Assembly: GCA_009838975.1 (NCBI GenBank)
Contig: VXQO01000135.1
Coordinates: 1 to 52,166, forward strand
Reading direction: 5' to 3'
DNA from: Gemmatimonadota bacterium
Lineage (GTDB): Bacteria > Gemmatimonadota > Gemmatimonadetes > Longimicrobiales > Gaopeijiaceae
DNA length: 52,166 nucleotides
This document shows positions 1-52,166 of the stretch, piece after piece (the first letter of the stretch is position 1; every line of letters starts with the position of its first letter). A model generated the notes under the pieces. That model worked only from the letters and a program-made list of their open reading frames with translations, had not been told where the DNA came from and ran no database searches. The position numbers were made by a program, and so were the translations under genes.

Positions 1-2
1 GC

Positions 3-1799
3 GCTCCCCGCCCCCCACACGGCACGATCCCCGCGCTTCTCCTCGTCGCCCTTCTCGGCTGCCAGCCGCCCGCCCCGTCCAGCGACGCCTCCAGCGCGTT
101 CCGGCAGGCCGGCGGCTCCTTCCCGGCGGCCTGGACGTTCCCGGCTGACGCCGACCCCGTCACGGCCACCGAAGGCATGGTGGCGACCACGGACGCCTAC
201 GCGTCGCGGGTCGGCGTCGACATCCTCGCGGCGGGCGGCAATGCGGTCGACGCGGCGGTCGCAACCGGCCTCGCCCTCGCCGTGGTGAACCCCGAGGCCG
301 GCAACCTGGGCGGCGGCGGCTTCATGATGGTCCGCCTCGCCGACGGCACGGTCCACGCCCAGGACCACCGCGAAAAGGCGCCGATCGCCGCCACCCGCGA
401 CATGTATCTCGACGAGGACGGCAACGTCACCGACCGCTCCACCGTCGGCCACCTTGCGGCGGGCGTCCCCGGGTCGGTCGCCGGCCTGTGGGACGCCCAC
501 GCGCGCTTCGGGGTCCTGCCGTGGGCCGCCGTCGTCCAGCCCGCCATCGATCTTGCCAACGGCTTCGAGGTCACCGTACGCCTCGTCTCCACGCTCGACG
601 CCGCCCAGAACGGCATCCGCGCCGTCCCGGCGAGCGCCCGCGTCTTCCTCCCCGGCGACGCCGTCCCCGCCGTCGGCGACACCTTCTCCCAGCCCGACCT
701 CGCGCAGGTCCTCACCCGGCTGCGCGACCAGGGCCCCGACGATTTCTACCGCGGCGAGACCGCCGCCCTCATCGCGGCCGAGATGGAGCGCGGCGGCGGC
801 ATCATCACCCTGGAGGACCTCGACCGCTACGCCACCGTGTGGCGTGACCCCGTCAGCTTCGACTACCGCGGCTACACCGTCCACTCCATGCCGCCACCGT
901 CCTCCGGCGGCCTCACCATGGCCGCCATCGCAAACATCGTCGAGCGCTGGGACCTGGGCGACATGGGCTGGAACACCGCCGAGACGATCCACGTCATGAC
1001 CGAGGCCTTCCGCCGCGCCTACGCCGACCGCAACGAGTACCTGGCCGACCCCGACTTCGTGGAGTTGCCCGCGGACGAGTTCCTGTCCGAGACCTACGCC
1101 GACGCCCGCGCCGCCACGATCTCGCTCGACCGCGCCTCCCCGTCGTCGCAGGTCAACCCCGGCATCGATGCCTTCCTAGACGAGAGCCACACCACCCACT
1201 ACTCCGTCGTTGACGGCGCCGGCAACGCCGTCGCGGTGACCACCAGCGTCAACTCCTGGTACGGCGGCAAGGTCGTCGTCGACGGCGCTGGGTTCTTCCT
1301 CAACAACACCATGGACGACTTCGCCGCCAAGCCCGGCACACCGAACCAGTTCGGCCTGGTGCAGGGCGAGCGCAACGCGGTCGGCCCCGAGAAGCGCATG
1401 CTATCGGCCATGAGTCCCACCATCGTCGAGGACCCCGACGGCAACCTGTTCCTGCTGACCGGCACCCCCGGCGGCTCGACGATCATCACCACCGTGCTCC
1501 AGTCCATCATGAACGTCGTCGACCACGGCATGAACGTCGTGCAGGCGGTCCACGCCCCCCGCGTCCATCACCAGCACCTCCCCGACCTCGTCTTCTTCGA
1601 GCACCAGGGGCTGCCCGCCGCCACGGTCCAGGCCCTCGAAGCGCGCGGCCACACCGTCCGCGAGCGCGATCCCGGCCCACCCGACGCCTATTTCGCCGGC
1701 GGCATGTCCGGAGACGTCCAGATGATCATGGTGATGCCCGATGGCTCCTTCACCGGCTGGTCGGATCCCCGCCGGGGCGGCAGGACGGAAGGCAGGTAG
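3..1799 (+). CDS. ggt: Gamma-glutamyltransferase, lipoprotein, 5' end outside window
   Basis: An N-terminal nucleophile hydrolase that cleaves gamma-glutamyl bonds, for example of glutathione, and is probably exported. The reading frame is open from position 3. The first codons give a hydrophobic stretch LLLVALLGC, a lipobox with its Cys at positions 60-62, so the true start lies just before the window and the Met at 177 is internal. Counting from that Met, the gamma-Glu-binding QDHREKAP motif is at about residues 62-69. The autocleavage site is HTTHYSVVD, with nucleophile Thr339 (codon at 1191), and the small subunit carries GTPGGS at 429-434. Both subunits are complete, so the enzyme looks functional. 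The family is certain; the lipoprotein location is inferred from the lipobox. Confidence 0.95.
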   Translation, partial: APRPPHGTIPALLLVALLGCQPPAPSSDASSAFRQAGGSFPAAWTFPADADPVTATEGMVATTDAYASRVGVDILAAGGNAVDAAVATGLALAVVNPEAGNLGGGGFMMVRLADGTVHAQDHREKAPIAATRDMYLDEDGNVTDRSTVGHLAAGVPGSVAGLWDAHARFGVLPWAAVVQPAIDLANGFEVTVRLVSTLDAAQNGIRAVPASARVFLPGDAVPAVGDTFSQPDLAQVLTRLRDQGPDDFYRGETAALIAAEMERGGGIITLEDLDRYATVWRDPVSFDYRGYTVHSMPPPSSGGLTMAAIANIVERWDLGDMGWNTAETIHVMTEAFRRAYADRNEYLADPDFVELPADEFLSETYADARAATISLDRASPSSQVNPGIDAFLDESHTTHYSVVDGAGNAVAVTTSVNSWYGGKVVVDGAGFFLNNTMDDFAAKPGTPNQFGLVQGERNAVGPEKRMLSAMSPTIVEDPDGNLFLLTGTPGGSTIITTVLQSIMNVVDHGMNVVQAVHAPRVHHQHLPDLVFFEHQGLPAATVQALEARGHTVRERDPGPPDAYFAGGMSGDVQMIMVMPDGSFTGWSDPRRGGRTEGR

Positions 1800-1803
1800 G
1801 TGG

Positions 1804-2514
1804 GTGGAGGAGGGTCGCGCGCCCGATCACGGCCAGTTGCCTTCGCCCCGTCGCCCTCTCCTGCGCGGCCTCGGGTGTAGCCGCGGGCGCATCCACGCGG
1901 CCGCCCTCCCCGTAGCCCTGGCCACCGCCTGCGCCGCTGCCGCGGGCACGGCCGCCTTCGCCCCCGGGACCGGCAACCCCGGTACCACATCCGGCGAAGC
2001 GCTATCGGGCGCCCCCGCCGAGCCCGACATCGACCGGCCCCAGGACCGGTCCCTCATGTTGTGGGGCGGCGTCAGCCCCGACGGCGATCTCCACCTCGAC
2101 CCCGCCTTCGTCCTCGACGCACCCGCCTCGCTGCCAGACGAGACCGGCGCCTACCGCATCGAGGTCTTCGGCGCCGGCCGCGTGAGCCTCGTCTCGCTCG
2201 ACTTCGAAATGGGACAGTTATCGGAAGGCGGAGGGGGCTTCGTCTTCATGGTCCCCTTCCGGGACGACTGGCCCGCGCTGGACCGCATCGTCCTGACGGG
2301 ACCCGAAGGCACGGCCAGGCTAGACCGCGATACCCGCGTGCCGATGGCGATCGTCGTCGACCGCGCGAGCGGCCGGATCCGCGCCATCCTGCGGGGCGAC
2401 GCGGCGGAGGCCCGCATCGCCGCGGCGGCTCTGGAGGAGGCCCGGGCGGACACCGGCGACAGCGGCACCCGGGTGCTGGTCAGCTACGGACTACCGCGCC
2501 CGGTGCCAGAGTAG
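1804..2514 (+). CDS. Small exported protein of unknown function
   Basis: The frame stays open from before the end of ggt, but there is no ATG between the ggt stop and codon 2056. I chose GTG 1804, five bases after the ggt stop; an ATG at 1741 would overlap ggt by 59 bases. The product is about 236 residues. A hydrophobic run AAALPVALATAC looks like a signal or lipoprotein segment after an unusually long N-terminal stretch. The rest is rich in predicted beta strands and acidic residues (DGDLHLDPAFVLDAP, then FVFMVPFRDDW). It resembles, from memory only, a C-terminal beta domain of large secreted proteases, so it could be an orphaned tail of a longer gene. No catalytic motif is seen. Start and function are uncertain. 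Confidence 0.5.
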   Translation: MEEGRAPDHGQLPSPRRPLLRGLGCSRGRIHAAALPVALATACAAAAGTAAFAPGTGNPGTTSGEALSGAPAEPDIDRPQDRSLMLWGGVSPDGDLHLDPAFVLDAPASLPDETGAYRIEVFGAGRVSLVSLDFEMGQLSEGGGGFVFMVPFRDDWPALDRIVLTGPEGTARLDRDTRVPMAIVVDRASGRIRAILRGDAAEARIAAAALEEARADTGDSGTRVLVSYGLPRPVPE

Positions 2515-2519
2515 CCGCG

Positions 2520-2545
2520 AATACTAAACAATCTTATTCAGTATT
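2520..2545. terminator. AT-rich palindrome between convergent genes, likely bidirectional terminator
   Basis: This 26-base imperfect palindrome begins AATACT and ends AGTATT, with A-runs in the left half and T-runs in the right half and two mismatched pairs. It lies between two convergent stop codons (2514 plus, 2538 minus) and overlaps the minus stop. It stands out against the GC-rich surroundings. A terminator role is inferred from position and symmetry; the stem is weak, so an operator or recombination site is also possible. Confidence 0.45.
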
Positions 2546-3347
2546 GCTCGCGAGGCACCGTATCCGCCGCGGCCACCGTATCGACCGCCGCAGCCGTGTC
2601 CGCCAGCAGAGGGTCGACGGGCGGCACCATCACCGCCTCGCGCAGCTGCACCACGATGACCGATCCGGCGGCGATAATGCCCGGAACGGACCTCAGCGCG
2701 TCGCGGCCGCTGCCCGAGCGGCGGGCCCGTTCGGCCTCGGGGTCGAGCATCATGGGGGCATCAACGACCACGCTCTCGATGGGGCGTTCGTAGTTCCACG
2801 CCGACAGCGTCTCGAAAGCCACCTCGAGGATCGCGGGCTCGCCGATCCCGCCCGAGCTCGCCGACGCCTCGACCCGACCGAGGAAGTAGGTGCCCCTCGG
2901 GATCAGGGTCTCGCCCGCTTCGTCCATGACGTCCTGGACCACCGTCGCGATCACCGGATCCCCGACGTCGTATTCGTCGGTCGAGATGTCGATCTCGGCG
3001 GTGAGGCGGACCCGCGTTCCCGGCGGAACCCTGAGCTGTACCGGGGGTTCCGGCAGGCCCGTGGTGTCGCCGGCCACCGAGTCGATGGCGGAGTCCGTGG
3101 TGTCCGCGCCGGCTTCCAGGCCCTCCGCAGGGCCGGCTTCGTCGGGGTCGGTCTGCGGGGACTGCGGCGCGGTATCGGTCGGCTCGGCAGCGATCCCGGC
3201 TTCCATGGCGGCGTCTTCGCTACCCGGATCTCTGCCCGGGTCGCCATCCCCGCCGCATCCGCCCGGCAGAGCCGCGGTCGCAACCGCCGCCAGCACAACG
3301 CGCCAGCGGGGGATCCCGCCCGACCATGTCGTGTTCGTCGATCGCAT
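2538..3347 (-). CDS. Putative lipoprotein with a protective-barrel-like C-terminal domain
   Basis: A 269-residue protein of unknown function. Start ATG 3347 was chosen because it gives a short basic n-region, a hydrophobic stretch (VVLAAVATAALPGG) and a Cys at residue 31. Upstream in-frame codons would add 27 non-signal-like residues. The lipobox is weak (P at -3). Residues about 32-90 are an acidic Thr/Asp/Pro-rich linker. Residues about 95-200 read like a small beta-barrel often seen in envelope proteins: a start of the type 'PPGTRVRLTAEIDIST', then 'VGDPVIATVVQDV', then 'LIPRGTYFLGRVEA'. A low-complexity AADT tail follows. The gene is divergent from the ABC exporter at 3412, with 64 bases between starts. 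A TATATT-like hexamer lies six bases before the ATG. The function is not known. Confidence 0.75.
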   Translation of the reverse strand: MRSTNTTWSGGIPRWRVVLAAVATAALPGGCGGDGDPGRDPGSEDAAMEAGIAAEPTDTAPQSPQTDPDEAGPAEGLEAGADTTDSAIDSVAGDTTGLPEPPVQLRVPPGTRVRLTAEIDISTDEYDVGDPVIATVVQDVMDEAGETLIPRGTYFLGRVEASASSGGIGEPAILEVAFETLSAWNYERPIESVVVDAPMMLDPEAERARRSGSGRDALRSVPGIIAAGSVIVVQLREAVMVPPVDPLLADTAAAVDTVAAADTVPREQY

Positions 3348-3411
3348 GCCGCTAATATAGGGACTCGCCGCGCCCCACCGGGACGCGCCAGCCCCGTCGC
3401 CATTCTCCAGC

Positions 3412-5190
3412 ATGCGCGAACTCGCCACGATCCTGCCCTACTTCCGCCCGTACCGTGTGGCGATGGTGTGGGGCATGGTGCTGGTCGTCATCGCGAACGG
3501 GTTCGCTCTCATTCAGCCCTACCTCCTCAAGCTGCCGATCGACGCGCTCACCGGGGTCGCGGGAGACGACGCCGACCTGATTCGACGCACCGTGCTCACC
3601 TTTGCGTTGCTGATCGTGGCGACGGCGGTCGCGGGCGGTGCGGCGCGCTACGGGATGCGGGAGATCCTGAACGGGCTGAGCCGGCGGGTCGAGGTCGACC
3701 TGAGGAACGACTTCGTGCGGCATCTGCTGCGGCTCCACGCGGGGTTCTACGGCGCCAACCGGACCGGGGACCTGATGAGTCTGGCCACCAACGATACGCT
3801 GGCGGTGCGGCAGGCCGTGGGTCCGGCGGTCATGTACACGGCCAACACGGTGGTCAGCTTTGTCGTCGGGCTGGGCGTGATGATCCATATCAGCCCGGAA
3901 CTGACGCTCGCCGCGCTGGTGCCGATGGCGGTGCTGCCGCCGGTGGTCCAGTGGTTCGGCAAGACGATCCACACGCGGTTCGAGCGCATCCAGGAGCAGT
4001 TCGCCGCGCTCTCGACGATGGTGCAGGAGAACCTGACCGGGGTGCGGATCGTGCGCGCCTACGGTCAGGAGGACGCCCAGGCCGGCGAGTTCGACGCGCT
4101 CAACCGCGACTACCTGAAGCGCAACATGCACCTGGCGTACGCGTCCGGGGCGTTCCATCCGATCATGGGACTGATGACGGGGGCGGCGATGGTGGTGGTC
4201 CTCTGGTACGGGGGCGGCCAGGTGATCGCCGGGCGGATCGGCGTGGGCGACTTCGTGGCCTTTTCGTTCTACCTCTGGCTGCTCGCGTGGCCGATGATCG
4301 CGCTCGGGTGGGTGGTCAACCTCTACCAGCGCGGTGCGGCCTCGATGGGGCGGCTGAACCGGATCTTCGCGATCGAACCGGGGATCACCGTGCCGGAGCG
4401 CCCGCATCCGCCTCCCCGGGGCACCCCGGCCATCGAGTTCCGCGGCGTTTCGTTCCGTTACCCGGACACGGAGCGACTGGTGCTGCAGGACGTGTCCTTC
4501 ACGGCGGAACCGGGGCGGACCGTCGCGATCGTGGGCCCCACCGGGTCGGGCAAGAGCACGCTGGTTTCGCTGATCACGCGGACCTGGGACCCGACGTCCG
4601 GGACCGTGCTGGTGGACGGCGTGCCGCTGCCCGAGTACGATCCGGCGGACATCCGGGCGCTGACCGGCTTTGCGCCGCAGGACAGCTTCCTCTTCTCGGC
4701 GAAGCTCGGGGTCAACATCGGGCTCGGCACTTCGCCGTCGCTGCCGAGGTCGGAGCGGGCGAGGCGGGTGCGGGAGGCGGCGGTGGCGGCCGACCTGCAC
4801 GACACGGTGACCGGCTTCCCCGAGGGTTACGAAACCCGGCTCGGCGAGCGCGGCATCAACCTGTCGGGCGGGCAGAAGCAGCGGGCCACTCTGGCGCGCG
4901 CGCTGGCGATCGATCCCGGGGTCCTGGTGCTGGACGACGTGCTGAGCGCGGTCGACACGGCGACCGAGTCACGCATCCTGAGCGGGCTGCGCGGCGAGCT
5001 GAAGGACCGCACGGCGTTCATCATCTCCCACAGGGTGACCGCCGTGAAGGACGCGGACCTGATCCTGGTGCTCGACGAGGGCCGGATCGTGGAGCGCGGG
5101 CGGCACCGGGAGCTGGTGGCTCTGGGGGGAACCTATGCGACGCTGCTGAGGCGGCAGCTGCTGGAGCAGGAGGTGGCGGGGGCGGCGTAA
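3412..5190 (+). CDS. ABC exporter half-transporter (fused permease/ATPase), degenerate catalytic site
   Basis: A 592-residue inner-membrane exporter subunit of the MdlA/YheI (BmrC)-like type. The transmembrane domain spans residues 1-310 and the nucleotide-binding domain the remainder. Walker A GPTGSGKST is at about 375-383, signature LSGGQ at 484-488, Walker B VLVLDDVLSAVD at 504-515, and the H-loop His near 540. At the position that normally holds the catalytic Glu there is Asp509, which is typical of the inactive half of heterodimeric exporters. Such halves normally sit beside a partner with a canonical DE pair, but the neighbours here are a lipoprotein and a kinase remnant. The substrate cannot be told; drug or lipid export is usual in the family. 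Confidence 0.92.
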   Translation: MRELATILPYFRPYRVAMVWGMVLVVIANGFALIQPYLLKLPIDALTGVAGDDADLIRRTVLTFALLIVATAVAGGAARYGMREILNGLSRRVEVDLRNDFVRHLLRLHAGFYGANRTGDLMSLATNDTLAVRQAVGPAVMYTANTVVSFVVGLGVMIHISPELTLAALVPMAVLPPVVQWFGKTIHTRFERIQEQFAALSTMVQENLTGVRIVRAYGQEDAQAGEFDALNRDYLKRNMHLAYASGAFHPIMGLMTGAAMVVVLWYGGGQVIAGRIGVGDFVAFSFYLWLLAWPMIALGWVVNLYQRGAASMGRLNRIFAIEPGITVPERPHPPPRGTPAIEFRGVSFRYPDTERLVLQDVSFTAEPGRTVAIVGPTGSGKSTLVSLITRTWDPTSGTVLVDGVPLPEYDPADIRALTGFAPQDSFLFSAKLGVNIGLGTSPSLPRSERARRVREAAVAADLHDTVTGFPEGYETRLGERGINLSGGQKQRATLARALAIDPGVLVLDDVLSAVDTATESRILSGLRGELKDRTAFIISHRVTAVKDADLILVLDEGRIVERGRHRELVALGGTYATLLRRQLLEQEVAGAA

Positions 5191-5272
5191 GGCGGCTACC
5201 GGCTCCGGCCGTCCCCGCCCTGCGCGATGGCTTCAGGCCGGCCGGTGGGGCATGCGGTAACCTACTCCGCGT

Positions 5273-7079
5273 TCAGTGCGGATGTGCGGCCCGAACTCTG
5301 GCCGTCAACTCCGCCGTGGAGAAGGGTTTGACGATGTAGTCCGCGGCGCCCGCATCGAGGGCCCTGAGGATCGTCTGATCCGTCCCGAAGGCGGAGATGA
5401 AGATCACCGGCAGCCCGGTCAGTTCGGGAACGCTCTCCATCACCGCGATTCCGTCGGCCCCGGGAAGCAGGAGGTCCATCAGGACCAGCCTGGGCTTGTG
5501 GGTTTTCAGGAGGCTTGCCAGTTCGCCAGGGTCGTTGGCTGCGATCGGAAGGTAGCCCGCTGCGGCAAGCGCGTCGCGGACGTACAGCAGCATCTGCGGG
5601 TCGTCGTCAATCACCAGGATGCGCGTGCGTTCCCGTTCTTCGGCGACCGAGTGCGGATCGCCGGCGGGCCGCGTGGCCGTGGTGCCTCCACCCTCGGCGA
5701 CGGGCACCGTGAGGGTGAATCGCATGCCGCGCCCCGTCCCGTCGCTCTCGGCCCAGATCCGGCCACCGTGCGCCTCGACCAGCCCTCGGCAGATCGCCAG
5801 ACCGAGGTCGGCCCCTCCGCGCCCGCGTGCCCGGCCGCCGCGCGCTGCCGGCGCGGCGTACCTGTGGAACAGGTGCGGCAGCCGGTCCGGCGGCACGCCC
5901 CGGCCGTTGTCGGTCACCGAGATCGCGACGTGCTCACCGTCGCTCTCAGCGGAGACTCGGACAGGCGACCCTCCGGGCGAATGTCTCGCGGCGTTGGACA
6001 GCAGGTTGTTGAGCACCTGGACGATGCGGGCCCTGTCTGCCATGACCCACGGAAGATGCTCCGGCAGGTCGATGACAAGGGGGTTCTCGCGCGTGCCGCT
6101 CGCGAACGCATCCCTGGCCCGGGTCAACAGCGAGGCCACTTCCGACGGCTCGGGCGAGACCGACAGCGTCCCCGTCAAGATGCGCCCGTGGTCGAGCAGA
6201 TCGCCGATCAGGCCGCGCATCTGGTCCGCCTGCTCGTCGATGACCCGGAAGAACTGCATCATCTCGGCCAGATCCGGAGCGGATGAGGCGCCGAGCACTG
6301 TGGCCGTCGAGCCCTTGATCGATATGAGCGGCGCTCGCAACTCGTTGCTCACAGTGCCCAGGAACTCCGCGCGCAGCCGCTCGAGCTCTTCCAGCTGGGC
6401 CAGGTCCTGCAGCGTAACCACCAACGACTCGACCGTGCCGTCGGCCGCGTGAATCGGCGTGGCGTTGACCAGCGTCGTCACGCTCCGGCCGTCGGGAACC
6501 GAGAGCGTCATCTCTTCAGCACGCACCGTCTCGGCGCTGCTCAGCAGTTGCGCCATGGAGAAATCCCCGAGGTCAACCTCCGGCCCGTCGGCGCGGCGCC
6601 AGGTCACCGTTGACAACAGCTCCTCCAGCGGCGATCCCGGGTGAATCAGCCCCTCGACGATCCGACGCGCCTCCCGATTGACCGAACGGAGTTTTGCCGG
6701 TCGCGGCGTCGAGGCCGACGACGCCCACCGGCGAGGTCTAGATCAACGTCTCGAGGTGGGCCCGGGTCCGCCGCTCGTCCCGGTGCGCACGGGCGTTGGC
6801 GACTGCGGTCGCAGCCTGGGTCGCGAAGACCATCATCAGCTCTTCATCGGCGCTCGTGAACTCCTGGCCGCTTTCCTTCTCCGCCAGAAAGAAGTTGCCA
6901 AGCGACACTCCGCCGTGCCGCAGCGGCGCACACTGGAGCGTCCTTGACCGCATCAGATCCGACGAGAAGCCGAGCGCCCGAACGTAGGCGGGCAGGTCCG
7001 CCACCCGAAGCGGCGCGGCAAGTTGGCTGAAATGCTCGAAGAGGCGCGGGCCGTCGGGCCGCCGTGCGCCGCCTCCCAA
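5273..7079 (-). pseudogene. Degraded GAF-PAS-histidine kinase-receiver sensor protein
   Basis: Read on the minus strand this is one ancestral signalling protein in pieces. The second half of a GAF domain (7079-6741: PDGPRLFEHF, then FTSADEELMMVFATQAATA, ending ARAHRDERRTRAHLETLI) meets an in-frame TAG at 6738-6740. The next PAS residues TSPVGVVGLDAATGK follow in the same frame. One extra base in the T-run 6692-6695 then shifts the frame to that of 6616-5273 (SVNREARRIVEGLI and onward). The downstream open part has a HisKA box, HATPase (N box NNLLSNAARH, then DNGRGV) and receiver (VIDDDPQ, VLMDLLLP, KPF). The H-box reads SNELRAPL, so the phosphoacceptor His is Asn. The first half of GAF is absent, and the protein ends just after the receiver. 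The 6616-5273 part could still make a protein, but not a normal kinase. Confidence 0.85.
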
Positions 7080-7109
7080 CCGTCTGGGCGAACGCTCTCA
7101 CGGCCCTTT

Positions 7110-7192
7110 CGGATGATCACGATACTGTGGCGAATAATATCACGATAATCGTGATATAGTCATGAATAATACCGTGTATGATACGATAATCG
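7110..7192. repeat. AT-rich cluster of short palindromes
   Basis: An AT-rich patch directly beyond the broken 5' end of the kinase remnant. It holds a 21-base palindrome at 7137-7157 with perfect ten-base arms ATATCACGAT / ATCGTGATAT around one A. The nine-mer CGATAATCG recurs at 7184-7192, and ATCACGATA occurs at 7116-7124 as well as inside the palindrome. The iterated half-sites look like operator sites, or the scar of an inserted element. No gene is seen here. Confidence 0.55.
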
Positions 7193-7213
7193 CTTTTGGC
7201 TTAACTCTTTCAG

Positions 7214-7252
7214 TGTAATGACGACATGACATTATGTCGTGTCTACCTTACA
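7214..7252 (-). repeat. 39-bp AT-rich palindromic element, copy A
   Basis: On the minus strand it begins TGTAAGGTAGACACG, has the core ACATAATGT at positions 16-24 and ends CATTACA. It abuts the TGA stop of the redoxin gene with no spacer. It matches copy B (43348-43386) at 28 of 39 positions, with both read in the direction of the upstream gene. The inner hairpin ACGACAT / ATGTCGT is perfect. Possible roles are a transcription-end stem, a recombinase site or a mobile palindrome. Confidence 0.7.
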
Positions 7253-7834
7253 TCATCCAAACCACCCAGGCTCGTTCCCCGCCTTCCACTTGATGTTGCA
7301 CCCAACACTCGGCACCTGCTCGCCGGACGGCGCCTCGCCCACCAGCACCGCATCCAGCGCCGCACGCAGATCCGCCCCGGTCACCGGCACGTCCAGGGAC
7401 GGCCGGCTGCCGTCGTACTGCCCGCGGTAAACCAGCCGCCGGTCCCCATCGAAGACGAAGAAATCCGGCGTGCAAGCCGCCCGGTACGACTTCGCGACCT
7501 CCTGCGATTCGTCGAACAGATACGGGAAGGTGTACCCGCGCCGCACCACCTCGTCCACCATCCTGGCCGGGCTGTCGTCGCGGTAGTTCGCGATGTCGTT
7601 CGCGTTGATCCCGACCACCGCCACCCCGCGCGCCTGGTACTCCGCCGCCACCCCGGCCAAGTGGTCCGCCAGGTGCTTCACGAACGGACAGTGATTCGAG
7701 AGAAACACCACGAGCAGCGCTGGTGCACCGTCGAAGCGGGAGAGCCCAACGGACTCACCGGTCGAAGGCTCGGGCAGCGAGAAGTCCGGCGCCTCGGTGC
7801 CGAGCGCGAGCATGGTCGAAGTCACGAGTGCCAT
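7253..7834 (-). CDS. Thioredoxin-fold redoxin (AhpC/TSA-like)
   Basis: A 193-residue thiol protein of the AhpC/TSA-redoxin type, with no signal peptide, so probably cytoplasmic. The N-terminal part PDFSLPEPSTGESVGLSRF and the active-site segment SNHCPFVKHLADH (Cys49) are typical of the family; there is no CxxC pair. A second Cys at 179 in SVGCNIKWK is conserved in this subgroup. It is the last gene of a minus-strand operon, 13 bases after ccdA. Pairing with CcdA suggests a thiol redox role, but the missing signal peptide argues against a periplasmic thioredoxin. The exact reaction (peroxide reduction or disulfide exchange) is not shown. Confidence 0.88.
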   Translation of the reverse strand: MALVTSTMLALGTEAPDFSLPEPSTGESVGLSRFDGAPALLVVFLSNHCPFVKHLADHLAGVAAEYQARGVAVVGINANDIANYRDDSPARMVDEVVRRGYTFPYLFDESQEVAKSYRAACTPDFFVFDGDRRLVYRGQYDGSRPSLDVPVTGADLRAALDAVLVGEAPSGEQVPSVGCNIKWKAGNEPGWFG

Positions 7835-7847
7835 GTCAGTCGGCCTC

Positions 7848-8576
7848 CTATAGCCTTTCCAGCAGGAACTCCGGCGTGAAGCGGTTCAGCCACGCCGCCA
7901 GCACCACGAACGAGCCCGTGACCAGCAGGATCCCGAGCAGAACCAGGACCACGCCCGAGGCGATCTGCACGGCGGGCAGGAACCGGCGGAAACGCGAGAA
8001 CGCCTTCAGGAAGTGCTCGGTGGCCCAGGCCGCCAGCAGCAGCGGAATCCCGAGCCCCATCGAGTAGACGAAGAGCAGCCACATCCCGGCCCCGACCTGC
8101 TCCTGTGACCCAGCCATGGTGAGAATCGCGCCGAGAATCGGGCCGATGCACGGGGTCCAGCCCGCGCCGAACGCGATGCCGACCGCCACCGTGCCCACGT
8201 ATCCGGCCGGCTTGTTCGCAAGGTGGACGCGCTTCTCGCTGAGCAGCGGCAGGAGCTGGAAGACCCCCATCAGGTGCAGCCCGAAGAGGATGATGATCAC
8301 GCCGCCGATCCGCGCGATCCAGTCGCTGTTGTACAGCAGGAAGCTCCCGATGAAGGTGGCTCCCGCGCCGAGCAGCACGAAGATCAGCGTGAAGCCGCTG
8401 ACGAAGAGCGCCGCATGCACCATGACGCGCCGCCGGTCGAACCCCTCCTGCAGGTCCTCCAGCGACATCCCGGTCACGAAGGACAGGTAGCTCGGCACCA
8501 GCGGCAGCACGCAGGGTGACAGGAACGACAGCACGCCGGCCGTCAGGGCGATCGTGATTCCGATGGATTCGTTCAT
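7848..8576 (-). CDS. ccdA: CcdA-type thiol-disulfide transmembrane transporter
   Basis: A 242-residue, about six-helix membrane protein that passes reducing equivalents from cytoplasmic thioredoxin to extracytoplasmic partners, as in cytochrome c maturation. The two redox Cys are visible in conserved contexts: Cys22 in SFLSPCVLPLVPSY and Cys143 in GAGWTPCIGPILGAIL. Length and helix pattern fit the short CcdA form rather than full DsbD. Its ATG overlaps the stop of the VPS10/BNR gene by four bases (ATGA), so the two are translationally coupled. The cytochrome assembly genes usually found with it are not nearby, so the partner protein is unknown. Confidence 0.93.
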   Translation of the reverse strand: MNESIGITIALTAGVLSFLSPCVLPLVPSYLSFVTGMSLEDLQEGFDRRRVMVHAALFVSGFTLIFVLLGAGATFIGSFLLYNSDWIARIGGVIIILFGLHLMGVFQLLPLLSEKRVHLANKPAGYVGTVAVGIAFGAGWTPCIGPILGAILTMAGSQEQVGAGMWLLFVYSMGLGIPLLLAAWATEHFLKAFSRFRRFLPAVQIASGVVLVLLGILLVTGSFVVLAAWLNRFTPEFLLERL

Positions 8577-11500
8577 GGATTCTCAGGGTCGGGGTTGGCC
8601 ATCGCGCCGACGCGCTCGACCACCAGCTGCGTGGTCAGCGCGCGGTCTCCGAGGAAGATGGTGACGGTGTACGTCCCGGGCTCGACAAGGTTACCCTGGC
8701 CTCCGCCTCGTCGCCTCCCGAAGAGGCCGCCCATCCCCACTCCCGGGCGGATGAGTTCGGCCAGCTCGCGCATCTGCCCGAAGTTCGGGGCGCGCCGCCC
8801 TCCCCTTCCCCCACCCGCGGACTCGCCCGGACGCTCACGGAACGCCTCGGGGTCTCCACCGCCCTGTCCTCCGCGACCGCCTCCGCCGAAGCCGCCGAAC
8901 AAGGTGCCGACATCGGTCTCGCCGGTAAACAGACCGATCTGGCGGCGCAGCGGCTCCTCCTCCCATCCGGCCTCGATCAGCGAATCGGCCACGGCGCGCG
9001 CGCGCTCGGCGATGGCCAGGCTGTCGCGGCGCTCGGAGGGAGACAGCTCCTCGGCCTCGGCGGCCGCGCCCCGCAGGTTCCAGCTCACGGTGTGGAGCCC
9101 CGCTCCCACGGGGCCGTTCAGGGTCTGCACGACCTCGCCGTCAGCGTCGGTTATGGAGACCTCTGCCTGCGGGCCGCGTTGCGCCGCGGGACCGCCGCCA
9201 GGGCCGCCGGGACGCCCGCCGCCGCCCCTCACAGCCTGCCCGGCGCCCCCGCCCCGCTGGCCTCGCGCTGCCTCCGCGGCACCCGCATCGCCACCCGCCT
9301 CCTCGGCCAGCTCCGCAGCGACCTCCTCGCCCACGTAGTAGCTGATCCGACCGGTCGCGCCCGGCGTCGGCCGCGAGAACCAGGCCTGCCCGTACGATTC
9401 GCCGCCCCTCGCAGGCTCGCCGAACTGGTAGGCCGGTGCCGGCTCGAAGGCGGCCGCACCGTCGGCCAGCACGTTGCCCGTCAGGTCCTGGAGCGGTGCG
9501 ATGTCGACGATCCAGATCGAGCGGCCGTGCGTCCCGGCGATCAGCTCGCGGTCGCGGGGATGAATGCGCAGGTCGTGCACCGGCACCGTCGGCAGGCTCT
9601 CCATGAAACGGCGCCAGGAACGGCCCCGGTCCAGCGAGGCGTAGACGCCCAGGTCGGTCCCCACGAAGAGCAGGTTCTCGTTGCGCGGGTCTTCGCGCAC
9701 CACGTGTACGAAATCGGGCGCGCCGGTCGGGAGCCCCGCCGCGATGGAGCGGAAGGAGTCGCCCCCGTCGTCCGACACGAAGACGTACGGCGTGAAGTCG
9801 TTGGTGCGGTGTCCGTCGAAGGAGACGTAGACGCGGTCGGCGTCGTGGCGCGAGGGCTCCACGCGGCTGACGTAGGTGCCCTCCGGCACGCCGTTGAAGC
9901 GCGCGGTGAATTCGATCCACTCACCGCCATCGTTCGGCGAGGTCCAGACGCGGCCGTCGTCGGTGCCGGCGAAGAGGCGGCCCTGAACCAGCGGGGACTC
10001 GGCCAGCGCGGTGATCGTGGCGTGCGTCTCGGCGCCGGTCACGTCGGGGGTGATGCCGCCGGTGGTGCGCGTGCTGATCTCGATCTTCTCGGGGTCGGCG
10101 TAGGAGAGGTCGGGCGAGATGATCTCGAGTTCGTCGCCGAAGCTGGTGCTCTTCACGACGCTGCTTCCGGCCGCGTAGAAGTGGCTGCGGTCGTGAACCG
10201 ACTGGAAGAACGGCGTGTTCCAGTTCCAGCGCATGACGTGGCTCGCGGAGTCGGCGGTCGCCCGGGCCTGCAGCTCGGCGATCCGCGGGGCGCTCTCTTC
10301 GGCCCCGGCCTCCTGCAGCCGCACGATGCTGTCCTGGAGCGGGCGCCAGGCATCTTCCCAGCCGGGCCTTTGCAGCGTCGTGCTCTCACCGGTAGCCAGG
10401 TTCAGGCGCCGCATGTTGCCGCCCTGCGACTCGGCCCAGACGAGGTCCGGATTCCGTGGATCCTGCGCGGTCACGAAGCCGTCGCCGCCGCTGATCGTGG
10501 CCCAATGGTACTGCGAGAGCTGACCGCGCGAGAGTCGGCTGGGACCGCACCACGTGCCGTTGTCCTGCAGCCCGCCGCACACCCGGTACGGCTTGTCCAT
10601 GTTGAACGAGACATCGTAGAACTGGCCCAGCGCCATCGTGTTCAGGTAGCGCCAGTTCCCGCCCTTGTCGTAGGTGATGGCGACGCCGCCGTCGTTGCCG
10701 ACCACGATGCGCTCGGGGTCCACGGGGTCGATCCACATGGCGTGGTGGTCGACGTGGATGCCGTTGGTGGTGGTGCCCGCCGTGCGGCCGCCGTCGTCGG
10801 AGAACTGCACCGGGGTCGACGAGAAGTAGACCCGGTCGGGGTTCTGCGGGTCGACGCGCACCTGCGAGTAGTAGAACGGCCGGCTGTTGGCGTCGTTCAC
10901 CTTCTCCCAGCTGTCGCCGCCGTCCTCGGACCGGTAGAGGCCGTTGCCGCCGGAGCCGTCTTCCTCCTCCTCGGCCTCGACCATGGTGAACATGATATCC
11001 GGGTCGCTTTCGCTGATCGCGATCCCGATCCGGCCCTTCATGTTGGTCGGGAAACCGCCGCCCGCGACCTCGGTCCAGGTGCTCCCGCCGTCGGTCGACT
11101 TCCAGAGCGCGCTTCCGGGGCCACCGCTGTTCAGGAACCAGGGGCCGCGCACGCGCTCCCAGCTGGCCGCGAACAGAGTGCCGGGATCTCCGGGGCGGAA
11201 GGCCACGTCCACGAACCCGGCCTTGTCGCTGATGTGCTTGACCAGTTCCCAGGTCTCGCCCCCGTCGGTCGTGCGGTAGAGGCCGCGCTCGGGGTTGGCG
11301 CCCCAGATGTGGCCCAGCGCGGCGACGAAGACGATGTCGGGATCGAGAGGATGCACGACGATCCGGCCGATCACCTGGGTCTCGCGCAGCCCCTTGAACT
11401 CCCAGCTGTCGCCGCCATCGGTGGACTTGAAGATCCCGCCACCCGGCGAGATCGAGTTGCGCGAATCCTCCTCGCCGGTCCCCGCCCAGATCTGGCTCGG

Positions 11501-11848
11501 GTCGCCCGGCGCGATCGCCAGATCACCCATCGACACCACCCGGGGGTCGTTGAAGATGGAGCGGAAGGTGATCCCGTTGTTCGTGGTCTTCGAGATTCCC
11601 CCGGCGGCCGCGGCCACGTAGAAGGTCCTGGACGGGCTCGGCAGCCCTTCGACGTCGGTCACGCGGCCGCCCATGTTCGTCGGGCCGACGGAGCGCCACA
11701 CGAAGGACTCCCAGACATCGTCCGGGATCTGCTCCGTGAGCTGCGCCGCGGCGGGGGCGGGAGCGTACGCCGCCAGGGCCGTGGAGAGGGCGATGGCAGC
11801 GGTGACGCGTGCCGGAGTGAGTGGAAGGTCGAGGCGGAAGCGATTCAT
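8573..11848 (-). CDS. Large exported VPS10/sortilin-like BNR-repeat protein
   Basis: A 1091-residue secreted beta-propeller protein often annotated as a glycosyl hydrolase, though no catalytic residues can be pointed to. Residues 1-36 are a signal peptide ending APAAAQ. The body starts with FVWRSVGPTNMGGRVTDVEG and holds many Asp-box/BNR units of the kind STDGGSTWTEV, SEDGGDSWEKV and SDDGGDSFRSI. A C-terminal region of about 250 residues contains a Gly/Arg/Pro/Ala-rich insert (encoded around 9170-9300 and 8690-8880) and a final beta domain (VEPGTYTVTIFLGDRALTTQLVVERV). It is the first gene of an operon with ccdA and the redoxin, which may help disulfide handling during export. It is paralogous to the gene at 40240. 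Confidence 0.88.
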   Translation of the reverse strand: MNRFRLDLPLTPARVTAAIALSTALAAYAPAPAAAQLTEQIPDDVWESFVWRSVGPTNMGGRVTDVEGLPSPSRTFYVAAAAGGISKTTNNGITFRSIFNDPRVVSMGDLAIAPGDPSQIWAGTGEEDSRNSISPGGGIFKSTDGGDSWEFKGLRETQVIGRIVVHPLDPDIVFVAALGHIWGANPERGLYRTTDGGETWELVKHISDKAGFVDVAFRPGDPGTLFAASWERVRGPWFLNSGGPGSALWKSTDGGSTWTEVAGGGFPTNMKGRIGIAISESDPDIMFTMVEAEEEEDGSGGNGLYRSEDGGDSWEKVNDANSRPFYYSQVRVDPQNPDRVYFSSTPVQFSDDGGRTAGTTTNGIHVDHHAMWIDPVDPERIVVGNDGGVAITYDKGGNWRYLNTMALGQFYDVSFNMDKPYRVCGGLQDNGTWCGPSRLSRGQLSQYHWATISGGDGFVTAQDPRNPDLVWAESQGGNMRRLNLATGESTTLQRPGWEDAWRPLQDSIVRLQEAGAEESAPRIAELQARATADSASHVMRWNWNTPFFQSVHDRSHFYAAGSSVVKSTSFGDELEIISPDLSYADPEKIEISTRTTGGITPDVTGAETHATITALAESPLVQGRLFAGTDDGRVWTSPNDGGEWIEFTARFNGVPEGTYVSRVEPSRHDADRVYVSFDGHRTNDFTPYVFVSDDGGDSFRSIAAGLPTGAPDFVHVVREDPRNENLLFVGTDLGVYASLDRGRSWRRFMESLPTVPVHDLRIHPRDRELIAGTHGRSIWIVDIAPLQDLTGNVLADGAAAFEPAPAYQFGEPARGGESYGQAWFSRPTPGATGRISYYVGEEVAAELAEEAGGDAGAAEAARGQRGGGAGQAVRGGGGRPGGPGGGPAAQRGPQAEVSITDADGEVVQTLNGPVGAGLHTVSWNLRGAAAEAEELSPSERRDSLAIAERARAVADSLIEAGWEEEPLRRQIGLFTGETDVGTLFGGFGGGGRGGQGGGDPEAFRERPGESAGGGRGGRRAPNFGQMRELAELIRPGVGMGGLFGRRRGGGQGNLVEPGTYTVTIFLGDRALTTQLVVERVGAMANPDPENP

Positions 11849-11920
11849 CTGGCTCTCCGGAGGGCGGGGTCTTTCGGTCGCTTAAAGTGGACACGCCGGG
11901 ACGGGAGCACGTTACAGCTC

Positions 11921-12877
11921 TTAGCTCCAGTACCCGATCATCTTGTAGACCAGTCGGGCCACAAGGAAATCCGGCGCGGTCATGCCGGGGATCGGGGCTA
12001 GTTCGACCACATCGGCGCCGACCACGCGCCGCTCGGTGAAGACGCGCCGCAGGAGCGCGAGCGCCGGATACCACTGGCCGCCCCCAGGCTCCGGGGTGCC
12101 CGTCGAAGGTACCAGCGACGGATCGAAAAAGTCGATGTCGAAGGTGATGTAGACCGGGTCGCCGAGGGCGGCCATGGCTTGGTCCATCCAGGCGTCGTCG
12201 CGGGCCACCTCTTCGGCGGTGATCACGGTGACGTTGTCCCGCCGGTTGGCCACTCGCCATTCCTCGCCGCTGATCCCCCGCGCGCCGACGGTGACCAGGT
12301 CCACCCGGTCGACCACGCGGGCCATCGCGCAGGCGTGCGAGTGGGCGCTGCCGTCGTGCGTCTCGCGCAGGTCGAGGTGGGCGTCGAATTGCAGGACGCT
12401 CATCCGGTCAGGGCTCCGGCGCGCGTGGGCGGCGATCGCCGGAGACGAGATCGCGTGCTCACCGCCGAGCATGATCACCCGGCGGCCGGACGCCGCGTCG
12501 AGCACTCGGGCGCACGCGTCCTCCAGTTCGGCCATGGCATGGGCGGCGTCGCCGCGGGTGAGTTCCAGCGCGGGGAAGGTGTAGACGCCGCCGGTCGAGG
12601 GGTCGCGGCCGAGTTCGTGGTCGAAGAGTTCGACGTAGCGCGAGGCCTCGATGATCGCGCGCGGACCCAGGCGGGCCCCGGAGCCCCAGCTGGTGGTGGC
12701 CTCGTAGGGCACGGGCAGGATCCAGGTGGCCGCGCCTTGGGGAGTGGCCGGCGTGCCGTCCAGCCCCAGGAAGACCCGGGGGAGTTCCCAGGGAAGCCCG
12801 TCCAGACCTTCGGGCAGCGAGTGGATGGTGCGCGAGGCGCCCCGGTTGGCGGCGTTCGGGTCCCTGCGGTTGGGCAT
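11921..12877 (-). CDS. speB: Agmatinase/arginase-family ureohydrolase
   Basis: A 318-residue manganese hydrolase that releases urea from agmatine or a related guanidino compound (putrescine pathway). All six metal ligands are visible: His141 in GGEHAIS, Asp165, His167 and Asp169 in FDAHLDL, and Asp247 and Asp249 in FDIDFFDPS. The C-terminal GGQWYPALALLRRVF is typical of agmatinases. The start at 12877 leaves 18 bases after the Fur stop, so it is probably the last gene of the coaE-fur operon. The precise substrate (agmatine, guanidinobutyrate or formiminoglutamate) cannot be decided from sequence alone. Confidence 0.9.
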   Translation of the reverse strand: MPNRRDPNAANRGASRTIHSLPEGLDGLPWELPRVFLGLDGTPATPQGAATWILPVPYEATTSWGSGARLGPRAIIEASRYVELFDHELGRDPSTGGVYTFPALELTRGDAAHAMAELEDACARVLDAASGRRVIMLGGEHAISSPAIAAHARRSPDRMSVLQFDAHLDLRETHDGSAHSHACAMARVVDRVDLVTVGARGISGEEWRVANRRDNVTVITAEEVARDDAWMDQAMAALGDPVYITFDIDFFDPSLVPSTGTPEPGGGQWYPALALLRRVFTERRVVGADVVELAPIPGMTAPDFLVARLVYKMIGYWS

Positions 12878-12895
12878 GGGAAGGGAGTGCCGGGC

Positions 12896-13399
12896 TCAGG
12901 TGGTCTCGATGGGGCAGGTGATGCCCCGGTACTTCACGTTGGCGCCGGATTCCCGGCTCGTACGGCTCAGGCCGAAGATGACGAGCTTGTGGTGCGCGGG
13001 ACGGAACCCGTGCCGGGCCGCGGTCTCTTCGACGATGCGCGCGATTTCCTCGCTGCGGAACTCGATCACCTCGCCGCTGTCGAGACACACCATGTGATGG
13101 TGTATGGGATCACGGGAAAGGCGGTGCTCGAAGCGCTTGAAGCCCTCGCCGAAGTCGTGCTCCTCCACGAGGCCGCTGCGCACCAGCAGATCCAGCGTGC
13201 GATAGATCGTCGCCTTGCCGAGGCGCATCCCGTTTTCCCGCAGATGGGTGTCGATGTCGTCTACGGACTGGTGCTTCGGTGACGAGAACACGGCCTCGGC
13301 CACCGCCGCGCGCTGCTGAGTCACCGGCAACCCCTGCTCGCGCAGATAGCGCGCGAAGAGTCCCACATGGGGATCGATGTCGGCTGGTCCGTACATCAT
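12896..13399 (-). CDS. Fur-family metal- or peroxide-responsive repressor lacking CxxC zinc motifs
   Basis: A 167-residue DNA-binding regulator. The winged helix includes VTQQRAAVAEAVF and the recognition segment KATIYRTLDLLVRSGLV; the hinge and metal region has HHHMVCLDSGEVIEF. In most Fur proteins the last motif contains CxxC and a second CxxC lies near the C-terminus. Here only Cys105 and a late Cys162 remain, so the structural zinc site is altered. Start ATG 13399 overlaps the stop of the upstream gene by four bases (ATGA); ATG 13396 follows directly. The sensed signal (iron, zinc, manganese or peroxide) cannot be told. Confidence 0.9.
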   Translation of the reverse strand: MMYGPADIDPHVGLFARYLREQGLPVTQQRAAVAEAVFSSPKHQSVDDIDTHLRENGMRLGKATIYRTLDLLVRSGLVEEHDFGEGFKRFEHRLSRDPIHHHMVCLDSGEVIEFRSEEIARIVEETAARHGFRPAHHKLVIFGLSRTSRESGANVKYRGITCPIETT

Positions 13400-13875
13400 G
13401 ACCGTCCTTTGACCGCCTCTTCGAACAACTCGTCGCCGAATTCCTTCATGAATGCATCGAACGCGGCCGAATCGCCACCCACCTCCACCAGACGAGGGCC
13501 GCCGAGCGGCGCTGGCCCGCGCCTCACCACGCCCTCCATCACCCGCGGCAACCGGTCGGCGGGAGCGACACCCTGGTCCAGGTAGCGGGCGTCGAGGAAC
13601 AGCCCCTTCCCCGTCCGCCGCGCCGAATACCTGGCCGTGACCAGCCGGCGCGCCTTCTGTCCCTCGAAGGAACTGGCGGCAACCAGTCCCCACTCGCGCC
13701 GACCCCGAATCAGGGGCGGGAAGATCCACAGCCGATCGATCGAAGCGGCCCCGAGGCGCCGCCCCAACTCGTGCACCGTGCGGGGGATCGCCTCGGGCAC
13801 CCCGGGCCCGTCGTCAAGATCGACACTGGGCTGGACCGCCGAGAGTGCGGTGCGCGGCTTCATCCCCGGTTCCAT
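13396..13875 (-). CDS. Unknown cytoplasmic protein coupled to Fur
   Basis: A 159-residue protein I do not recognise. It is soluble and charged. Notable segments are IDRLWIFPPLIRGRREWGL, then SARRTGKGLFLDARYLDQG, and an acidic C-terminus FDAFMKEFGDELFEE. I chose ATG 13875; ATG 13863 has a slightly better purine-rich stretch before it. Its stop overlaps the fur start (ATGA), and it follows the nrnA-like gene by 70 bases, so it is a member of the coaE operon. No motif points to a function. Confidence 0.7.
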   Translation of the reverse strand: MEPGMKPRTALSAVQPSVDLDDGPGVPEAIPRTVHELGRRLGAASIDRLWIFPPLIRGRREWGLVAASSFEGQKARRLVTARYSARRTGKGLFLDARYLDQGVAPADRLPRVMEGVVRRGPAPLGGPRLVEVGGDSAAFDAFMKEFGDELFEEAVKGRS

Positions 13876-13945
13876 TCTGAAAGATATGGCCTTCCCCACG
13901 GTGCCGGTGCGGGCCGGGCCGTTTTGCGCAGGGGACTCGGGCCGT

Positions 13946-14965
13946 TCAGCCCTGAAGCGATCCGGCAGCCATCCGCACCACCCGGTTGATCGCCTTCGCC
14001 AGCGGCCCCGACACCACCGCGGCCGCGGCCTGCGCATGGCCCCCGCCGCCGAGTGCCTTCGCAATGCCATTGACCGCAGTGGGCGCCAACGACCGCAGCG
14101 ACACCTTGATGCGTCCGTCGCTGGTCGTTCGGAAGAGGATCGCCAACTCGACGCCCGCCAGATTCCGCGGTACGTCCACGAAGCCCTCCAGGTCGTCGAC
14201 CGTCGCCCCCAGCCGGTCGAATGCGTCCTTGGGGACCGTCATCCAGGCGACGCGCCCTCCCTCGTGCACCGTCAGGGTGGCGAGCGATTCCCGGAGCAGG
14301 GCGTAGTGACGCGGGTGAAAGCGCGAGTACGCGGCACGGTGCAGTTCCTCGGGGTCCGCGCCGAGTTCCACGAGCCGCCCCGCGATCCGCAGGCACCGGG
14401 GCGTGGTGTTGCGAAAGCGGAAGCCGCCCGTATCCGTCAGGATCGCCACGTACAGCGCCCGTACGATTGTCTCCGTCCACGGTCCCCCCGCGTGCTCGAT
14501 CACGTCGAAGACGAGTTCGCCCGCCGCCGACGCGCGCGTGTCTACGAACCGGACCCCCGCGATCGGCCCATCGCCTGGCGGATGATGGTCGATGACCACC
14601 GTCGGCAGCCCACGGATCATGGACGCGATCCGCCCGATCCGCCGGCGGTCGCCTGTGTCGACGACAACCGCCAGACCGGCCCGCCGGCACCAGGCGGATT
14701 CGGCCGCGCTCTTCGGGGACAGCACCCAATCCGGATCCGGGAGCAGAAAAAAGTAGCTCTCGGGAAAGGGAGTGGGATTGACGAGACGAGCATCGGCGCC
14801 GTGTTCCCGCAGGAACGCCGCGAGCGCGACCGCCGATCCCGCCCCGTCACCGTCAGCGTTCGCGTGCGTCGTGACGACCACGGGATCCGCGCCCAGCAAC
14901 GCCTCGACCACGGCGTCGAGCCGCGCCCGCCGTTCCGGACCGTCCAGGTGCGCGGGCGCCACCAT
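13946..14965 (-). CDS. DHH/DHHA1 phosphoesterase, NrnA-like
   Basis: A 339-residue manganese phosphoesterase of the NrnA type, which degrades nano-oligoribonucleotides and dephosphorylates pAp. The N-terminal DHH domain shows HANADGDGAGSAVAL at 34-48, VVDTGD at 101-106 and VIDHHPP with the DHH triad at 126-128. The C-terminal DHHA1 domain has VSLRSLAPTAVNGIAKALGGGGHAQAAA with its RNA-binding GGGGH. The length fits the family. ATG 14965 was chosen because it lies next to the coaE stop (14968); longer in-frame extension upstream is antisense-like arginine/glycine-rich sequence inside coaE. Confidence 0.9.
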   Translation of the reverse strand: MVAPAHLDGPERRARLDAVVEALLGADPVVVTTHANADGDGAGSAVALAAFLREHGADARLVNPTPFPESYFFLLPDPDWVLSPKSAAESAWCRRAGLAVVVDTGDRRRIGRIASMIRGLPTVVIDHHPPGDGPIAGVRFVDTRASAAGELVFDVIEHAGGPWTETIVRALYVAILTDTGGFRFRNTTPRCLRIAGRLVELGADPEELHRAAYSRFHPRHYALLRESLATLTVHEGGRVAWMTVPKDAFDRLGATVDDLEGFVDVPRNLAGVELAILFRTTSDGRIKVSLRSLAPTAVNGIAKALGGGGHAQAAAAVVSGPLAKAINRVVRMAAGSLQG

Positions 14966-14967
14966 CG

Positions 14968-15570
14968 TCAAACCGTCCCCGACCGGATTCCCGCCAGGAC
15001 CTCCCCGGCCCGCTCCGCAAGACCCTCGCGGGTGCCTCCGTTCTCGATCACGAAGTCGGCACGTTGCCGCTTGAGATCGGCCGACATCTGCGCCGCCATC
15101 ATCGCGTCCACCTCTTCCGCGCTCAGCCCGCGCGTCTCGATCGCGCGGCGCCGCCGTACCTCGGGTGGCGCGTCCACGAGCACCACCACGTCCACATCGC
15201 GCGTGATCCCCGCCTCGAACAGCAGCGGAATCTCCCACACCACCATCCCCTGCCGCGCCGCGCGCTGCGCCGCCGTCCACTCGTCTCTCAGGCGCCTCAC
15301 CTCGGGGTGAACGATCGCTTCCAGCCCGCGGCGCAACCCGTCGTCGCCGAACACGATGCGTCTGACCGCGGCGCGATCCATCGCACCTTCCGCATCCAGC
15401 GCCTCGGGGCCCAGCAGGGACTCGACCCGGTCCAGCCCCGGGGAACCCGGCTTCACGGCCTCGCGCGCCAGCTCATCGGCCGAAACCACCGGCACCCCGG
15501 CTTGCCGCCAGAGTCCCGCCACCGCCGACTTCCCCGCCGCCATGTTGCCCGTAAGGCCCACAACGATCAT
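14968..15570 (-). CDS. coaE: Dephospho-CoA kinase
   Basis: A 200-residue enzyme of the last step of coenzyme A synthesis, phosphorylating dephospho-CoA. The P-loop GLTGNMAAGKS (residues 5-15) differs from the usual GLTGGIGSGKS in the middle but keeps GKS. Further markers are VSADELAREAV, HPEVRRL, VVWEIPLLFEAG and DAPPEVRRRR. Its ATG overlaps the stop of the upstream VTT gene (ATGA at 15567-15570). Length and domain are complete. Confidence 0.94.
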   Translation of the reverse strand: MIVVGLTGNMAAGKSAVAGLWRQAGVPVVSADELAREAVKPGSPGLDRVESLLGPEALDAEGAMDRAAVRRIVFGDDGLRRGLEAIVHPEVRRLRDEWTAAQRAARQGMVVWEIPLLFEAGITRDVDVVVLVDAPPEVRRRRAIETRGLSAEEVDAMMAAQMSADLKRQRADFVIENGGTREGLAERAGEVLAGIRSGTV

Positions 15571-16388
15571 AAGGCCCACCAACCCAGGATCCATGTGACC
15601 CCGGAGGCCACCAGCGAATTGAAGATCACGTTCCCGCAGAGCACGGTGATCATCACGCCCGGCAGCGAGTACCGCATGAACGCGAGCGGGATCACCACGA
15701 GCTCGTTGGGAAACGGGACGAATGCGGCGTAGATAAAGAGCAGTCCGTACGGTAGCATTCGGTGGCGGGAGCGCATGGCCCCAAGCAGCCGCTCCAGGCG
15801 GATCCGCACGTGCCCCAGACGATGCCCGGCCAGATCGCGGGTGGCGTTGCCGACCAGGTACCCCAGGAAATCGCCCCCGGTCATTCCCGCTGCGATCGTC
15901 ACGAGCGTCGGGAAGGGCGCAAGCCCCGATTCGATGAGGAGTGGATAGAAGAGTCCGATCGGGATCGGCGCCACCAGGTTGAACCCGCTCACCACCGACG
16001 CCAGGAACAGCCCTGTGTACCCCGCCCCGGCCACCGTTTCTCTCACAGCCTCGAAATCGGCCGCGCGCACATTCGCCCACACGGTGAAGGCAACCAGCGC
16101 CGCCAGGGCCAGCAACTTGGCCCACAGCGGCACGGCACCCGCCGGCTTCATGCGCCTCCGCATTTCGGCCGACCAGGTGATGAACCGGACGAGTTCTTCT
16201 CGCGGCGGCACGGCATCGGGGTCGCCGTACGCGGTCTCCAGCCGCCACCGCATGTATTCGCGCGAGGGCAGCGGCAGGAACGGCGGCTTCCGGTACCAGC
16301 CCCTCGGCCGGAACGCCCACGCGGCCGACAGCATTACGGGCCAGAGGCGGGGGCGACGCAGCGCCAGCATGAGAAGGGGGCGCAACAT
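15567..16388 (-). CDS. VTT/SNARE-associated (DedA-like) membrane protein
   Basis: A 273-residue inner-membrane protein. After about 105 residues of a basic, Pro/Arg-rich N-terminus with a possible first helix come several membrane segments: PLWAKLLALAALVAFTVWA, then a reentrant-like region TGLFLASVVSGFNLVAPIP, and FPTLVTIAAGMTGGDFLGYLVG. The motif FIYAAFVPFPNELVVIPLAF fits the VTT/DedA family, whose members take part in lipid or small-molecule flipping. ATG 16388 was preferred to further upstream in-frame codons because the hydrophobic N-terminus begins there. It heads the coaE operon. Confidence 0.82.
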   Translation of the reverse strand: MLRPLLMLALRRPRLWPVMLSAAWAFRPRGWYRKPPFLPLPSREYMRWRLETAYGDPDAVPPREELVRFITWSAEMRRRMKPAGAVPLWAKLLALAALVAFTVWANVRAADFEAVRETVAGAGYTGLFLASVVSGFNLVAPIPIGLFYPLLIESGLAPFPTLVTIAAGMTGGDFLGYLVGNATRDLAGHRLGHVRIRLERLLGAMRSRHRMLPYGLLFIYAAFVPFPNELVVIPLAFMRYSLPGVMITVLCGNVIFNSLVASGVTWILGWWAL

Positions 16389-16587
16389 GGGGGTCAGTAC
16401 ATGCCCCTCAGGCGTGGACCGTGGATTCGGCGCATGTCTCAAGGTAGCCGGACGCTGTCCATCCGTCGTCCGGCGGGGCCGGACCACGCTTTGTGAAGAC
16501 CTTTCACCCTCTGCGAAAAACGCTCACGATTAGCCTGCATCCGTGCACAACGCCTACCGCCGACATAACAACCCGGTCCCACGTACC
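16389..16587. other. Divergent intergenic region
   Basis: About 200 bases between the divergent starts of the VTT operon and the DUF255 gene. It must hold both promoters, but I cannot point to convincing -35/-10 pairs. The right half (16490-16545) is richer in A/T, including a GAAAAA run. No open frame or repeat was seen. Confidence 0.5.
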
Positions 16588-18672
16588 ATGCCAAACCGCC
16601 TAGAACACGAGACCTCTCCCTACCTCCTGCAGCACGCACACAACCCCGTGGACTGGTTTCCCTGGGGTGAAGAGGCGCTGGCGCTGGCCCGCGGGCAGGA
16701 CCGTCCCATCCTCCTCTCGATCGGGTACTCGGCGTGCCACTGGTGCCACGTCATGGAGCGCGAGTCGTTCGAGGACGCGGAGACGGCCCGCGTCATGAAC
16801 GCGCACTTCGTCAACATCAAGGTCGACCGGGAGGAGCGGCCGGACATCGACTCCATCTACATGAGCGCGGTGCAGGCGATTACCGGGCACGGGGGCTGGC
16901 CGCTGACCGCGTTCCTCACTCCCGAGGGCGTGCCATTCTACGGGGGCACCTACTACCCGCCGGAGCCGCGCCACGGAATGCCGTCCTTTCGGCAGGTCCT
17001 CGCCGCGGCCGCCAACGCCTACGCGAACAGGCGCGACGAGGTGGCTCAAGCGGGCGCCCGGCTCAAGGACGTGTTGACTCGAGGCGCAACGGAGCCGCAC
17101 GCGGGAAGCGGACACGCCGGCCCACCGGATACCAGGCTCTTCGAGCACGCCGTCTCCGCCGTCGGGCGCAGCTTCGATCCCGCGCACGGGGGCTTCGGCG
17201 GGGCGCCCAAGTTTCCGCAGCCGGTCTTCCTCGACTTCCTGCTCAGGACCGGCGGGCCGGGCTCGCACGGGGTGTCGATGGCGACGCACACGCTGTCCCG
17301 CATGGCGGCCGGCGGCATTCGCGACCACGCCGGCGGAGGCTTCCACCGGTACTCGGTCGACGCACGCTGGCTGGTCCCGCACTTCGAGAAGATGCTGTAC
17401 GACAACGCGCTCATCGCCCGTGCGATGACCCGCGCGCACCTCCTCGGCGCCCGCCACCTCGGCCCCGTCGCCGAGGAGACGCTGGACTACGTGCTCGAGG
17501 ATCTCACCTCGCCCGACGGCGCCTTCCATTCCGCGCGCGACGCCGACTCCGAGGGGGAGGAAGGCGCGTTCTACCTCTGGACCCCGAGCCGGATCGCCGC
17601 GCTGCTCGACCCCGACACGGCACGACTCCTGTCCCGGGTCTACGACGTGAGCGAAGCGGGCAACTTCGAGCGCCGCAACATCCTGCACCTGCCCCACGAC
17701 CTCGACGCGGTGGCGCGGCAGGAGGGCCTCGCCCGGGACGAACTCGACCGGATCCTGCGCGCCGCGCTCGCCACCCTGAAGGCCCACCGAGCCACGCGCC
17801 CCGAGCCCCTTCGCGACGAGAAGGTCCTCACCTCGTGGAACGGCTTCACGATCCGCGCCCTGGCCGAAGCCGGCCCGGCCCTCGGCCGCCCCGACTACAC
17901 GCAGGCGGCCACCCGCGCGGCGACCTTCCTGCTCGACACGGTGCGCCGGGGCGACCGCATGTACCACGTCCTCACCGCCGGACGCGTCCACGTCGACGGG
18001 TTCCTCGAGGACTACGGTGCCCTCGGCAACGCCTGTCTCTCGCTCTACGAGTCCACGCTCGAATCGCGCTGGCTCACCGACGCGGCCTGGATCGCGGACG
18101 CGATGCTCGCGCGCTTCTGGTCTCCCGCCCAACAGCTCTTCCATGACGCTGCCGAGGACGCCGAACCGCTCCTGGTGCGACCGCGCGACATCATGGACAA
18201 CGCGACGCCCTCCGGGAACTCCCTCGCCGCCGAGTTCCTCGCACGGTCGGCGGCGATCACGGGTTCGGTGGAGCATGGCGAGGTCGCCGACGCCGTCGTC
18301 GCCCGTGAGCGCGGCGCGCTGGAGCGCTACCCGTCGGCGCTGGGCAGGCTGCTGACGGCCGCCCTGCTGCGCGCGACCCCGCCGCTGGAGGTGGCCTTCG
18401 TGGACGCCCCCGGTGACGATCACGGCGCGCCCGACCGCACCGCCGCCATGCTGGACCGCGCCCATCGCCACCCCCACCCCAACCGCGTCATCATCGGCGG
18501 CGACCCCCGCGATCCCGTCATTGCCGCCCTCCCTGGCATGGAGGGACGGCTTGCGCGCACCGGTCACGCCTTCGTCTGTTCAGGGAACACCTGCCTGGAA
18601 CCCGTGACCTCGCCCGAAGGCCTGGACGCCGCGCTGGCCAGGGCGGGAACTCTTCAGGGGTCGGCGGAGTAG
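16588..18672 (+). CDS. DUF255 thioredoxin-fold / six-hairpin protein (YyaL/SSP411-like)
   Basis: A 694-residue protein. The N-terminal DUF255 domain has a thioredoxin fold with [20 protein letters not shown] and the redox-like motif [14 protein letters not shown] (Cys50, Cys53), followed by DREERPDID and [11 protein letters not shown]. The remaining 500 residues form an alpha/alpha toroid with [18 protein letters not shown] and [12 protein letters not shown]-like segments of the six-hairpin glycosidase type. The biochemical function of the family is not established. ATG 16588 fits the conserved N-terminus; a GTG at 16543 would add 15 residues. Confidence 0.9.
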
Positions 18673-18804
18673 TCATCCACCGGCATCCGCGCGAGCCCGA
18701 CCATTCGCGGCTTCGGCCACGGGCGGCGGGCGCGCCGGATGGTTATCTTGAGACGTTCAGGACTGTACGCCGCAACTGCGGTGAAGACTCCACCACCGGA
18801 GAAC

Positions 18805-20937
18805 ATGGCGACACTCGAACACGAGATCGACGCCGGGATCGAGTCGGACCTTCCCGACCGCGAAACGCTTCGCGCCTGGTACCGGACCATGGTCACGGCG
18901 CGGCACATCGACGACCGTGAAGCGAAGCTGTACAAGCAGGGCAAGGTCTTCTTCCTGATCGCGGGCGCCGGCCACGAGGCGGTCCAGGTCGCGCTGGCCG
19001 ACTTCCTCCGCCCCGGGTCCGACTGGTTCTACCTCTACTACCGCGACCGCGCGCTGGCCCTGGCGCTCGGCGTCAACCCCATGGAGCAGCTCCTGCAGGG
19101 CATGGGGGCCGAGGCCGACCCCGCGAGCGGCGGCCGCCAGATGCCCGCCCACTTCGGCGACGACCGCTTCAACATCGTCGCTGCCTCCTCACCCACCGGC
19201 ACCCAGTTCCTCAACGCCGTGGGTACAGCCGAGGCCGGACTCCGCGCCGCCCACCTGCCGGGGCTCCGCAAGCACGTCACCTCGTTCGCGGACGACGAGA
19301 TCATCGTTTGCACGACCGGTGACGGAGCCACCTCGGAAGGCGAGTTCTGGGAAGCCCTCAACACCACGTGCAACCTCCAGCTCCCGATCCTCTTCGTCGT
19401 CGAGGACAACGAGTACGCCATCTCGGTCCCCGTCGAGGTGCAGACCGCGGGAGGCAACATCTCGCGCCTGCTCACCGGCTTTCCCGGGTTGAAGATCGTG
19501 GAGTGCGACGGCACCGATCTCGCCGACAGCCACCGTGCCGCGCGAGAGGTGGTTCAGTGGTGCAGGGAGAGGAAGGGACCGGCGCTGCTGCACGCGCATA
19601 CCATCCGCCCGTACTCCCACTCCGGCTCGGACGACGAGTCCGTGTACCGGACCCCGGCCGAGCGCGCCGCGCAGGACCGCCGCGACCCCATCCGCAAGGC
19701 GCGCCGTCTCCTGATCCGGACCGGCGCCGCGACCGCGGAAGAGCTGGACCGAATGGAGGCGGACGCGGGAGCCGCCGTCGCCGCAGCAGCCGACCAGGCG
19801 CTGGAGCACCCCCAGCCCGCGCCGGAGACCGCCACGAAGTGGCTCTACTCCGAGACCGTCGACCCGACCGGCCCCGACTTCAACACCGAAGATCGCCCCG
19901 TCTTCCAGGACGACCGCCAGCTGACCATGGTGGACCTCCTCAACCGCTGTCTGCGCAGCGAGATGGAGCGCGATCCGAGGATCATCATCTTCGGACAGGA
20001 CGTGGCCGATGCGTCACGCGAAGAGGCGCTGGCCGAGGTGAAGGGCAAGGGCGGCGTCTTCAAGGTGACGCACGGGCTGCAGTCGCGGTTCGGGAGCCAC
20101 CGGGTCTACAACTCCCCGCTCGCCGAGGCCAACATCATCGGCCGGGCGGTGGGGATGGCGGCGCGCGGGCTCAAACCCGTCGTGGAGATCCAGTTCGTGG
20201 ACTACATCTGGCCCGCGTTCATGCAGATCCGCAACGAGCTGGCCACCATGAGGTACCGTTCGGGCGGCAAGTGGGCGGCTCCGGTCGTGCTTCGCACCAC
20301 CTATGGCGGCTACATCAAGGGCGGCATGTACCACTCCCAGACCGCAGCCACCCTCTTCGCGCACACGCCGGGCCTCCGGGTGGTGCTTCCGTCCAACGCG
20401 CGCGACGCGGCCGGGCTGTTGCGCACGGCGATCCGCTGTGACGACCCGGTCATCTTCTTTGAGCACAAGCACCTCTATCGCCAGGTTCACAACAAGAGTG
20501 CGGACCCCGGTCCGGACTACATGGTGCCGTTCGGCAGGGCGAAGGTGGTGCGTCCGGGGCGGGATCTGACCGTGGTGACGTACGGCGCACTGGTGAAGCG
20601 CTCGATGGATGCGGCACGGGTCGCCGAGGAGCGGCACGGGATCAGCGCCGAGATCATCGACCTGCGCTCGATTTCCCCGCTCGACATGGAGACGGTCGGC
20701 GATTCGGTGCGCCGCACCAACAAGGTCCTGGTGGCGTACGAGGACGGGCAGACCTACGGCGTCGGCTCCGAGGTTGCAGCGCACATCGCGGACGAACTCT
20801 TCCCGTGGCTGGACGGACCGGTGCGCAGGGTGGCCGCACTCGATACGTGGGTGGCGTTCTCGCCGCAGCTCGAGAAGACGATCCTGCCGCAGGTGGACGA
20901 CGTGCTGGCGGGGATTCTGGAACTGGGGCGCTTCTAG
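18805..20937 (+). CDS. Fused E1 alpha/beta subunit of a branched-chain 2-oxoacid dehydrogenase
   Basis: A 710-residue thiamine-diphosphate enzyme in which the alpha and beta subunits of E1 are one chain. The alpha part (about 1-340) has the TPP motif [15 protein letters not shown] (GDG near 172-174), DNEYAISVP and [10 protein letters not shown]. The beta part begins near residue 371 with [16 protein letters not shown] and contains [32 protein letters not shown] and [13 protein letters not shown]. It decarboxylates a 2-oxo acid and passes the acyl group to lipoyl-E2; E2 and E3 are not in the window. ATG 18805 has GGAGAAC before it. Branched-chain specificity is inferred from resemblance, not proved. 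Confidence 0.92.
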
Positions 20938-20944
20938 ACTAGAA
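20932..20944. terminator. Short palindrome made of two convergent stop codons
   Basis: TTCTAGACTAGAA is a perfect palindrome with a single central A. It contains the TAG stop of the E1 gene and the TAG stop of the minus-strand gene, one base apart. A short stem could mark transcript ends in both directions, but it may simply reflect both proteins ending in Phe-stop. Confidence 0.3.
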
Positions 20945-22156
20945 CCGCACGTTCAGCAGCGGCACCTTCCAGACGAGGCCGTCGCCGGCGGCGGATCCAT
21001 GCCGCCCGCCGTAGCGAAGCGCGGGATCGAGCGACGGAGCAGGCAGCGGCGCAGACAGTGACCAGTCGCCGCGAGACCAGTTGACCAGCGCGCCCATCGC
21101 GGGCAGACCCCCGCCGCTCTCCGCGTCGCCGCTCATGTCCTCCTCGGCATCGTGTCCTCGCGTGAGCACTCCGCCAAGCGCCAGTCCGGCGACGCTGCCA
21201 GCGAGGGTGACGCCGATCGCCGTATTCTCGTCGTCCACGTCCGCGATAAGCACGAGGCCCAGGCCGCCGACCCCGCCTATCAGACCGCCGACGCTGATCA
21301 TTCGAGCCCGGGACCGGCTGAGCGGGACGCGGCTGCCGACCAGAGCGCCACCGACCAGCCCCGCGTTGCCCGCAAGCATCACGGTCGCCCAGGTGGGATC
21401 GTCTTCCAGATCGGCCAGTATCGAGGTCGCCAACCCGAACCAGGAGCCCCAGAGGCTGCCCAGGGTGGCCGAAGTCGCGGTCCCCGGCCTGATATCCTGC
21501 CGGGCCGCCAGCATGCCGCCTCCGATGCCCACCGCGCTGGCGATGATCATCGTCCCGAGGACGGCTTCCTCGTCCGCCTCTTCGTCGATGATGATGTCCC
21601 CTTCGATGATGCGCTCGCCGCCCCCGAAGTCCATCGCGTTGGCCAGGGCCATCCCCTGCAGCGCACCCCATGTCCCGCCCCACGTGATCGCCCGTGCCTG
21701 GCCCAGCGAGAGCGGTCGCGTCCGGGAGAACGCCCGCCCGCCGAAGAACCCGCCAGGGGCCCCCAGGAGAAGCCCGACCCCGTACGGTTCGGGGCCGTCG
21801 GCGCTCAGGGCTGCGGGTACGGCGATTCCCAGCCAGATCCCGTAGGTCGTCGACCACACCTTGAGTTCGGTCTCGCCGCCACCCAGGGATTGCGCGGCGC
21901 CGACCTCGCCCAGCCAGGCGCGGGCTGTCCCGGCGGCGGAGGTCCCGTCGAAGCGGTCGGCGATGTACCGGTATAGTGTCTCGGCTGCGTCCTGGTCACC
22001 GCGCTGCTCGAGATCGGCGGCGGTACCGAGGAGGACGGCGGCCGAGTCGGCGCGCGTGACCTGGGCCAAGGCGGGGTGCGAGGACAGGGCGGCACCGAGG
22101 ACGGCGGCGATCAGGGCGATCAAGCATGTCCGGTTCAGGATGTTGGCTCGGCGCAT
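20939..22156 (-). CDS. Exported glycine-rich membrane-active protein, unknown family, paralog 1
   Basis: A 405-residue protein I do not recognise. ATG 22156 gives a signal peptide (NRTCLIALIAAVLGAALSS, cleavage near ALAQ). Residues about 35-75 look like a TPR-type helical pair (LEQRGDQDAAETLYRYIADRF). The rest alternates Gly-rich hydrophobic stretches such as WGGTWGALQGMALANAMDFGG and GSLWGSWFGLATSILADL. The C-terminal block is WSLSAPLPAPSLDPALRY and then GLVWKVPLLNVRF. The terminal aromatic residue and short strands suggest an outer-membrane protein; this is inference. The tandem gene 22197-23099 shares the same blocks but lacks the TPR-like part. Confidence 0.75.
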   Translation of the reverse strand: MRRANILNRTCLIALIAAVLGAALSSHPALAQVTRADSAAVLLGTAADLEQRGDQDAAETLYRYIADRFDGTSAAGTARAWLGEVGAAQSLGGGETELKVWSTTYGIWLGIAVPAALSADGPEPYGVGLLLGAPGGFFGGRAFSRTRPLSLGQARAITWGGTWGALQGMALANAMDFGGGERIIEGDIIIDEEADEEAVLGTMIIASAVGIGGGMLAARQDIRPGTATSATLGSLWGSWFGLATSILADLEDDPTWATVMLAGNAGLVGGALVGSRVPLSRSRARMISVGGLIGGVGGLGLVLIADVDDENTAIGVTLAGSVAGLALGGVLTRGHDAEEDMSGDAESGGGLPAMGALVNWSRGDWSLSAPLPAPSLDPALRYGGRHGSAAGDGLVWKVPLLNVRF

Positions 22157-22196
22157 GCGGCAAGATACCCGCCAGTGCGCCTCAGGGTCCACGGAG

Positions 22197-23099
22197 CTAC
22201 CGGAACTTTACGTTCAGCAGCGGCACCCGCCACACCAGACCGCCGCGACCTGCTCTCTCCGGAACTTTCGCTCCAGGTGCCGGATCGGGCGCGGGTGACG
22301 GCAACGGAGCCGAGAGCGACCATTCGCCCCGGGTTCGGTTGAGCAATGATCCCCCCAGGCGCGGCACTCGGGTCTCCGTCGCACCGTCGTTCCGGCTCTC
22401 GTCGGTATCGTCCCCGATGGGGATGATCGCACCCAGCGCGAGTCCCACGACGCCCCCGGCCAGGCCGACGCCGTATTTCGTCCTGTCGTCGCCGTCCGCG
22501 ATCCACACCATGCCCGCTCCGACGAGTGCAGCCGTCATGGCCGACCCGCCCATCCGGCGAATACGGGCATCGCTCGGCGCCCACCGGCTTCCCGCCAACG
22601 CGCCGGCCAGCAGCCCGGTGTTGCCGGCAGCCATCATGGTCGCCATGCCCGGGTTCTCATCGAGACCGGTTACCCTGGACGCGGCCAATCCCACCCACAA
22701 CCCCCACACACTGACCATTTGAGCCGTGTGCGCAGTCGCCTTGCTGATGCCTCGCCTCGCGGCCAGCATGCCGCCCGCGACGCCGACAGCTCCACCCGCG
22801 AGCGTCGAAGCGAATACGGCCCACCCGCTCTCGGGCGCTTGTTCAATTTCCCCTGCGTGGTTGAGCCGCTCGCCCCCACCAAAGTCCATTGCGACGGCCA
22901 GGGACATGCCCTGAACGCCACCCCACAGCCCACCCCAGATGATGGCGTCTCGCCCGCCGTCCTCAAGAGAAGACGCGAGCGCCAGAGCACTCCACTCCGG
23001 TCCGAACTGGGCATGGGCGGGTCGCGACGTCGCCGCACCGATCGTGGCCGCCAGCAGAGCGACGACGTACCAATGAATCAGCGCGGGATTGTTGCGCAT
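22197..23099 (-). CDS. Exported glycine-rich membrane-active protein, unknown family, paralog 2
   Basis: A 300-residue protein of the same unnamed family as its downstream neighbour. ATG 23099 has a good Shine-Dalgarno (GGAAGG, five bases upstream) and a signal peptide ending PAHAQ. The shared blocks are GGLWGGVQGMSLAVAMDFGG, GVAGGMLAARRGISKATAH, AAGNTGLLAGALAGSRW, WSLSAPLPSPAPDPA and a final GLVWRVPLLNVKF. It lacks the N-terminal helical repeat region of paralog 1. The gap to paralog 1 is 40 bases, so the two are probably co-transcribed after a tandem duplication. Confidence 0.75.
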   Translation of the reverse strand: MRNNPALIHWYVVALLAATIGAATSRPAHAQFGPEWSALALASSLEDGGRDAIIWGGLWGGVQGMSLAVAMDFGGGERLNHAGEIEQAPESGWAVFASTLAGGAVGVAGGMLAARRGISKATAHTAQMVSVWGLWVGLAASRVTGLDENPGMATMMAAGNTGLLAGALAGSRWAPSDARIRRMGGSAMTAALVGAGMVWIADGDDRTKYGVGLAGGVVGLALGAIIPIGDDTDESRNDGATETRVPRLGGSLLNRTRGEWSLSAPLPSPAPDPAPGAKVPERAGRGGLVWRVPLLNVKFR

Positions 23100-23246
23100 G
23101 CTGGCCTTCCTTTGGAGAGGGCTCGGGAACAGCCGTCGATGGCAGTCATGGGCAATTGATGCCCTCGTCAAAATACCCCCTTGAGCACGGCCGGTTCCAC
23201 GGTTCCGGCGCTCCCGGGATGCTATCGTCGCGGTGTGCGTGCCCAC

Positions 23247-24431
23247 TCACCCCATCACCCCCACAATCCCCCGCTCCAGGTTCCGCACGTCTTCGTAGCC
23301 CTCGGCGACGAGCAGCTTCGCGACCTCGAGGCTGCGGACGCCACTGTGACAGTACACCACGACGGGCCGATCGGTCGGTATCTCCTCCAGACGGTCGCCC
23401 ACCTGGCCCATGGGCACGTGCACGGCTCCAAGATGGGCGAGGTTCATCGCGCTCCATTCCACCGGCTCACGCACGTCGAGCAGAAAGGGCCGCGGGTCGC
23501 GCGCCAGGAACGCCGTGAGATCGTCGGGCTCCACGCTCCCCACCGCGCTTTCGGCGTCGGACGGTTCGGGCGCCACGCCGCAGAAGACCTCGTAGTCGAT
23601 GAGGCCGGTCTGGGTGGGTTCGTCCCCGCAGACCGGGCAGTCCGGATCGCGGCGGATCTCCAGCTCGCGCCAGCGGTAGGTCAGCGCGTCGAAGATCTGC
23701 AGGCGGCCCACGAGGGGCTCGCCGACGCCGAGGATCAGCTTTATCGTCTCCATTGCTTGCGCCGCCCCGATCACGCCGGGGAGCGCGCCGAAAACACCCG
23801 CCTCGGCACAATTCGGAATCAGGCCGGGCGGCGGAGGCTCGCGGAAGAGGCAGCGGTAGCACGGACCACCATCGGTGGCGAAGACGGCCAGCTGGCCCTC
23901 CCAGCGGTGCACCGAGCCGTAGACGTTGGGCCTGCCGGTCAGGACGCACGCGTCGTTGACGAGGTAGCGGGTCGGGAAGTTGTCACTGCCGTCGACGACC
24001 ACGTCGAAGCTGGACACGATCTGCAGTGCATTCGCGGAGGCAAGACGGACGGCCCCCGTTTCCAGCCGGGTATGAGGGTTGATGTCGGAGAGTCGAGCGG
24101 TCGCCGAAACCACCTTGGGCCGGCCGACGGCGCGCGTTCCGTGAAGGATCTGCCGTTGGAGGTTCGTGACATCGACTTCGTCGGGGTCGACGATCCCCAG
24201 GGTTCCCACTCCCGCGGCGGCGAGGTACAGGGCGGCGGGCGAACCCAGTCCGCCGGCGCCCACCAGCAGCACGCGCGCGGCCTTGAGGCGCTCCTGCCCC
24301 TCCCGGCCCACCTCTGGGAGGACCAGGTGGCGGGCGTAGCGGGCCGACTCCTCGCGGGTCAGCGGCTCGCTGCGGGTCGGTGCCGCGGCCCCTGCATTCG
24401 GCGCGGCGCGGGTCGTCCTACCGTCGTCCAC
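23247..24431 (-). CDS. moeB: MoeB/ThiF-type adenylyltransferase with C-terminal rhodanese domain
   Basis: A 394-residue E1-like enzyme that adenylates the C-terminus of a ubiquitin-like sulfur carrier (MoaD/ThiS type) and may sulfurate it. The ATP-binding site is GAGGLGSPA at 58-66. Zinc ligands are Cys191, Cys194, Cys265 and Cys268, and the catalytic Cys208 lies in PNCAEAGVFG. The rhodanese domain (about 300-394) has active-site Cys361 in YCHSGVRS. The protein stops seven residues after NLERG, whereas related enzymes usually continue with a W-containing tail, so the rhodanese end is shortened. The start overlaps the stop of the barrel gene upstream by 14 bases. Confidence 0.9.
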   Translation of the reverse strand: MDDGRTTRAAPNAGAAAPTRSEPLTREESARYARHLVLPEVGREGQERLKAARVLLVGAGGLGSPAALYLAAAGVGTLGIVDPDEVDVTNLQRQILHGTRAVGRPKVVSATARLSDINPHTRLETGAVRLASANALQIVSSFDVVVDGSDNFPTRYLVNDACVLTGRPNVYGSVHRWEGQLAVFATDGGPCYRCLFREPPPPGLIPNCAEAGVFGALPGVIGAAQAMETIKLILGVGEPLVGRLQIFDALTYRWRELEIRRDPDCPVCGDEPTQTGLIDYEVFCGVAPEPSDAESAVGSVEPDDLTAFLARDPRPFLLDVREPVEWSAMNLAHLGAVHVPMGQVGDRLEEIPTDRPVVVYCHSGVRSLEVAKLLVAEGYEDVRNLERGIVGVMG

Positions 24432-25122
24432 GGCGTCCCCGGTCGTCGCCCCCGATACCGTAGCGGATGCCGAGGTTGAAGATCGGCCAGAAGTTGACGA
24501 GGTCGCCCAGGTCGTCGCGGAGGTTGCCCTGTTCCGCGCGCAGATCGTCGCGGAAGCCGCGCGAGCGCAACACCGACGGATCGCCCTTTGCGCTCATGCT
24601 CAGCTCGGGGTGATCGAGAAACGCCACCCCTACGTCGAGGAACAGTCCCAGGCCGCTGGCGTTGTGCTGCCCGAAGCCTACGAGCACGTATGGAGCCCAC
24701 GGTTCCGAATGCAACGTGGTGGTCAGCTGGGTCACCTCGGGCTCGGTGTAGCTGCCCTCGCCGATGTCTATGGTGGCGCCGTCGCCGAGCCTTATCGCAT
24801 AGTACGGATCTTCGCTCTTGTAAAGCATCCCGCCGCCGATCCGAAAGTTGCCCATCTCGATATCGGCGCCGATGGTGTAGATCATCTCCGGGAATTGCAG
24901 TGTTCCGGTGCGGTTGTCGGCAAGTCGAGAGACCGAGGTGAGGTCGGTGTAGGCGTTGTGTCCCCCCGTCCCGCCGCGCAGGACGAACCAGTCGTTGGCG
25001 GCAACCGACACGTCGAAGCCGACCCCGAAGGTGCCGGCGCGGCCGCCGAGCCAGACGCTCTGGGCAGTGGTGGCAGTGGTGGTGGCGAGCAGTGCGGCGA
25101 TGGCGATCAGGGTGCGTCTCAT
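24418..25122 (-). CDS. Outer-membrane beta-barrel-like protein, paralog 1
   Basis: A 234-residue exported protein. ATG 25122 begins a clean signal peptide (RRTLIAIAALLATTTATTAQ). The mature part consists of alternating amphipathic strands with aromatic/Gly ends, for example VWLGGRAGTFGVGFDVSV, then MIYTIGADIEMGNFRIGGG, and ends in IFNLGIRYGIGG followed by an arginine-rich tail. It is paralogous to the gene at 36841: both share an IDIG-xx-x-EPEV block and a GDPSVL/GDPAVL block. A porin or structural role is possible; no ligand can be inferred. An 8-bp stem immediately upstream masks its ribosome binding site. Confidence 0.78.
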   Translation of the reverse strand: MRRTLIAIAALLATTTATTAQSVWLGGRAGTFGVGFDVSVAANDWFVLRGGTGGHNAYTDLTSVSRLADNRTGTLQFPEMIYTIGADIEMGNFRIGGGMLYKSEDPYYAIRLGDGATIDIGEGSYTEPEVTQLTTTLHSEPWAPYVLVGFGQHNASGLGLFLDVGVAFLDHPELSMSAKGDPSVLRSRGFRDDLRAEQGNLRDDLGDLVNFWPIFNLGIRYGIGGDDRGRRGRR

Positions 25123-25129
25123 GGGCGAC

Positions 25130-25157
25130 CTCCGGTGCTGTGCGACGGACACCGGAG
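25130..25157 (-). promoter_or_regulatory. Hairpin masking the Shine-Dalgarno of the barrel gene
   Basis: In the mRNA sense the arms CTCCGGTG and CACCGGAG are perfectly complementary around a 12-base loop. The second arm carries the GGAG of the Shine-Dalgarno GGAGG, seven bases before the ATG at 25122. Folding would hide the ribosome binding site, which suggests translational control (RNA thermometer, protein-binding or leader-RNA type). It could also be a DNA operator. Confidence 0.5.
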
Positions 25158-25345
25158 CGGCCGGAAGCACGACGCCGACAGGGGCGGTGGCTGGCGCGCT
25201 TCAGGGATGCCGCGTCGCGGAAAACGTGTGTCTTTCACTGCCTTGGAACTTGCCATGGCGAGAACATCTCTGCCAGCCCTCGGCGGTGTCCGGGGCAGCG
25301 CATCACCGGCGCCGTTCGGGGCGGCGGTCGGTCCCCAAGAAGCTG

Positions 25346-26743
25346 CTAGAATCCACCCCCGGTAGAGAACCCGCCGCCGCCACCGAAACCACCCCCGCTC
25401 GAGAATCCTCCGCCGCCAAAGCCGCCACCTCCGAACCCGCTCCCCCCGAAGCTGTCGCTGACGGGTGCGAAGTGCTGGTTGCGTCCCAGGACCCGGTGCA
25501 CATGCCCGTGGGTGTGGCTGCCGGCGAGGTAGCCGAGCAGCAGCGCGTTGATGTCGAGACCGTCGTCGAAGCGTGAGCGGTGGCCGTTCCAGTCGTTCGC
25601 CTCGAACTCGTCGCGAAGCCGCTCCAGGCCAGCGAGGCGATCCGCGAGGCGGGAACGTTCCTCCTTGTGCTCGGCCAGTTCCCTGCGCAATTCGGCGAGC
25701 CGGGCGTCGATCTCGCCCAGTTCGCCCACCAGGACATCGTCGCGGTGGTCGCCGGTGGCGCGGGCCATGGTGAGGAGTTCGTCCAGGGTCTTGCCCTCCA
25801 GGAAGGCCTCCAGGCTGTCGATGGCGGACTCGTAGTAGGATCCGCGCTCGTCGTGGAGTGCGGCGTTCTCGTCGGTGAGGTCGCGCAGGACCCGCTCCGC
25901 ATCGCGAAGGGCGCGGCGCGCCTCCTCACGCTCCCGGTAGAGTCGTTCGCCCCGTTCGAGCACGGGAGTCAGGCCGGCGCGATCGATGACCTCGCCTTCG
26001 AGACGGGCCAGGGGTGGGACGGCTGCCTCGAGAGCGGCGCGGTCATCGGCAAGCGCCGCCGCGGCATGATCGGGCAGCTCGTTGAGGAAGTCGTATTTCG
26101 CGCGTGCGTCGTCGTACTGCACCACCCCCGCCACCCATCTGTCGAGACTGCGGGTAACCGCATTTCCGGTCGCGCGTGCCGTGCCATGGCCCCGGTGCCG
26201 GAGGTAGGAGAAGAAGGGATCGCGTTCGTACGCGGGGACCTTGTCCGCCTGCTCGCGCCGGGCGGCCTCATGTCGCTTCTCGGAGGCGGCAACCCGGGCT
26301 TCGAGTCGGCGAACCTGCTTGAGCAGCCGTTGCCAGCTGGGCATGTCCTGGAGCTCCTCGAAGACGGTGTGGGCCAGGCGCGCGCGCTCCTGGCCTGTGT
26401 CGTTCAGCGCTTCGGTGACTCTGGCCAGCGCCGTCTCGGCCTCGGAAACCGTGTCGCGCTGCCCGGGAATGAGGCGCTCTACCTCGCGCATCCGGTCCTT
26501 CTTGCCGTCGTAGATGGCGCGGATGCTCGTCTCCATCGTGGCGAGCGTGCCGGCCACCGCCTCCTCGCTCATCTCGGGGAGGTGGAACGCGGCTAGCGCA
26601 CGCATGGTCGCGGCCCGCCGCTCACCCGCCTCGGCCAACCCGGTCAGCAAAGTGTCGACCTGCCGCTCCTCGGTCTCGAGCCGACGGCGAACCTTGCGGA
26701 TCCGCCTGACCATGCTCCTGTGGATGTCCCTGCCGTCGTGCAT
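25346..26743 (-). CDS. Coiled-coil protein with histidine cluster and GGGGF tail
   Basis: A 465-residue protein of unknown function. Residues 1-390 are almost entirely charged helix with Ala/Leu/Glu/Arg heptads, typical of long coiled coils. Near the end a His-rich segment (GSHTHGHVHRVLGRNQHF) is followed by a repetitive tail of GGGGF/GGGF units encoded at about 25349-25450. There is no signal peptide or membrane segment. ATG 26743 lies two bases after the stop of the DUF6384-like gene, with GGAG upstream; a GTG at 26752 would overlap that gene. The spacing implies obligate co-expression and probably a complex with that membrane protein. Confidence 0.8.
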   Translation of the reverse strand: MHDGRDIHRSMVRRIRKVRRRLETEERQVDTLLTGLAEAGERRAATMRALAAFHLPEMSEEAVAGTLATMETSIRAIYDGKKDRMREVERLIPGQRDTVSEAETALARVTEALNDTGQERARLAHTVFEELQDMPSWQRLLKQVRRLEARVAASEKRHEAARREQADKVPAYERDPFFSYLRHRGHGTARATGNAVTRSLDRWVAGVVQYDDARAKYDFLNELPDHAAAALADDRAALEAAVPPLARLEGEVIDRAGLTPVLERGERLYREREEARRALRDAERVLRDLTDENAALHDERGSYYESAIDSLEAFLEGKTLDELLTMARATGDHRDDVLVGELGEIDARLAELRRELAEHKEERSRLADRLAGLERLRDEFEANDWNGHRSRFDDGLDINALLLGYLAGSHTHGHVHRVLGRNQHFAPVSDSFGGSGFGGGGFGGGGFSSGGGFGGGGGFSTGGGF

Positions 26744-26745
26744 GG

Positions 26746-27969
26746 CTACCACTCCGTGATCTGGCCGACGTCGGGGTAGCGACGCTCGGCGGTGATGTAT
26801 CCTGGGCGCTTGAAGCCGAACTCTTCGTCGTCGATGATCCCGTTGTCCTGCCTGTCGGCGGCCACGCGGTCGTAGGTCTCCTGCGGCACGCGTTCACCCC
26901 AGGCGCTCACGGGTCTGGTGACACCGGTCTCTTCATTGCGGATCGGAAACGGCACCGGCTGGCCGTCGGATCCCAGAGCCTGCACCAGCAGGTAGTAGTT
27001 GCGGATGCGCGGGTCGTCGTTGGAAACCCTCCAGACCCCGCCCGTGACCACGATTCGGCTCTCGGCCGCCAAAAGGGCATGAAGCTCTTCGTAGACGCGG
27101 ACCGTCTCGCCGAGGCCATCGGCGTCGCGGGCGGAGAGCTGCCTCTCGGCGGTGGCCCGCAATGCGGCGGCCCGTTCGAGCGCTGCATCCTCGACCGCGG
27201 CGGCGACGACGGCGGCGTGGAGACGGTCGATCTCGGGTCCGTAGGTGAGCAGACGGGCGTGCCGCTGCATGCGTTCGTCGGCGCCGGCCATCTCATCCCG
27301 CGCCAGATCGATTTGCACGGAGGCGCGCTGCGCTTCAGCCCGAAGGTTGCCCAGTTCGGCCCGATCGAGATCGCTTGCCGCGGCGATCCCTAGGCGTGCG
27401 AGCATTTCGTCCGCGCCCGCGAGGAGGCGGCCGGCTTCCCCGATGTCCGCAGACACGGCTTCCGCGTCGACCGCGGGAAGATCCGGCGGCAGGTCGGTTG
27501 CGATCAGCGCGTCGAGCTGATCACGAGCCGTCCCGCTGGTTGCCACCAGGCCCGCCACCTCCCTGCGGAACCCGTCGACCTCACCGGTGAAAGCCCGTTG
27601 CCGTGCCAACTCGACGGCCTCCATGCCCCCCCAGACAAGGGCGGCCACGGCGGCGGTCGGCACCAGGACGCGCCTCGCGATCCAGCCGCGCCTGATGTAG
27701 AGGAGCGCGAGGTGGCGGCGGAGCCCGGGGTGCGCCGGGGTGAAGGCGTAGCGCTGTGAGAGGTACTGGTCCAGCGCCCTCTCGATGGTGCGCGTGCCGA
27801 CCAGGTCGCCCAGCTCCTCGTACATGAGCTGGATTTCGCGGATCGTCGCTTCACGGTCGAAAGCCTCGTGCTCCTCCAGCACGGCCTGTCGCTCGTGAAT
27901 GACCTGCGCGGCGTCCATCACGCGAAGCATCTCGCGCGGCGCCAGTGGTGTTCTTCCGGGTTGTGTCAT
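26746..27969 (-). CDS. DUF6384-like membrane-anchored coiled-coil protein
   Basis: A 407-residue protein. The N-terminal helical domain (PREMLRVMDAAQVIHERQAV, then IREIQLMYEELGDLVG and YAFTPAHPGLRRHLALLYIR) matches what I remember of the DUF6384 family. One membrane segment follows at about 100-117 (VLVPTAAVAALVWGGMEA). Residues about 120-290 are coiled coil. The C-terminal domain (about 300-407) has VTGGVWRVSNDDPRIRNYYL and ends with FKRPGYITAERRYPD. The topology suggests a small cytoplasmic N-domain with the rest outside or the reverse. It immediately precedes the coiled-coil gene and follows DUF418 by 39 bases. The function is undescribed as far as I know. Confidence 0.75.
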   Translation of the reverse strand: MTQPGRTPLAPREMLRVMDAAQVIHERQAVLEEHEAFDREATIREIQLMYEELGDLVGTRTIERALDQYLSQRYAFTPAHPGLRRHLALLYIRRGWIARRVLVPTAAVAALVWGGMEAVELARQRAFTGEVDGFRREVAGLVATSGTARDQLDALIATDLPPDLPAVDAEAVSADIGEAGRLLAGADEMLARLGIAAASDLDRAELGNLRAEAQRASVQIDLARDEMAGADERMQRHARLLTYGPEIDRLHAAVVAAAVEDAALERAAALRATAERQLSARDADGLGETVRVYEELHALLAAESRIVVTGGVWRVSNDDPRIRNYYLLVQALGSDGQPVPFPIRNEETGVTRPVSAWGERVPQETYDRVAADRQDNGIIDDEEFGFKRPGYITAERRYPDVGQITEW

Positions 27970-28008
27970 TGTGACGCGCTCCGTTGCGAATCTGGAGTGA
28001 CCGGTGGC

Positions 28009-29244
28009 TCACACCCTCATGGGCTGCCGCTTCATGTACGTCGCCGAGCGCCACAACCATTCCAGCGGCCCGAAGCGGAAGCGCTTCAGCCACCAGGGCG
28101 ACCAGAGCAGCTGCAGCGCCCAGATGCCGAACACGATGCCCATGCGGCCGGGCGCGGCGACGCGCTCGAAAAGGCCGAGGCCGTGTCCATAGAAAACGAG
28201 TGTGCAGATGACACTCTGGGCGATGTAGTTGGTGAGCGCCATGCGCCCGGTCGCGGCGAGTCGGGCCGTTAGTTCAGGAAGCCGGCTAAACTGAACCATG
28301 AGCATGACGAGGCCGAGGTACCCCAGGAAGACCCCCACCGATCCCACGTAGTTGAACAGGGCTCCCTGGAACATCACGGTCTCGAAGGCGAAGCCCTGGT
28401 CGAGCTTGTACCAGGCTCCGGCCACGGCCAGGGGAAGGCCGGCACCGATCCCGATGACCGCCATGCGCCGGTAGAACGTGGCCGAGCGCGCCGCGGCCAG
28501 GACGCCGAGCTTGTAGAGGCCCATGCCGACCAGCATGAGTCCACCCGCGCGCCACACGAAGAGGCCCAGGAACGCACTTATCTGCAACGTGAAGGCAATG
28601 GGCGCACGGACCGACAGCTGCTCGCCCAGGCCGCCTCGAAAGGCTGCAATCTCGGATTCGAGCACCTCTTGCGGCGGTGCCCACTCCGCGAGTAGTTCCA
28701 GCCGATCCGCCTCTGGCCAGTACGGGATCGACAGGCCGGCCAGGAGCCAGAACGGAACGACGAACGCAACGGCACACCCGCCGATCCACAGCAGCGCGCG
28801 AGCGCCGAGCTTGCGCAGCGGATACAGCAGAAGGCCGCAGAGAGCGTAGGCCACAAGGATGTCGCCGTGCCAGATCAGGTACGCGTGGACCAGGCCGATC
28901 ACCAGTAGCCAGGACTGTCGGCGGTAGTGGAGGCCGGTCCCCGCAACACCGCGGCTCGCCATCCGCTCGCTCATCATCGCGATGCCCGCCCCGAACAGCA
29001 TCGAGAAGATCGAAATGAACTTGGTGTCCGCCAGGATGTACACCGCCGTCCAGATCCACGCCTCCGCACCGTCGAACGCCGCGCCCGACGCGGGGTTCAT
29101 GTAAGCGGACGGCACGCGCGCGAACCCTTGCATGTTGACGATGAGGATGCCCAGAACGGCGAACCCGCGCAGCACGTCGATTGAGGCGATGCGCTCCGGC
29201 GCGGTGACGGGAGTGGCGGGCGGGGCCGACGGCGCTGAGTTCAT
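28009..29244 (-). CDS. DUF418 family membrane protein (YeiB-like)
   Basis: A 411-residue polytopic inner-membrane protein. The N-terminal part has the hallmark RIASIDVLRGFAVLGILIVN and then FISIFSMLFGAGIAMM; the C-terminal DUF418 domain contains AATGRMALTNYIAQSVICTL, FGIWALQLLWSPWWLKRF and FGPLEWLWRS. The family is related to acyltransferase-like membrane proteins and is thought to act in transport or envelope modification, without a settled reaction. It is the first gene of a probable minus-strand unit with the DUF6384-like and coiled-coil genes. Confidence 0.92.
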   Translation of the reverse strand: MNSAPSAPPATPVTAPERIASIDVLRGFAVLGILIVNMQGFARVPSAYMNPASGAAFDGAEAWIWTAVYILADTKFISIFSMLFGAGIAMMSERMASRGVAGTGLHYRRQSWLLVIGLVHAYLIWHGDILVAYALCGLLLYPLRKLGARALLWIGGCAVAFVVPFWLLAGLSIPYWPEADRLELLAEWAPPQEVLESEIAAFRGGLGEQLSVRAPIAFTLQISAFLGLFVWRAGGLMLVGMGLYKLGVLAAARSATFYRRMAVIGIGAGLPLAVAGAWYKLDQGFAFETVMFQGALFNYVGSVGVFLGYLGLVMLMVQFSRLPELTARLAATGRMALTNYIAQSVICTLVFYGHGLGLFERVAAPGRMGIVFGIWALQLLWSPWWLKRFRFGPLEWLWRSATYMKRQPMRV

Positions 29245-29362
29245 GAGGGAGTATCCGTGTTGACCGGCGCGGAGGTCGCGAGCGCAACGGGAGACACCAT
29301 ATCATTCTGGAGCGGCGGCGCCCACCCGCGCCGGGGCCCTGAGCACGACAGGAGTTTGCGAC

Positions 29363-30769
29363 ATGAAGAGAATGAAGAGTCCGAGATTGGGATTGCTGGC
29401 TGCTCTCGCCGCGCTACCTGCGTGCGAAGGAGACGCCCAGCGCGTGCCTGGGCTCACCGCTTTCACGAATGTGAATGTGCTGCCCATGGCCTCGGAGACC
29501 GTGCTGGCCGACCAGACCGTGGTGGTCGCGGACGGCGTGATCGTCGCAGCCGGCCCGGCGTCGGATGTGGAGGTGCCGCGCGGAGCGACCGTGATCGACG
29601 GGTCGGGCCGCTACCTTATGCCCGGCCTGGCCGAGATGCACGCGCACGTGCCGCCTGGTGAGAACCCGCCCCGTGAAGACGTCGAGGACATCCTCTTCCT
29701 CTACGTCGCCAACGGGATCACCTCAATCCGCGGAATGCTCGGGTCGGCCTACCAGATCCCGCTCGCCGACGAAATCGAGCGCGGCGAGGTGCTGGGACCC
29801 AACTTCTACGTGGGCGCGCCGTCGATCAACGGCGGTTCGGCCCCGACCGCGGCCGACGCGGAACGCCTGATCCGGGCCCATGTGGAAGCCGGCTACGATC
29901 TGCAGAAGATCCACCCCGGGGTGCCGCTAGAGGCCTGGGACCACATGGTGGCGGTGGCGCAGGCGGCGGGTCTGACGTATTCGGGACACGTTCCCGCCGA
30001 TGTCGGGCTGGTGCACGCGATCGAGACCGGCATGTCCACCGTCGATCACCTCGACGGCTACATCCAGGCCGTCGCTTCCGACGACGTGCAGGCGCAGGTG
30101 AGCGCGGGCCCGATCAGCCTCGGCGGGCTGGCCCGCGGCTTCGACGAGGCCAAGCTCGAAGAGATCATCCGCATGACGATCGAGCACGACGTCTATGTGG
30201 TGCCGACCCAGTACCTCTGGCGCAACCTGTACGGGGCGCCCGACGCCGGCGCCATGCTCATGCAGCCGGAGATGCGCTACGTGTCGCCCGAGACGCGCGA
30301 CGGTTGGCGGCGGCGCGCGGAAGGCGGAGGCAGCGGACCGCCGGACGAGGTCGCGCTGTACCTGGAACTCCGCGACCGGATCCTGAAAGCGCTGTCGGAC
30401 GCGGGGGCCGGGATCCTGATGGGCACCGATTCGCCCCAGCTCTTCAACGTGCCGGGCTTCGCGCTGCACAGGGAGCTCGCGGTGATGTCCGAGGCCGGGA
30501 TGTCCAACTACGAGATCCTGAAGAGCGGGACGGTCACGGTGGGAGAATACGTGGCCTCGCACCTGGGTCTCGACGGCAACTTCGGGACGGTTGCGCGCGG
30601 ACAGCGTGCCGACCTGGTGCTGCTTGGCTCGAGCCCGCTGGACGAACTGGCCAACCTGTTCGACCGGGTGGGCGTGATGGTGCGCGGGCGGTGGGTGTCC
30701 CGCGAGGAGATCGACGCCGGGCTCGAGGCGCTGGCCGCGAGGCACGCGGGCGGGGGCTCTGGCGCCTAG
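29363..30769 (+). CDS. Exported amidohydrolase-family lipoprotein
   Basis: A 468-residue metal-dependent hydrolase. The signal sequence LGLLAALAALPAC has a lipobox with Cys21. The TIM-barrel metal motifs are HAH at 93-95 (GLAEMHAHVPPG), a Lys in YDLQKIH that may bridge the metals, GHVPADV, DHLDGY and GTDSPQLF near 354. The C-terminus (LKSGTVTVGEYVASHLGLDG, then VARGQRADLVLLGSSPL) is typical of imidazolonepropionase-like amidohydrolases. The substrate is unknown; exported relatives are often called prolidase-like. AGGAG precedes the start. It ends in a palindrome shared with the convergent neighbour. Confidence 0.88.
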   Translation: MKRMKSPRLGLLAALAALPACEGDAQRVPGLTAFTNVNVLPMASETVLADQTVVVADGVIVAAGPASDVEVPRGATVIDGSGRYLMPGLAEMHAHVPPGENPPREDVEDILFLYVANGITSIRGMLGSAYQIPLADEIERGEVLGPNFYVGAPSINGGSAPTAADAERLIRAHVEAGYDLQKIHPGVPLEAWDHMVAVAQAAGLTYSGHVPADVGLVHAIETGMSTVDHLDGYIQAVASDDVQAQVSAGPISLGGLARGFDEAKLEEIIRMTIEHDVYVVPTQYLWRNLYGAPDAGAMLMQPEMRYVSPETRDGWRRRAEGGGSGPPDEVALYLELRDRILKALSDAGAGILMGTDSPQLFNVPGFALHRELAVMSEAGMSNYEILKSGTVTVGEYVASHLGLDGNFGTVARGQRADLVLLGSSPLDELANLFDRVGVMVRGRWVSREEIDAGLEALAARHAGGGSGA

Positions 30770-30781
30770 CAGGCCTGCTAG
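30766..30781. terminator. Perfect 16-bp palindrome joining two convergent stops
   Basis: CTAGCAGGCCTGCTAG is a perfect inverted repeat containing the TAG of the amidohydrolase and the TAG of the minus-strand flavin protein. It could form a compact hairpin in both transcripts; no T-run follows. A bidirectional transcript-end role is inferred from position. Confidence 0.35.
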
Positions 30782-31386
30782 CGTCCCGGAAACGGCACCG
30801 GCAGCGCGTCGAGGCTGAAGGCGCCGGGAAAACCCGCCTCGACCTCCTTCTGCTTGCCGCTCCAGGTCTCGACGTCGATGCGGTAGACGGCGGTGCGCGT
30901 CAGTTCGTCGTCGGTGGTCGGGCGGTAGTGCTCACCCGGCCTCAGGTGCGGTGCGTACTTGTCGAGAAGCATCTGCAGGGCCGCTCTCGCCTCTTCCCGG
31001 TCCTCCACCACCCGCCCTGTCCCGAAGGCCACGACGCCCGCGTATTCCACCGAAAACTCGAGCGCTTCGGGCGCGGGGAGCAGGCGGCCCATCGCCACCG
31101 CACTGAACGCCACCTTTTCGGCCGCTTCGAGATTGGACCGCGTGCGCCCGGTGCGGTGCGTGTGCAGATAGATGCGGCGGTCGCCTTCCGAATCGTCGAA
31201 GACGAAGAGATTGGAGTTGAGGAACGGCTGACCTCCGTCACCCACGGTCGCCAGGAAGCCATACGGCGCACGCTTCAGGAAAGCGGCGGCCCACTCGTCG
31301 TCCTTGCCGCGGTCGCGCCGGCGAATGGTACTCCGCGGATCGCTTCGCCCGGCATTGGTCGCTCCAACTCTGGTATGATCCGACAT
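30778..31386 (-). CDS. Pyridoxamine 5'-phosphate oxidase-family flavin-binding protein
   Basis: A 202-residue protein with a split-barrel flavin-binding fold. Recognisable strands are FLKRAPYGFLATVGDGGQPFLNS, DRRIYLHTHRTGRTRSNLEA, VAFSAVAMG and VEYAGVVAFGTGRVVEDREE. These resemble the NimA/PNPOx-like group that binds FMN, F420 or haem. The actual cofactor and substrate are not determined by what is seen. The gene is divergent from the deaminase-like gene at 31494, with 107 bases between the starts. Confidence 0.85.
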   Translation of the reverse strand: MSDHTRVGATNAGRSDPRSTIRRRDRGKDDEWAAAFLKRAPYGFLATVGDGGQPFLNSNLFVFDDSEGDRRIYLHTHRTGRTRSNLEAAEKVAFSAVAMGRLLPAPEALEFSVEYAGVVAFGTGRVVEDREEARAALQMLLDKYAPHLRPGEHYRPTTDDELTRTAVYRIDVETWSGKQKEVEAGFPGAFSLDALPVPFPGR

Positions 31387-31456
31387 CCCTGACGGCCTGC
31401 TCCTCTCGTGGTTGGCTCCCTGCGTGGCTATGAATGTACCGTAGCGGGGATGATTG

Positions 31457-31486
31457 TTGACTCCGGTCTAATCCGCCAGTTAGGGT
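31457..31486 (+). promoter_or_regulatory. Possible sigma-70-type promoter, near-leaderless
   Basis: TTGACT (31457-31462) and TAGGGT (31481-31486) are separated by 18 bases, with the ATG of the deaminase-like gene seven bases further on. If used, transcription would start at or next to the start codon, giving a leaderless mRNA. No Shine-Dalgarno is visible before this ATG, which agrees. This rests on pattern alone. Confidence 0.3.
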
Positions 31487-31493
31487 TACAGCC

Positions 31494-32939
31494 ATGTACG
31501 AAAGATTTCGTGACAAGTTCGTCCTTGCCGCTCTGGCGCTGACGGGCTGCGTGCCGCCGCAGGAATCCTCGTCCCCGGACGGTCCGCTCCTCATCGACGG
31601 CGGCACGGTCGTCGTCATGGACGAGGCGGGGACGATCCTCGAGGGCGGCGCGGTGCTCGTCGAGGGCGACCGCATCGCCGCCCTCCTCGAGCCCGGCGCG
31701 CCCCGACCCGATGGCGCCACGGTGATCGACGCGACCGGTCACGTCGTCATTCCCGGCCTCGTCAACACGCACGGCCACGCCGCGATGTCGCTGTTGCGCG
31801 GGCTGGCGGACGACATGCCGCTGCTGACCTGGCTAAACGACCACATCTTCCCCGCCGAGGCCGCGCTCGTCGCTCCCGACTTCGTCTACTGGGGCACCCT
31901 GCTCTCATCAGTCGAGATGCTGAAGGGGGGGACGACCACCTTCGCGGACATGTACTACTTCCGCGACGACATGGCGCAAGCCACGGTCGACGCCGGCATC
32001 CGCGCGGTGACCGGCCCTCACGTCATAGGCTTCCCCACGCCGGACTACACCACCCCCGAGGAATCGCTGGCCGACGCGGCCGAGTTCATGGAGCGCTACC
32101 AGGACCACCCGACGGTGGTTCCGGCGGTGGCCGCACACGCCCTGTACACCACGCCGCTCGACGCGGTCGAGGCCGCCTTCCGGCTCGCCGAACGCTACGA
32201 TGCGCCCTTCCAGATCCACGCGGTCGAGGATCCCTCCGAGAACGTGACCGCCCGCGAACTGACCGGCATGGGGGTCATCGAGGCGCTCGGCTCGATCGGC
32301 GCGCTCCGTGCCGGGACGGTGCTCGCCCATTCGATCTACCTGTCCGACGAGGACATCGAGCGCATCGCCGCGAGCGGCGCGGGGATCGCGCACAACCCGC
32401 AGAGCAACATGAAGCTGGGCGTGGCGCGCGCGGCACCGGTCGCGGCGGCGCTGGCGGCGGGCATCCCGGTGGGTCTGGGGACGGACGGGCCGGCCAGCAA
32501 CAACGACCTCGACATGTTCGACGAGATGGATGCCGCCGCGAAGGTCCAGAAGTTCATGCTGGGCGACCCCGCGGCGCTCCCGGCGGAGACCGTCTTTCGC
32601 ATGGCTACCATGGGCGGGGCGCGCGTTCTCAACCTGCACGACGAAATCGGGTCGCTCGAGCCGGGCAAGCGCGCCGACATCGTGCTGGTGGACGTGCGGC
32701 GGCCCGGGCTCACACCGCTGTACCGCGTCTATTCGCACCTCGTTTACGCAGCGCGCGGCAGCGACGTGTCCACGGTGCTGGTGAACGGGCGCGTCGTGGT
32801 GCGCGACCGCGAGATTCTCACCGTCGACGAGGACGAGGTGATGGAGCGGGCACGGGGCTTCGGGGACCGGGTGCGCGAGGTCATGGAGGGCATCGCGGCC
32901 GCCCGCACGGACGACGGAACGCAGGAAGACCGCCAATGA
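31494..32939 (+). CDS. Lipoprotein of the MTA/SAH deaminase-like amidohydrolase family
   Basis: A 481-residue amidohydrolase related to 5-methylthioadenosine/S-adenosylhomocysteine deaminase. It starts with a short signal FVLAALALTGC, a lipobox with Cys19, so it is predicted to be exported and lipid-anchored, which is odd for an enzyme of nucleoside metabolism. The metal and substrate motifs are HGHAAMSLLRGLADDMPLL (His93, His95), FQIHAVEDP, AHNPQSNMKLG and LGTDGPASNNDLDMFDEM. The C-terminus has LEPGKRADIVLVD. Its stop overlaps the BlaI gene by four bases. The true substrate outside the cytoplasm is unknown. Confidence 0.88.
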   Translation: MYERFRDKFVLAALALTGCVPPQESSSPDGPLLIDGGTVVVMDEAGTILEGGAVLVEGDRIAALLEPGAPRPDGATVIDATGHVVIPGLVNTHGHAAMSLLRGLADDMPLLTWLNDHIFPAEAALVAPDFVYWGTLLSSVEMLKGGTTTFADMYYFRDDMAQATVDAGIRAVTGPHVIGFPTPDYTTPEESLADAAEFMERYQDHPTVVPAVAAHALYTTPLDAVEAAFRLAERYDAPFQIHAVEDPSENVTARELTGMGVIEALGSIGALRAGTVLAHSIYLSDEDIERIAASGAGIAHNPQSNMKLGVARAAPVAAALAAGIPVGLGTDGPASNNDLDMFDEMDAAAKVQKFMLGDPAALPAETVFRMATMGGARVLNLHDEIGSLEPGKRADIVLVDVRRPGLTPLYRVYSHLVYAARGSDVSTVLVNGRVVVRDREILTVDEDEVMERARGFGDRVREVMEGIAAARTDDGTQEDRQ

Positions 32940-33352
32940 GCGACCAGCCTCGGCAGGCGGCCCGTAGGCGCTTCACCAACCGCGAACTCGACATCATGAG
33001 CGTGCTGTGGGCCCGCGGCTCCGGAACCGTGGCCGAGGTGCGCGAAACCCTGGACGCCGACGTCGGCTACACGACCGTCCTCAAGATGCTGCAGATCCTC
33101 GAGGACAAGGGCGCCGTGGGCCACGAGCAGGAGGGCCGCGCCTACCGCTACTTTCCGCTCGTCGAGTCCGCGAGCGTCGGTGGGCGCGCAATCGACCGTA
33201 TCGTGAACAGGATCTTCCACGGGTCCGCGGAGATGCTTCTGGCAACTCTCGTGGAGGACCGGCAGTTCACCGAGGAGGAAATCGCGAGGATGCGCTCGAT
33301 CCTCGACCGCGCCGAGCAACGGAAGGACGTGAGGAATCTCCCGTCGGCGTGA
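32936..33352 (+). CDS. BlaI/MecI-family winged-helix repressor
   Basis: A 138-residue DNA-binding repressor. FTNRELDIMSVLWARGSGTVAEV and YTTVLKMLQILEDKGAV form the winged helix typical of BlaI/MecI/CopY, and the C-terminal half (GSAEMLLATLVEDRQFTEEEIARM) is the dimer domain. Partners are usually an M56 BlaR-type protease-sensor encoded next door, but none is seen here. Its start overlaps the deaminase-like gene (ATGA), so it may regulate that operon. Confidence 0.92.
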   Translation: MSDQPRQAARRRFTNRELDIMSVLWARGSGTVAEVRETLDADVGYTTVLKMLQILEDKGAVGHEQEGRAYRYFPLVESASVGGRAIDRIVNRIFHGSAEMLLATLVEDRQFTEEEIARMRSILDRAEQRKDVRNLPSA

Positions 33353-33363
33353 CAGCCGACCCG

Positions 33364-35541
33364 TCACCGCGACCGCCGCCCTTCCTTCCCACCGGCTTCC
33401 GCTTCCAGGAAGTCCTGCGCGAGGCCTGCGTAGCGCTCCGCGCGTTCGCCGTCCCCCTCCGCTACCGCCGCCGCCGCCAGCGCACGCGTCACCAGGTAGT
33501 ACTGGAGCGGGATGTTGGAAGCGGAATCGTCCTGCCAGACGGCGCGGTCAAGAATCCCGCGATAGCTGTAGACCTCGTCGAACAGCCGTGCGGCTCGCTC
33601 GTAGTCGACCCATTCGCCCCCGAACTCGCGCGGCATCCTGCGGTACGAGGGTGGCTGCGGACCGTCGAGCGGCCGCACGTGGAGGCGGGCCGCCAGCCCC
33701 TCGCGCACGGCCCAGCCGCTGAGCCCGAGCGTGGCCATTTCGCCGCCGCTGCTTGCAAAGTAGATCGGACGCTCGGGTGACGAATCGCGGATGATGGCCA
33801 GCGCGATCCGGTGCCCCCTGCCCAGTTGCATCCCCGCGGGATACTGGACGACGGTGCCGCCGATGCGCACGCCGAAGCTGTCCGGAAGCGGACCGTTGCC
33901 GATCAGCGCGATCTGTTCGTCGGTCAGGCTCAGCGCCGCGCGCGGCGGGGGTTCGCGATCCTCGTACACGGATCCCTCCGACGGGACGTAGGGGCGCTGC
34001 CGGTCCGGCGCGGTCAGTTCGCGGATCTGCCGGGGGTACCAGGCGGTGTAGAGGTACTGGATGACGATGACCGTGACGTCCCGGCGAATCCCCTCCACCT
34101 CCTGCAGGTACCAGAGCGGGAAGGTGTCGTTGTCGCCGTTGGTGAACAGCACCCCGTAGGGCTCGACGCTGTTCAGCATGTTGTAGGCGTAGTCTCTCGC
34201 CGCGTAGTCTCCCGCGCGGTTGGCCCAGGCGAGGTTGAGGAAGAATGGCAGCACGGCGACCGCCAGCACCGGCGACGCATTGCGCATGCTGCCCGCACGA
34301 TCCGCCAGCCAGAGCCAGCAGCGAGTCAGCCCGAGTCCCGCCATCACGCCCCACAGCGCAAAGCATGCGATGAAGAAGTAGTCGCGCTCGCGCACCTCGT
34401 GGGCGCGCAGGTCGGTGATCTCCGGAGCCAGCGAATACCCGTACCGGAAGTTCAGGTAGAAGACCAGCCCGAACGACAGCGTCCCCATGAGAACGATGAG
34501 GTACGCCCCGGTTGCCCGGTCCCGTTCCCAGGCCGCCCACAGCCCCGCCAGCCCGAGGCCGAGAAACAGCAGCGTGAAGGGCAGCCTTCGCGGGCTGACC
34601 GGCTCATCGGGGTCCATTCCGCGCGACCACTGCCAGTCGAAGTACTGGAAGAAGTTGTGCAGCTGGTGGGTGAACGGGGCCATCCGTTGGGTGACCGGCG
34701 GCTTGGCGTACTGCTCGCGCCGCAGCGACGACGCAAGCGCGGGACACCCGGTGGCGCCGTTGGTGTAGATGGCGGCCGCCGCCTCGACAAACCCGTCGCA
34801 GAGCGGATCACCCTCGTTGATCACGGGTCGCTGCTCCGCGCGTATCGGCAGGAAGAAGTTGAAGGACAGCCCGACCACAACGGCCAGCACACATCGGCCC
34901 ACAAATGCCGACTGGAAGAGCAGCCGCGCGCGCGTCATCGCGACCACGGTGAGAAACGCCGCCGCCGGCAGCACCGACATGAGGTGGTTGGTCGCGCCGA
35001 GCGCCATCAGGTACACCGAAGCCACCAGCAACCGCTGACCACGCGCATCGCCGGCCGGCAGGTCACGCCAGCGCAACACCAGCCAGCTGACCGCCGCCAC
35101 GATCAGCAGCGACACCGTGTAGACCTTCTCGTTGGCGTTGCTCTGGCTCCAGACGGTGAACGCCGAGGCCCCCAAAAGCACCGCCACGCCCGCACCGATG
35201 AGCGCCGGCCGGCCGGGCCCCCGGAGTTGCACGAGCGTGCGGTGCGCGACGAGGTAGAAGAAGAATGACGCCCCGGCCGAGGTCCCCGCCGCCAGCAGAT
35301 TGATCCTCACGGCAGGCGACAGTCCCAGCGGCGCCAAGAGAAGGGACCAGGTACGGGCCAGTGCGACGAAGAGCGGGTTCCCGGGCGGGTGCGGTATCCC
35401 GAGTATGTAGCCTGTGGCAATATATTCGCTGGTGTCCCACCAGGCCGTCGTCGGCGCGAGCGTCAGGGCGTACAGCACAAACACGCCTGCGCTAGCGCAC
35501 GCGGCGAACCGGTAGGGCGGCCCTGGTGCGTTGCCGGTCAT
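33364..35541 (-). CDS. DUF2723 polytopic membrane protein
   Basis: A 725-residue membrane protein. ATG 35541 with upstream GGAGG fits the start. The N-terminal DUF2723 region contains APTTAWWDTSEYIATGYILG and GIPHPPGNPLFVALARTWSL, a pattern related to membrane glycosyltransferases of the GT-C type (Asp/Glu in the first loop). About ten hydrophobic segments extend to residue 460. The soluble C-terminal part has GVLFTNGDNDTFPLWYLQEV and ends with a helical region. It probably moves a polyprenyl-linked sugar to protein or lipid, by analogy only. Its stop is 12 bases from the convergent BlaI stop. Confidence 0.88.
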   Translation of the reverse strand: MTGNAPGPPYRFAACASAGVFVLYALTLAPTTAWWDTSEYIATGYILGIPHPPGNPLFVALARTWSLLLAPLGLSPAVRINLLAAGTSAGASFFFYLVAHRTLVQLRGPGRPALIGAGVAVLLGASAFTVWSQSNANEKVYTVSLLIVAAVSWLVLRWRDLPAGDARGQRLLVASVYLMALGATNHLMSVLPAAAFLTVVAMTRARLLFQSAFVGRCVLAVVVGLSFNFFLPIRAEQRPVINEGDPLCDGFVEAAAAIYTNGATGCPALASSLRREQYAKPPVTQRMAPFTHQLHNFFQYFDWQWSRGMDPDEPVSPRRLPFTLLFLGLGLAGLWAAWERDRATGAYLIVLMGTLSFGLVFYLNFRYGYSLAPEITDLRAHEVRERDYFFIACFALWGVMAGLGLTRCWLWLADRAGSMRNASPVLAVAVLPFFLNLAWANRAGDYAARDYAYNMLNSVEPYGVLFTNGDNDTFPLWYLQEVEGIRRDVTVIVIQYLYTAWYPRQIRELTAPDRQRPYVPSEGSVYEDREPPPRAALSLTDEQIALIGNGPLPDSFGVRIGGTVVQYPAGMQLGRGHRIALAIIRDSSPERPIYFASSGGEMATLGLSGWAVREGLAARLHVRPLDGPQPPSYRRMPREFGGEWVDYERAARLFDEVYSYRGILDRAVWQDDSASNIPLQYYLVTRALAAAAVAEGDGERAERYAGLAQDFLEAEAGGKEGRRSR

Positions 35542-35681
35542 GCCTCCACTCTCGTTGCGGCCCCCCGGGTTGGCAAGCTGTCTGACCGCCGCCTTCAGGA
35601 GCCCGTGGACAAACCCCCACGGCATTCGAGCGGCGATGCATCCGGGCGGGTTTATCCACGGACTCCACGGAAAAGCCTTCC

Positions 35682-36806
35682 ATGACGAACCCGACCTTCG
35701 ATGCGCTGCGGTACGTAAGGGGTTGGGCGCGGAACACCTCGCCGCCGCCGTTCCGGGGAGTGTTCACGCAGGATATCGAGATCCGGAGCGGCGGCGACGA
35801 GGCCGTCCAGGCTCGGCGCTACCGCCCCGCGAGCCGGTCCCCGCGCGCGCTGCCGGGCTGGGTGATGCTGCACGGCGCCACCCGGCCGGGGCCGGATCAC
35901 GCGGCGATCGTGCGCTTCGCGGCGGCGCTCGCCAGCGCAGGCGGCGACGTTCTGGTTCCCGACGTGCGGGCCTGGCGCAGCCTCGACCTCGACCCTGCCC
36001 CCGCCCGGCGAGCGCTGGCACTCGCGGCCCGGCACCACTGCGCCGACCCGGGCGTGCGGCCCGGCGGGGTCGTGCTCGTGGGGCTGTCCTTCGGCTGTCC
36101 CCAGGCGATTCTCGCCGCGGCCGAGCTGGCCGCCGAAGGACTCGTCCGGGGCGTCCTCGGCTACGGCGGCTACCACAGCCTCGAGAACACCGTCCGCTTC
36201 GCGCTCACGGGGCAGTTCGAGTGGCTGGAACGCATCGAGTACCTGCGGCCCGACCCGTACGGGCGCTGGGTGATCGCGGCCAACTACCTGCACCACATCC
36301 CCGGGTACGAGGATGCGGAAGACGTGTCGCGCGCGCTGGGCCGGCTGGCGGCGCTGGCCGGCGACCACGGATTCATGGCGTGGGAGCCGAGCAGCGATCC
36401 GTACAAGGCCGAGGTGATCAAGTCGGTGTCGGCACCCAACGGGGAGCTGTTCCGGTTCTTCGCGCCAGACGCGGCCCAGGATCCCGACCCGCGCCGCGCC
36501 GAGGAGTTCGCCCCCCTTCTCGTCGAGGCCGCGCGCGCCACCCACCCCGAACTGGAGCTTCCCCGGGCTCCGGATGGCCGCTCTCTTCCCCCCATCCGGC
36601 TCATCCACGGTCGTCAGGACCACCTGATCCCGTTTACGGAGACCCTCGCCCTGGAGCGCTATCTGAGGAAACGCGCGGACGTCGACGCGACGGTCACCGA
36701 CCTTCTCGCGCACTCCCGGGGGTCGGGGGCGAGCGTGGCTCGGCTGCGGGAGGCGATGCGGTTTTTTGGGGCGATCCGGGGGGCGATGGCACTGCACCGC
36801 AGGTAG
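35682..36806 (+). CDS. Alpha/beta-hydrolase fold protein
   Basis: A 374-residue soluble hydrolase. The oxyanion region is VMLHGATRPGPDH and the nucleophile elbow is GLSFGC with Ser136. Near the C-terminus the segment PIRLIHGRQDHLIPFTETL carries the probable acid Asp, and a late His in LLAHSRGSG is a candidate for the catalytic His. There is no signal peptide. The nearest general type is a dienelactone-hydrolase or esterase; the substrate cannot be named. It is divergent from the DUF2723 gene, with 140 bases between the starts. Confidence 0.82.
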   Translation: MTNPTFDALRYVRGWARNTSPPPFRGVFTQDIEIRSGGDEAVQARRYRPASRSPRALPGWVMLHGATRPGPDHAAIVRFAAALASAGGDVLVPDVRAWRSLDLDPAPARRALALAARHHCADPGVRPGGVVLVGLSFGCPQAILAAAELAAEGLVRGVLGYGGYHSLENTVRFALTGQFEWLERIEYLRPDPYGRWVIAANYLHHIPGYEDAEDVSRALGRLAALAGDHGFMAWEPSSDPYKAEVIKSVSAPNGELFRFFAPDAAQDPDPRRAEEFAPLLVEAARATHPELELPRAPDGRSLPPIRLIHGRQDHLIPFTETLALERYLRKRADVDATVTDLLAHSRGSGASVARLREAMRFFGAIRGAMALHRR

Positions 36807-36840
36807 CGTGGGTGTGGAATCCGAGGATGGCGTCCGCCTG

Positions 36841-37533
36841 TCACCTCAGGCCGTAGCGCACTCCCAGACTGACGATTGGCCAGAACCTGACGAAGCTCCC
36901 GGCGTCTTCCTCGGCCAGCCGGCGCTCGATACTCAGGTCGGTGTGGAACCGGGACGAGTTGAGGACCGCCGGATCGCCCGTGGGCGTCATGTCGAACTTC
37001 GGGTTGATGTGCAGGACCGCCCCCAGATCGACCAGGACTTCGAGTTCGCGTTCCCGACGCGATGTGATTCCGATCAGGACATACGGCGCCGTGGATCCCG
37101 AGACAAGGGTGGTAGTGACCGTGCGGACCTCCGGTTCCTGGTAGAACCCTCCGCCGATGTCAATCGTCGCACCGCTCCCGTATGTGATCGTGTGTGTCGG
37201 GTCGTTGGACCTGATCAGCAGGCCGGCGCCCGCACGGAAAGGACCGGACGATGCCTCAGCCCCGATGGTGTACAGTGCCGTCGGCAAGGACAATTCGGCG
37301 GTGCGGTTGGCGGCGAGACCGAACATCCCGGTGAGATCCACGTCGAAGCCAAGGAATCCGATCCCGCCCCGCATTGCGAAGTGTTCGTGTAACGCGACGT
37401 TGACATCCGCACCGAGGCCAAGGGTGCCAAGGCGTGCGCCAACCGAAACATCCTGTTGCATGGCGGTGGCCGACGGACCCAGGGCGGCCAGCGCGGCCGC
37501 GAGGCTGACGACTACGACTGATCGTTTCGTCAT
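36841..37533 (-). CDS. Outer-membrane beta-barrel-like protein, paralog 2
   Basis: A 230-residue exported protein. ATG 37533 gives the signal peptide RSVVVVSLAAALAALG, cleaved near SATA. It is a clear paralog of the gene at 24418: both have a 'VSVGARLGTLG/VWLGGRAGTFG' first strand, an ALYTIGAE/MIYTIGAD strand, GSGATIDIGGGFYQEPEV and GDPAVLNSSRF, and end in a W/I-rich strand SLGVRYGLR. The strand pattern and terminal aromatic/Leu strand fit an 8-stranded barrel. It follows the two propeller genes on the same strand by 122 bases, so it may be co-expressed with them. Confidence 0.78.
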   Translation of the reverse strand: MTKRSVVVVSLAAALAALGPSATAMQQDVSVGARLGTLGLGADVNVALHEHFAMRGGIGFLGFDVDLTGMFGLAANRTAELSLPTALYTIGAEASSGPFRAGAGLLIRSNDPTHTITYGSGATIDIGGGFYQEPEVRTVTTTLVSGSTAPYVLIGITSRRERELEVLVDLGAVLHINPKFDMTPTGDPAVLNSSRFHTDLSIERRLAEEDAGSFVRFWPIVSLGVRYGLR

Positions 37534-37655
37534 CGATACGTTGTCCGATGGGGTGAGCGTCCGGATTCCCGCAATGCCTGCTTCAACACGGTTGTAGCGA
37601 AGGGCGCCGCTGGGCCTCGACGCACGTCGCAGTAGCAATCTATCCTTCGGGCCCG

Positions 37656-38885
37656 TCAACGACCCACGATCCTCCGCAATTCCACGATTTCCTCGCCGAG
37701 GTCCGTGCGCCGTATCACCGCGGCCATTTCGCCCGCCACGTCAACGAGCACGACGTTGTCCGGCGAGGAAAGAGTGGCGATCTGGCCCACACCCGGCTGA
37801 AGCACGAACCATTCCGGGCCATCCATGTCGCCGTCCTCGCGGGGTAGCCCACCGTAGCGAAGCGCCCACACAAGCCCGTCCGCCGTCGTCATCGGGCTGT
37901 GATGCGGACTCATCAGCGACAACCAGCCGTAGGGAGGCAGGTGCTCGGGGGGCCCCATCGCCGCCAGGCTTCGCTCCACTTCGCCGCGGCCCGAGCCCAG
38001 TTCCGCATCCCATGAATCAAGCACGACTTGCTGGGCGAAGTCCGCCTGGAATCGTGGCAAGGGTGTCAATCCCCGCAAGACCGCAGGGCGAAGCGTGTCC
38101 CGGACGACCCCATCGGGCCCGTACAGGGGGATGTCGTAAGAGTCGTTCTCGAGGACGGCGAACACGGAGTCGACGACCGCCACATGGCTGATCCGGCCGA
38201 AGAAGCGCATCATCTGCCTGTGCCTGGTGGTGCCCACGGGTTCGTACCAGATCTCCGGCCCGGCCATGTCGAGCAGCCGTTTCTCGAACGCCCCCTCGTC
38301 GTCGAAGAGCAGAAGCGCAACAGGCGCGCGCGCGACTTCCGGCCGAGTCGGCCAATGCAGATACCATTTCTCGGCCAGCACCGAACCGTCCGGGAACACC
38401 CCCAATGCCGAGAGTCCCGGCAGGTACTCCTCGGGGGGAGAGAGGGCGACCGTACCCAGCAATCGGCCGTCCAGGCTGTATCTCGAGACTTCACGACCGT
38501 AGACATCATAGGCGAAGAGATGGCCGCCGACGCGCCGCATCCAGTCGAGGCCACCGTACTCACCGGGGCCCTCGCCCCTTCCCCCGACCGTCTTTTCGAG
38601 CGAGCCGTCCCGGTCGTAGAAGCGAAGCGTGCCCTCGCTCTCCTGCGCGATCACCACGTGGCTTTCCGTGATCGCGATCCCGGTGACCTCGAATAGCGGA
38701 TCCGCCTCGGTGTCGCCAACGGTCATCACGGGCTCGGGATTCAGGCGCCAGGCGACAGGACCGTCTTGGCCACCGAATCGGCCGCCTGGGCCCGCAGACC
38801 GGTCAATGTACACATATAATGCAAATGAGATTGTACACGCAAATCCCAGTGCAATCAGCGAGGAGCGCCGCCGGATTCGTGGCAC
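37656..38885 (-). CDS. Membrane-anchored 6-bladed beta-propeller protein
   Basis: A 409-residue protein with an uncleaved-type N-terminal anchor (SLIALGFACTISFALYVYI, residues 9-27) and the rest outside. Propeller blades are seen as repeated strand units: ITESHVVIAQESEGTLRFYD, the family signature GGRGEGPGEYGGLDWMRRVG, and FAYDVYGREVSRYSLDGRLLG. The last blade is VVLVDVAGEMAAVIRRTDLG-like. These 6-bladed (NHL-like) proteins have no known catalytic role and may bind ligands. It is tandem with a close paralog upstream (gap five bases), and the C-terminal block DLGEEIVELRRIVGR is identical in both. Confidence 0.85.
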   Translation of the reverse strand: MPRIRRRSSLIALGFACTISFALYVYIDRSAGPGGRFGGQDGPVAWRLNPEPVMTVGDTEADPLFEVTGIAITESHVVIAQESEGTLRFYDRDGSLEKTVGGRGEGPGEYGGLDWMRRVGGHLFAYDVYGREVSRYSLDGRLLGTVALSPPEEYLPGLSALGVFPDGSVLAEKWYLHWPTRPEVARAPVALLLFDDEGAFEKRLLDMAGPEIWYEPVGTTRHRQMMRFFGRISHVAVVDSVFAVLENDSYDIPLYGPDGVVRDTLRPAVLRGLTPLPRFQADFAQQVVLDSWDAELGSGRGEVERSLAAMGPPEHLPPYGWLSLMSPHHSPMTTADGLVWALRYGGLPREDGDMDGPEWFVLQPGVGQIATLSSPDNVVLVDVAGEMAAVIRRTDLGEEIVELRRIVGR

Positions 38886-38890
38886 GATCC

Positions 38891-40042
38891 CTATCTCCCC
38901 ACGATCCTTCTCAGCTCCACGATCTCCTCGCCGAGGTCCGTGCGCCGCAGCACCGCGGCCAAATCACCCGCCACGTCGTAGAGGACGACATCGTCGGGCG
39001 AGGAAAGGGTCGCGATCTGGCCCACACCGACCTCGAACACGAACCACTCCGGCCCGTCGGGCTCGGCGCCCTCCCGCGGGATCCCGCCGTAGCGTAGCGC
39101 CCACACCAGCCCGTCGACCGCCGTGACCGGTGGGCGATCCGGGTACCCCAGCGACAGCCAGCCGTAGGGAGGAAGCGACTCGGGCATCCCCATCGCCACC
39201 AGCATGCGCTCCACTTCGCCCCGCTGATCGCCCAAATCCCAGGAGTCGAGGAGAGCTTCCCGAATGAACTCCACCTGATCCCTCGGCAACGGCGCCGGTT
39301 CCGGCACCACAACGGGGCGCAACGTATCTCGAACGACTCCGTCACGCCCGTAGACCGGGATGTCGTACGAGTCGTTTTCCAGGACCATGACCAGGGAGTC
39401 GATGACTAGGGCTGCCGTAACCCGGCCAAAGAAGCGGAACATCTGCGCCGACCCGCCGTTGCCGAAGGGCTCGTACCAGGTCTCCGGGCCGGCCATGTCG
39501 AAGAGCCGCGCAACGAGCGCGCCGTCCGCGTCGGAGAGAACAAGCGTACGAGGAAGCCGTTGCACCGCGGGTGCCGTAGGCGTGTAGAAGCCGTACGCGT
39601 AGCTCAGCGAAGACCCGTCCGAAAACACGTCCAGAGTCCGGAGCCCGAGATGATCCTCGGCCCGGGCAACCGCGATCGAACTCTGCAGACGACCAGCCAG
39701 CGAGAACTTCGCTATCCCGTCGCCTCTGGCATCGTACGCCAAGAGATGGTCACCAGCCCGCTTCATCCACTGCAAGCTGCCGAACTCACCGGGACCCTCG
39801 CCTATTCCCCCGGCCACCGTGTCGATCACACCGGCGTGCGTGTAGAAGCGAAGCGTGCCCGTGCTTTCCTGGGCGATGACAATGTGATTCTCCGTGATCA
39901 CGACTCCCGCCACTTCGTAGAGCGGGTCCGCTTCCGCGTCGCCGACGCTCATCAGTGGCACCGGGTCGAGCCGCCAGGCGGCAGGAGCGTCGGACCCGCC
40001 TTCCCTGCCCCCGGCGGCTCGGTCCTCGTGCAGGTATGCCAC
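38891..40042 (-). CDS. 6-bladed beta-propeller protein, signal sequence out of frame
   Basis: A 383-residue tandem paralog of the downstream gene (IVIAQESTGTLRFY, then GIGEGPGEFGSLQWMKRAG, and DLGEEIVELRRIVGR). From GTG 40042 it lacks any signal. Codons directly upstream in this frame encode RPVVLLLSGVVSIVAYLHED, equivalent to the paralog's anchor, but they are preceded by an in-frame TGA at 40100-40102 without ATG, GTG or TTG. An ATG at 40122 lies in another frame and begins MKTPTKSEAALALG. A one- or two-base indel near 40080-40100 would join them. The gene may therefore be impaired in export, or use a rare start such as CTG, or contain a sequencing error. Confidence 0.75.
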   Translation of the reverse strand: MAYLHEDRAAGGREGGSDAPAAWRLDPVPLMSVGDAEADPLYEVAGVVITENHIVIAQESTGTLRFYTHAGVIDTVAGGIGEGPGEFGSLQWMKRAGDHLLAYDARGDGIAKFSLAGRLQSSIAVARAEDHLGLRTLDVFSDGSSLSYAYGFYTPTAPAVQRLPRTLVLSDADGALVARLFDMAGPETWYEPFGNGGSAQMFRFFGRVTAALVIDSLVMVLENDSYDIPVYGRDGVVRDTLRPVVVPEPAPLPRDQVEFIREALLDSWDLGDQRGEVERMLVAMGMPESLPPYGWLSLGYPDRPPVTAVDGLVWALRYGGIPREGAEPDGPEWFVFEVGVGQIATLSSPDDVVLYDVAGDLAAVLRRTDLGEEIVELRRIVGR

Positions 40043-40239
40043 GATGGATACGACGCCGGAGAGCAGCAGGACAACAGGACGCCCAACGCGAGGGCTGCTT
40101 CACTCTTCGTTGGAGTTTTCATGTGAACCAATACAAGGAGTTGGTCGCTCGCGCGGCTTGTCGGTTGATGCCAGCCCTCCCGCGACCAATCTTCAAGGCG
40201 CCCAAGAACCATGCCAGTTCCCTCGTGCGAGACATACCG

Positions 40240-43200
40240 ATGAAACGCTCCCCCGCGCAGAACCTTCAAGACGTCCTCCAGGCCGCAGCCGCAGCAGCCG
40301 CCGTCGCCCTCCTCCCCATCGCCTCCCAGGCCCAGGTCACCACCGCCCAGCTTGACGGCCTCCGCCCCCGCAACATCGGCCCCGCCGTCATGAGCGGCCG
40401 CATCGTCGACCTGGCCGTCGCCGAATCCGACCCCATCAAGTACTACGTCGCCTCCGCAACCGGCGGCGTCTACAAGACCAGCGACAACGGCATCACCCTC
40501 GATCCCGTGTTCGAGAACGAGGGCACGCACTCGGTCGGGGCGATCGCGCTCCACCAGGCCGACACGTCCATCGTCTGGGTCGGCACCGGCGAGCGCGCCA
40601 ACCGGCAGAGTTCGTCGTGGGGCGACGGCGTCTACAAGAGCACGGACGGCGGCGAGACCTGGACGAACATGGGGCTGCGCGACAGCAAGCACATCGGGCG
40701 CATCGCGCTGCACCCGGACGACACCGACCTCGTGTACGTCGCCGCCATGGGCCACCTGTGGGGCCCGAACGAGCAGCGCGGCCTCTACCGCAGCGCCGAC
40801 GGCGGCGCCACATGGCAGCCCATCCTGCAGGTCGACGAGAACACCGGCGCCGTGGATGTCGCGCTCGATCCCGACCAGCCCAACATCGTCTACGCCGCCA
40901 CCTACCAGCGGCAGCGGCGCCCGTGGGGATTCCACGGCGGCGGCCCCGGCAGCGCGCTTCACCGCAGCATGGACGGCGGCGACACCTGGGAGCGGCTGAC
41001 CGGCCCGGGCATCACGCGCGGCCTCCCCGAGGACGTGATCGGCCGCATGGGCATCTCCGTTTACCGCAGCGACCCCCGCATCGTCTACGTCAGCGTCGAG
41101 CAGGGATACCGCTACAACGCGTCCACCGCCTACACCGAGCGGCGCGCCGGCATCTACCGCTCCGAGGACCGGGGCGACACGTGGGAGCTGATGAGCGACT
41201 GGAACCCGCGTCCCATGTACGCCAGCCAGATCACCGTCGACCCCAGCGACGACCAGCGCATCTACATGGTCAACAGCTACTCCTTCTCGGACGACGGAGG
41301 CCGCACCTTCACCGTCCCGCCCCAGAGCCTCCACGGCGACGACCGCCTCGTCTGGGTCAACCCCACCGACTCCCGCCACGTCATGAAGGCCGACGACGGC
41401 GGCCTGGGGATCTCCTACGACCGCGGGCTCAACTGGCTCTACATCACCGACCTCCCGGTCAGCCAGTACTACCGGGTCAGCGTCGACATGGCCCGCCCCT
41501 ACAATGTCTACGGTGGTCTCCAGGACAACGGCTCATGGATGGGGCCCAGCGAGACCTGGCGCCAGAACGGCATCGTCAACAGCGACTGGACGCGCCTGGG
41601 CGGCGGCGACGGGTTCATCAACCTGGCGGACACGACCACCAACACCGTCATCTACACCGAGTCCCAGTACCTCAACCTGTCGCGCTTCGACACGCGCACG
41701 GGTGAGCGCACCGCCATTCGCCCCGGCGACCCCGTCGGCCATATCGCCGGACGCCGCAACTGGGAGACCTGGCGCGAGGTCGGCACCTTCGAGGAGCAGC
41801 GCCTCGGCAACGCGATGGCGCCCGCCAACTGGGACGGCCCGTTCATCATCTCGCCGCACGACGCGTCGACCCTGTACGCGGGCACGAACATCATGTGGAA
41901 GACCACGGACCGGGGCGACTCCTGGCAGGCCCTGGGCGACCTCACCACGGGCACCGACCGGCGCTCCGTCCCGATCATGGGACAGATGCCCGACGACTAC
42001 CTGCCCTCGCTCGATGACGGCATCCCCTACTGGCCCACGATCTCGGCAGTCTCCGAGAGCCCGCTCCGCCGCGGCCTCATCTACGCCGGCACCGACGACG
42101 GTCGCCTCCACGTCTCGCACGACGGCGGCGAGCGCTGGATCGACCTCTCCGCCCGCGACATCTCCGACTCCGACGGGCCCGCCGGCCATTCCGCGCCCCC
42201 CGCCCGCGCCGACTTCCCCGGCCTCCCCAACGGCGCCTGGGTCAGCGGCATCGAGCCCTCCCGCCACGACGAGGCCCGCGTCTACGCCGTCTGGAACAAC
42301 TACCGCAACGACGACTACGCCAACTACCTCTACCGCTCCGACGACTACGGCCAGACCTGGGTCTCGATCACCGGCGACCTGCCCGCCGACCGCGTGCTCC
42401 GCACTCTCCGCGAAGACCTGCGCAACCCCTCGGTCCTCTTCCTCGGCGCCGAAATCGGAGTCTACTACACCATGGACGGCGGCGCGCACTGGACCGAGCT
42501 CCGCGGCGGCATGCCCACCCTGCCCTTCAACGACCTCGTCATCCATCCACGCGAGAACGACCTCGTGCTGGGGACGCACGGCCGGGGCATCTGGATCCTC
42601 GATCAGATCAACGCGCTCCAGGAGCTGTCGGAGGAGGTGGTTGGGAAGAGCGCCCACCTCTTCACGATCGAGCCGGCCGTGCAGATCCGCCGGGCGGGTC
42701 GCCAGGCCCACACGGGAGATGTGCACTACCAGGGCGAAAACCCCCCTCTGGGCGCAATCATCGACTACTGGCTCAGGGACGAGGCCGAGGTCGGCTCGGT
42801 CGAGATCGCCATCGAGGACGGCGACGGCGCGCGCGTGGCCACGGTGCGCGGCGGCACGCGGGAGGGCATGAACCGGGTGGTGTGGGACATGCGGCACCAG
42901 GTCGGGGGCGGTGAGAATGGTGGCCGGCGCGGCCCCCTCGTCGTGCCGGGCACCTACACGGCCCGCCTGTCGGCCGCGGGGACCGAATCGGCGCAGCAGT
43001 TCACCGTGCGCGAGGACCCTCGCCTGAACGTCACGCCGGGCACGCGCGCCGCCTGGACCGCCAATCTGCTGGAACTGGCCGATCTCTCGTCCCGGGCCGT
43101 CAGCGAGCTCAACGCGATCGAGGACGCGCTGGAAGACGTTGCCGACGACGATACCGGCCCCCGGGCCGCCAAGCTGCGCGACCTGCAACGCGAGTTCGGC

Positions 43201-43347
43201 GAGCTGATGAGCCGCATAGGTCGCCTGTCCGGCGACGTCGAGGGCGTGGTGGCGCCGCTCACGCAGGACCAGCGCTCACGCCGGGACTTCTACGTGGAGA
43301 TGCTGGAGGTGCTGAGCGGGGAGGCGGAGGAGGCGATGGGTTCGTGA
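40240..43347 (+). CDS. Large exported VPS10/sortilin-like BNR-repeat protein
   Basis: A 1035-residue secreted beta-propeller protein, paralog of the gene at 8573. ATG 40240 gives a signal peptide rich in Ala (DVLQAAAAAAAVALLPIASQ, cleavage near QAQV). The body opens with LRPRNIGPAVMSGRIVDLAV and carries Asp-box units such as STDGGETWTNMG, SADGGATWQPIL, SMDGGDTWERL and SEDRGDTWELM. The C-terminal part has LVIHPRENDLVLGTHGRGIW, followed by a beta domain (VVPGTYTARLSAAGTESAQQ) and a helical end with VLSGEAEEAMGS. No catalytic residues can be named. The 39-bp element B begins at the base after its stop. Confidence 0.9.
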   Translation: MKRSPAQNLQDVLQAAAAAAAVALLPIASQAQVTTAQLDGLRPRNIGPAVMSGRIVDLAVAESDPIKYYVASATGGVYKTSDNGITLDPVFENEGTHSVGAIALHQADTSIVWVGTGERANRQSSSWGDGVYKSTDGGETWTNMGLRDSKHIGRIALHPDDTDLVYVAAMGHLWGPNEQRGLYRSADGGATWQPILQVDENTGAVDVALDPDQPNIVYAATYQRQRRPWGFHGGGPGSALHRSMDGGDTWERLTGPGITRGLPEDVIGRMGISVYRSDPRIVYVSVEQGYRYNASTAYTERRAGIYRSEDRGDTWELMSDWNPRPMYASQITVDPSDDQRIYMVNSYSFSDDGGRTFTVPPQSLHGDDRLVWVNPTDSRHVMKADDGGLGISYDRGLNWLYITDLPVSQYYRVSVDMARPYNVYGGLQDNGSWMGPSETWRQNGIVNSDWTRLGGGDGFINLADTTTNTVIYTESQYLNLSRFDTRTGERTAIRPGDPVGHIAGRRNWETWREVGTFEEQRLGNAMAPANWDGPFIISPHDASTLYAGTNIMWKTTDRGDSWQALGDLTTGTDRRSVPIMGQMPDDYLPSLDDGIPYWPTISAVSESPLRRGLIYAGTDDGRLHVSHDGGERWIDLSARDISDSDGPAGHSAPPARADFPGLPNGAWVSGIEPSRHDEARVYAVWNNYRNDDYANYLYRSDDYGQTWVSITGDLPADRVLRTLREDLRNPSVLFLGAEIGVYYTMDGGAHWTELRGGMPTLPFNDLVIHPRENDLVLGTHGRGIWILDQINALQELSEEVVGKSAHLFTIEPAVQIRRAGRQAHTGDVHYQGENPPLGAIIDYWLRDEAEVGSVEIAIEDGDGARVATVRGGTREGMNRVVWDMRHQVGGGENGGRRGPLVVPGTYTARLSAAGTESAQQFTVREDPRLNVTPGTRAAWTANLLELADLSSRAVSELNAIEDALEDVADDDTGPRAAKLRDLQREFGELMSRIGRLSGDVEGVVAPLTQDQRSRRDFYVEMLEVLSGEAEEAMGS

Positions 43348-43386
43348 TGTAATGTCGAGCTTACATAATGTAATTCAGACATTACA
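43348..43386 (+). repeat. 39-bp AT-rich palindromic element, copy B
   Basis: It starts with TGTAATGTC and ends with GACATTACA, nine-base perfect arms; the middle is GAGC, then TTACAT-A-ATGTAA, then TTCA. It begins directly after the TGA of the VPS10/BNR gene. It matches copy C at 30 of 39 positions and copy A at 28. As RNA it would form a two-part hairpin. It is followed by 47 bases without a gene, up to the end of the minus-strand propeller. Confidence 0.75.
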
Positions 43387-43433
43387 CCGGGCTGGTTGGG
43401 GTGATGCACCCAAATCGCACCAGAATGCACAGG

Positions 43434-44672
43434 CTACGAGTCAACGCCAGCCAGACGCACCACCGCGACCCGTTGAAGCTCGGCGGAGTCCGTGACCACG
43501 CCGATCGCGACGGAGTCCGCCAAGCGATAGGGAGCGAACCCCTGCGGGAATACGACCCTCTGGAACCGTGGATCTCCATCGTGGAGGGACACCGCCATCC
43601 ACGCCCTGCCATACCCCAGCGGATGGGACGCCCCGTCGAACTCCTGAATCCAGATCCGTCCAGGGGAGCAGCGCAGGTCAATCCCGATCGGGGCCGATTC
43701 CGGCATCTGATCGCCCGCACGCGCGAGCACTGCTTCCGCGGCGCGTTCGATCTCGGCGTCGCTGACGTTGCTTCCACGCATCTCGTTGCGCGCCCTCTCC
43801 CGGACATAGCCCAATCGCTCGTCATGCGACAAGGGTCGACCGGTCCACGGCAGCGGAATCTGTCTGTCCTGCGTGCCGTCCGGGCGATAGAGATGAAGAC
43901 TGCGGTCGACCGGATCGAGCACGACGACGACGCCATCGGCACACCCGTCCCAGAGCGGCACGGGGGCCAGACCGATCGCCGGCACACGGATCGCTGCGCC
44001 GGGAAGGTCAACGGCGAAGTCCAGGACCACGGCGGGCTCCGGATCCCCATGCCCGATGCGCAGGATCCTGCCGCGCCAGAAGTGGTCGCCCTCGGTGAGC
44101 CCCCCGGGATAGCTGGCTACCCAGATTCCGGTGTCGTCTTCGGCCACCCGAAACGGATCTCCGAAGGTCACGCTGCGAATATCAGCTCGAATTGATTCAC
44201 GAGTGACAGGGGTGGGCGATGAACTCACGTAGTTGCCGTCTGCATCAAACAGCGAGCGTGTGCGGGTGGCGAGATCCCACGCGACCACCCCACCGCTGGA
44301 AGTCGCGGCAGTAAGGATCCATGGATTGCCGAATTCCCCCGGTCCCTCGCCCGCACCACCGAAGTCACCGAGCAGGCGACCGTAGCGATCGTACGCCCGC
44401 AAGAAGGGTTCGACCGCCGTCAGCACCCAGATCTGCTCACCGGACTCGACGATGTCGCGCACGCCCCACAACTCCTCGCCCTCCTGGAAGGTCGTGAGCG
44501 CCGAAGGGACGATCTCGACATCACCCGTCGATGTGTCCGGGGCTCCGGGGGCGCATGACACGATGCCGAGCGTGGCGAGTACCAGAAGCGAGAGGACCGG
44601 CAGGCGCGGCCTCGGCCGACGGTGAACGAGCACACTCGCCAGAGCATGACATCTGTCGTTACCCGTTGGCAT
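43434..44672 (-). CDS. 6-bladed beta-propeller lipoprotein
   Basis: A 412-residue exported protein. ATG 44672 gives a signal with LSLLVLATLGIVSC and lipobox Cys40, after a basic n-region; earlier in-frame codons would add 63 residues without a signal. The propeller signature is GGAGEGPGEFGNPWIL. Other blades show WVLTAVEPFLRAYDRYGRLL, GVVAWDLATRTRSLFDADGN and WVASYPGG. It differs from the tandem pair in lacking their C-terminal block. The ligand is unknown. It faces the antitoxin gene across a 206-base divergent region. Confidence 0.85.
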   Translation of the reverse strand: MPTGNDRCHALASVLVHRRPRPRLPVLSLLVLATLGIVSCAPGAPDTSTGDVEIVPSALTTFQEGEELWGVRDIVESGEQIWVLTAVEPFLRAYDRYGRLLGDFGGAGEGPGEFGNPWILTAATSSGGVVAWDLATRTRSLFDADGNYVSSSPTPVTRESIRADIRSVTFGDPFRVAEDDTGIWVASYPGGLTEGDHFWRGRILRIGHGDPEPAVVLDFAVDLPGAAIRVPAIGLAPVPLWDGCADGVVVVLDPVDRSLHLYRPDGTQDRQIPLPWTGRPLSHDERLGYVRERARNEMRGSNVSDAEIERAAEAVLARAGDQMPESAPIGIDLRCSPGRIWIQEFDGASHPLGYGRAWMAVSLHDGDPRFQRVVFPQGFAPYRLADSVAIGVVTDSAELQRVAVVRLAGVDS

Positions 44673-44802
44673 CAGGTGACCCGCTTGATTGTCATTCGTT
44701 AAACATGCGCAACATAGCAAATATTGGAATGATTTAGCCATCAGCGGAGAGTCAGGGAAGTCGCATTGCCCGGATCGTGACCTGGAGTTGGACCGCACGA
44801 TT

Positions 44803-44831
44803 TTCAGAACGGGACGCGCTGTGTGTATGCT
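44803..44831 (+). promoter_or_regulatory. Possible promoter of the antitoxin gene
   Basis: TTCAGA (44803-44808) and TATGCT (44826-44831) lie 17 bases apart, each matching four of six sigma-70 consensus positions. The gene's Shine-Dalgarno GGAGGAG is at 44866-44872 and the ATG at 44879. The AT-rich stretch 44690-44740, on the other side, probably serves the divergent propeller gene. Pattern evidence only. Confidence 0.35.
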
Positions 44832-44878
44832 ATCGTGGGACCGAGCGAACCGCAGACCCATTCCTGGAGGAGACCCCC

Positions 44879-45154
44879 ATGCCGCGACTCCACCTGATCG
44901 TCTCAGAGCCGGACCGCAGGCGATACGCCGCCGCCGCGCGCCGCGAAGGCCTCTCCCTCAGCGCGTGGCTTCGCGCCGCCGCTGCCGATCGCCTGGACCG
45001 TCGCGCAGGCACCCACCCGTTTCGCACAGAGGAAGACGTGTGGCAATCCTTCGCCGACCGTGACGCCGAGATGGGATATGGCGTTGAGCCGGACTGGGAG
45101 CGGCACGTGGCCGGCATCCGCGCGTCCCAGCGCCGGGGCGCACCCGGAATCTGA
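44879..45154 (+). CDS. VapB-like antitoxin without a neighbouring toxin
   Basis: A 91-residue small protein. The N-terminus RLHLIVSEPDRRRYAAAARREG and then LSLSAWLRAAAADRLDRRAG fit a ribbon-helix-helix DNA-binding antitoxin; the C-terminus (PDWERHVAGIRASQRRGAPG) fits the toxin-binding tail of the group usually followed by a PIN-domain VapC. ATG 44879 has a strong Shine-Dalgarno six bases upstream. After its stop, 190 bases show no PIN motif in any frame on the plus strand, so it stands alone and may be a remnant or a trans-acting regulator. Confidence 0.8.
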   Translation: MPRLHLIVSEPDRRRYAAAARREGLSLSAWLRAAAADRLDRRAGTHPFRTEEDVWQSFADRDAEMGYGVEPDWERHVAGIRASQRRGAPGI

Positions 45155-45344
45155 CGACGCGCGGCTCGGGATCGATCAGGGAGCGCGCCGGCGCGTGCCA
45201 TGATCCTGTCGAAGAATCCCCGGCGCGAGCGGATCGTCCGCGCTGCCTCATCCAGCGAACGCAGGTTGCGAGTTCGGGGAACTGGCTAGCCGCATCGGCC
45301 GCAAAGGGTTGTTTTACTCAGTAACATGAGTAAAATTCCTCATT
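45155..45344. promoter_or_regulatory. Intergenic region with an inverted repeat before the ATPase
   Basis: Gene-free 190 bases. At 45312-45335 there is a perfect inverted repeat, TTTTACTC and GAGTAAAA around eight bases, ending nine bases before the ATPase ATG at 45345. It is much more AT-rich than its surroundings. It is probably an operator or a 5' stem regulating the ATPase gene; such repeats close to AAA/DUF4143 genes are familiar to me but not verified here. Confidence 0.45.
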
Positions 45345-46553
45345 ATGTTGAGCAAATCGTCATATGTGCGTTCCCAAGCGTCGGATCTGGGTCAGCGGCT
45401 GGCCGAGCCCCGCCGTTTCATTCAGATCGTCACCGGGGCCAGACAGGTGGGCAAGACCACGCTGGTCAACCAGGTCGCGGAGCAGGCGGGTTTGCCCTAT
45501 CGCTACGGGAGTGCGGACGAGCCCACCCTGCGAGGCCCCGGGTGGATCGCCCAGCAATGGGACATCGCGCGGCTGGAAGCGGATCGCGCCGGTGCCGGGG
45601 GCGCCCTCCTGATCCTCGACGAAGTCCAGAAAGCCTCCGGGTGGGCAGAGTCGGTCAAGCGCCTCTGGGACGAAGACACGCTCGCCGGGCGCAGGCTGAA
45701 GGTCGTGCTCTCCGGATCCGCACAACTCCTGATCGGGCGGGGACTGACGGAGAGCCTGGCCGGACGGTTCGAAATCGTGCATCTGCCGCATTGGAGCTAC
45801 CGGGAGATGCGCACCGCATTTGACTGGTCTCTGGAGCAGCACCTGTTCTACGGAGCCTACCCCGGGGCGGCGCCGCTGGTGGGCCAGCCCGCGCGTTGGT
45901 CCCGCTACATTCGCGACTCGCTGATCGAGACCACCGTCTCACGCGACATCCTGCTCCTCTCCCGCGTGGACAAGCCGGTTCTGCTGCGGCGGCTCTTCGA
46001 ACTGGGGTGCGACTACTCGGGCCAGATCCTGTCCTACACGAAGATGCTCGGCCAGCTGCAGGAAGCCGGCAACACCACGACGCTGGCACACTACCTCGAC
46101 CTGTTCTCCGCCGCGGGAATGGTGACGGGACTGCAGAAGTACTCGGGAGGCGGGGTGAGGAGGCGTGGATCGAGCCCGAAGCTCCAGGTGTTCAACACGG
46201 CTCTGATGGCTGCCCTGTCCGGCCTGACCCTGGATCAGGCGCTCGAGGATCGGGCGTTCTGGGGGCGACTTGTCGAATCGGCAGTGGGGGCACACCTCGT
46301 CAACGCCGCTGCCGCCGGTGTGTGCGAGGTCTTCTACTGGCGGGGCCGCAGCCGCGAGGTGGACTTCGTCGTGCGTGCGGGACGTCACCTCACCGCCATG
46401 GAAGTCAAGAGCGGACGGGCGCGCTCCACGCTGCCCGGGATGGTTGCCTTCACGAGGATGTTCAACCCCGATCGTACACTGCTGGTGGGAGACGACGGAG
46501 TGTCCCTGGACGACTTCCTGTCCGTGCCGGTGGAGTACTGGGTGGGGCCCTGA
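45345..46553 (+). CDS. AAA-family ATPase with C-terminal DUF4143 domain
   Basis: A 402-residue P-loop protein. Walker A GARQVGKTT is at about 31-39 and Walker B LLILDEVQK at about 88-96; the sensor region is VVLSGSAQLL. The DUF4143 part ends with FYWRGRSREVDFVV and MEVKSG, a pattern like the catalytic Asp...Glu-x-Lys of PD-(D/E)xK nucleases. The family is often mobile and its function is not settled (defence- or toxin-related roles have been suggested). No RHH or toxin partner is linked except the lone antitoxin upstream. Its last 92 bases overlap the end of the convergent CocE gene. Confidence 0.88.
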   Translation: MLSKSSYVRSQASDLGQRLAEPRRFIQIVTGARQVGKTTLVNQVAEQAGLPYRYGSADEPTLRGPGWIAQQWDIARLEADRAGAGGALLILDEVQKASGWAESVKRLWDEDTLAGRRLKVVLSGSAQLLIGRGLTESLAGRFEIVHLPHWSYREMRTAFDWSLEQHLFYGAYPGAAPLVGQPARWSRYIRDSLIETTVSRDILLLSRVDKPVLLRRLFELGCDYSGQILSYTKMLGQLQEAGNTTTLAHYLDLFSAAGMVTGLQKYSGGGVRRRGSSPKLQVFNTALMAALSGLTLDQALEDRAFWGRLVESAVGAHLVNAAAAGVCEVFYWRGRSREVDFVVRAGRHLTAMEVKSGRARSTLPGMVAFTRMFNPDRTLLVGDDGVSLDDFLSVPVEYWVGP

Positions 46554-48450
46554 CCCGTCTCCGCGACTCGGATGTCGGTGCCTGAGGATCCACCCCATCC
46601 ACCACCACCGGCAACACCACACGCGACGCCCGCTCTCCATTGTGAAACACCGTCTGCTCCGCCACCCGCCACTCCGTCTCCCAGGCCGGATCCCCGTCCG
46701 TGTTCAGGTGCCGGAATAGCGGAAACGCCGCACTCGTGATCTGCACCCGAATCCGGTGGCCGGGCAGGAAAGCCTGGCTGGTGGGGGGCAGATCGAACTC
46801 CAGCCTCCAGATCCGGTGGCCCTCCGCCGTCGCGCCGACCGGCTCGATCCCGCGCGTTCCAAACGCGTTGGCATACGAGTACCAGACCGGGTACGCGCTC
46901 CCGTCCGGGTGCACGTCCACCAGCCGCACGATGAACTCGGTCCCGGGCGCCGAGGACGCCACGTACAGCGTCGCCGACACCGGGCCGGTGATCTCGACCT
47001 CCTGCTCGAGTGGCCCGGTCGTGTAGGTCAGCACATCGTCCCGCGCTTCGAGCCACCCGACGTCGACCGGCCCATCCCCCGCAATCTCCGCATTCTCCCC
47101 GCCGGTGATCGCCGGCGTCGGATCGCCCGGATCGTAGACATACCGGTCCGGCGGCTCGTCCCCGGGCGGCTCGCGGGCGAGCACCCCATCGCCCCGAATC
47201 GAGTTCGCGCTCCCGCCAGAATGCAGGTAGAACGCCGTGAACTCCGTCCCAGGCAGCGGCCACCCCCACGCCTCACGCCACTCGTTTCGCCCCATCAGGA
47301 ACAACCTCAGCGGAGCCTCGCGATCCACCCCGTTGTCCACACCCTTCAGCCAGCGGTCGAACCAGCGCAGGTGGACGGCCTGCAGATCCAGGACCGACGC
47401 CTCGCCGAAGTCCAGCGCGCCGATCGTCGACGACGCCGAATACGCATGCGGCCATGGCCCGATCAGCAGGTGCTGCTGCGCCCGGGCCAGCTCGCTGTCG
47501 CTGTGCCGCACGACCTGCTCGCGGTTATGGAACGCGTGGTCGGTCGAGGCGTCGAACCAGCCCGTCCGCTGCAGGATCGGCACATCGACCGCGCGGTAGA
47601 GCACACGATGGTCGGGCCAGTCGGCGATCGGCTCCGTCCACTGGTTCCGCGCCGCCGACTCCAGGTACTCCTCCCACAGCCCGATCTCGTTGCGGATCAG
47701 CTTCTCCCAGATCGGAATCTCCCGCCCCATCCGCGCCGGCAACTCGGCCAGCGGCAGATGCCGAAACAGCTCGGTCCAGTCGTAAGCGCTCCCGTTCTGG
47801 TTGACCCGTCCGTCCGTCGTGACCAGCCACGAGAGCTCCGACGGCGCGCTGTTGCCCCGTCCGTAGACGGCCAGCCGCCGCCAGGCCTCGGGCGTCCGTC
47901 CCAGGGTGACCGGCGTGACCTCGGGGATCAGCGCCTTCAAATGCGGATTGCCCGCCGGCGCGACCATCATCTGCACCAGACCGCCGTACGAAGCCCCGAC
48001 CATCCCGACGTCGCCGCTCGACCACGCCTGCGTCCCGAGCCAGGTGATCGTGTCGTCGGTGTCGTCCCGCTCGCTCCGCCGCCCGTACCACTCCCCCTCG
48101 GAATCGTACTTGCCGCGCGCGTCCTGCACCGCGAACACGTATCCCCGCGTCGCGTAGAACCGCCCCTGCTCGGCGAACCGCGGCGTCTCGCTGCCGTACG
48201 GCGTGCGCACCAGCACGACCGGGAACCGCCCTTCCGCGTCGGGCAGGTAGAGGTCGGTCGCGAGGCGCACCCCGTCGCGCATGACGACGGGCACGTTCAT
48301 GGCCCACCTGACGTCGTATGAGGGGGAAGAGGGCGACGCGGTCTCTTCCGGCGCGGTTGCCGCCCCCGACTGGGACGAAATCGGCCCGGGCAGGAGGAGA
48401 GAGCCGCCGAGCAGCGCGGCCCCGAAGATCGCGCGGATCGCCCGCCTCAC
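46462..48450 (-). CDS. CocE/NonD-type X-Pro dipeptidyl-peptidase-like hydrolase, exported
   Basis: A 662-residue serine hydrolase. The signal peptide is FGAALLGGSLLLPGPISSQ. The alpha/beta-hydrolase core has RTPYGSETPRFAEQGRFYA and the nucleophile GASYGG with Ser154. The C-terminal beta domain (from about residue 400, with EFIVRLVDVHPDGSA and LPPTSQAFLPGHRIRVQIT) is the galactose-binding-like jelly roll of the family. Related proteins end soon after a strand like RASRVVLPVV. Here about 45 more basic, Pro-rich residues follow, and the last 30 lie antisense to the ATPase. Start is ATGA-coupled to the dipeptidase upstream. It probably cleaves X-Pro peptides or esters. Confidence 0.9.
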   Translation of the reverse strand: MRRAIRAIFGAALLGGSLLLPGPISSQSGAATAPEETASPSSPSYDVRWAMNVPVVMRDGVRLATDLYLPDAEGRFPVVLVRTPYGSETPRFAEQGRFYATRGYVFAVQDARGKYDSEGEWYGRRSERDDTDDTITWLGTQAWSSGDVGMVGASYGGLVQMMVAPAGNPHLKALIPEVTPVTLGRTPEAWRRLAVYGRGNSAPSELSWLVTTDGRVNQNGSAYDWTELFRHLPLAELPARMGREIPIWEKLIRNEIGLWEEYLESAARNQWTEPIADWPDHRVLYRAVDVPILQRTGWFDASTDHAFHNREQVVRHSDSELARAQQHLLIGPWPHAYSASSTIGALDFGEASVLDLQAVHLRWFDRWLKGVDNGVDREAPLRLFLMGRNEWREAWGWPLPGTEFTAFYLHSGGSANSIRGDGVLAREPPGDEPPDRYVYDPGDPTPAITGGENAEIAGDGPVDVGWLEARDDVLTYTTGPLEQEVEITGPVSATLYVASSAPGTEFIVRLVDVHPDGSAYPVWYSYANAFGTRGIEPVGATAEGHRIWRLEFDLPPTSQAFLPGHRIRVQITSAAFPLFRHLNTDGDPAWETEWRVAEQTVFHNGERASRVVLPVVVDGVDPQAPTSESRRRVRAPPSTPPARTGSRPGTLRRLPPAVYDRG

Positions 48451-49649
48451 CCCGCGCCGTGCCCCCAGACACGGCGCAGCACGCGCACCATGTTGCCCCC
48501 GAGGACTCTCGCCCGGTCACCCACGCCATATCCACGCGAGATGAGACCTTCACGCAGCCGCGAGAGGTCCTCGAACCCTGAAAACCCCTCTGGAAAACGG
48601 TAGGGAGGAACGGAAACCGGGTCCGAGGGAAACCGCTTCCGGGGCAGATCGGTGAAGTCCAGACCGAGCGCCGCATGGTCCATCCCGGCCGTATCCACGA
48701 TGTGATCCAGGTGGTTCAGCACGTCGTCCAGCGTCGGCCGGGCGTCGGCGGAGAGGCACGCCGGGAACGCGCTCACGCCGACCACGCCGCCCAGCTCGGC
48801 GCAGGCGCGCAGATGCTCGTCGCTCAGGTTCATCGGGTGATCGTGAACCGCCCGGGCGTTGGAATGGCTGAAGATGACCGGGTGCTCGCTCGTCGCCATC
48901 GCTTCGAGGCTGGAGCGGGGACCCATCCCGGACAGGTCGATGACGATGCGCTCGCGGTTCATGGCGCGGATGGCCAGCCAGCCCGTGGCGGTCAGGCCCT
49001 GGTCGGAACGCTCGAATGCCCCGTCTCCGTACGGCATCTTCCAGAGGTGGGTCGGCGCCATGATGCCGGCGCCCGACGCGCGGTAGGCGGCGAAGAGCGC
49101 GAGATCGGCCTCGACCATCTTGGCACCCTGGAACCAGGGGATCAGGCCCACCCGGTCCGTCGCCACCGCCGCAGCCAGCCCGTCGAGATCGAGCACCGCG
49201 ACCACTTCGTCGTTGAGCGCGCGGACCGCCTCGTGGAACCGCCGCAGGTTCTCGGACACCGCGGGCTCGTGCTCACCGACCACGACCGGCACCATGAAGG
49301 CGTTGACGCCCGCCGCGTTCGCCGCCCGCACCTGCGTGCGGACGTGCGCCAGCTCGTGGTCCCACGACGCCACGCGGGCCGGGATCCCCGCCCTCCGCTC
49401 GGCCGCCAGCCGCATGCGCTCGGCCTGGAGTCCGCGGATCGGCGAGGCGATGGGCACGGGGCCAACCACGACGGCCTGGTCGAGGATCTGCGCAAGCCGA
49501 TCCTGCTCGCCTGGGGCGGCGACCGGTCCTCGGCCCGCGTCACGGCCGTTGTCACCGTCGCCCCCTGAGCACCCGAGCGCCCCGAGTGCCAGCGAAGCCG
49601 TCGCGGCACCCGCCACGAAGTCCCGACGGGCGATCTTGCGGCTGCTCAT
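48447..49649 (-). CDS. M19-type membrane dipeptidase, Tat lipoprotein
   Basis: A 400-residue exported dipeptidase-like protein. The N-terminus SRKIARRDFVAGAATASLAL has a twin-arginine motif (Arg8-Arg9) followed by a lipobox with Cys27 (ALGALGC). The TIM-barrel body shows MIAPTHLWKMPYGDG-like segments, the conserved SHSNARAVHDHPMNLSDEHL and MDHAALGLDFTDL, which carries the late metal/substrate residues. M19 enzymes split dipeptides with zinc. ATG 49649 overlaps the stop of the neighbouring dipeptidase (ATGA), and its stop overlaps the start of the CocE gene the same way. Confidence 0.88.
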   Translation of the reverse strand: MSSRKIARRDFVAGAATASLALGALGCSGGDGDNGRDAGRGPVAAPGEQDRLAQILDQAVVVGPVPIASPIRGLQAERMRLAAERRAGIPARVASWDHELAHVRTQVRAANAAGVNAFMVPVVVGEHEPAVSENLRRFHEAVRALNDEVVAVLDLDGLAAAVATDRVGLIPWFQGAKMVEADLALFAAYRASGAGIMAPTHLWKMPYGDGAFERSDQGLTATGWLAIRAMNRERIVIDLSGMGPRSSLEAMATSEHPVIFSHSNARAVHDHPMNLSDEHLRACAELGGVVGVSAFPACLSADARPTLDDVLNHLDHIVDTAGMDHAALGLDFTDLPRKRFPSDPVSVPPYRFPEGFSGFEDLSRLREGLISRGYGVGDRARVLGGNMVRVLRRVWGHGAG

Positions 49650-50632
49650 TCTCCCCACACCTCCTCCCACACCCGCAGCCAGTTGGCGCCCATGATCTTC
49701 TCGACGTCGTCGGGGGAGTAGCCGCGTTCCATCAGCCCCGCCGTGATCAGCGGAACCCCCGTGAAGTCGTCCAGGCCTTCGACGTAGATCCAGTCCTCGT
49801 AACGCTGCGGATAGGCCTCGGGCGGCAGTGTGACGGGGTTCACGGGACCCCTGTCGTTGCGGCCGATGATCTGGTCCAGCCCCAACCCGACGTGCTCGAC
49901 GCCAACGACGTCGATCATGTGATCGAACTGGCGCAGGAAGTCCTCGAGCGTCGCCTGCCCCTCGGCCACCACGAAGAAATTGAACGCGGCAATCCCGATC
50001 ACGCCGCCCGTGTCCGCGATTGCCCTCATCAGTCCGTCGGTCATGGCGCGAGGGTTGTCGCGCAGGGCGAGGGGGTTCGTGTGACTGCAGACGACCGGCC
50101 CCTCGGCGACCTGCAGCACGTCGTAAGAGGTGGCCTCGCTGCAGTGGCCGCCGATGTCCACCACGATCCGCAGATCCTGCAGCGCCTCGACGACCTGAAT
50201 GCCGTAGTGGCTCAGCGGGCCGGGGTTGGGGTCGACGCAGCCGGAGCCGATGTAGTTCCCGACGTTGTAGACAATCCCCGAACTGCGCAGCCCGATCCGG
50301 TGATATCCCGCCAGCTGCGACAGGTCCTCGTCCAGGTCGACCCACTGCCAGCAGTAGCCCACCGCGACCTTCCCCGCCGCGCGGGCCGCGTGGATGCCGG
50401 CGACCGTGGTGACGGGGGTGAGGTCGTCCGCGTGGTCGAGCATGAACTGGTGAAAAGGCGACGACAGCGAGAGATCCGGCAGCGTGGACATGTTCATGTG
50501 CACGCCACCCGCCTTGAGGGTGCGGACGACTTCCTCGTTGAGCAGCGACGCGTCCAGGCCATTCACGACGATCATGTCGTCCTGAAGTGCTCGCGCTTCG
50601 GCGAGGAGGGCGGGGTCGAAAGGGTGGCTCAT
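49646..50632 (-). CDS. M19-type dipeptidase-like protein lacking the HxD motif
   Basis: A 328-residue protein without a signal peptide. ATG 50632 was chosen; a TTG at 50641 would add three residues. The later family motifs are present (SHTNPLALRDNPRAM, VEHVGLGLDQIIG, EKIMGANWLRVW). The N-terminal metal motif HxD of M19 enzymes is VNGLDASLL here, with no His, and the following Glu-containing loop is also unusual (GYCWQWVDLDEDL). It may therefore bind one metal or have changed activity. It is first in the peptide-hydrolase operon with the genes at 48447 and 46462. Confidence 0.82.
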   Translation of the reverse strand: MSHPFDPALLAEARALQDDMIVVNGLDASLLNEEVVRTLKAGGVHMNMSTLPDLSLSSPFHQFMLDHADDLTPVTTVAGIHAARAAGKVAVGYCWQWVDLDEDLSQLAGYHRIGLRSSGIVYNVGNYIGSGCVDPNPGPLSHYGIQVVEALQDLRIVVDIGGHCSEATSYDVLQVAEGPVVCSHTNPLALRDNPRAMTDGLMRAIADTGGVIGIAAFNFFVVAEGQATLEDFLRQFDHMIDVVGVEHVGLGLDQIIGRNDRGPVNPVTLPPEAYPQRYEDWIYVEGLDDFTGVPLITAGLMERGYSPDDVEKIMGANWLRVWEEVWGE

Positions 50633-50679
50633 GCTAGACAACCTAACGTGCCCCGGAGAGTCAGGGGGAGGTGATGCAC

Positions 50680-50718
50680 TGTCAAGCCGGATTTACAAAA
50701 TGTAAATCAGACATGACA
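50680..50718 (+). repeat. 39-bp AT-rich palindromic element, copy C
   Basis: It starts TGTCAAGCC and ends GACATGACA, with the inner palindrome TTTACA-AAA-TGTAAA and the segment ATGTAAATCAGACAT nearly identical to copy B. It lies 29 bases beyond the stop of the propeller at 50748 and about 47 bases before the dipeptidase start at 50632. Overall it matches copy B at 30 of 39 positions in plus orientation. Confidence 0.75.
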
Positions 50719-50747
50719 ATTCCATCGCCTATCGCCTGGCGTGCGCC

Positions 50748-51998
50748 CTATTGCTCGGGTTCCAGCGCAACTAGCCTGACCACGCGCACGGTGGGCACCT
50801 CCATCTCGTCGAGCTCGATGTAGGCGAGAAGCCCGTCGGGGCCGAAGGCGTCCGGCGTCCGCAGCCCATCCGGCGACAGAGTGCCGATGTAGTCGCCAGC
50901 GGGCGTCACGATGTCGGTCGGGCCGTCGTTTGACCCCGTGGGACCCCGCCGCTCAACCCAGATCCGATCCTCCCAGTCCACCTTCAAGCCATAGAGCACC
51001 GGCACCTCGTCGGCGAAGGTGAGCCCCTCCACGCCTTCGCTCTCTATCTGCACGCTGACTCCGGCCGAGCTCTCAACCCCCGACTCGCGTTCACGGTAGC
51101 GCTGGCGTTCCGCCTCCATGATCGCATCGTCGACCGGAAGCGGCGCAATGGGCCGCGTGATGGTTCCGGTCACGGTCCCGTCGAGTCCGATGAGCTTGAC
51201 GCGGTAGCCGATCGAGTCGATCAGGGCGAGGCGGCTGTCGGTCAGAAGGTCAAACCGGAGGAGTGGCTCGAAGGCTCGGCCCGCCGCTCGGTACATGCGC
51301 ACTGCACCCGACGCTGACGACTCGAACGTGCTTTCGTCTTCGCCCTCCGCGGGCAGCTCCCAAGCCGTGTACAGGACTTCCGGCTCGGCACCGTCCAGCG
51401 GGAAGACATGGATGGGGCGGCCTTCCTCGTGAGGTTCGTCCTGGGCTCCCAAGAGCTGGAACGCGGATGTAACCAGGCGGCCGTCGGGAAGCGCCATCGA
51501 GGCGAAGATCAGTCCCGTCGTCATCGGATCCAGGGTGACGCGCCGCACGAACTCGCCGTCGGGGTGGAGAAGATCGATCGTCGTGAATCCCAGCACGGTG
51601 TAGGAGCCGTCGCGCCCGACGATAACCGACAGGACGTTGTTGAACTCGCCGGGACCCTCTCCCTGTCCGCCGACCGTGCGGACAAGCGACCCGTCCGACC
51701 CGACCACCACAATGTGATCGGCCTGGCTGTCGAAGATGTGCAGGTTGGCCTGGGCGTCGAAGTGTACCGAGCGCACGTTACCGAAAGCTTCCCAGTCGGT
51801 GGCCGTTGGCGATCCTACAGTGAAGACCTCCTCGGTCACGGCGTTCACGATCACGTCCGGGCCGTCCAGGGTTCCGGCGGTCCCATCGGCCGCTCCGCCC
51901 CCGGTTTCACCGCAGGCCGGCAGGAGCGCTGTGAGAAGGAGCGGCGGAAGGAATCGTGGTCGCGTCGTTGTCTTGGCAGTTCTGGTCAGCTTCGGCAT
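50748..51998 (-). CDS. 6-bladed beta-propeller lipoprotein
   Basis: A 416-residue exported protein. ATG 51998 has GGACGGAACGGA upstream and gives the signal FLPPLLLTALLPAC with lipobox Cys29. The signature is GGQGEGPGEFNNVLSVI, preceded by FDAQANLHIFDSQADHIVVV. Later blades include YTVLGFTTIDLLHPDGEFV and RIWVERRGPTGSND. It belongs to the same broad family as the genes at 37656, 38891 and 43434 but is more distant. It may be the regulator-free leader of the peptidase operon, separated from it by 115 bases containing element C. Confidence 0.85.
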   Translation of the reverse strand: MPKLTRTAKTTTRPRFLPPLLLTALLPACGETGGGAADGTAGTLDGPDVIVNAVTEEVFTVGSPTATDWEAFGNVRSVHFDAQANLHIFDSQADHIVVVGSDGSLVRTVGGQGEGPGEFNNVLSVIVGRDGSYTVLGFTTIDLLHPDGEFVRRVTLDPMTTGLIFASMALPDGRLVTSAFQLLGAQDEPHEEGRPIHVFPLDGAEPEVLYTAWELPAEGEDESTFESSASGAVRMYRAAGRAFEPLLRFDLLTDSRLALIDSIGYRVKLIGLDGTVTGTITRPIAPLPVDDAIMEAERQRYRERESGVESSAGVSVQIESEGVEGLTFADEVPVLYGLKVDWEDRIWVERRGPTGSNDGPTDIVTPAGDYIGTLSPDGLRTPDAFGPDGLLAYIELDEMEVPTVRVVRLVALEPEQ

Positions 51999-52166
51999 TC
52001 CGTTCCGTCCCTCCCGACATGGGGCTTGCATGAGTCAATTGGCGGCGAAGGCATGCGCAGGGCCTTGGTGTAGCCCCCACTCCGTCTCATACGCCGGGCC
52101 CCCGAGGCCGTTTACACCGTGAACCAGCGGACGCAAGCGCCCCCGCTACAGCCCCACCACCCGCCC
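51999..52166. other. Intergenic end of the window, no gene seen
   Basis: 168 bases upstream of the propeller gene, probably holding its promoter. Read on the minus strand there is a short open stretch of about 35 codons (RPLVHGVNGLGGPAYETEWG and more) flanked by stops; nothing supports it as a gene. No tRNA structure was found. Confidence 0.4.

Follow-up and report, generated by a model that had tools for sequence, protein, structure and literature searches.

Two adjacent genes on the reverse strand of a 52,166-nucleotide stretch of Gemmatimonadota DNA (hereafter the window), which belongs to a 4.5 Mb draft genome, constitute a conserved and previously undescribed system that is found in bacteria of two phyla, on megaplasmids and in two phages with genomes of more than 200 kb. 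The upstream gene, P1 (26746-27969, reverse strand), encodes a bitopic membrane protein of 407 aa from the DUF6384 family, and the downstream gene, P2 (25346-26743, reverse strand), encodes a coiled-coil rod protein of 465 aa, counted from its ATG, with no assigned family and no signal or membrane segment. The P1 stop lies at 26746 and the P2 ATG at 26743, leaving the two-base gap that an earlier note on this DNA had described, along with the correct coordinates and strand; an alternative GTG start for P2 at 26752 would create an overlap with P1. Both genes are under purifying selection, with dN/dS values of 0.21-0.42 for P1 and 0.18-0.27 for P2. Given these values, which together span 0.18-0.42, and the recurrence of the two genes side by side in every DUF6384 genome, their association is more than chance, and P1 and P2 very probably form one molecular machine. 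The suggestion of the earlier note that this is an uncharacterized two-gene protein system was thus strongly supported, in that linkage was complete and neither partner was found to belong to a family with a known independent role. No Rfam elements were detected around the locus and no sigma-70 promoter consensus was found there.

P2 was directly downstream of P1 in all 54 DUF6384 loci tallied, some of which are from close relatives, bearing out across phyla the co-occurrence and gene order that the profile searches had been proposed to assess. These loci comprised 19 from Gemmatimonadota, 19 from proteobacterial genomes, 11 from large plasmids (two of which were scored as adjacent from hit coordinates only), two from phages and three from viral contigs, and were retrieved from genomes of the phylum, a scan of public genomes, and plasmid, phage and viral contig searches, with both Alpha- and Gammaproteobacteria represented. 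The distribution of the pair is patchy. Within the Gemmatimonadota, DUF6384 was encoded by 18 of 298 genomes, and each of these 18 carried P2 directly downstream; within the Pseudomonadota it was encoded by 2 of 398 genomes, one of the two being that around which the sample had been built. The phage carriers were Dolichospermum phage Dfl-JY45 (209 kb) and Yersinia phage phiR1-37 (262 kb). Pairwise distances of P1 and P2 were also closely correlated (Mantel r=0.93). No mention of DUF6384 or PF19911 was found in the literature searched.

The assignment of P1, which had been called 'DUF6384-like', can be made firmer, as the protein is a true member of the family (PF19911, E=1.4e-43), scoring 149.6 bits against a curated Pfam cut-off of 25 and covering both halves of the model, with two aligned stretches (profile positions 14-122 and 135-308) that take in its N-terminal region as well as its C-terminal head. 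An AlphaFold2 model of P1 (mean pLDDT 83) comprised short N-terminal helices, a long helix passing through the membrane segment, a helical stalk and a C-terminal alpha/beta head. The N-terminal helical domain (residues 1-100; 27670-27969, reverse strand) was modelled as helices at low confidence (pLDDT ~40-75). It is followed by one hydrophobic segment (residues 101-119; 27613-27669, reverse strand), a hydropathy peak located at the same place family-wide, in agreement with the expected anchoring by a single helix. The stalk (residues 120-301; 27067-27612, reverse strand), modelled with pLDDT values mostly above 88, was approximately 100 residues shorter in some aligned relatives. The head (residues 304-407; 26749-27060, reverse strand), which ends in GQITEW, holds most of the invariant residues and is the most conserved part of the protein. 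Both proteins had previously been described as long coiled coils; this was borne out for P2, a helical rod, but not for P1, which was modelled as a three-helix stalk with an alpha/beta head.

The positively charged flank of a membrane helix is generally the cytoplasmic one, a tendency known as the positive-inside rule. Among 44 P1 sequences, the mean net charge was +4.4 before the membrane helix and -0.6 after it, with the same direction of bias in 42 of the 44, from which the N-terminal domain is predicted to lie in the cytoplasm and the stalk and head in the periplasm.

P2 matched no curated family and gave only weak coiled-coil matches; it is predicted to be cytoplasmic. Residues 4-382 were modelled by AlphaFold2 mostly as long helices, and residues 429-465 were disordered (pLDDT <50), corresponding to a Gly/Phe-rich tail (residues 430-465; 25349-25456, reverse strand). 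Ahead of this tail is a histidine cluster, HTHGHVHR (residues 410-417; 25493-25516, reverse strand). The cluster is present as the earlier note had stated, but alignment demonstrated that it is lineage-specific rather than a defining feature of the system, being kept among close relatives only, reduced in other genera and missing in most Proteobacteria. A metal-binding hallmark was considered for the cluster and rejected as a defining feature; the cluster fades within the Gemmatimonadota itself and is missing from most other members. In several genomes, P2 was split by a one-base insertion (locus L066, ~10680-10690, in genome G045, likewise locus L055 in genome G224; locus L069, ~10515-10525, in genome G067). 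Two lineages share the site of the insertion, an Asp-Lys codon pair near residue 167; decay or an error in the draft assemblies could account for it, a programmed +1 frameshift being less likely.

The conserved element of the P2 tail is its last seven residues. These terminate the window's protein as FSTGGGF-COOH (residues 459-465; 25349-25369, reverse strand) and conform to a nearly invariant FxTGGGF-COOH motif, with Thr at position -5 in 36 of 37 sequences, Phe at -1 in 35 of 37 and Phe at -7 in 34 of 37, whilst the linker ahead of the motif varies in length and composition. A DNA search across whole genomes for FxTGGxF followed by a stop codon returned a single match per genome in the window's genome and in five more, every time at P2. 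In a further genome, G157, no match was obtained, and its P2 copies end in TTGGFG. Occurring just once per genome in these six, and only at P2, the motif is not a general sorting signal, and its receptor is probably a partner within the system; the best candidates are P1 or P2 itself, because the window's lineage has retained the motif without the third gene described below. The end of P2 had been regarded as a glycine/phenylalanine tail suited to multivalent or membrane contacts, but a near-invariant C-terminal peptide that is specific to the system and carried on a linker of changing length and composition resembles a docking element more than a tail that would adhere to many surfaces.

Two more distant relatives of P2 (loci L059 and L060) had no DUF6384 neighbour and both lacked the terminal motif. 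This joint loss provides thin evidence, coming from two related loci only, and would be indirect, as a periplasmic P1 head would be out of reach of a cytoplasmic P2 tail. At the position of P1, both of these loci encode a small tail-anchored protein. The small proteins appeared by eye to be plausible truncated forms of P1, but this candidate was rejected, with the L059 protein ranking third in a pool with 1,000 shuffles and the L060 protein being unranked.

The genes flanking the pair varied from locus to locus and included those encoding MoeA, CorA, an M20 peptidase, transporters and LtrA, among others, most having ordinary metabolic or transport functions. The DUF418 gene noted to precede the pair in the window is indeed present (28009-29244, E=6.9e-46), but its place next to the pair is confined to the genus of the window, genus g4 and the Proteobacteria lacking this arrangement, and it was accordingly rejected as a member of the unit. 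Placement beside stress, envelope or defence genes, which had been proposed as a check, was not borne out, as no conserved position next to defence or envelope genes was found and the flanking genes had no consistent stress theme. There were individual instances of such neighbours. For instance, on two Pseudomonas megaplasmids (locus L078, 3218-8726; locus L081, 3023-8629), the set follows a StiP/PELOTA tellurite-like stress module; a dCTP deaminase gene is located downstream in these two loci and also in L077. A plasmid of Pseudomonas aeruginosa (L079) has a type IV CRISPR locus (csf2, ~15800-18400) approximately 5 kb downstream of the set. The window also contains two adjacent genes (20939-22192 and 22197-23246, reverse strand) that encode proteins of 417 and 349 aa, clustered as related by BLAST and without a Pfam hit, and several relatives likewise have this gene pair (20939-23246 in the window) conserved next to the locus.

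Outside the window's family, the pair is usually accompanied by a third gene, U, encoding a helical coiled-coil protein of approximately 390 aa, which was directly beside P1 and P2 in 34 of the 54 loci. The distances of U correlated with those of P1 or P2 at 0.86-0.87. In phiR1-37, genes g190, g191 and g192 constitute the full three-gene set, g191 itself encoding a DUF6384 protein, and cyanophage Dfl-JY45 carries P1 and P2 without U; g190-g192 are not mentioned in the text on the phiR1-37 transcriptome. Among the Gemmatimonadota, U was missing from the window's genome and from all others searched, with the exception of G157, and because of its absence from the window's genome the pair is a two-gene form of what is usually a three-gene U-P1-P2 system. 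In G157 (locus L058, 9600-12720), one P1 is followed by two tandem copies of P2, both ending in TTGGFG, and U is divergently transcribed upstream. The names given to U in public records, 'merozoite surface protein 3b' or 'cell surface protein' (loci L079, L076 and L185), both appear to be spurious, as the protein is devoid of any signal or membrane segment.

In profile-profile comparison, U aligned over its full length with TelA (score 43.4, P=6.5e-5), exceeding two sets of block shuffles (≤25.0 and ≤31.1). When a broader TelA set was used, the score fell to 35.9 and the aligned length also fell. A TelA profile searched against sequences did not pick out the U proteins, the similarity being non-significant, and four U proteins gave no match to PF05816 at E values up to 0.1. 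The resemblance of U to TelA may thus be treated as a weak lead. PF05816 was likewise unmatched in the window's genome and 39 relatives.

The explanation that we favour, tentatively and with somewhat less than even confidence, is that P1 and P2 form a membrane-tethered stress scaffold, possibly of a TelA-like kind in view of the weak resemblance of U to TelA. P1 would sit in the inner membrane, its helical domain facing the cytoplasm and its stalk and conserved DUF6384 head facing the periplasm, whilst P2 would form a coiled-coil rod in the cytoplasm, ending in a flexible tail whose FxTGGGF terminus may dock on a receptor within the system, either the cytoplasmic domain of P1 or P2 itself. The two proteins would thereby build a scaffold fixed to the inner face of the membrane, with the periplasmic head as a likely sensor or outer anchor and with U, where present, adding a TelA-like layer. 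Such a scaffold would most likely help a cell, megaplasmid or large phage to cope with inner-membrane damage, through protection or organization under stress, by analogy with the part proposed for TelA-type or PSP coiled-coil systems. The unbroken adjacency, correlated distances, purifying selection, unique motif, its absence from L059 and L060, the charge bias and the U-TelA profile-profile score were counted in favour of this explanation. Against it were counted the separation of the predicted periplasmic head from the cytoplasmic P2 tail, the want of a stress theme among neighbours, the non-significant profile-to-sequence comparison of U with TelA, and the alphaproteobacterial general-stress promoter (GGAAC-N16/17-yGTT), which was found upstream of U in none of 29 loci. 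Somewhat less likely is that the proteins represent an undescribed class of transmembrane scaffold shared by bacteria, megaplasmids and jumbo phages, in which a periplasmic DUF6384 head and one membrane helix are joined to a cytoplasmic rod locked by the FxTGGGF peptide.

Other readings of the locus were weighed against the stress scaffold. That two unrelated coiled-coil genes simply happen to be adjacent in one lineage, as might be entertained given that such proteins are common and hard to classify, can be practically dismissed, being refuted by linkage in 54 of 54 loci over phyla, phages and plasmids while the flanks change. A divergent TelA/XpaC-type resistance system, with U as the TelA part, P1 as the membrane part and P2 as an added scaffold against toxic oxyanions or cell-wall-active compounds, would accord with the full-length alignment of U to TelA above the shuffles, with the StiP/PELOTA module on the two Pseudomonas megaplasmids and with a TelA/XpaC operon reported for Listeria, where TelA is associated with resistance to nisin and to cell-wall antibiotics (PMC12791056). 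It is nevertheless unlikely, as U lacks a PF05816 match and aligns less well and over a shorter length with the broader TelA set, StiP adjoins only two loci, and the window's genome keeps the pair though it has neither U nor TelA.

The patchy distribution, together with carriage by megaplasmids, by two phages and by viral contigs that bear an integrase, would also be expected of a conflict system, be it an anti-phage or anti-plasmid device or a counter-device of large phages and plasmids. This we consider quite unlikely: no effector domain was recognizable, the neighbours are mostly ordinary metabolic and transport genes, and PADLOC models gave only coiled-coil-level matches to P2 (LmuB, E=2.1e-5) and none of note to P1, U or the Stenotrophomonas proteins. 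The occurrence on plasmids of very large size and in two phages of more than 200 kb, and the weak SMC and Jet coiled-coil matches of P2, could further point to a device for positioning large replicons or the nucleoid, in which the membrane would provide the anchor and P2 an SMC-like rod. However, ordinary chromosomes carry the pair equally, the matches are confined to coil segments, and an ATPase head, a hinge and a DNA-binding domain are all missing, rendering this reading improbable.

With P1 and P2 so strictly linked and a terminal peptide specific to the system, both the binder of the peptide and the relevant stress are directly and cheaply testable, in a gene set whose public names ('cell surface protein', 'merozoite surface protein 3b') are misleading. 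If the membrane-protection scaffold is real, large phages and plasmids bring their own copy of such a device; if the proteins constitute a transmembrane scaffold class, a membrane-organizing device is used by viruses too.

Foldseek and VIA searches against solved structures, in which the C-terminal head of P1 was barely represented, returned only generic helical matches, and sequence searches for solved relatives gave nothing for U and, for P1 and P2, only noise from coiled coils or helical bundles. Searches of phage protein families produced no real match. A single strong viral fold match was obtained, to G4KKD0 (440 aa, E=2.4e-16), which has the same length as phiR1-37 g191 and is presumably that protein. 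P2 shares a long antiparallel coiled coil with SMC, JetC and LmuB proteins, but has no hinge and, in its model, no SMC-type ATPase head, and its coil segments match far under curated cut-offs (19.4 bits versus 567). The PSP system, in which the cytoplasmic coiled-coil protein PspA/Vipp1 works with membrane partners (PMC11237479), resembles the pair in general architecture alone, that of a cytoplasmic coiled coil and a membrane protein; PspA, PspB and PspC domains are not reported in P1, P2 or U, and Pfam searches found no PspA/IM30 domain in P2 (E up to 1) or U (E up to 0.1). TelA/XpaC operons likewise encode a cytoplasmic helical protein with a membrane protein, and U may resemble TelA, with which it aligned over its full length in profile-profile comparison, though with a lower score against the broader set; they differ in that there is no match at the Pfam level, that P2 and a DUF6384 protein are added here, and that both U and TelA are absent from the genome of the window. 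The DUF6384 family (PF19911), whose curated model P1 and its phage and plasmid relatives match well beyond the cut-off and across its two halves, has no described function, and its Pfam description makes no reference to the fixed partner P2, to U or to the P2 terminal motif.
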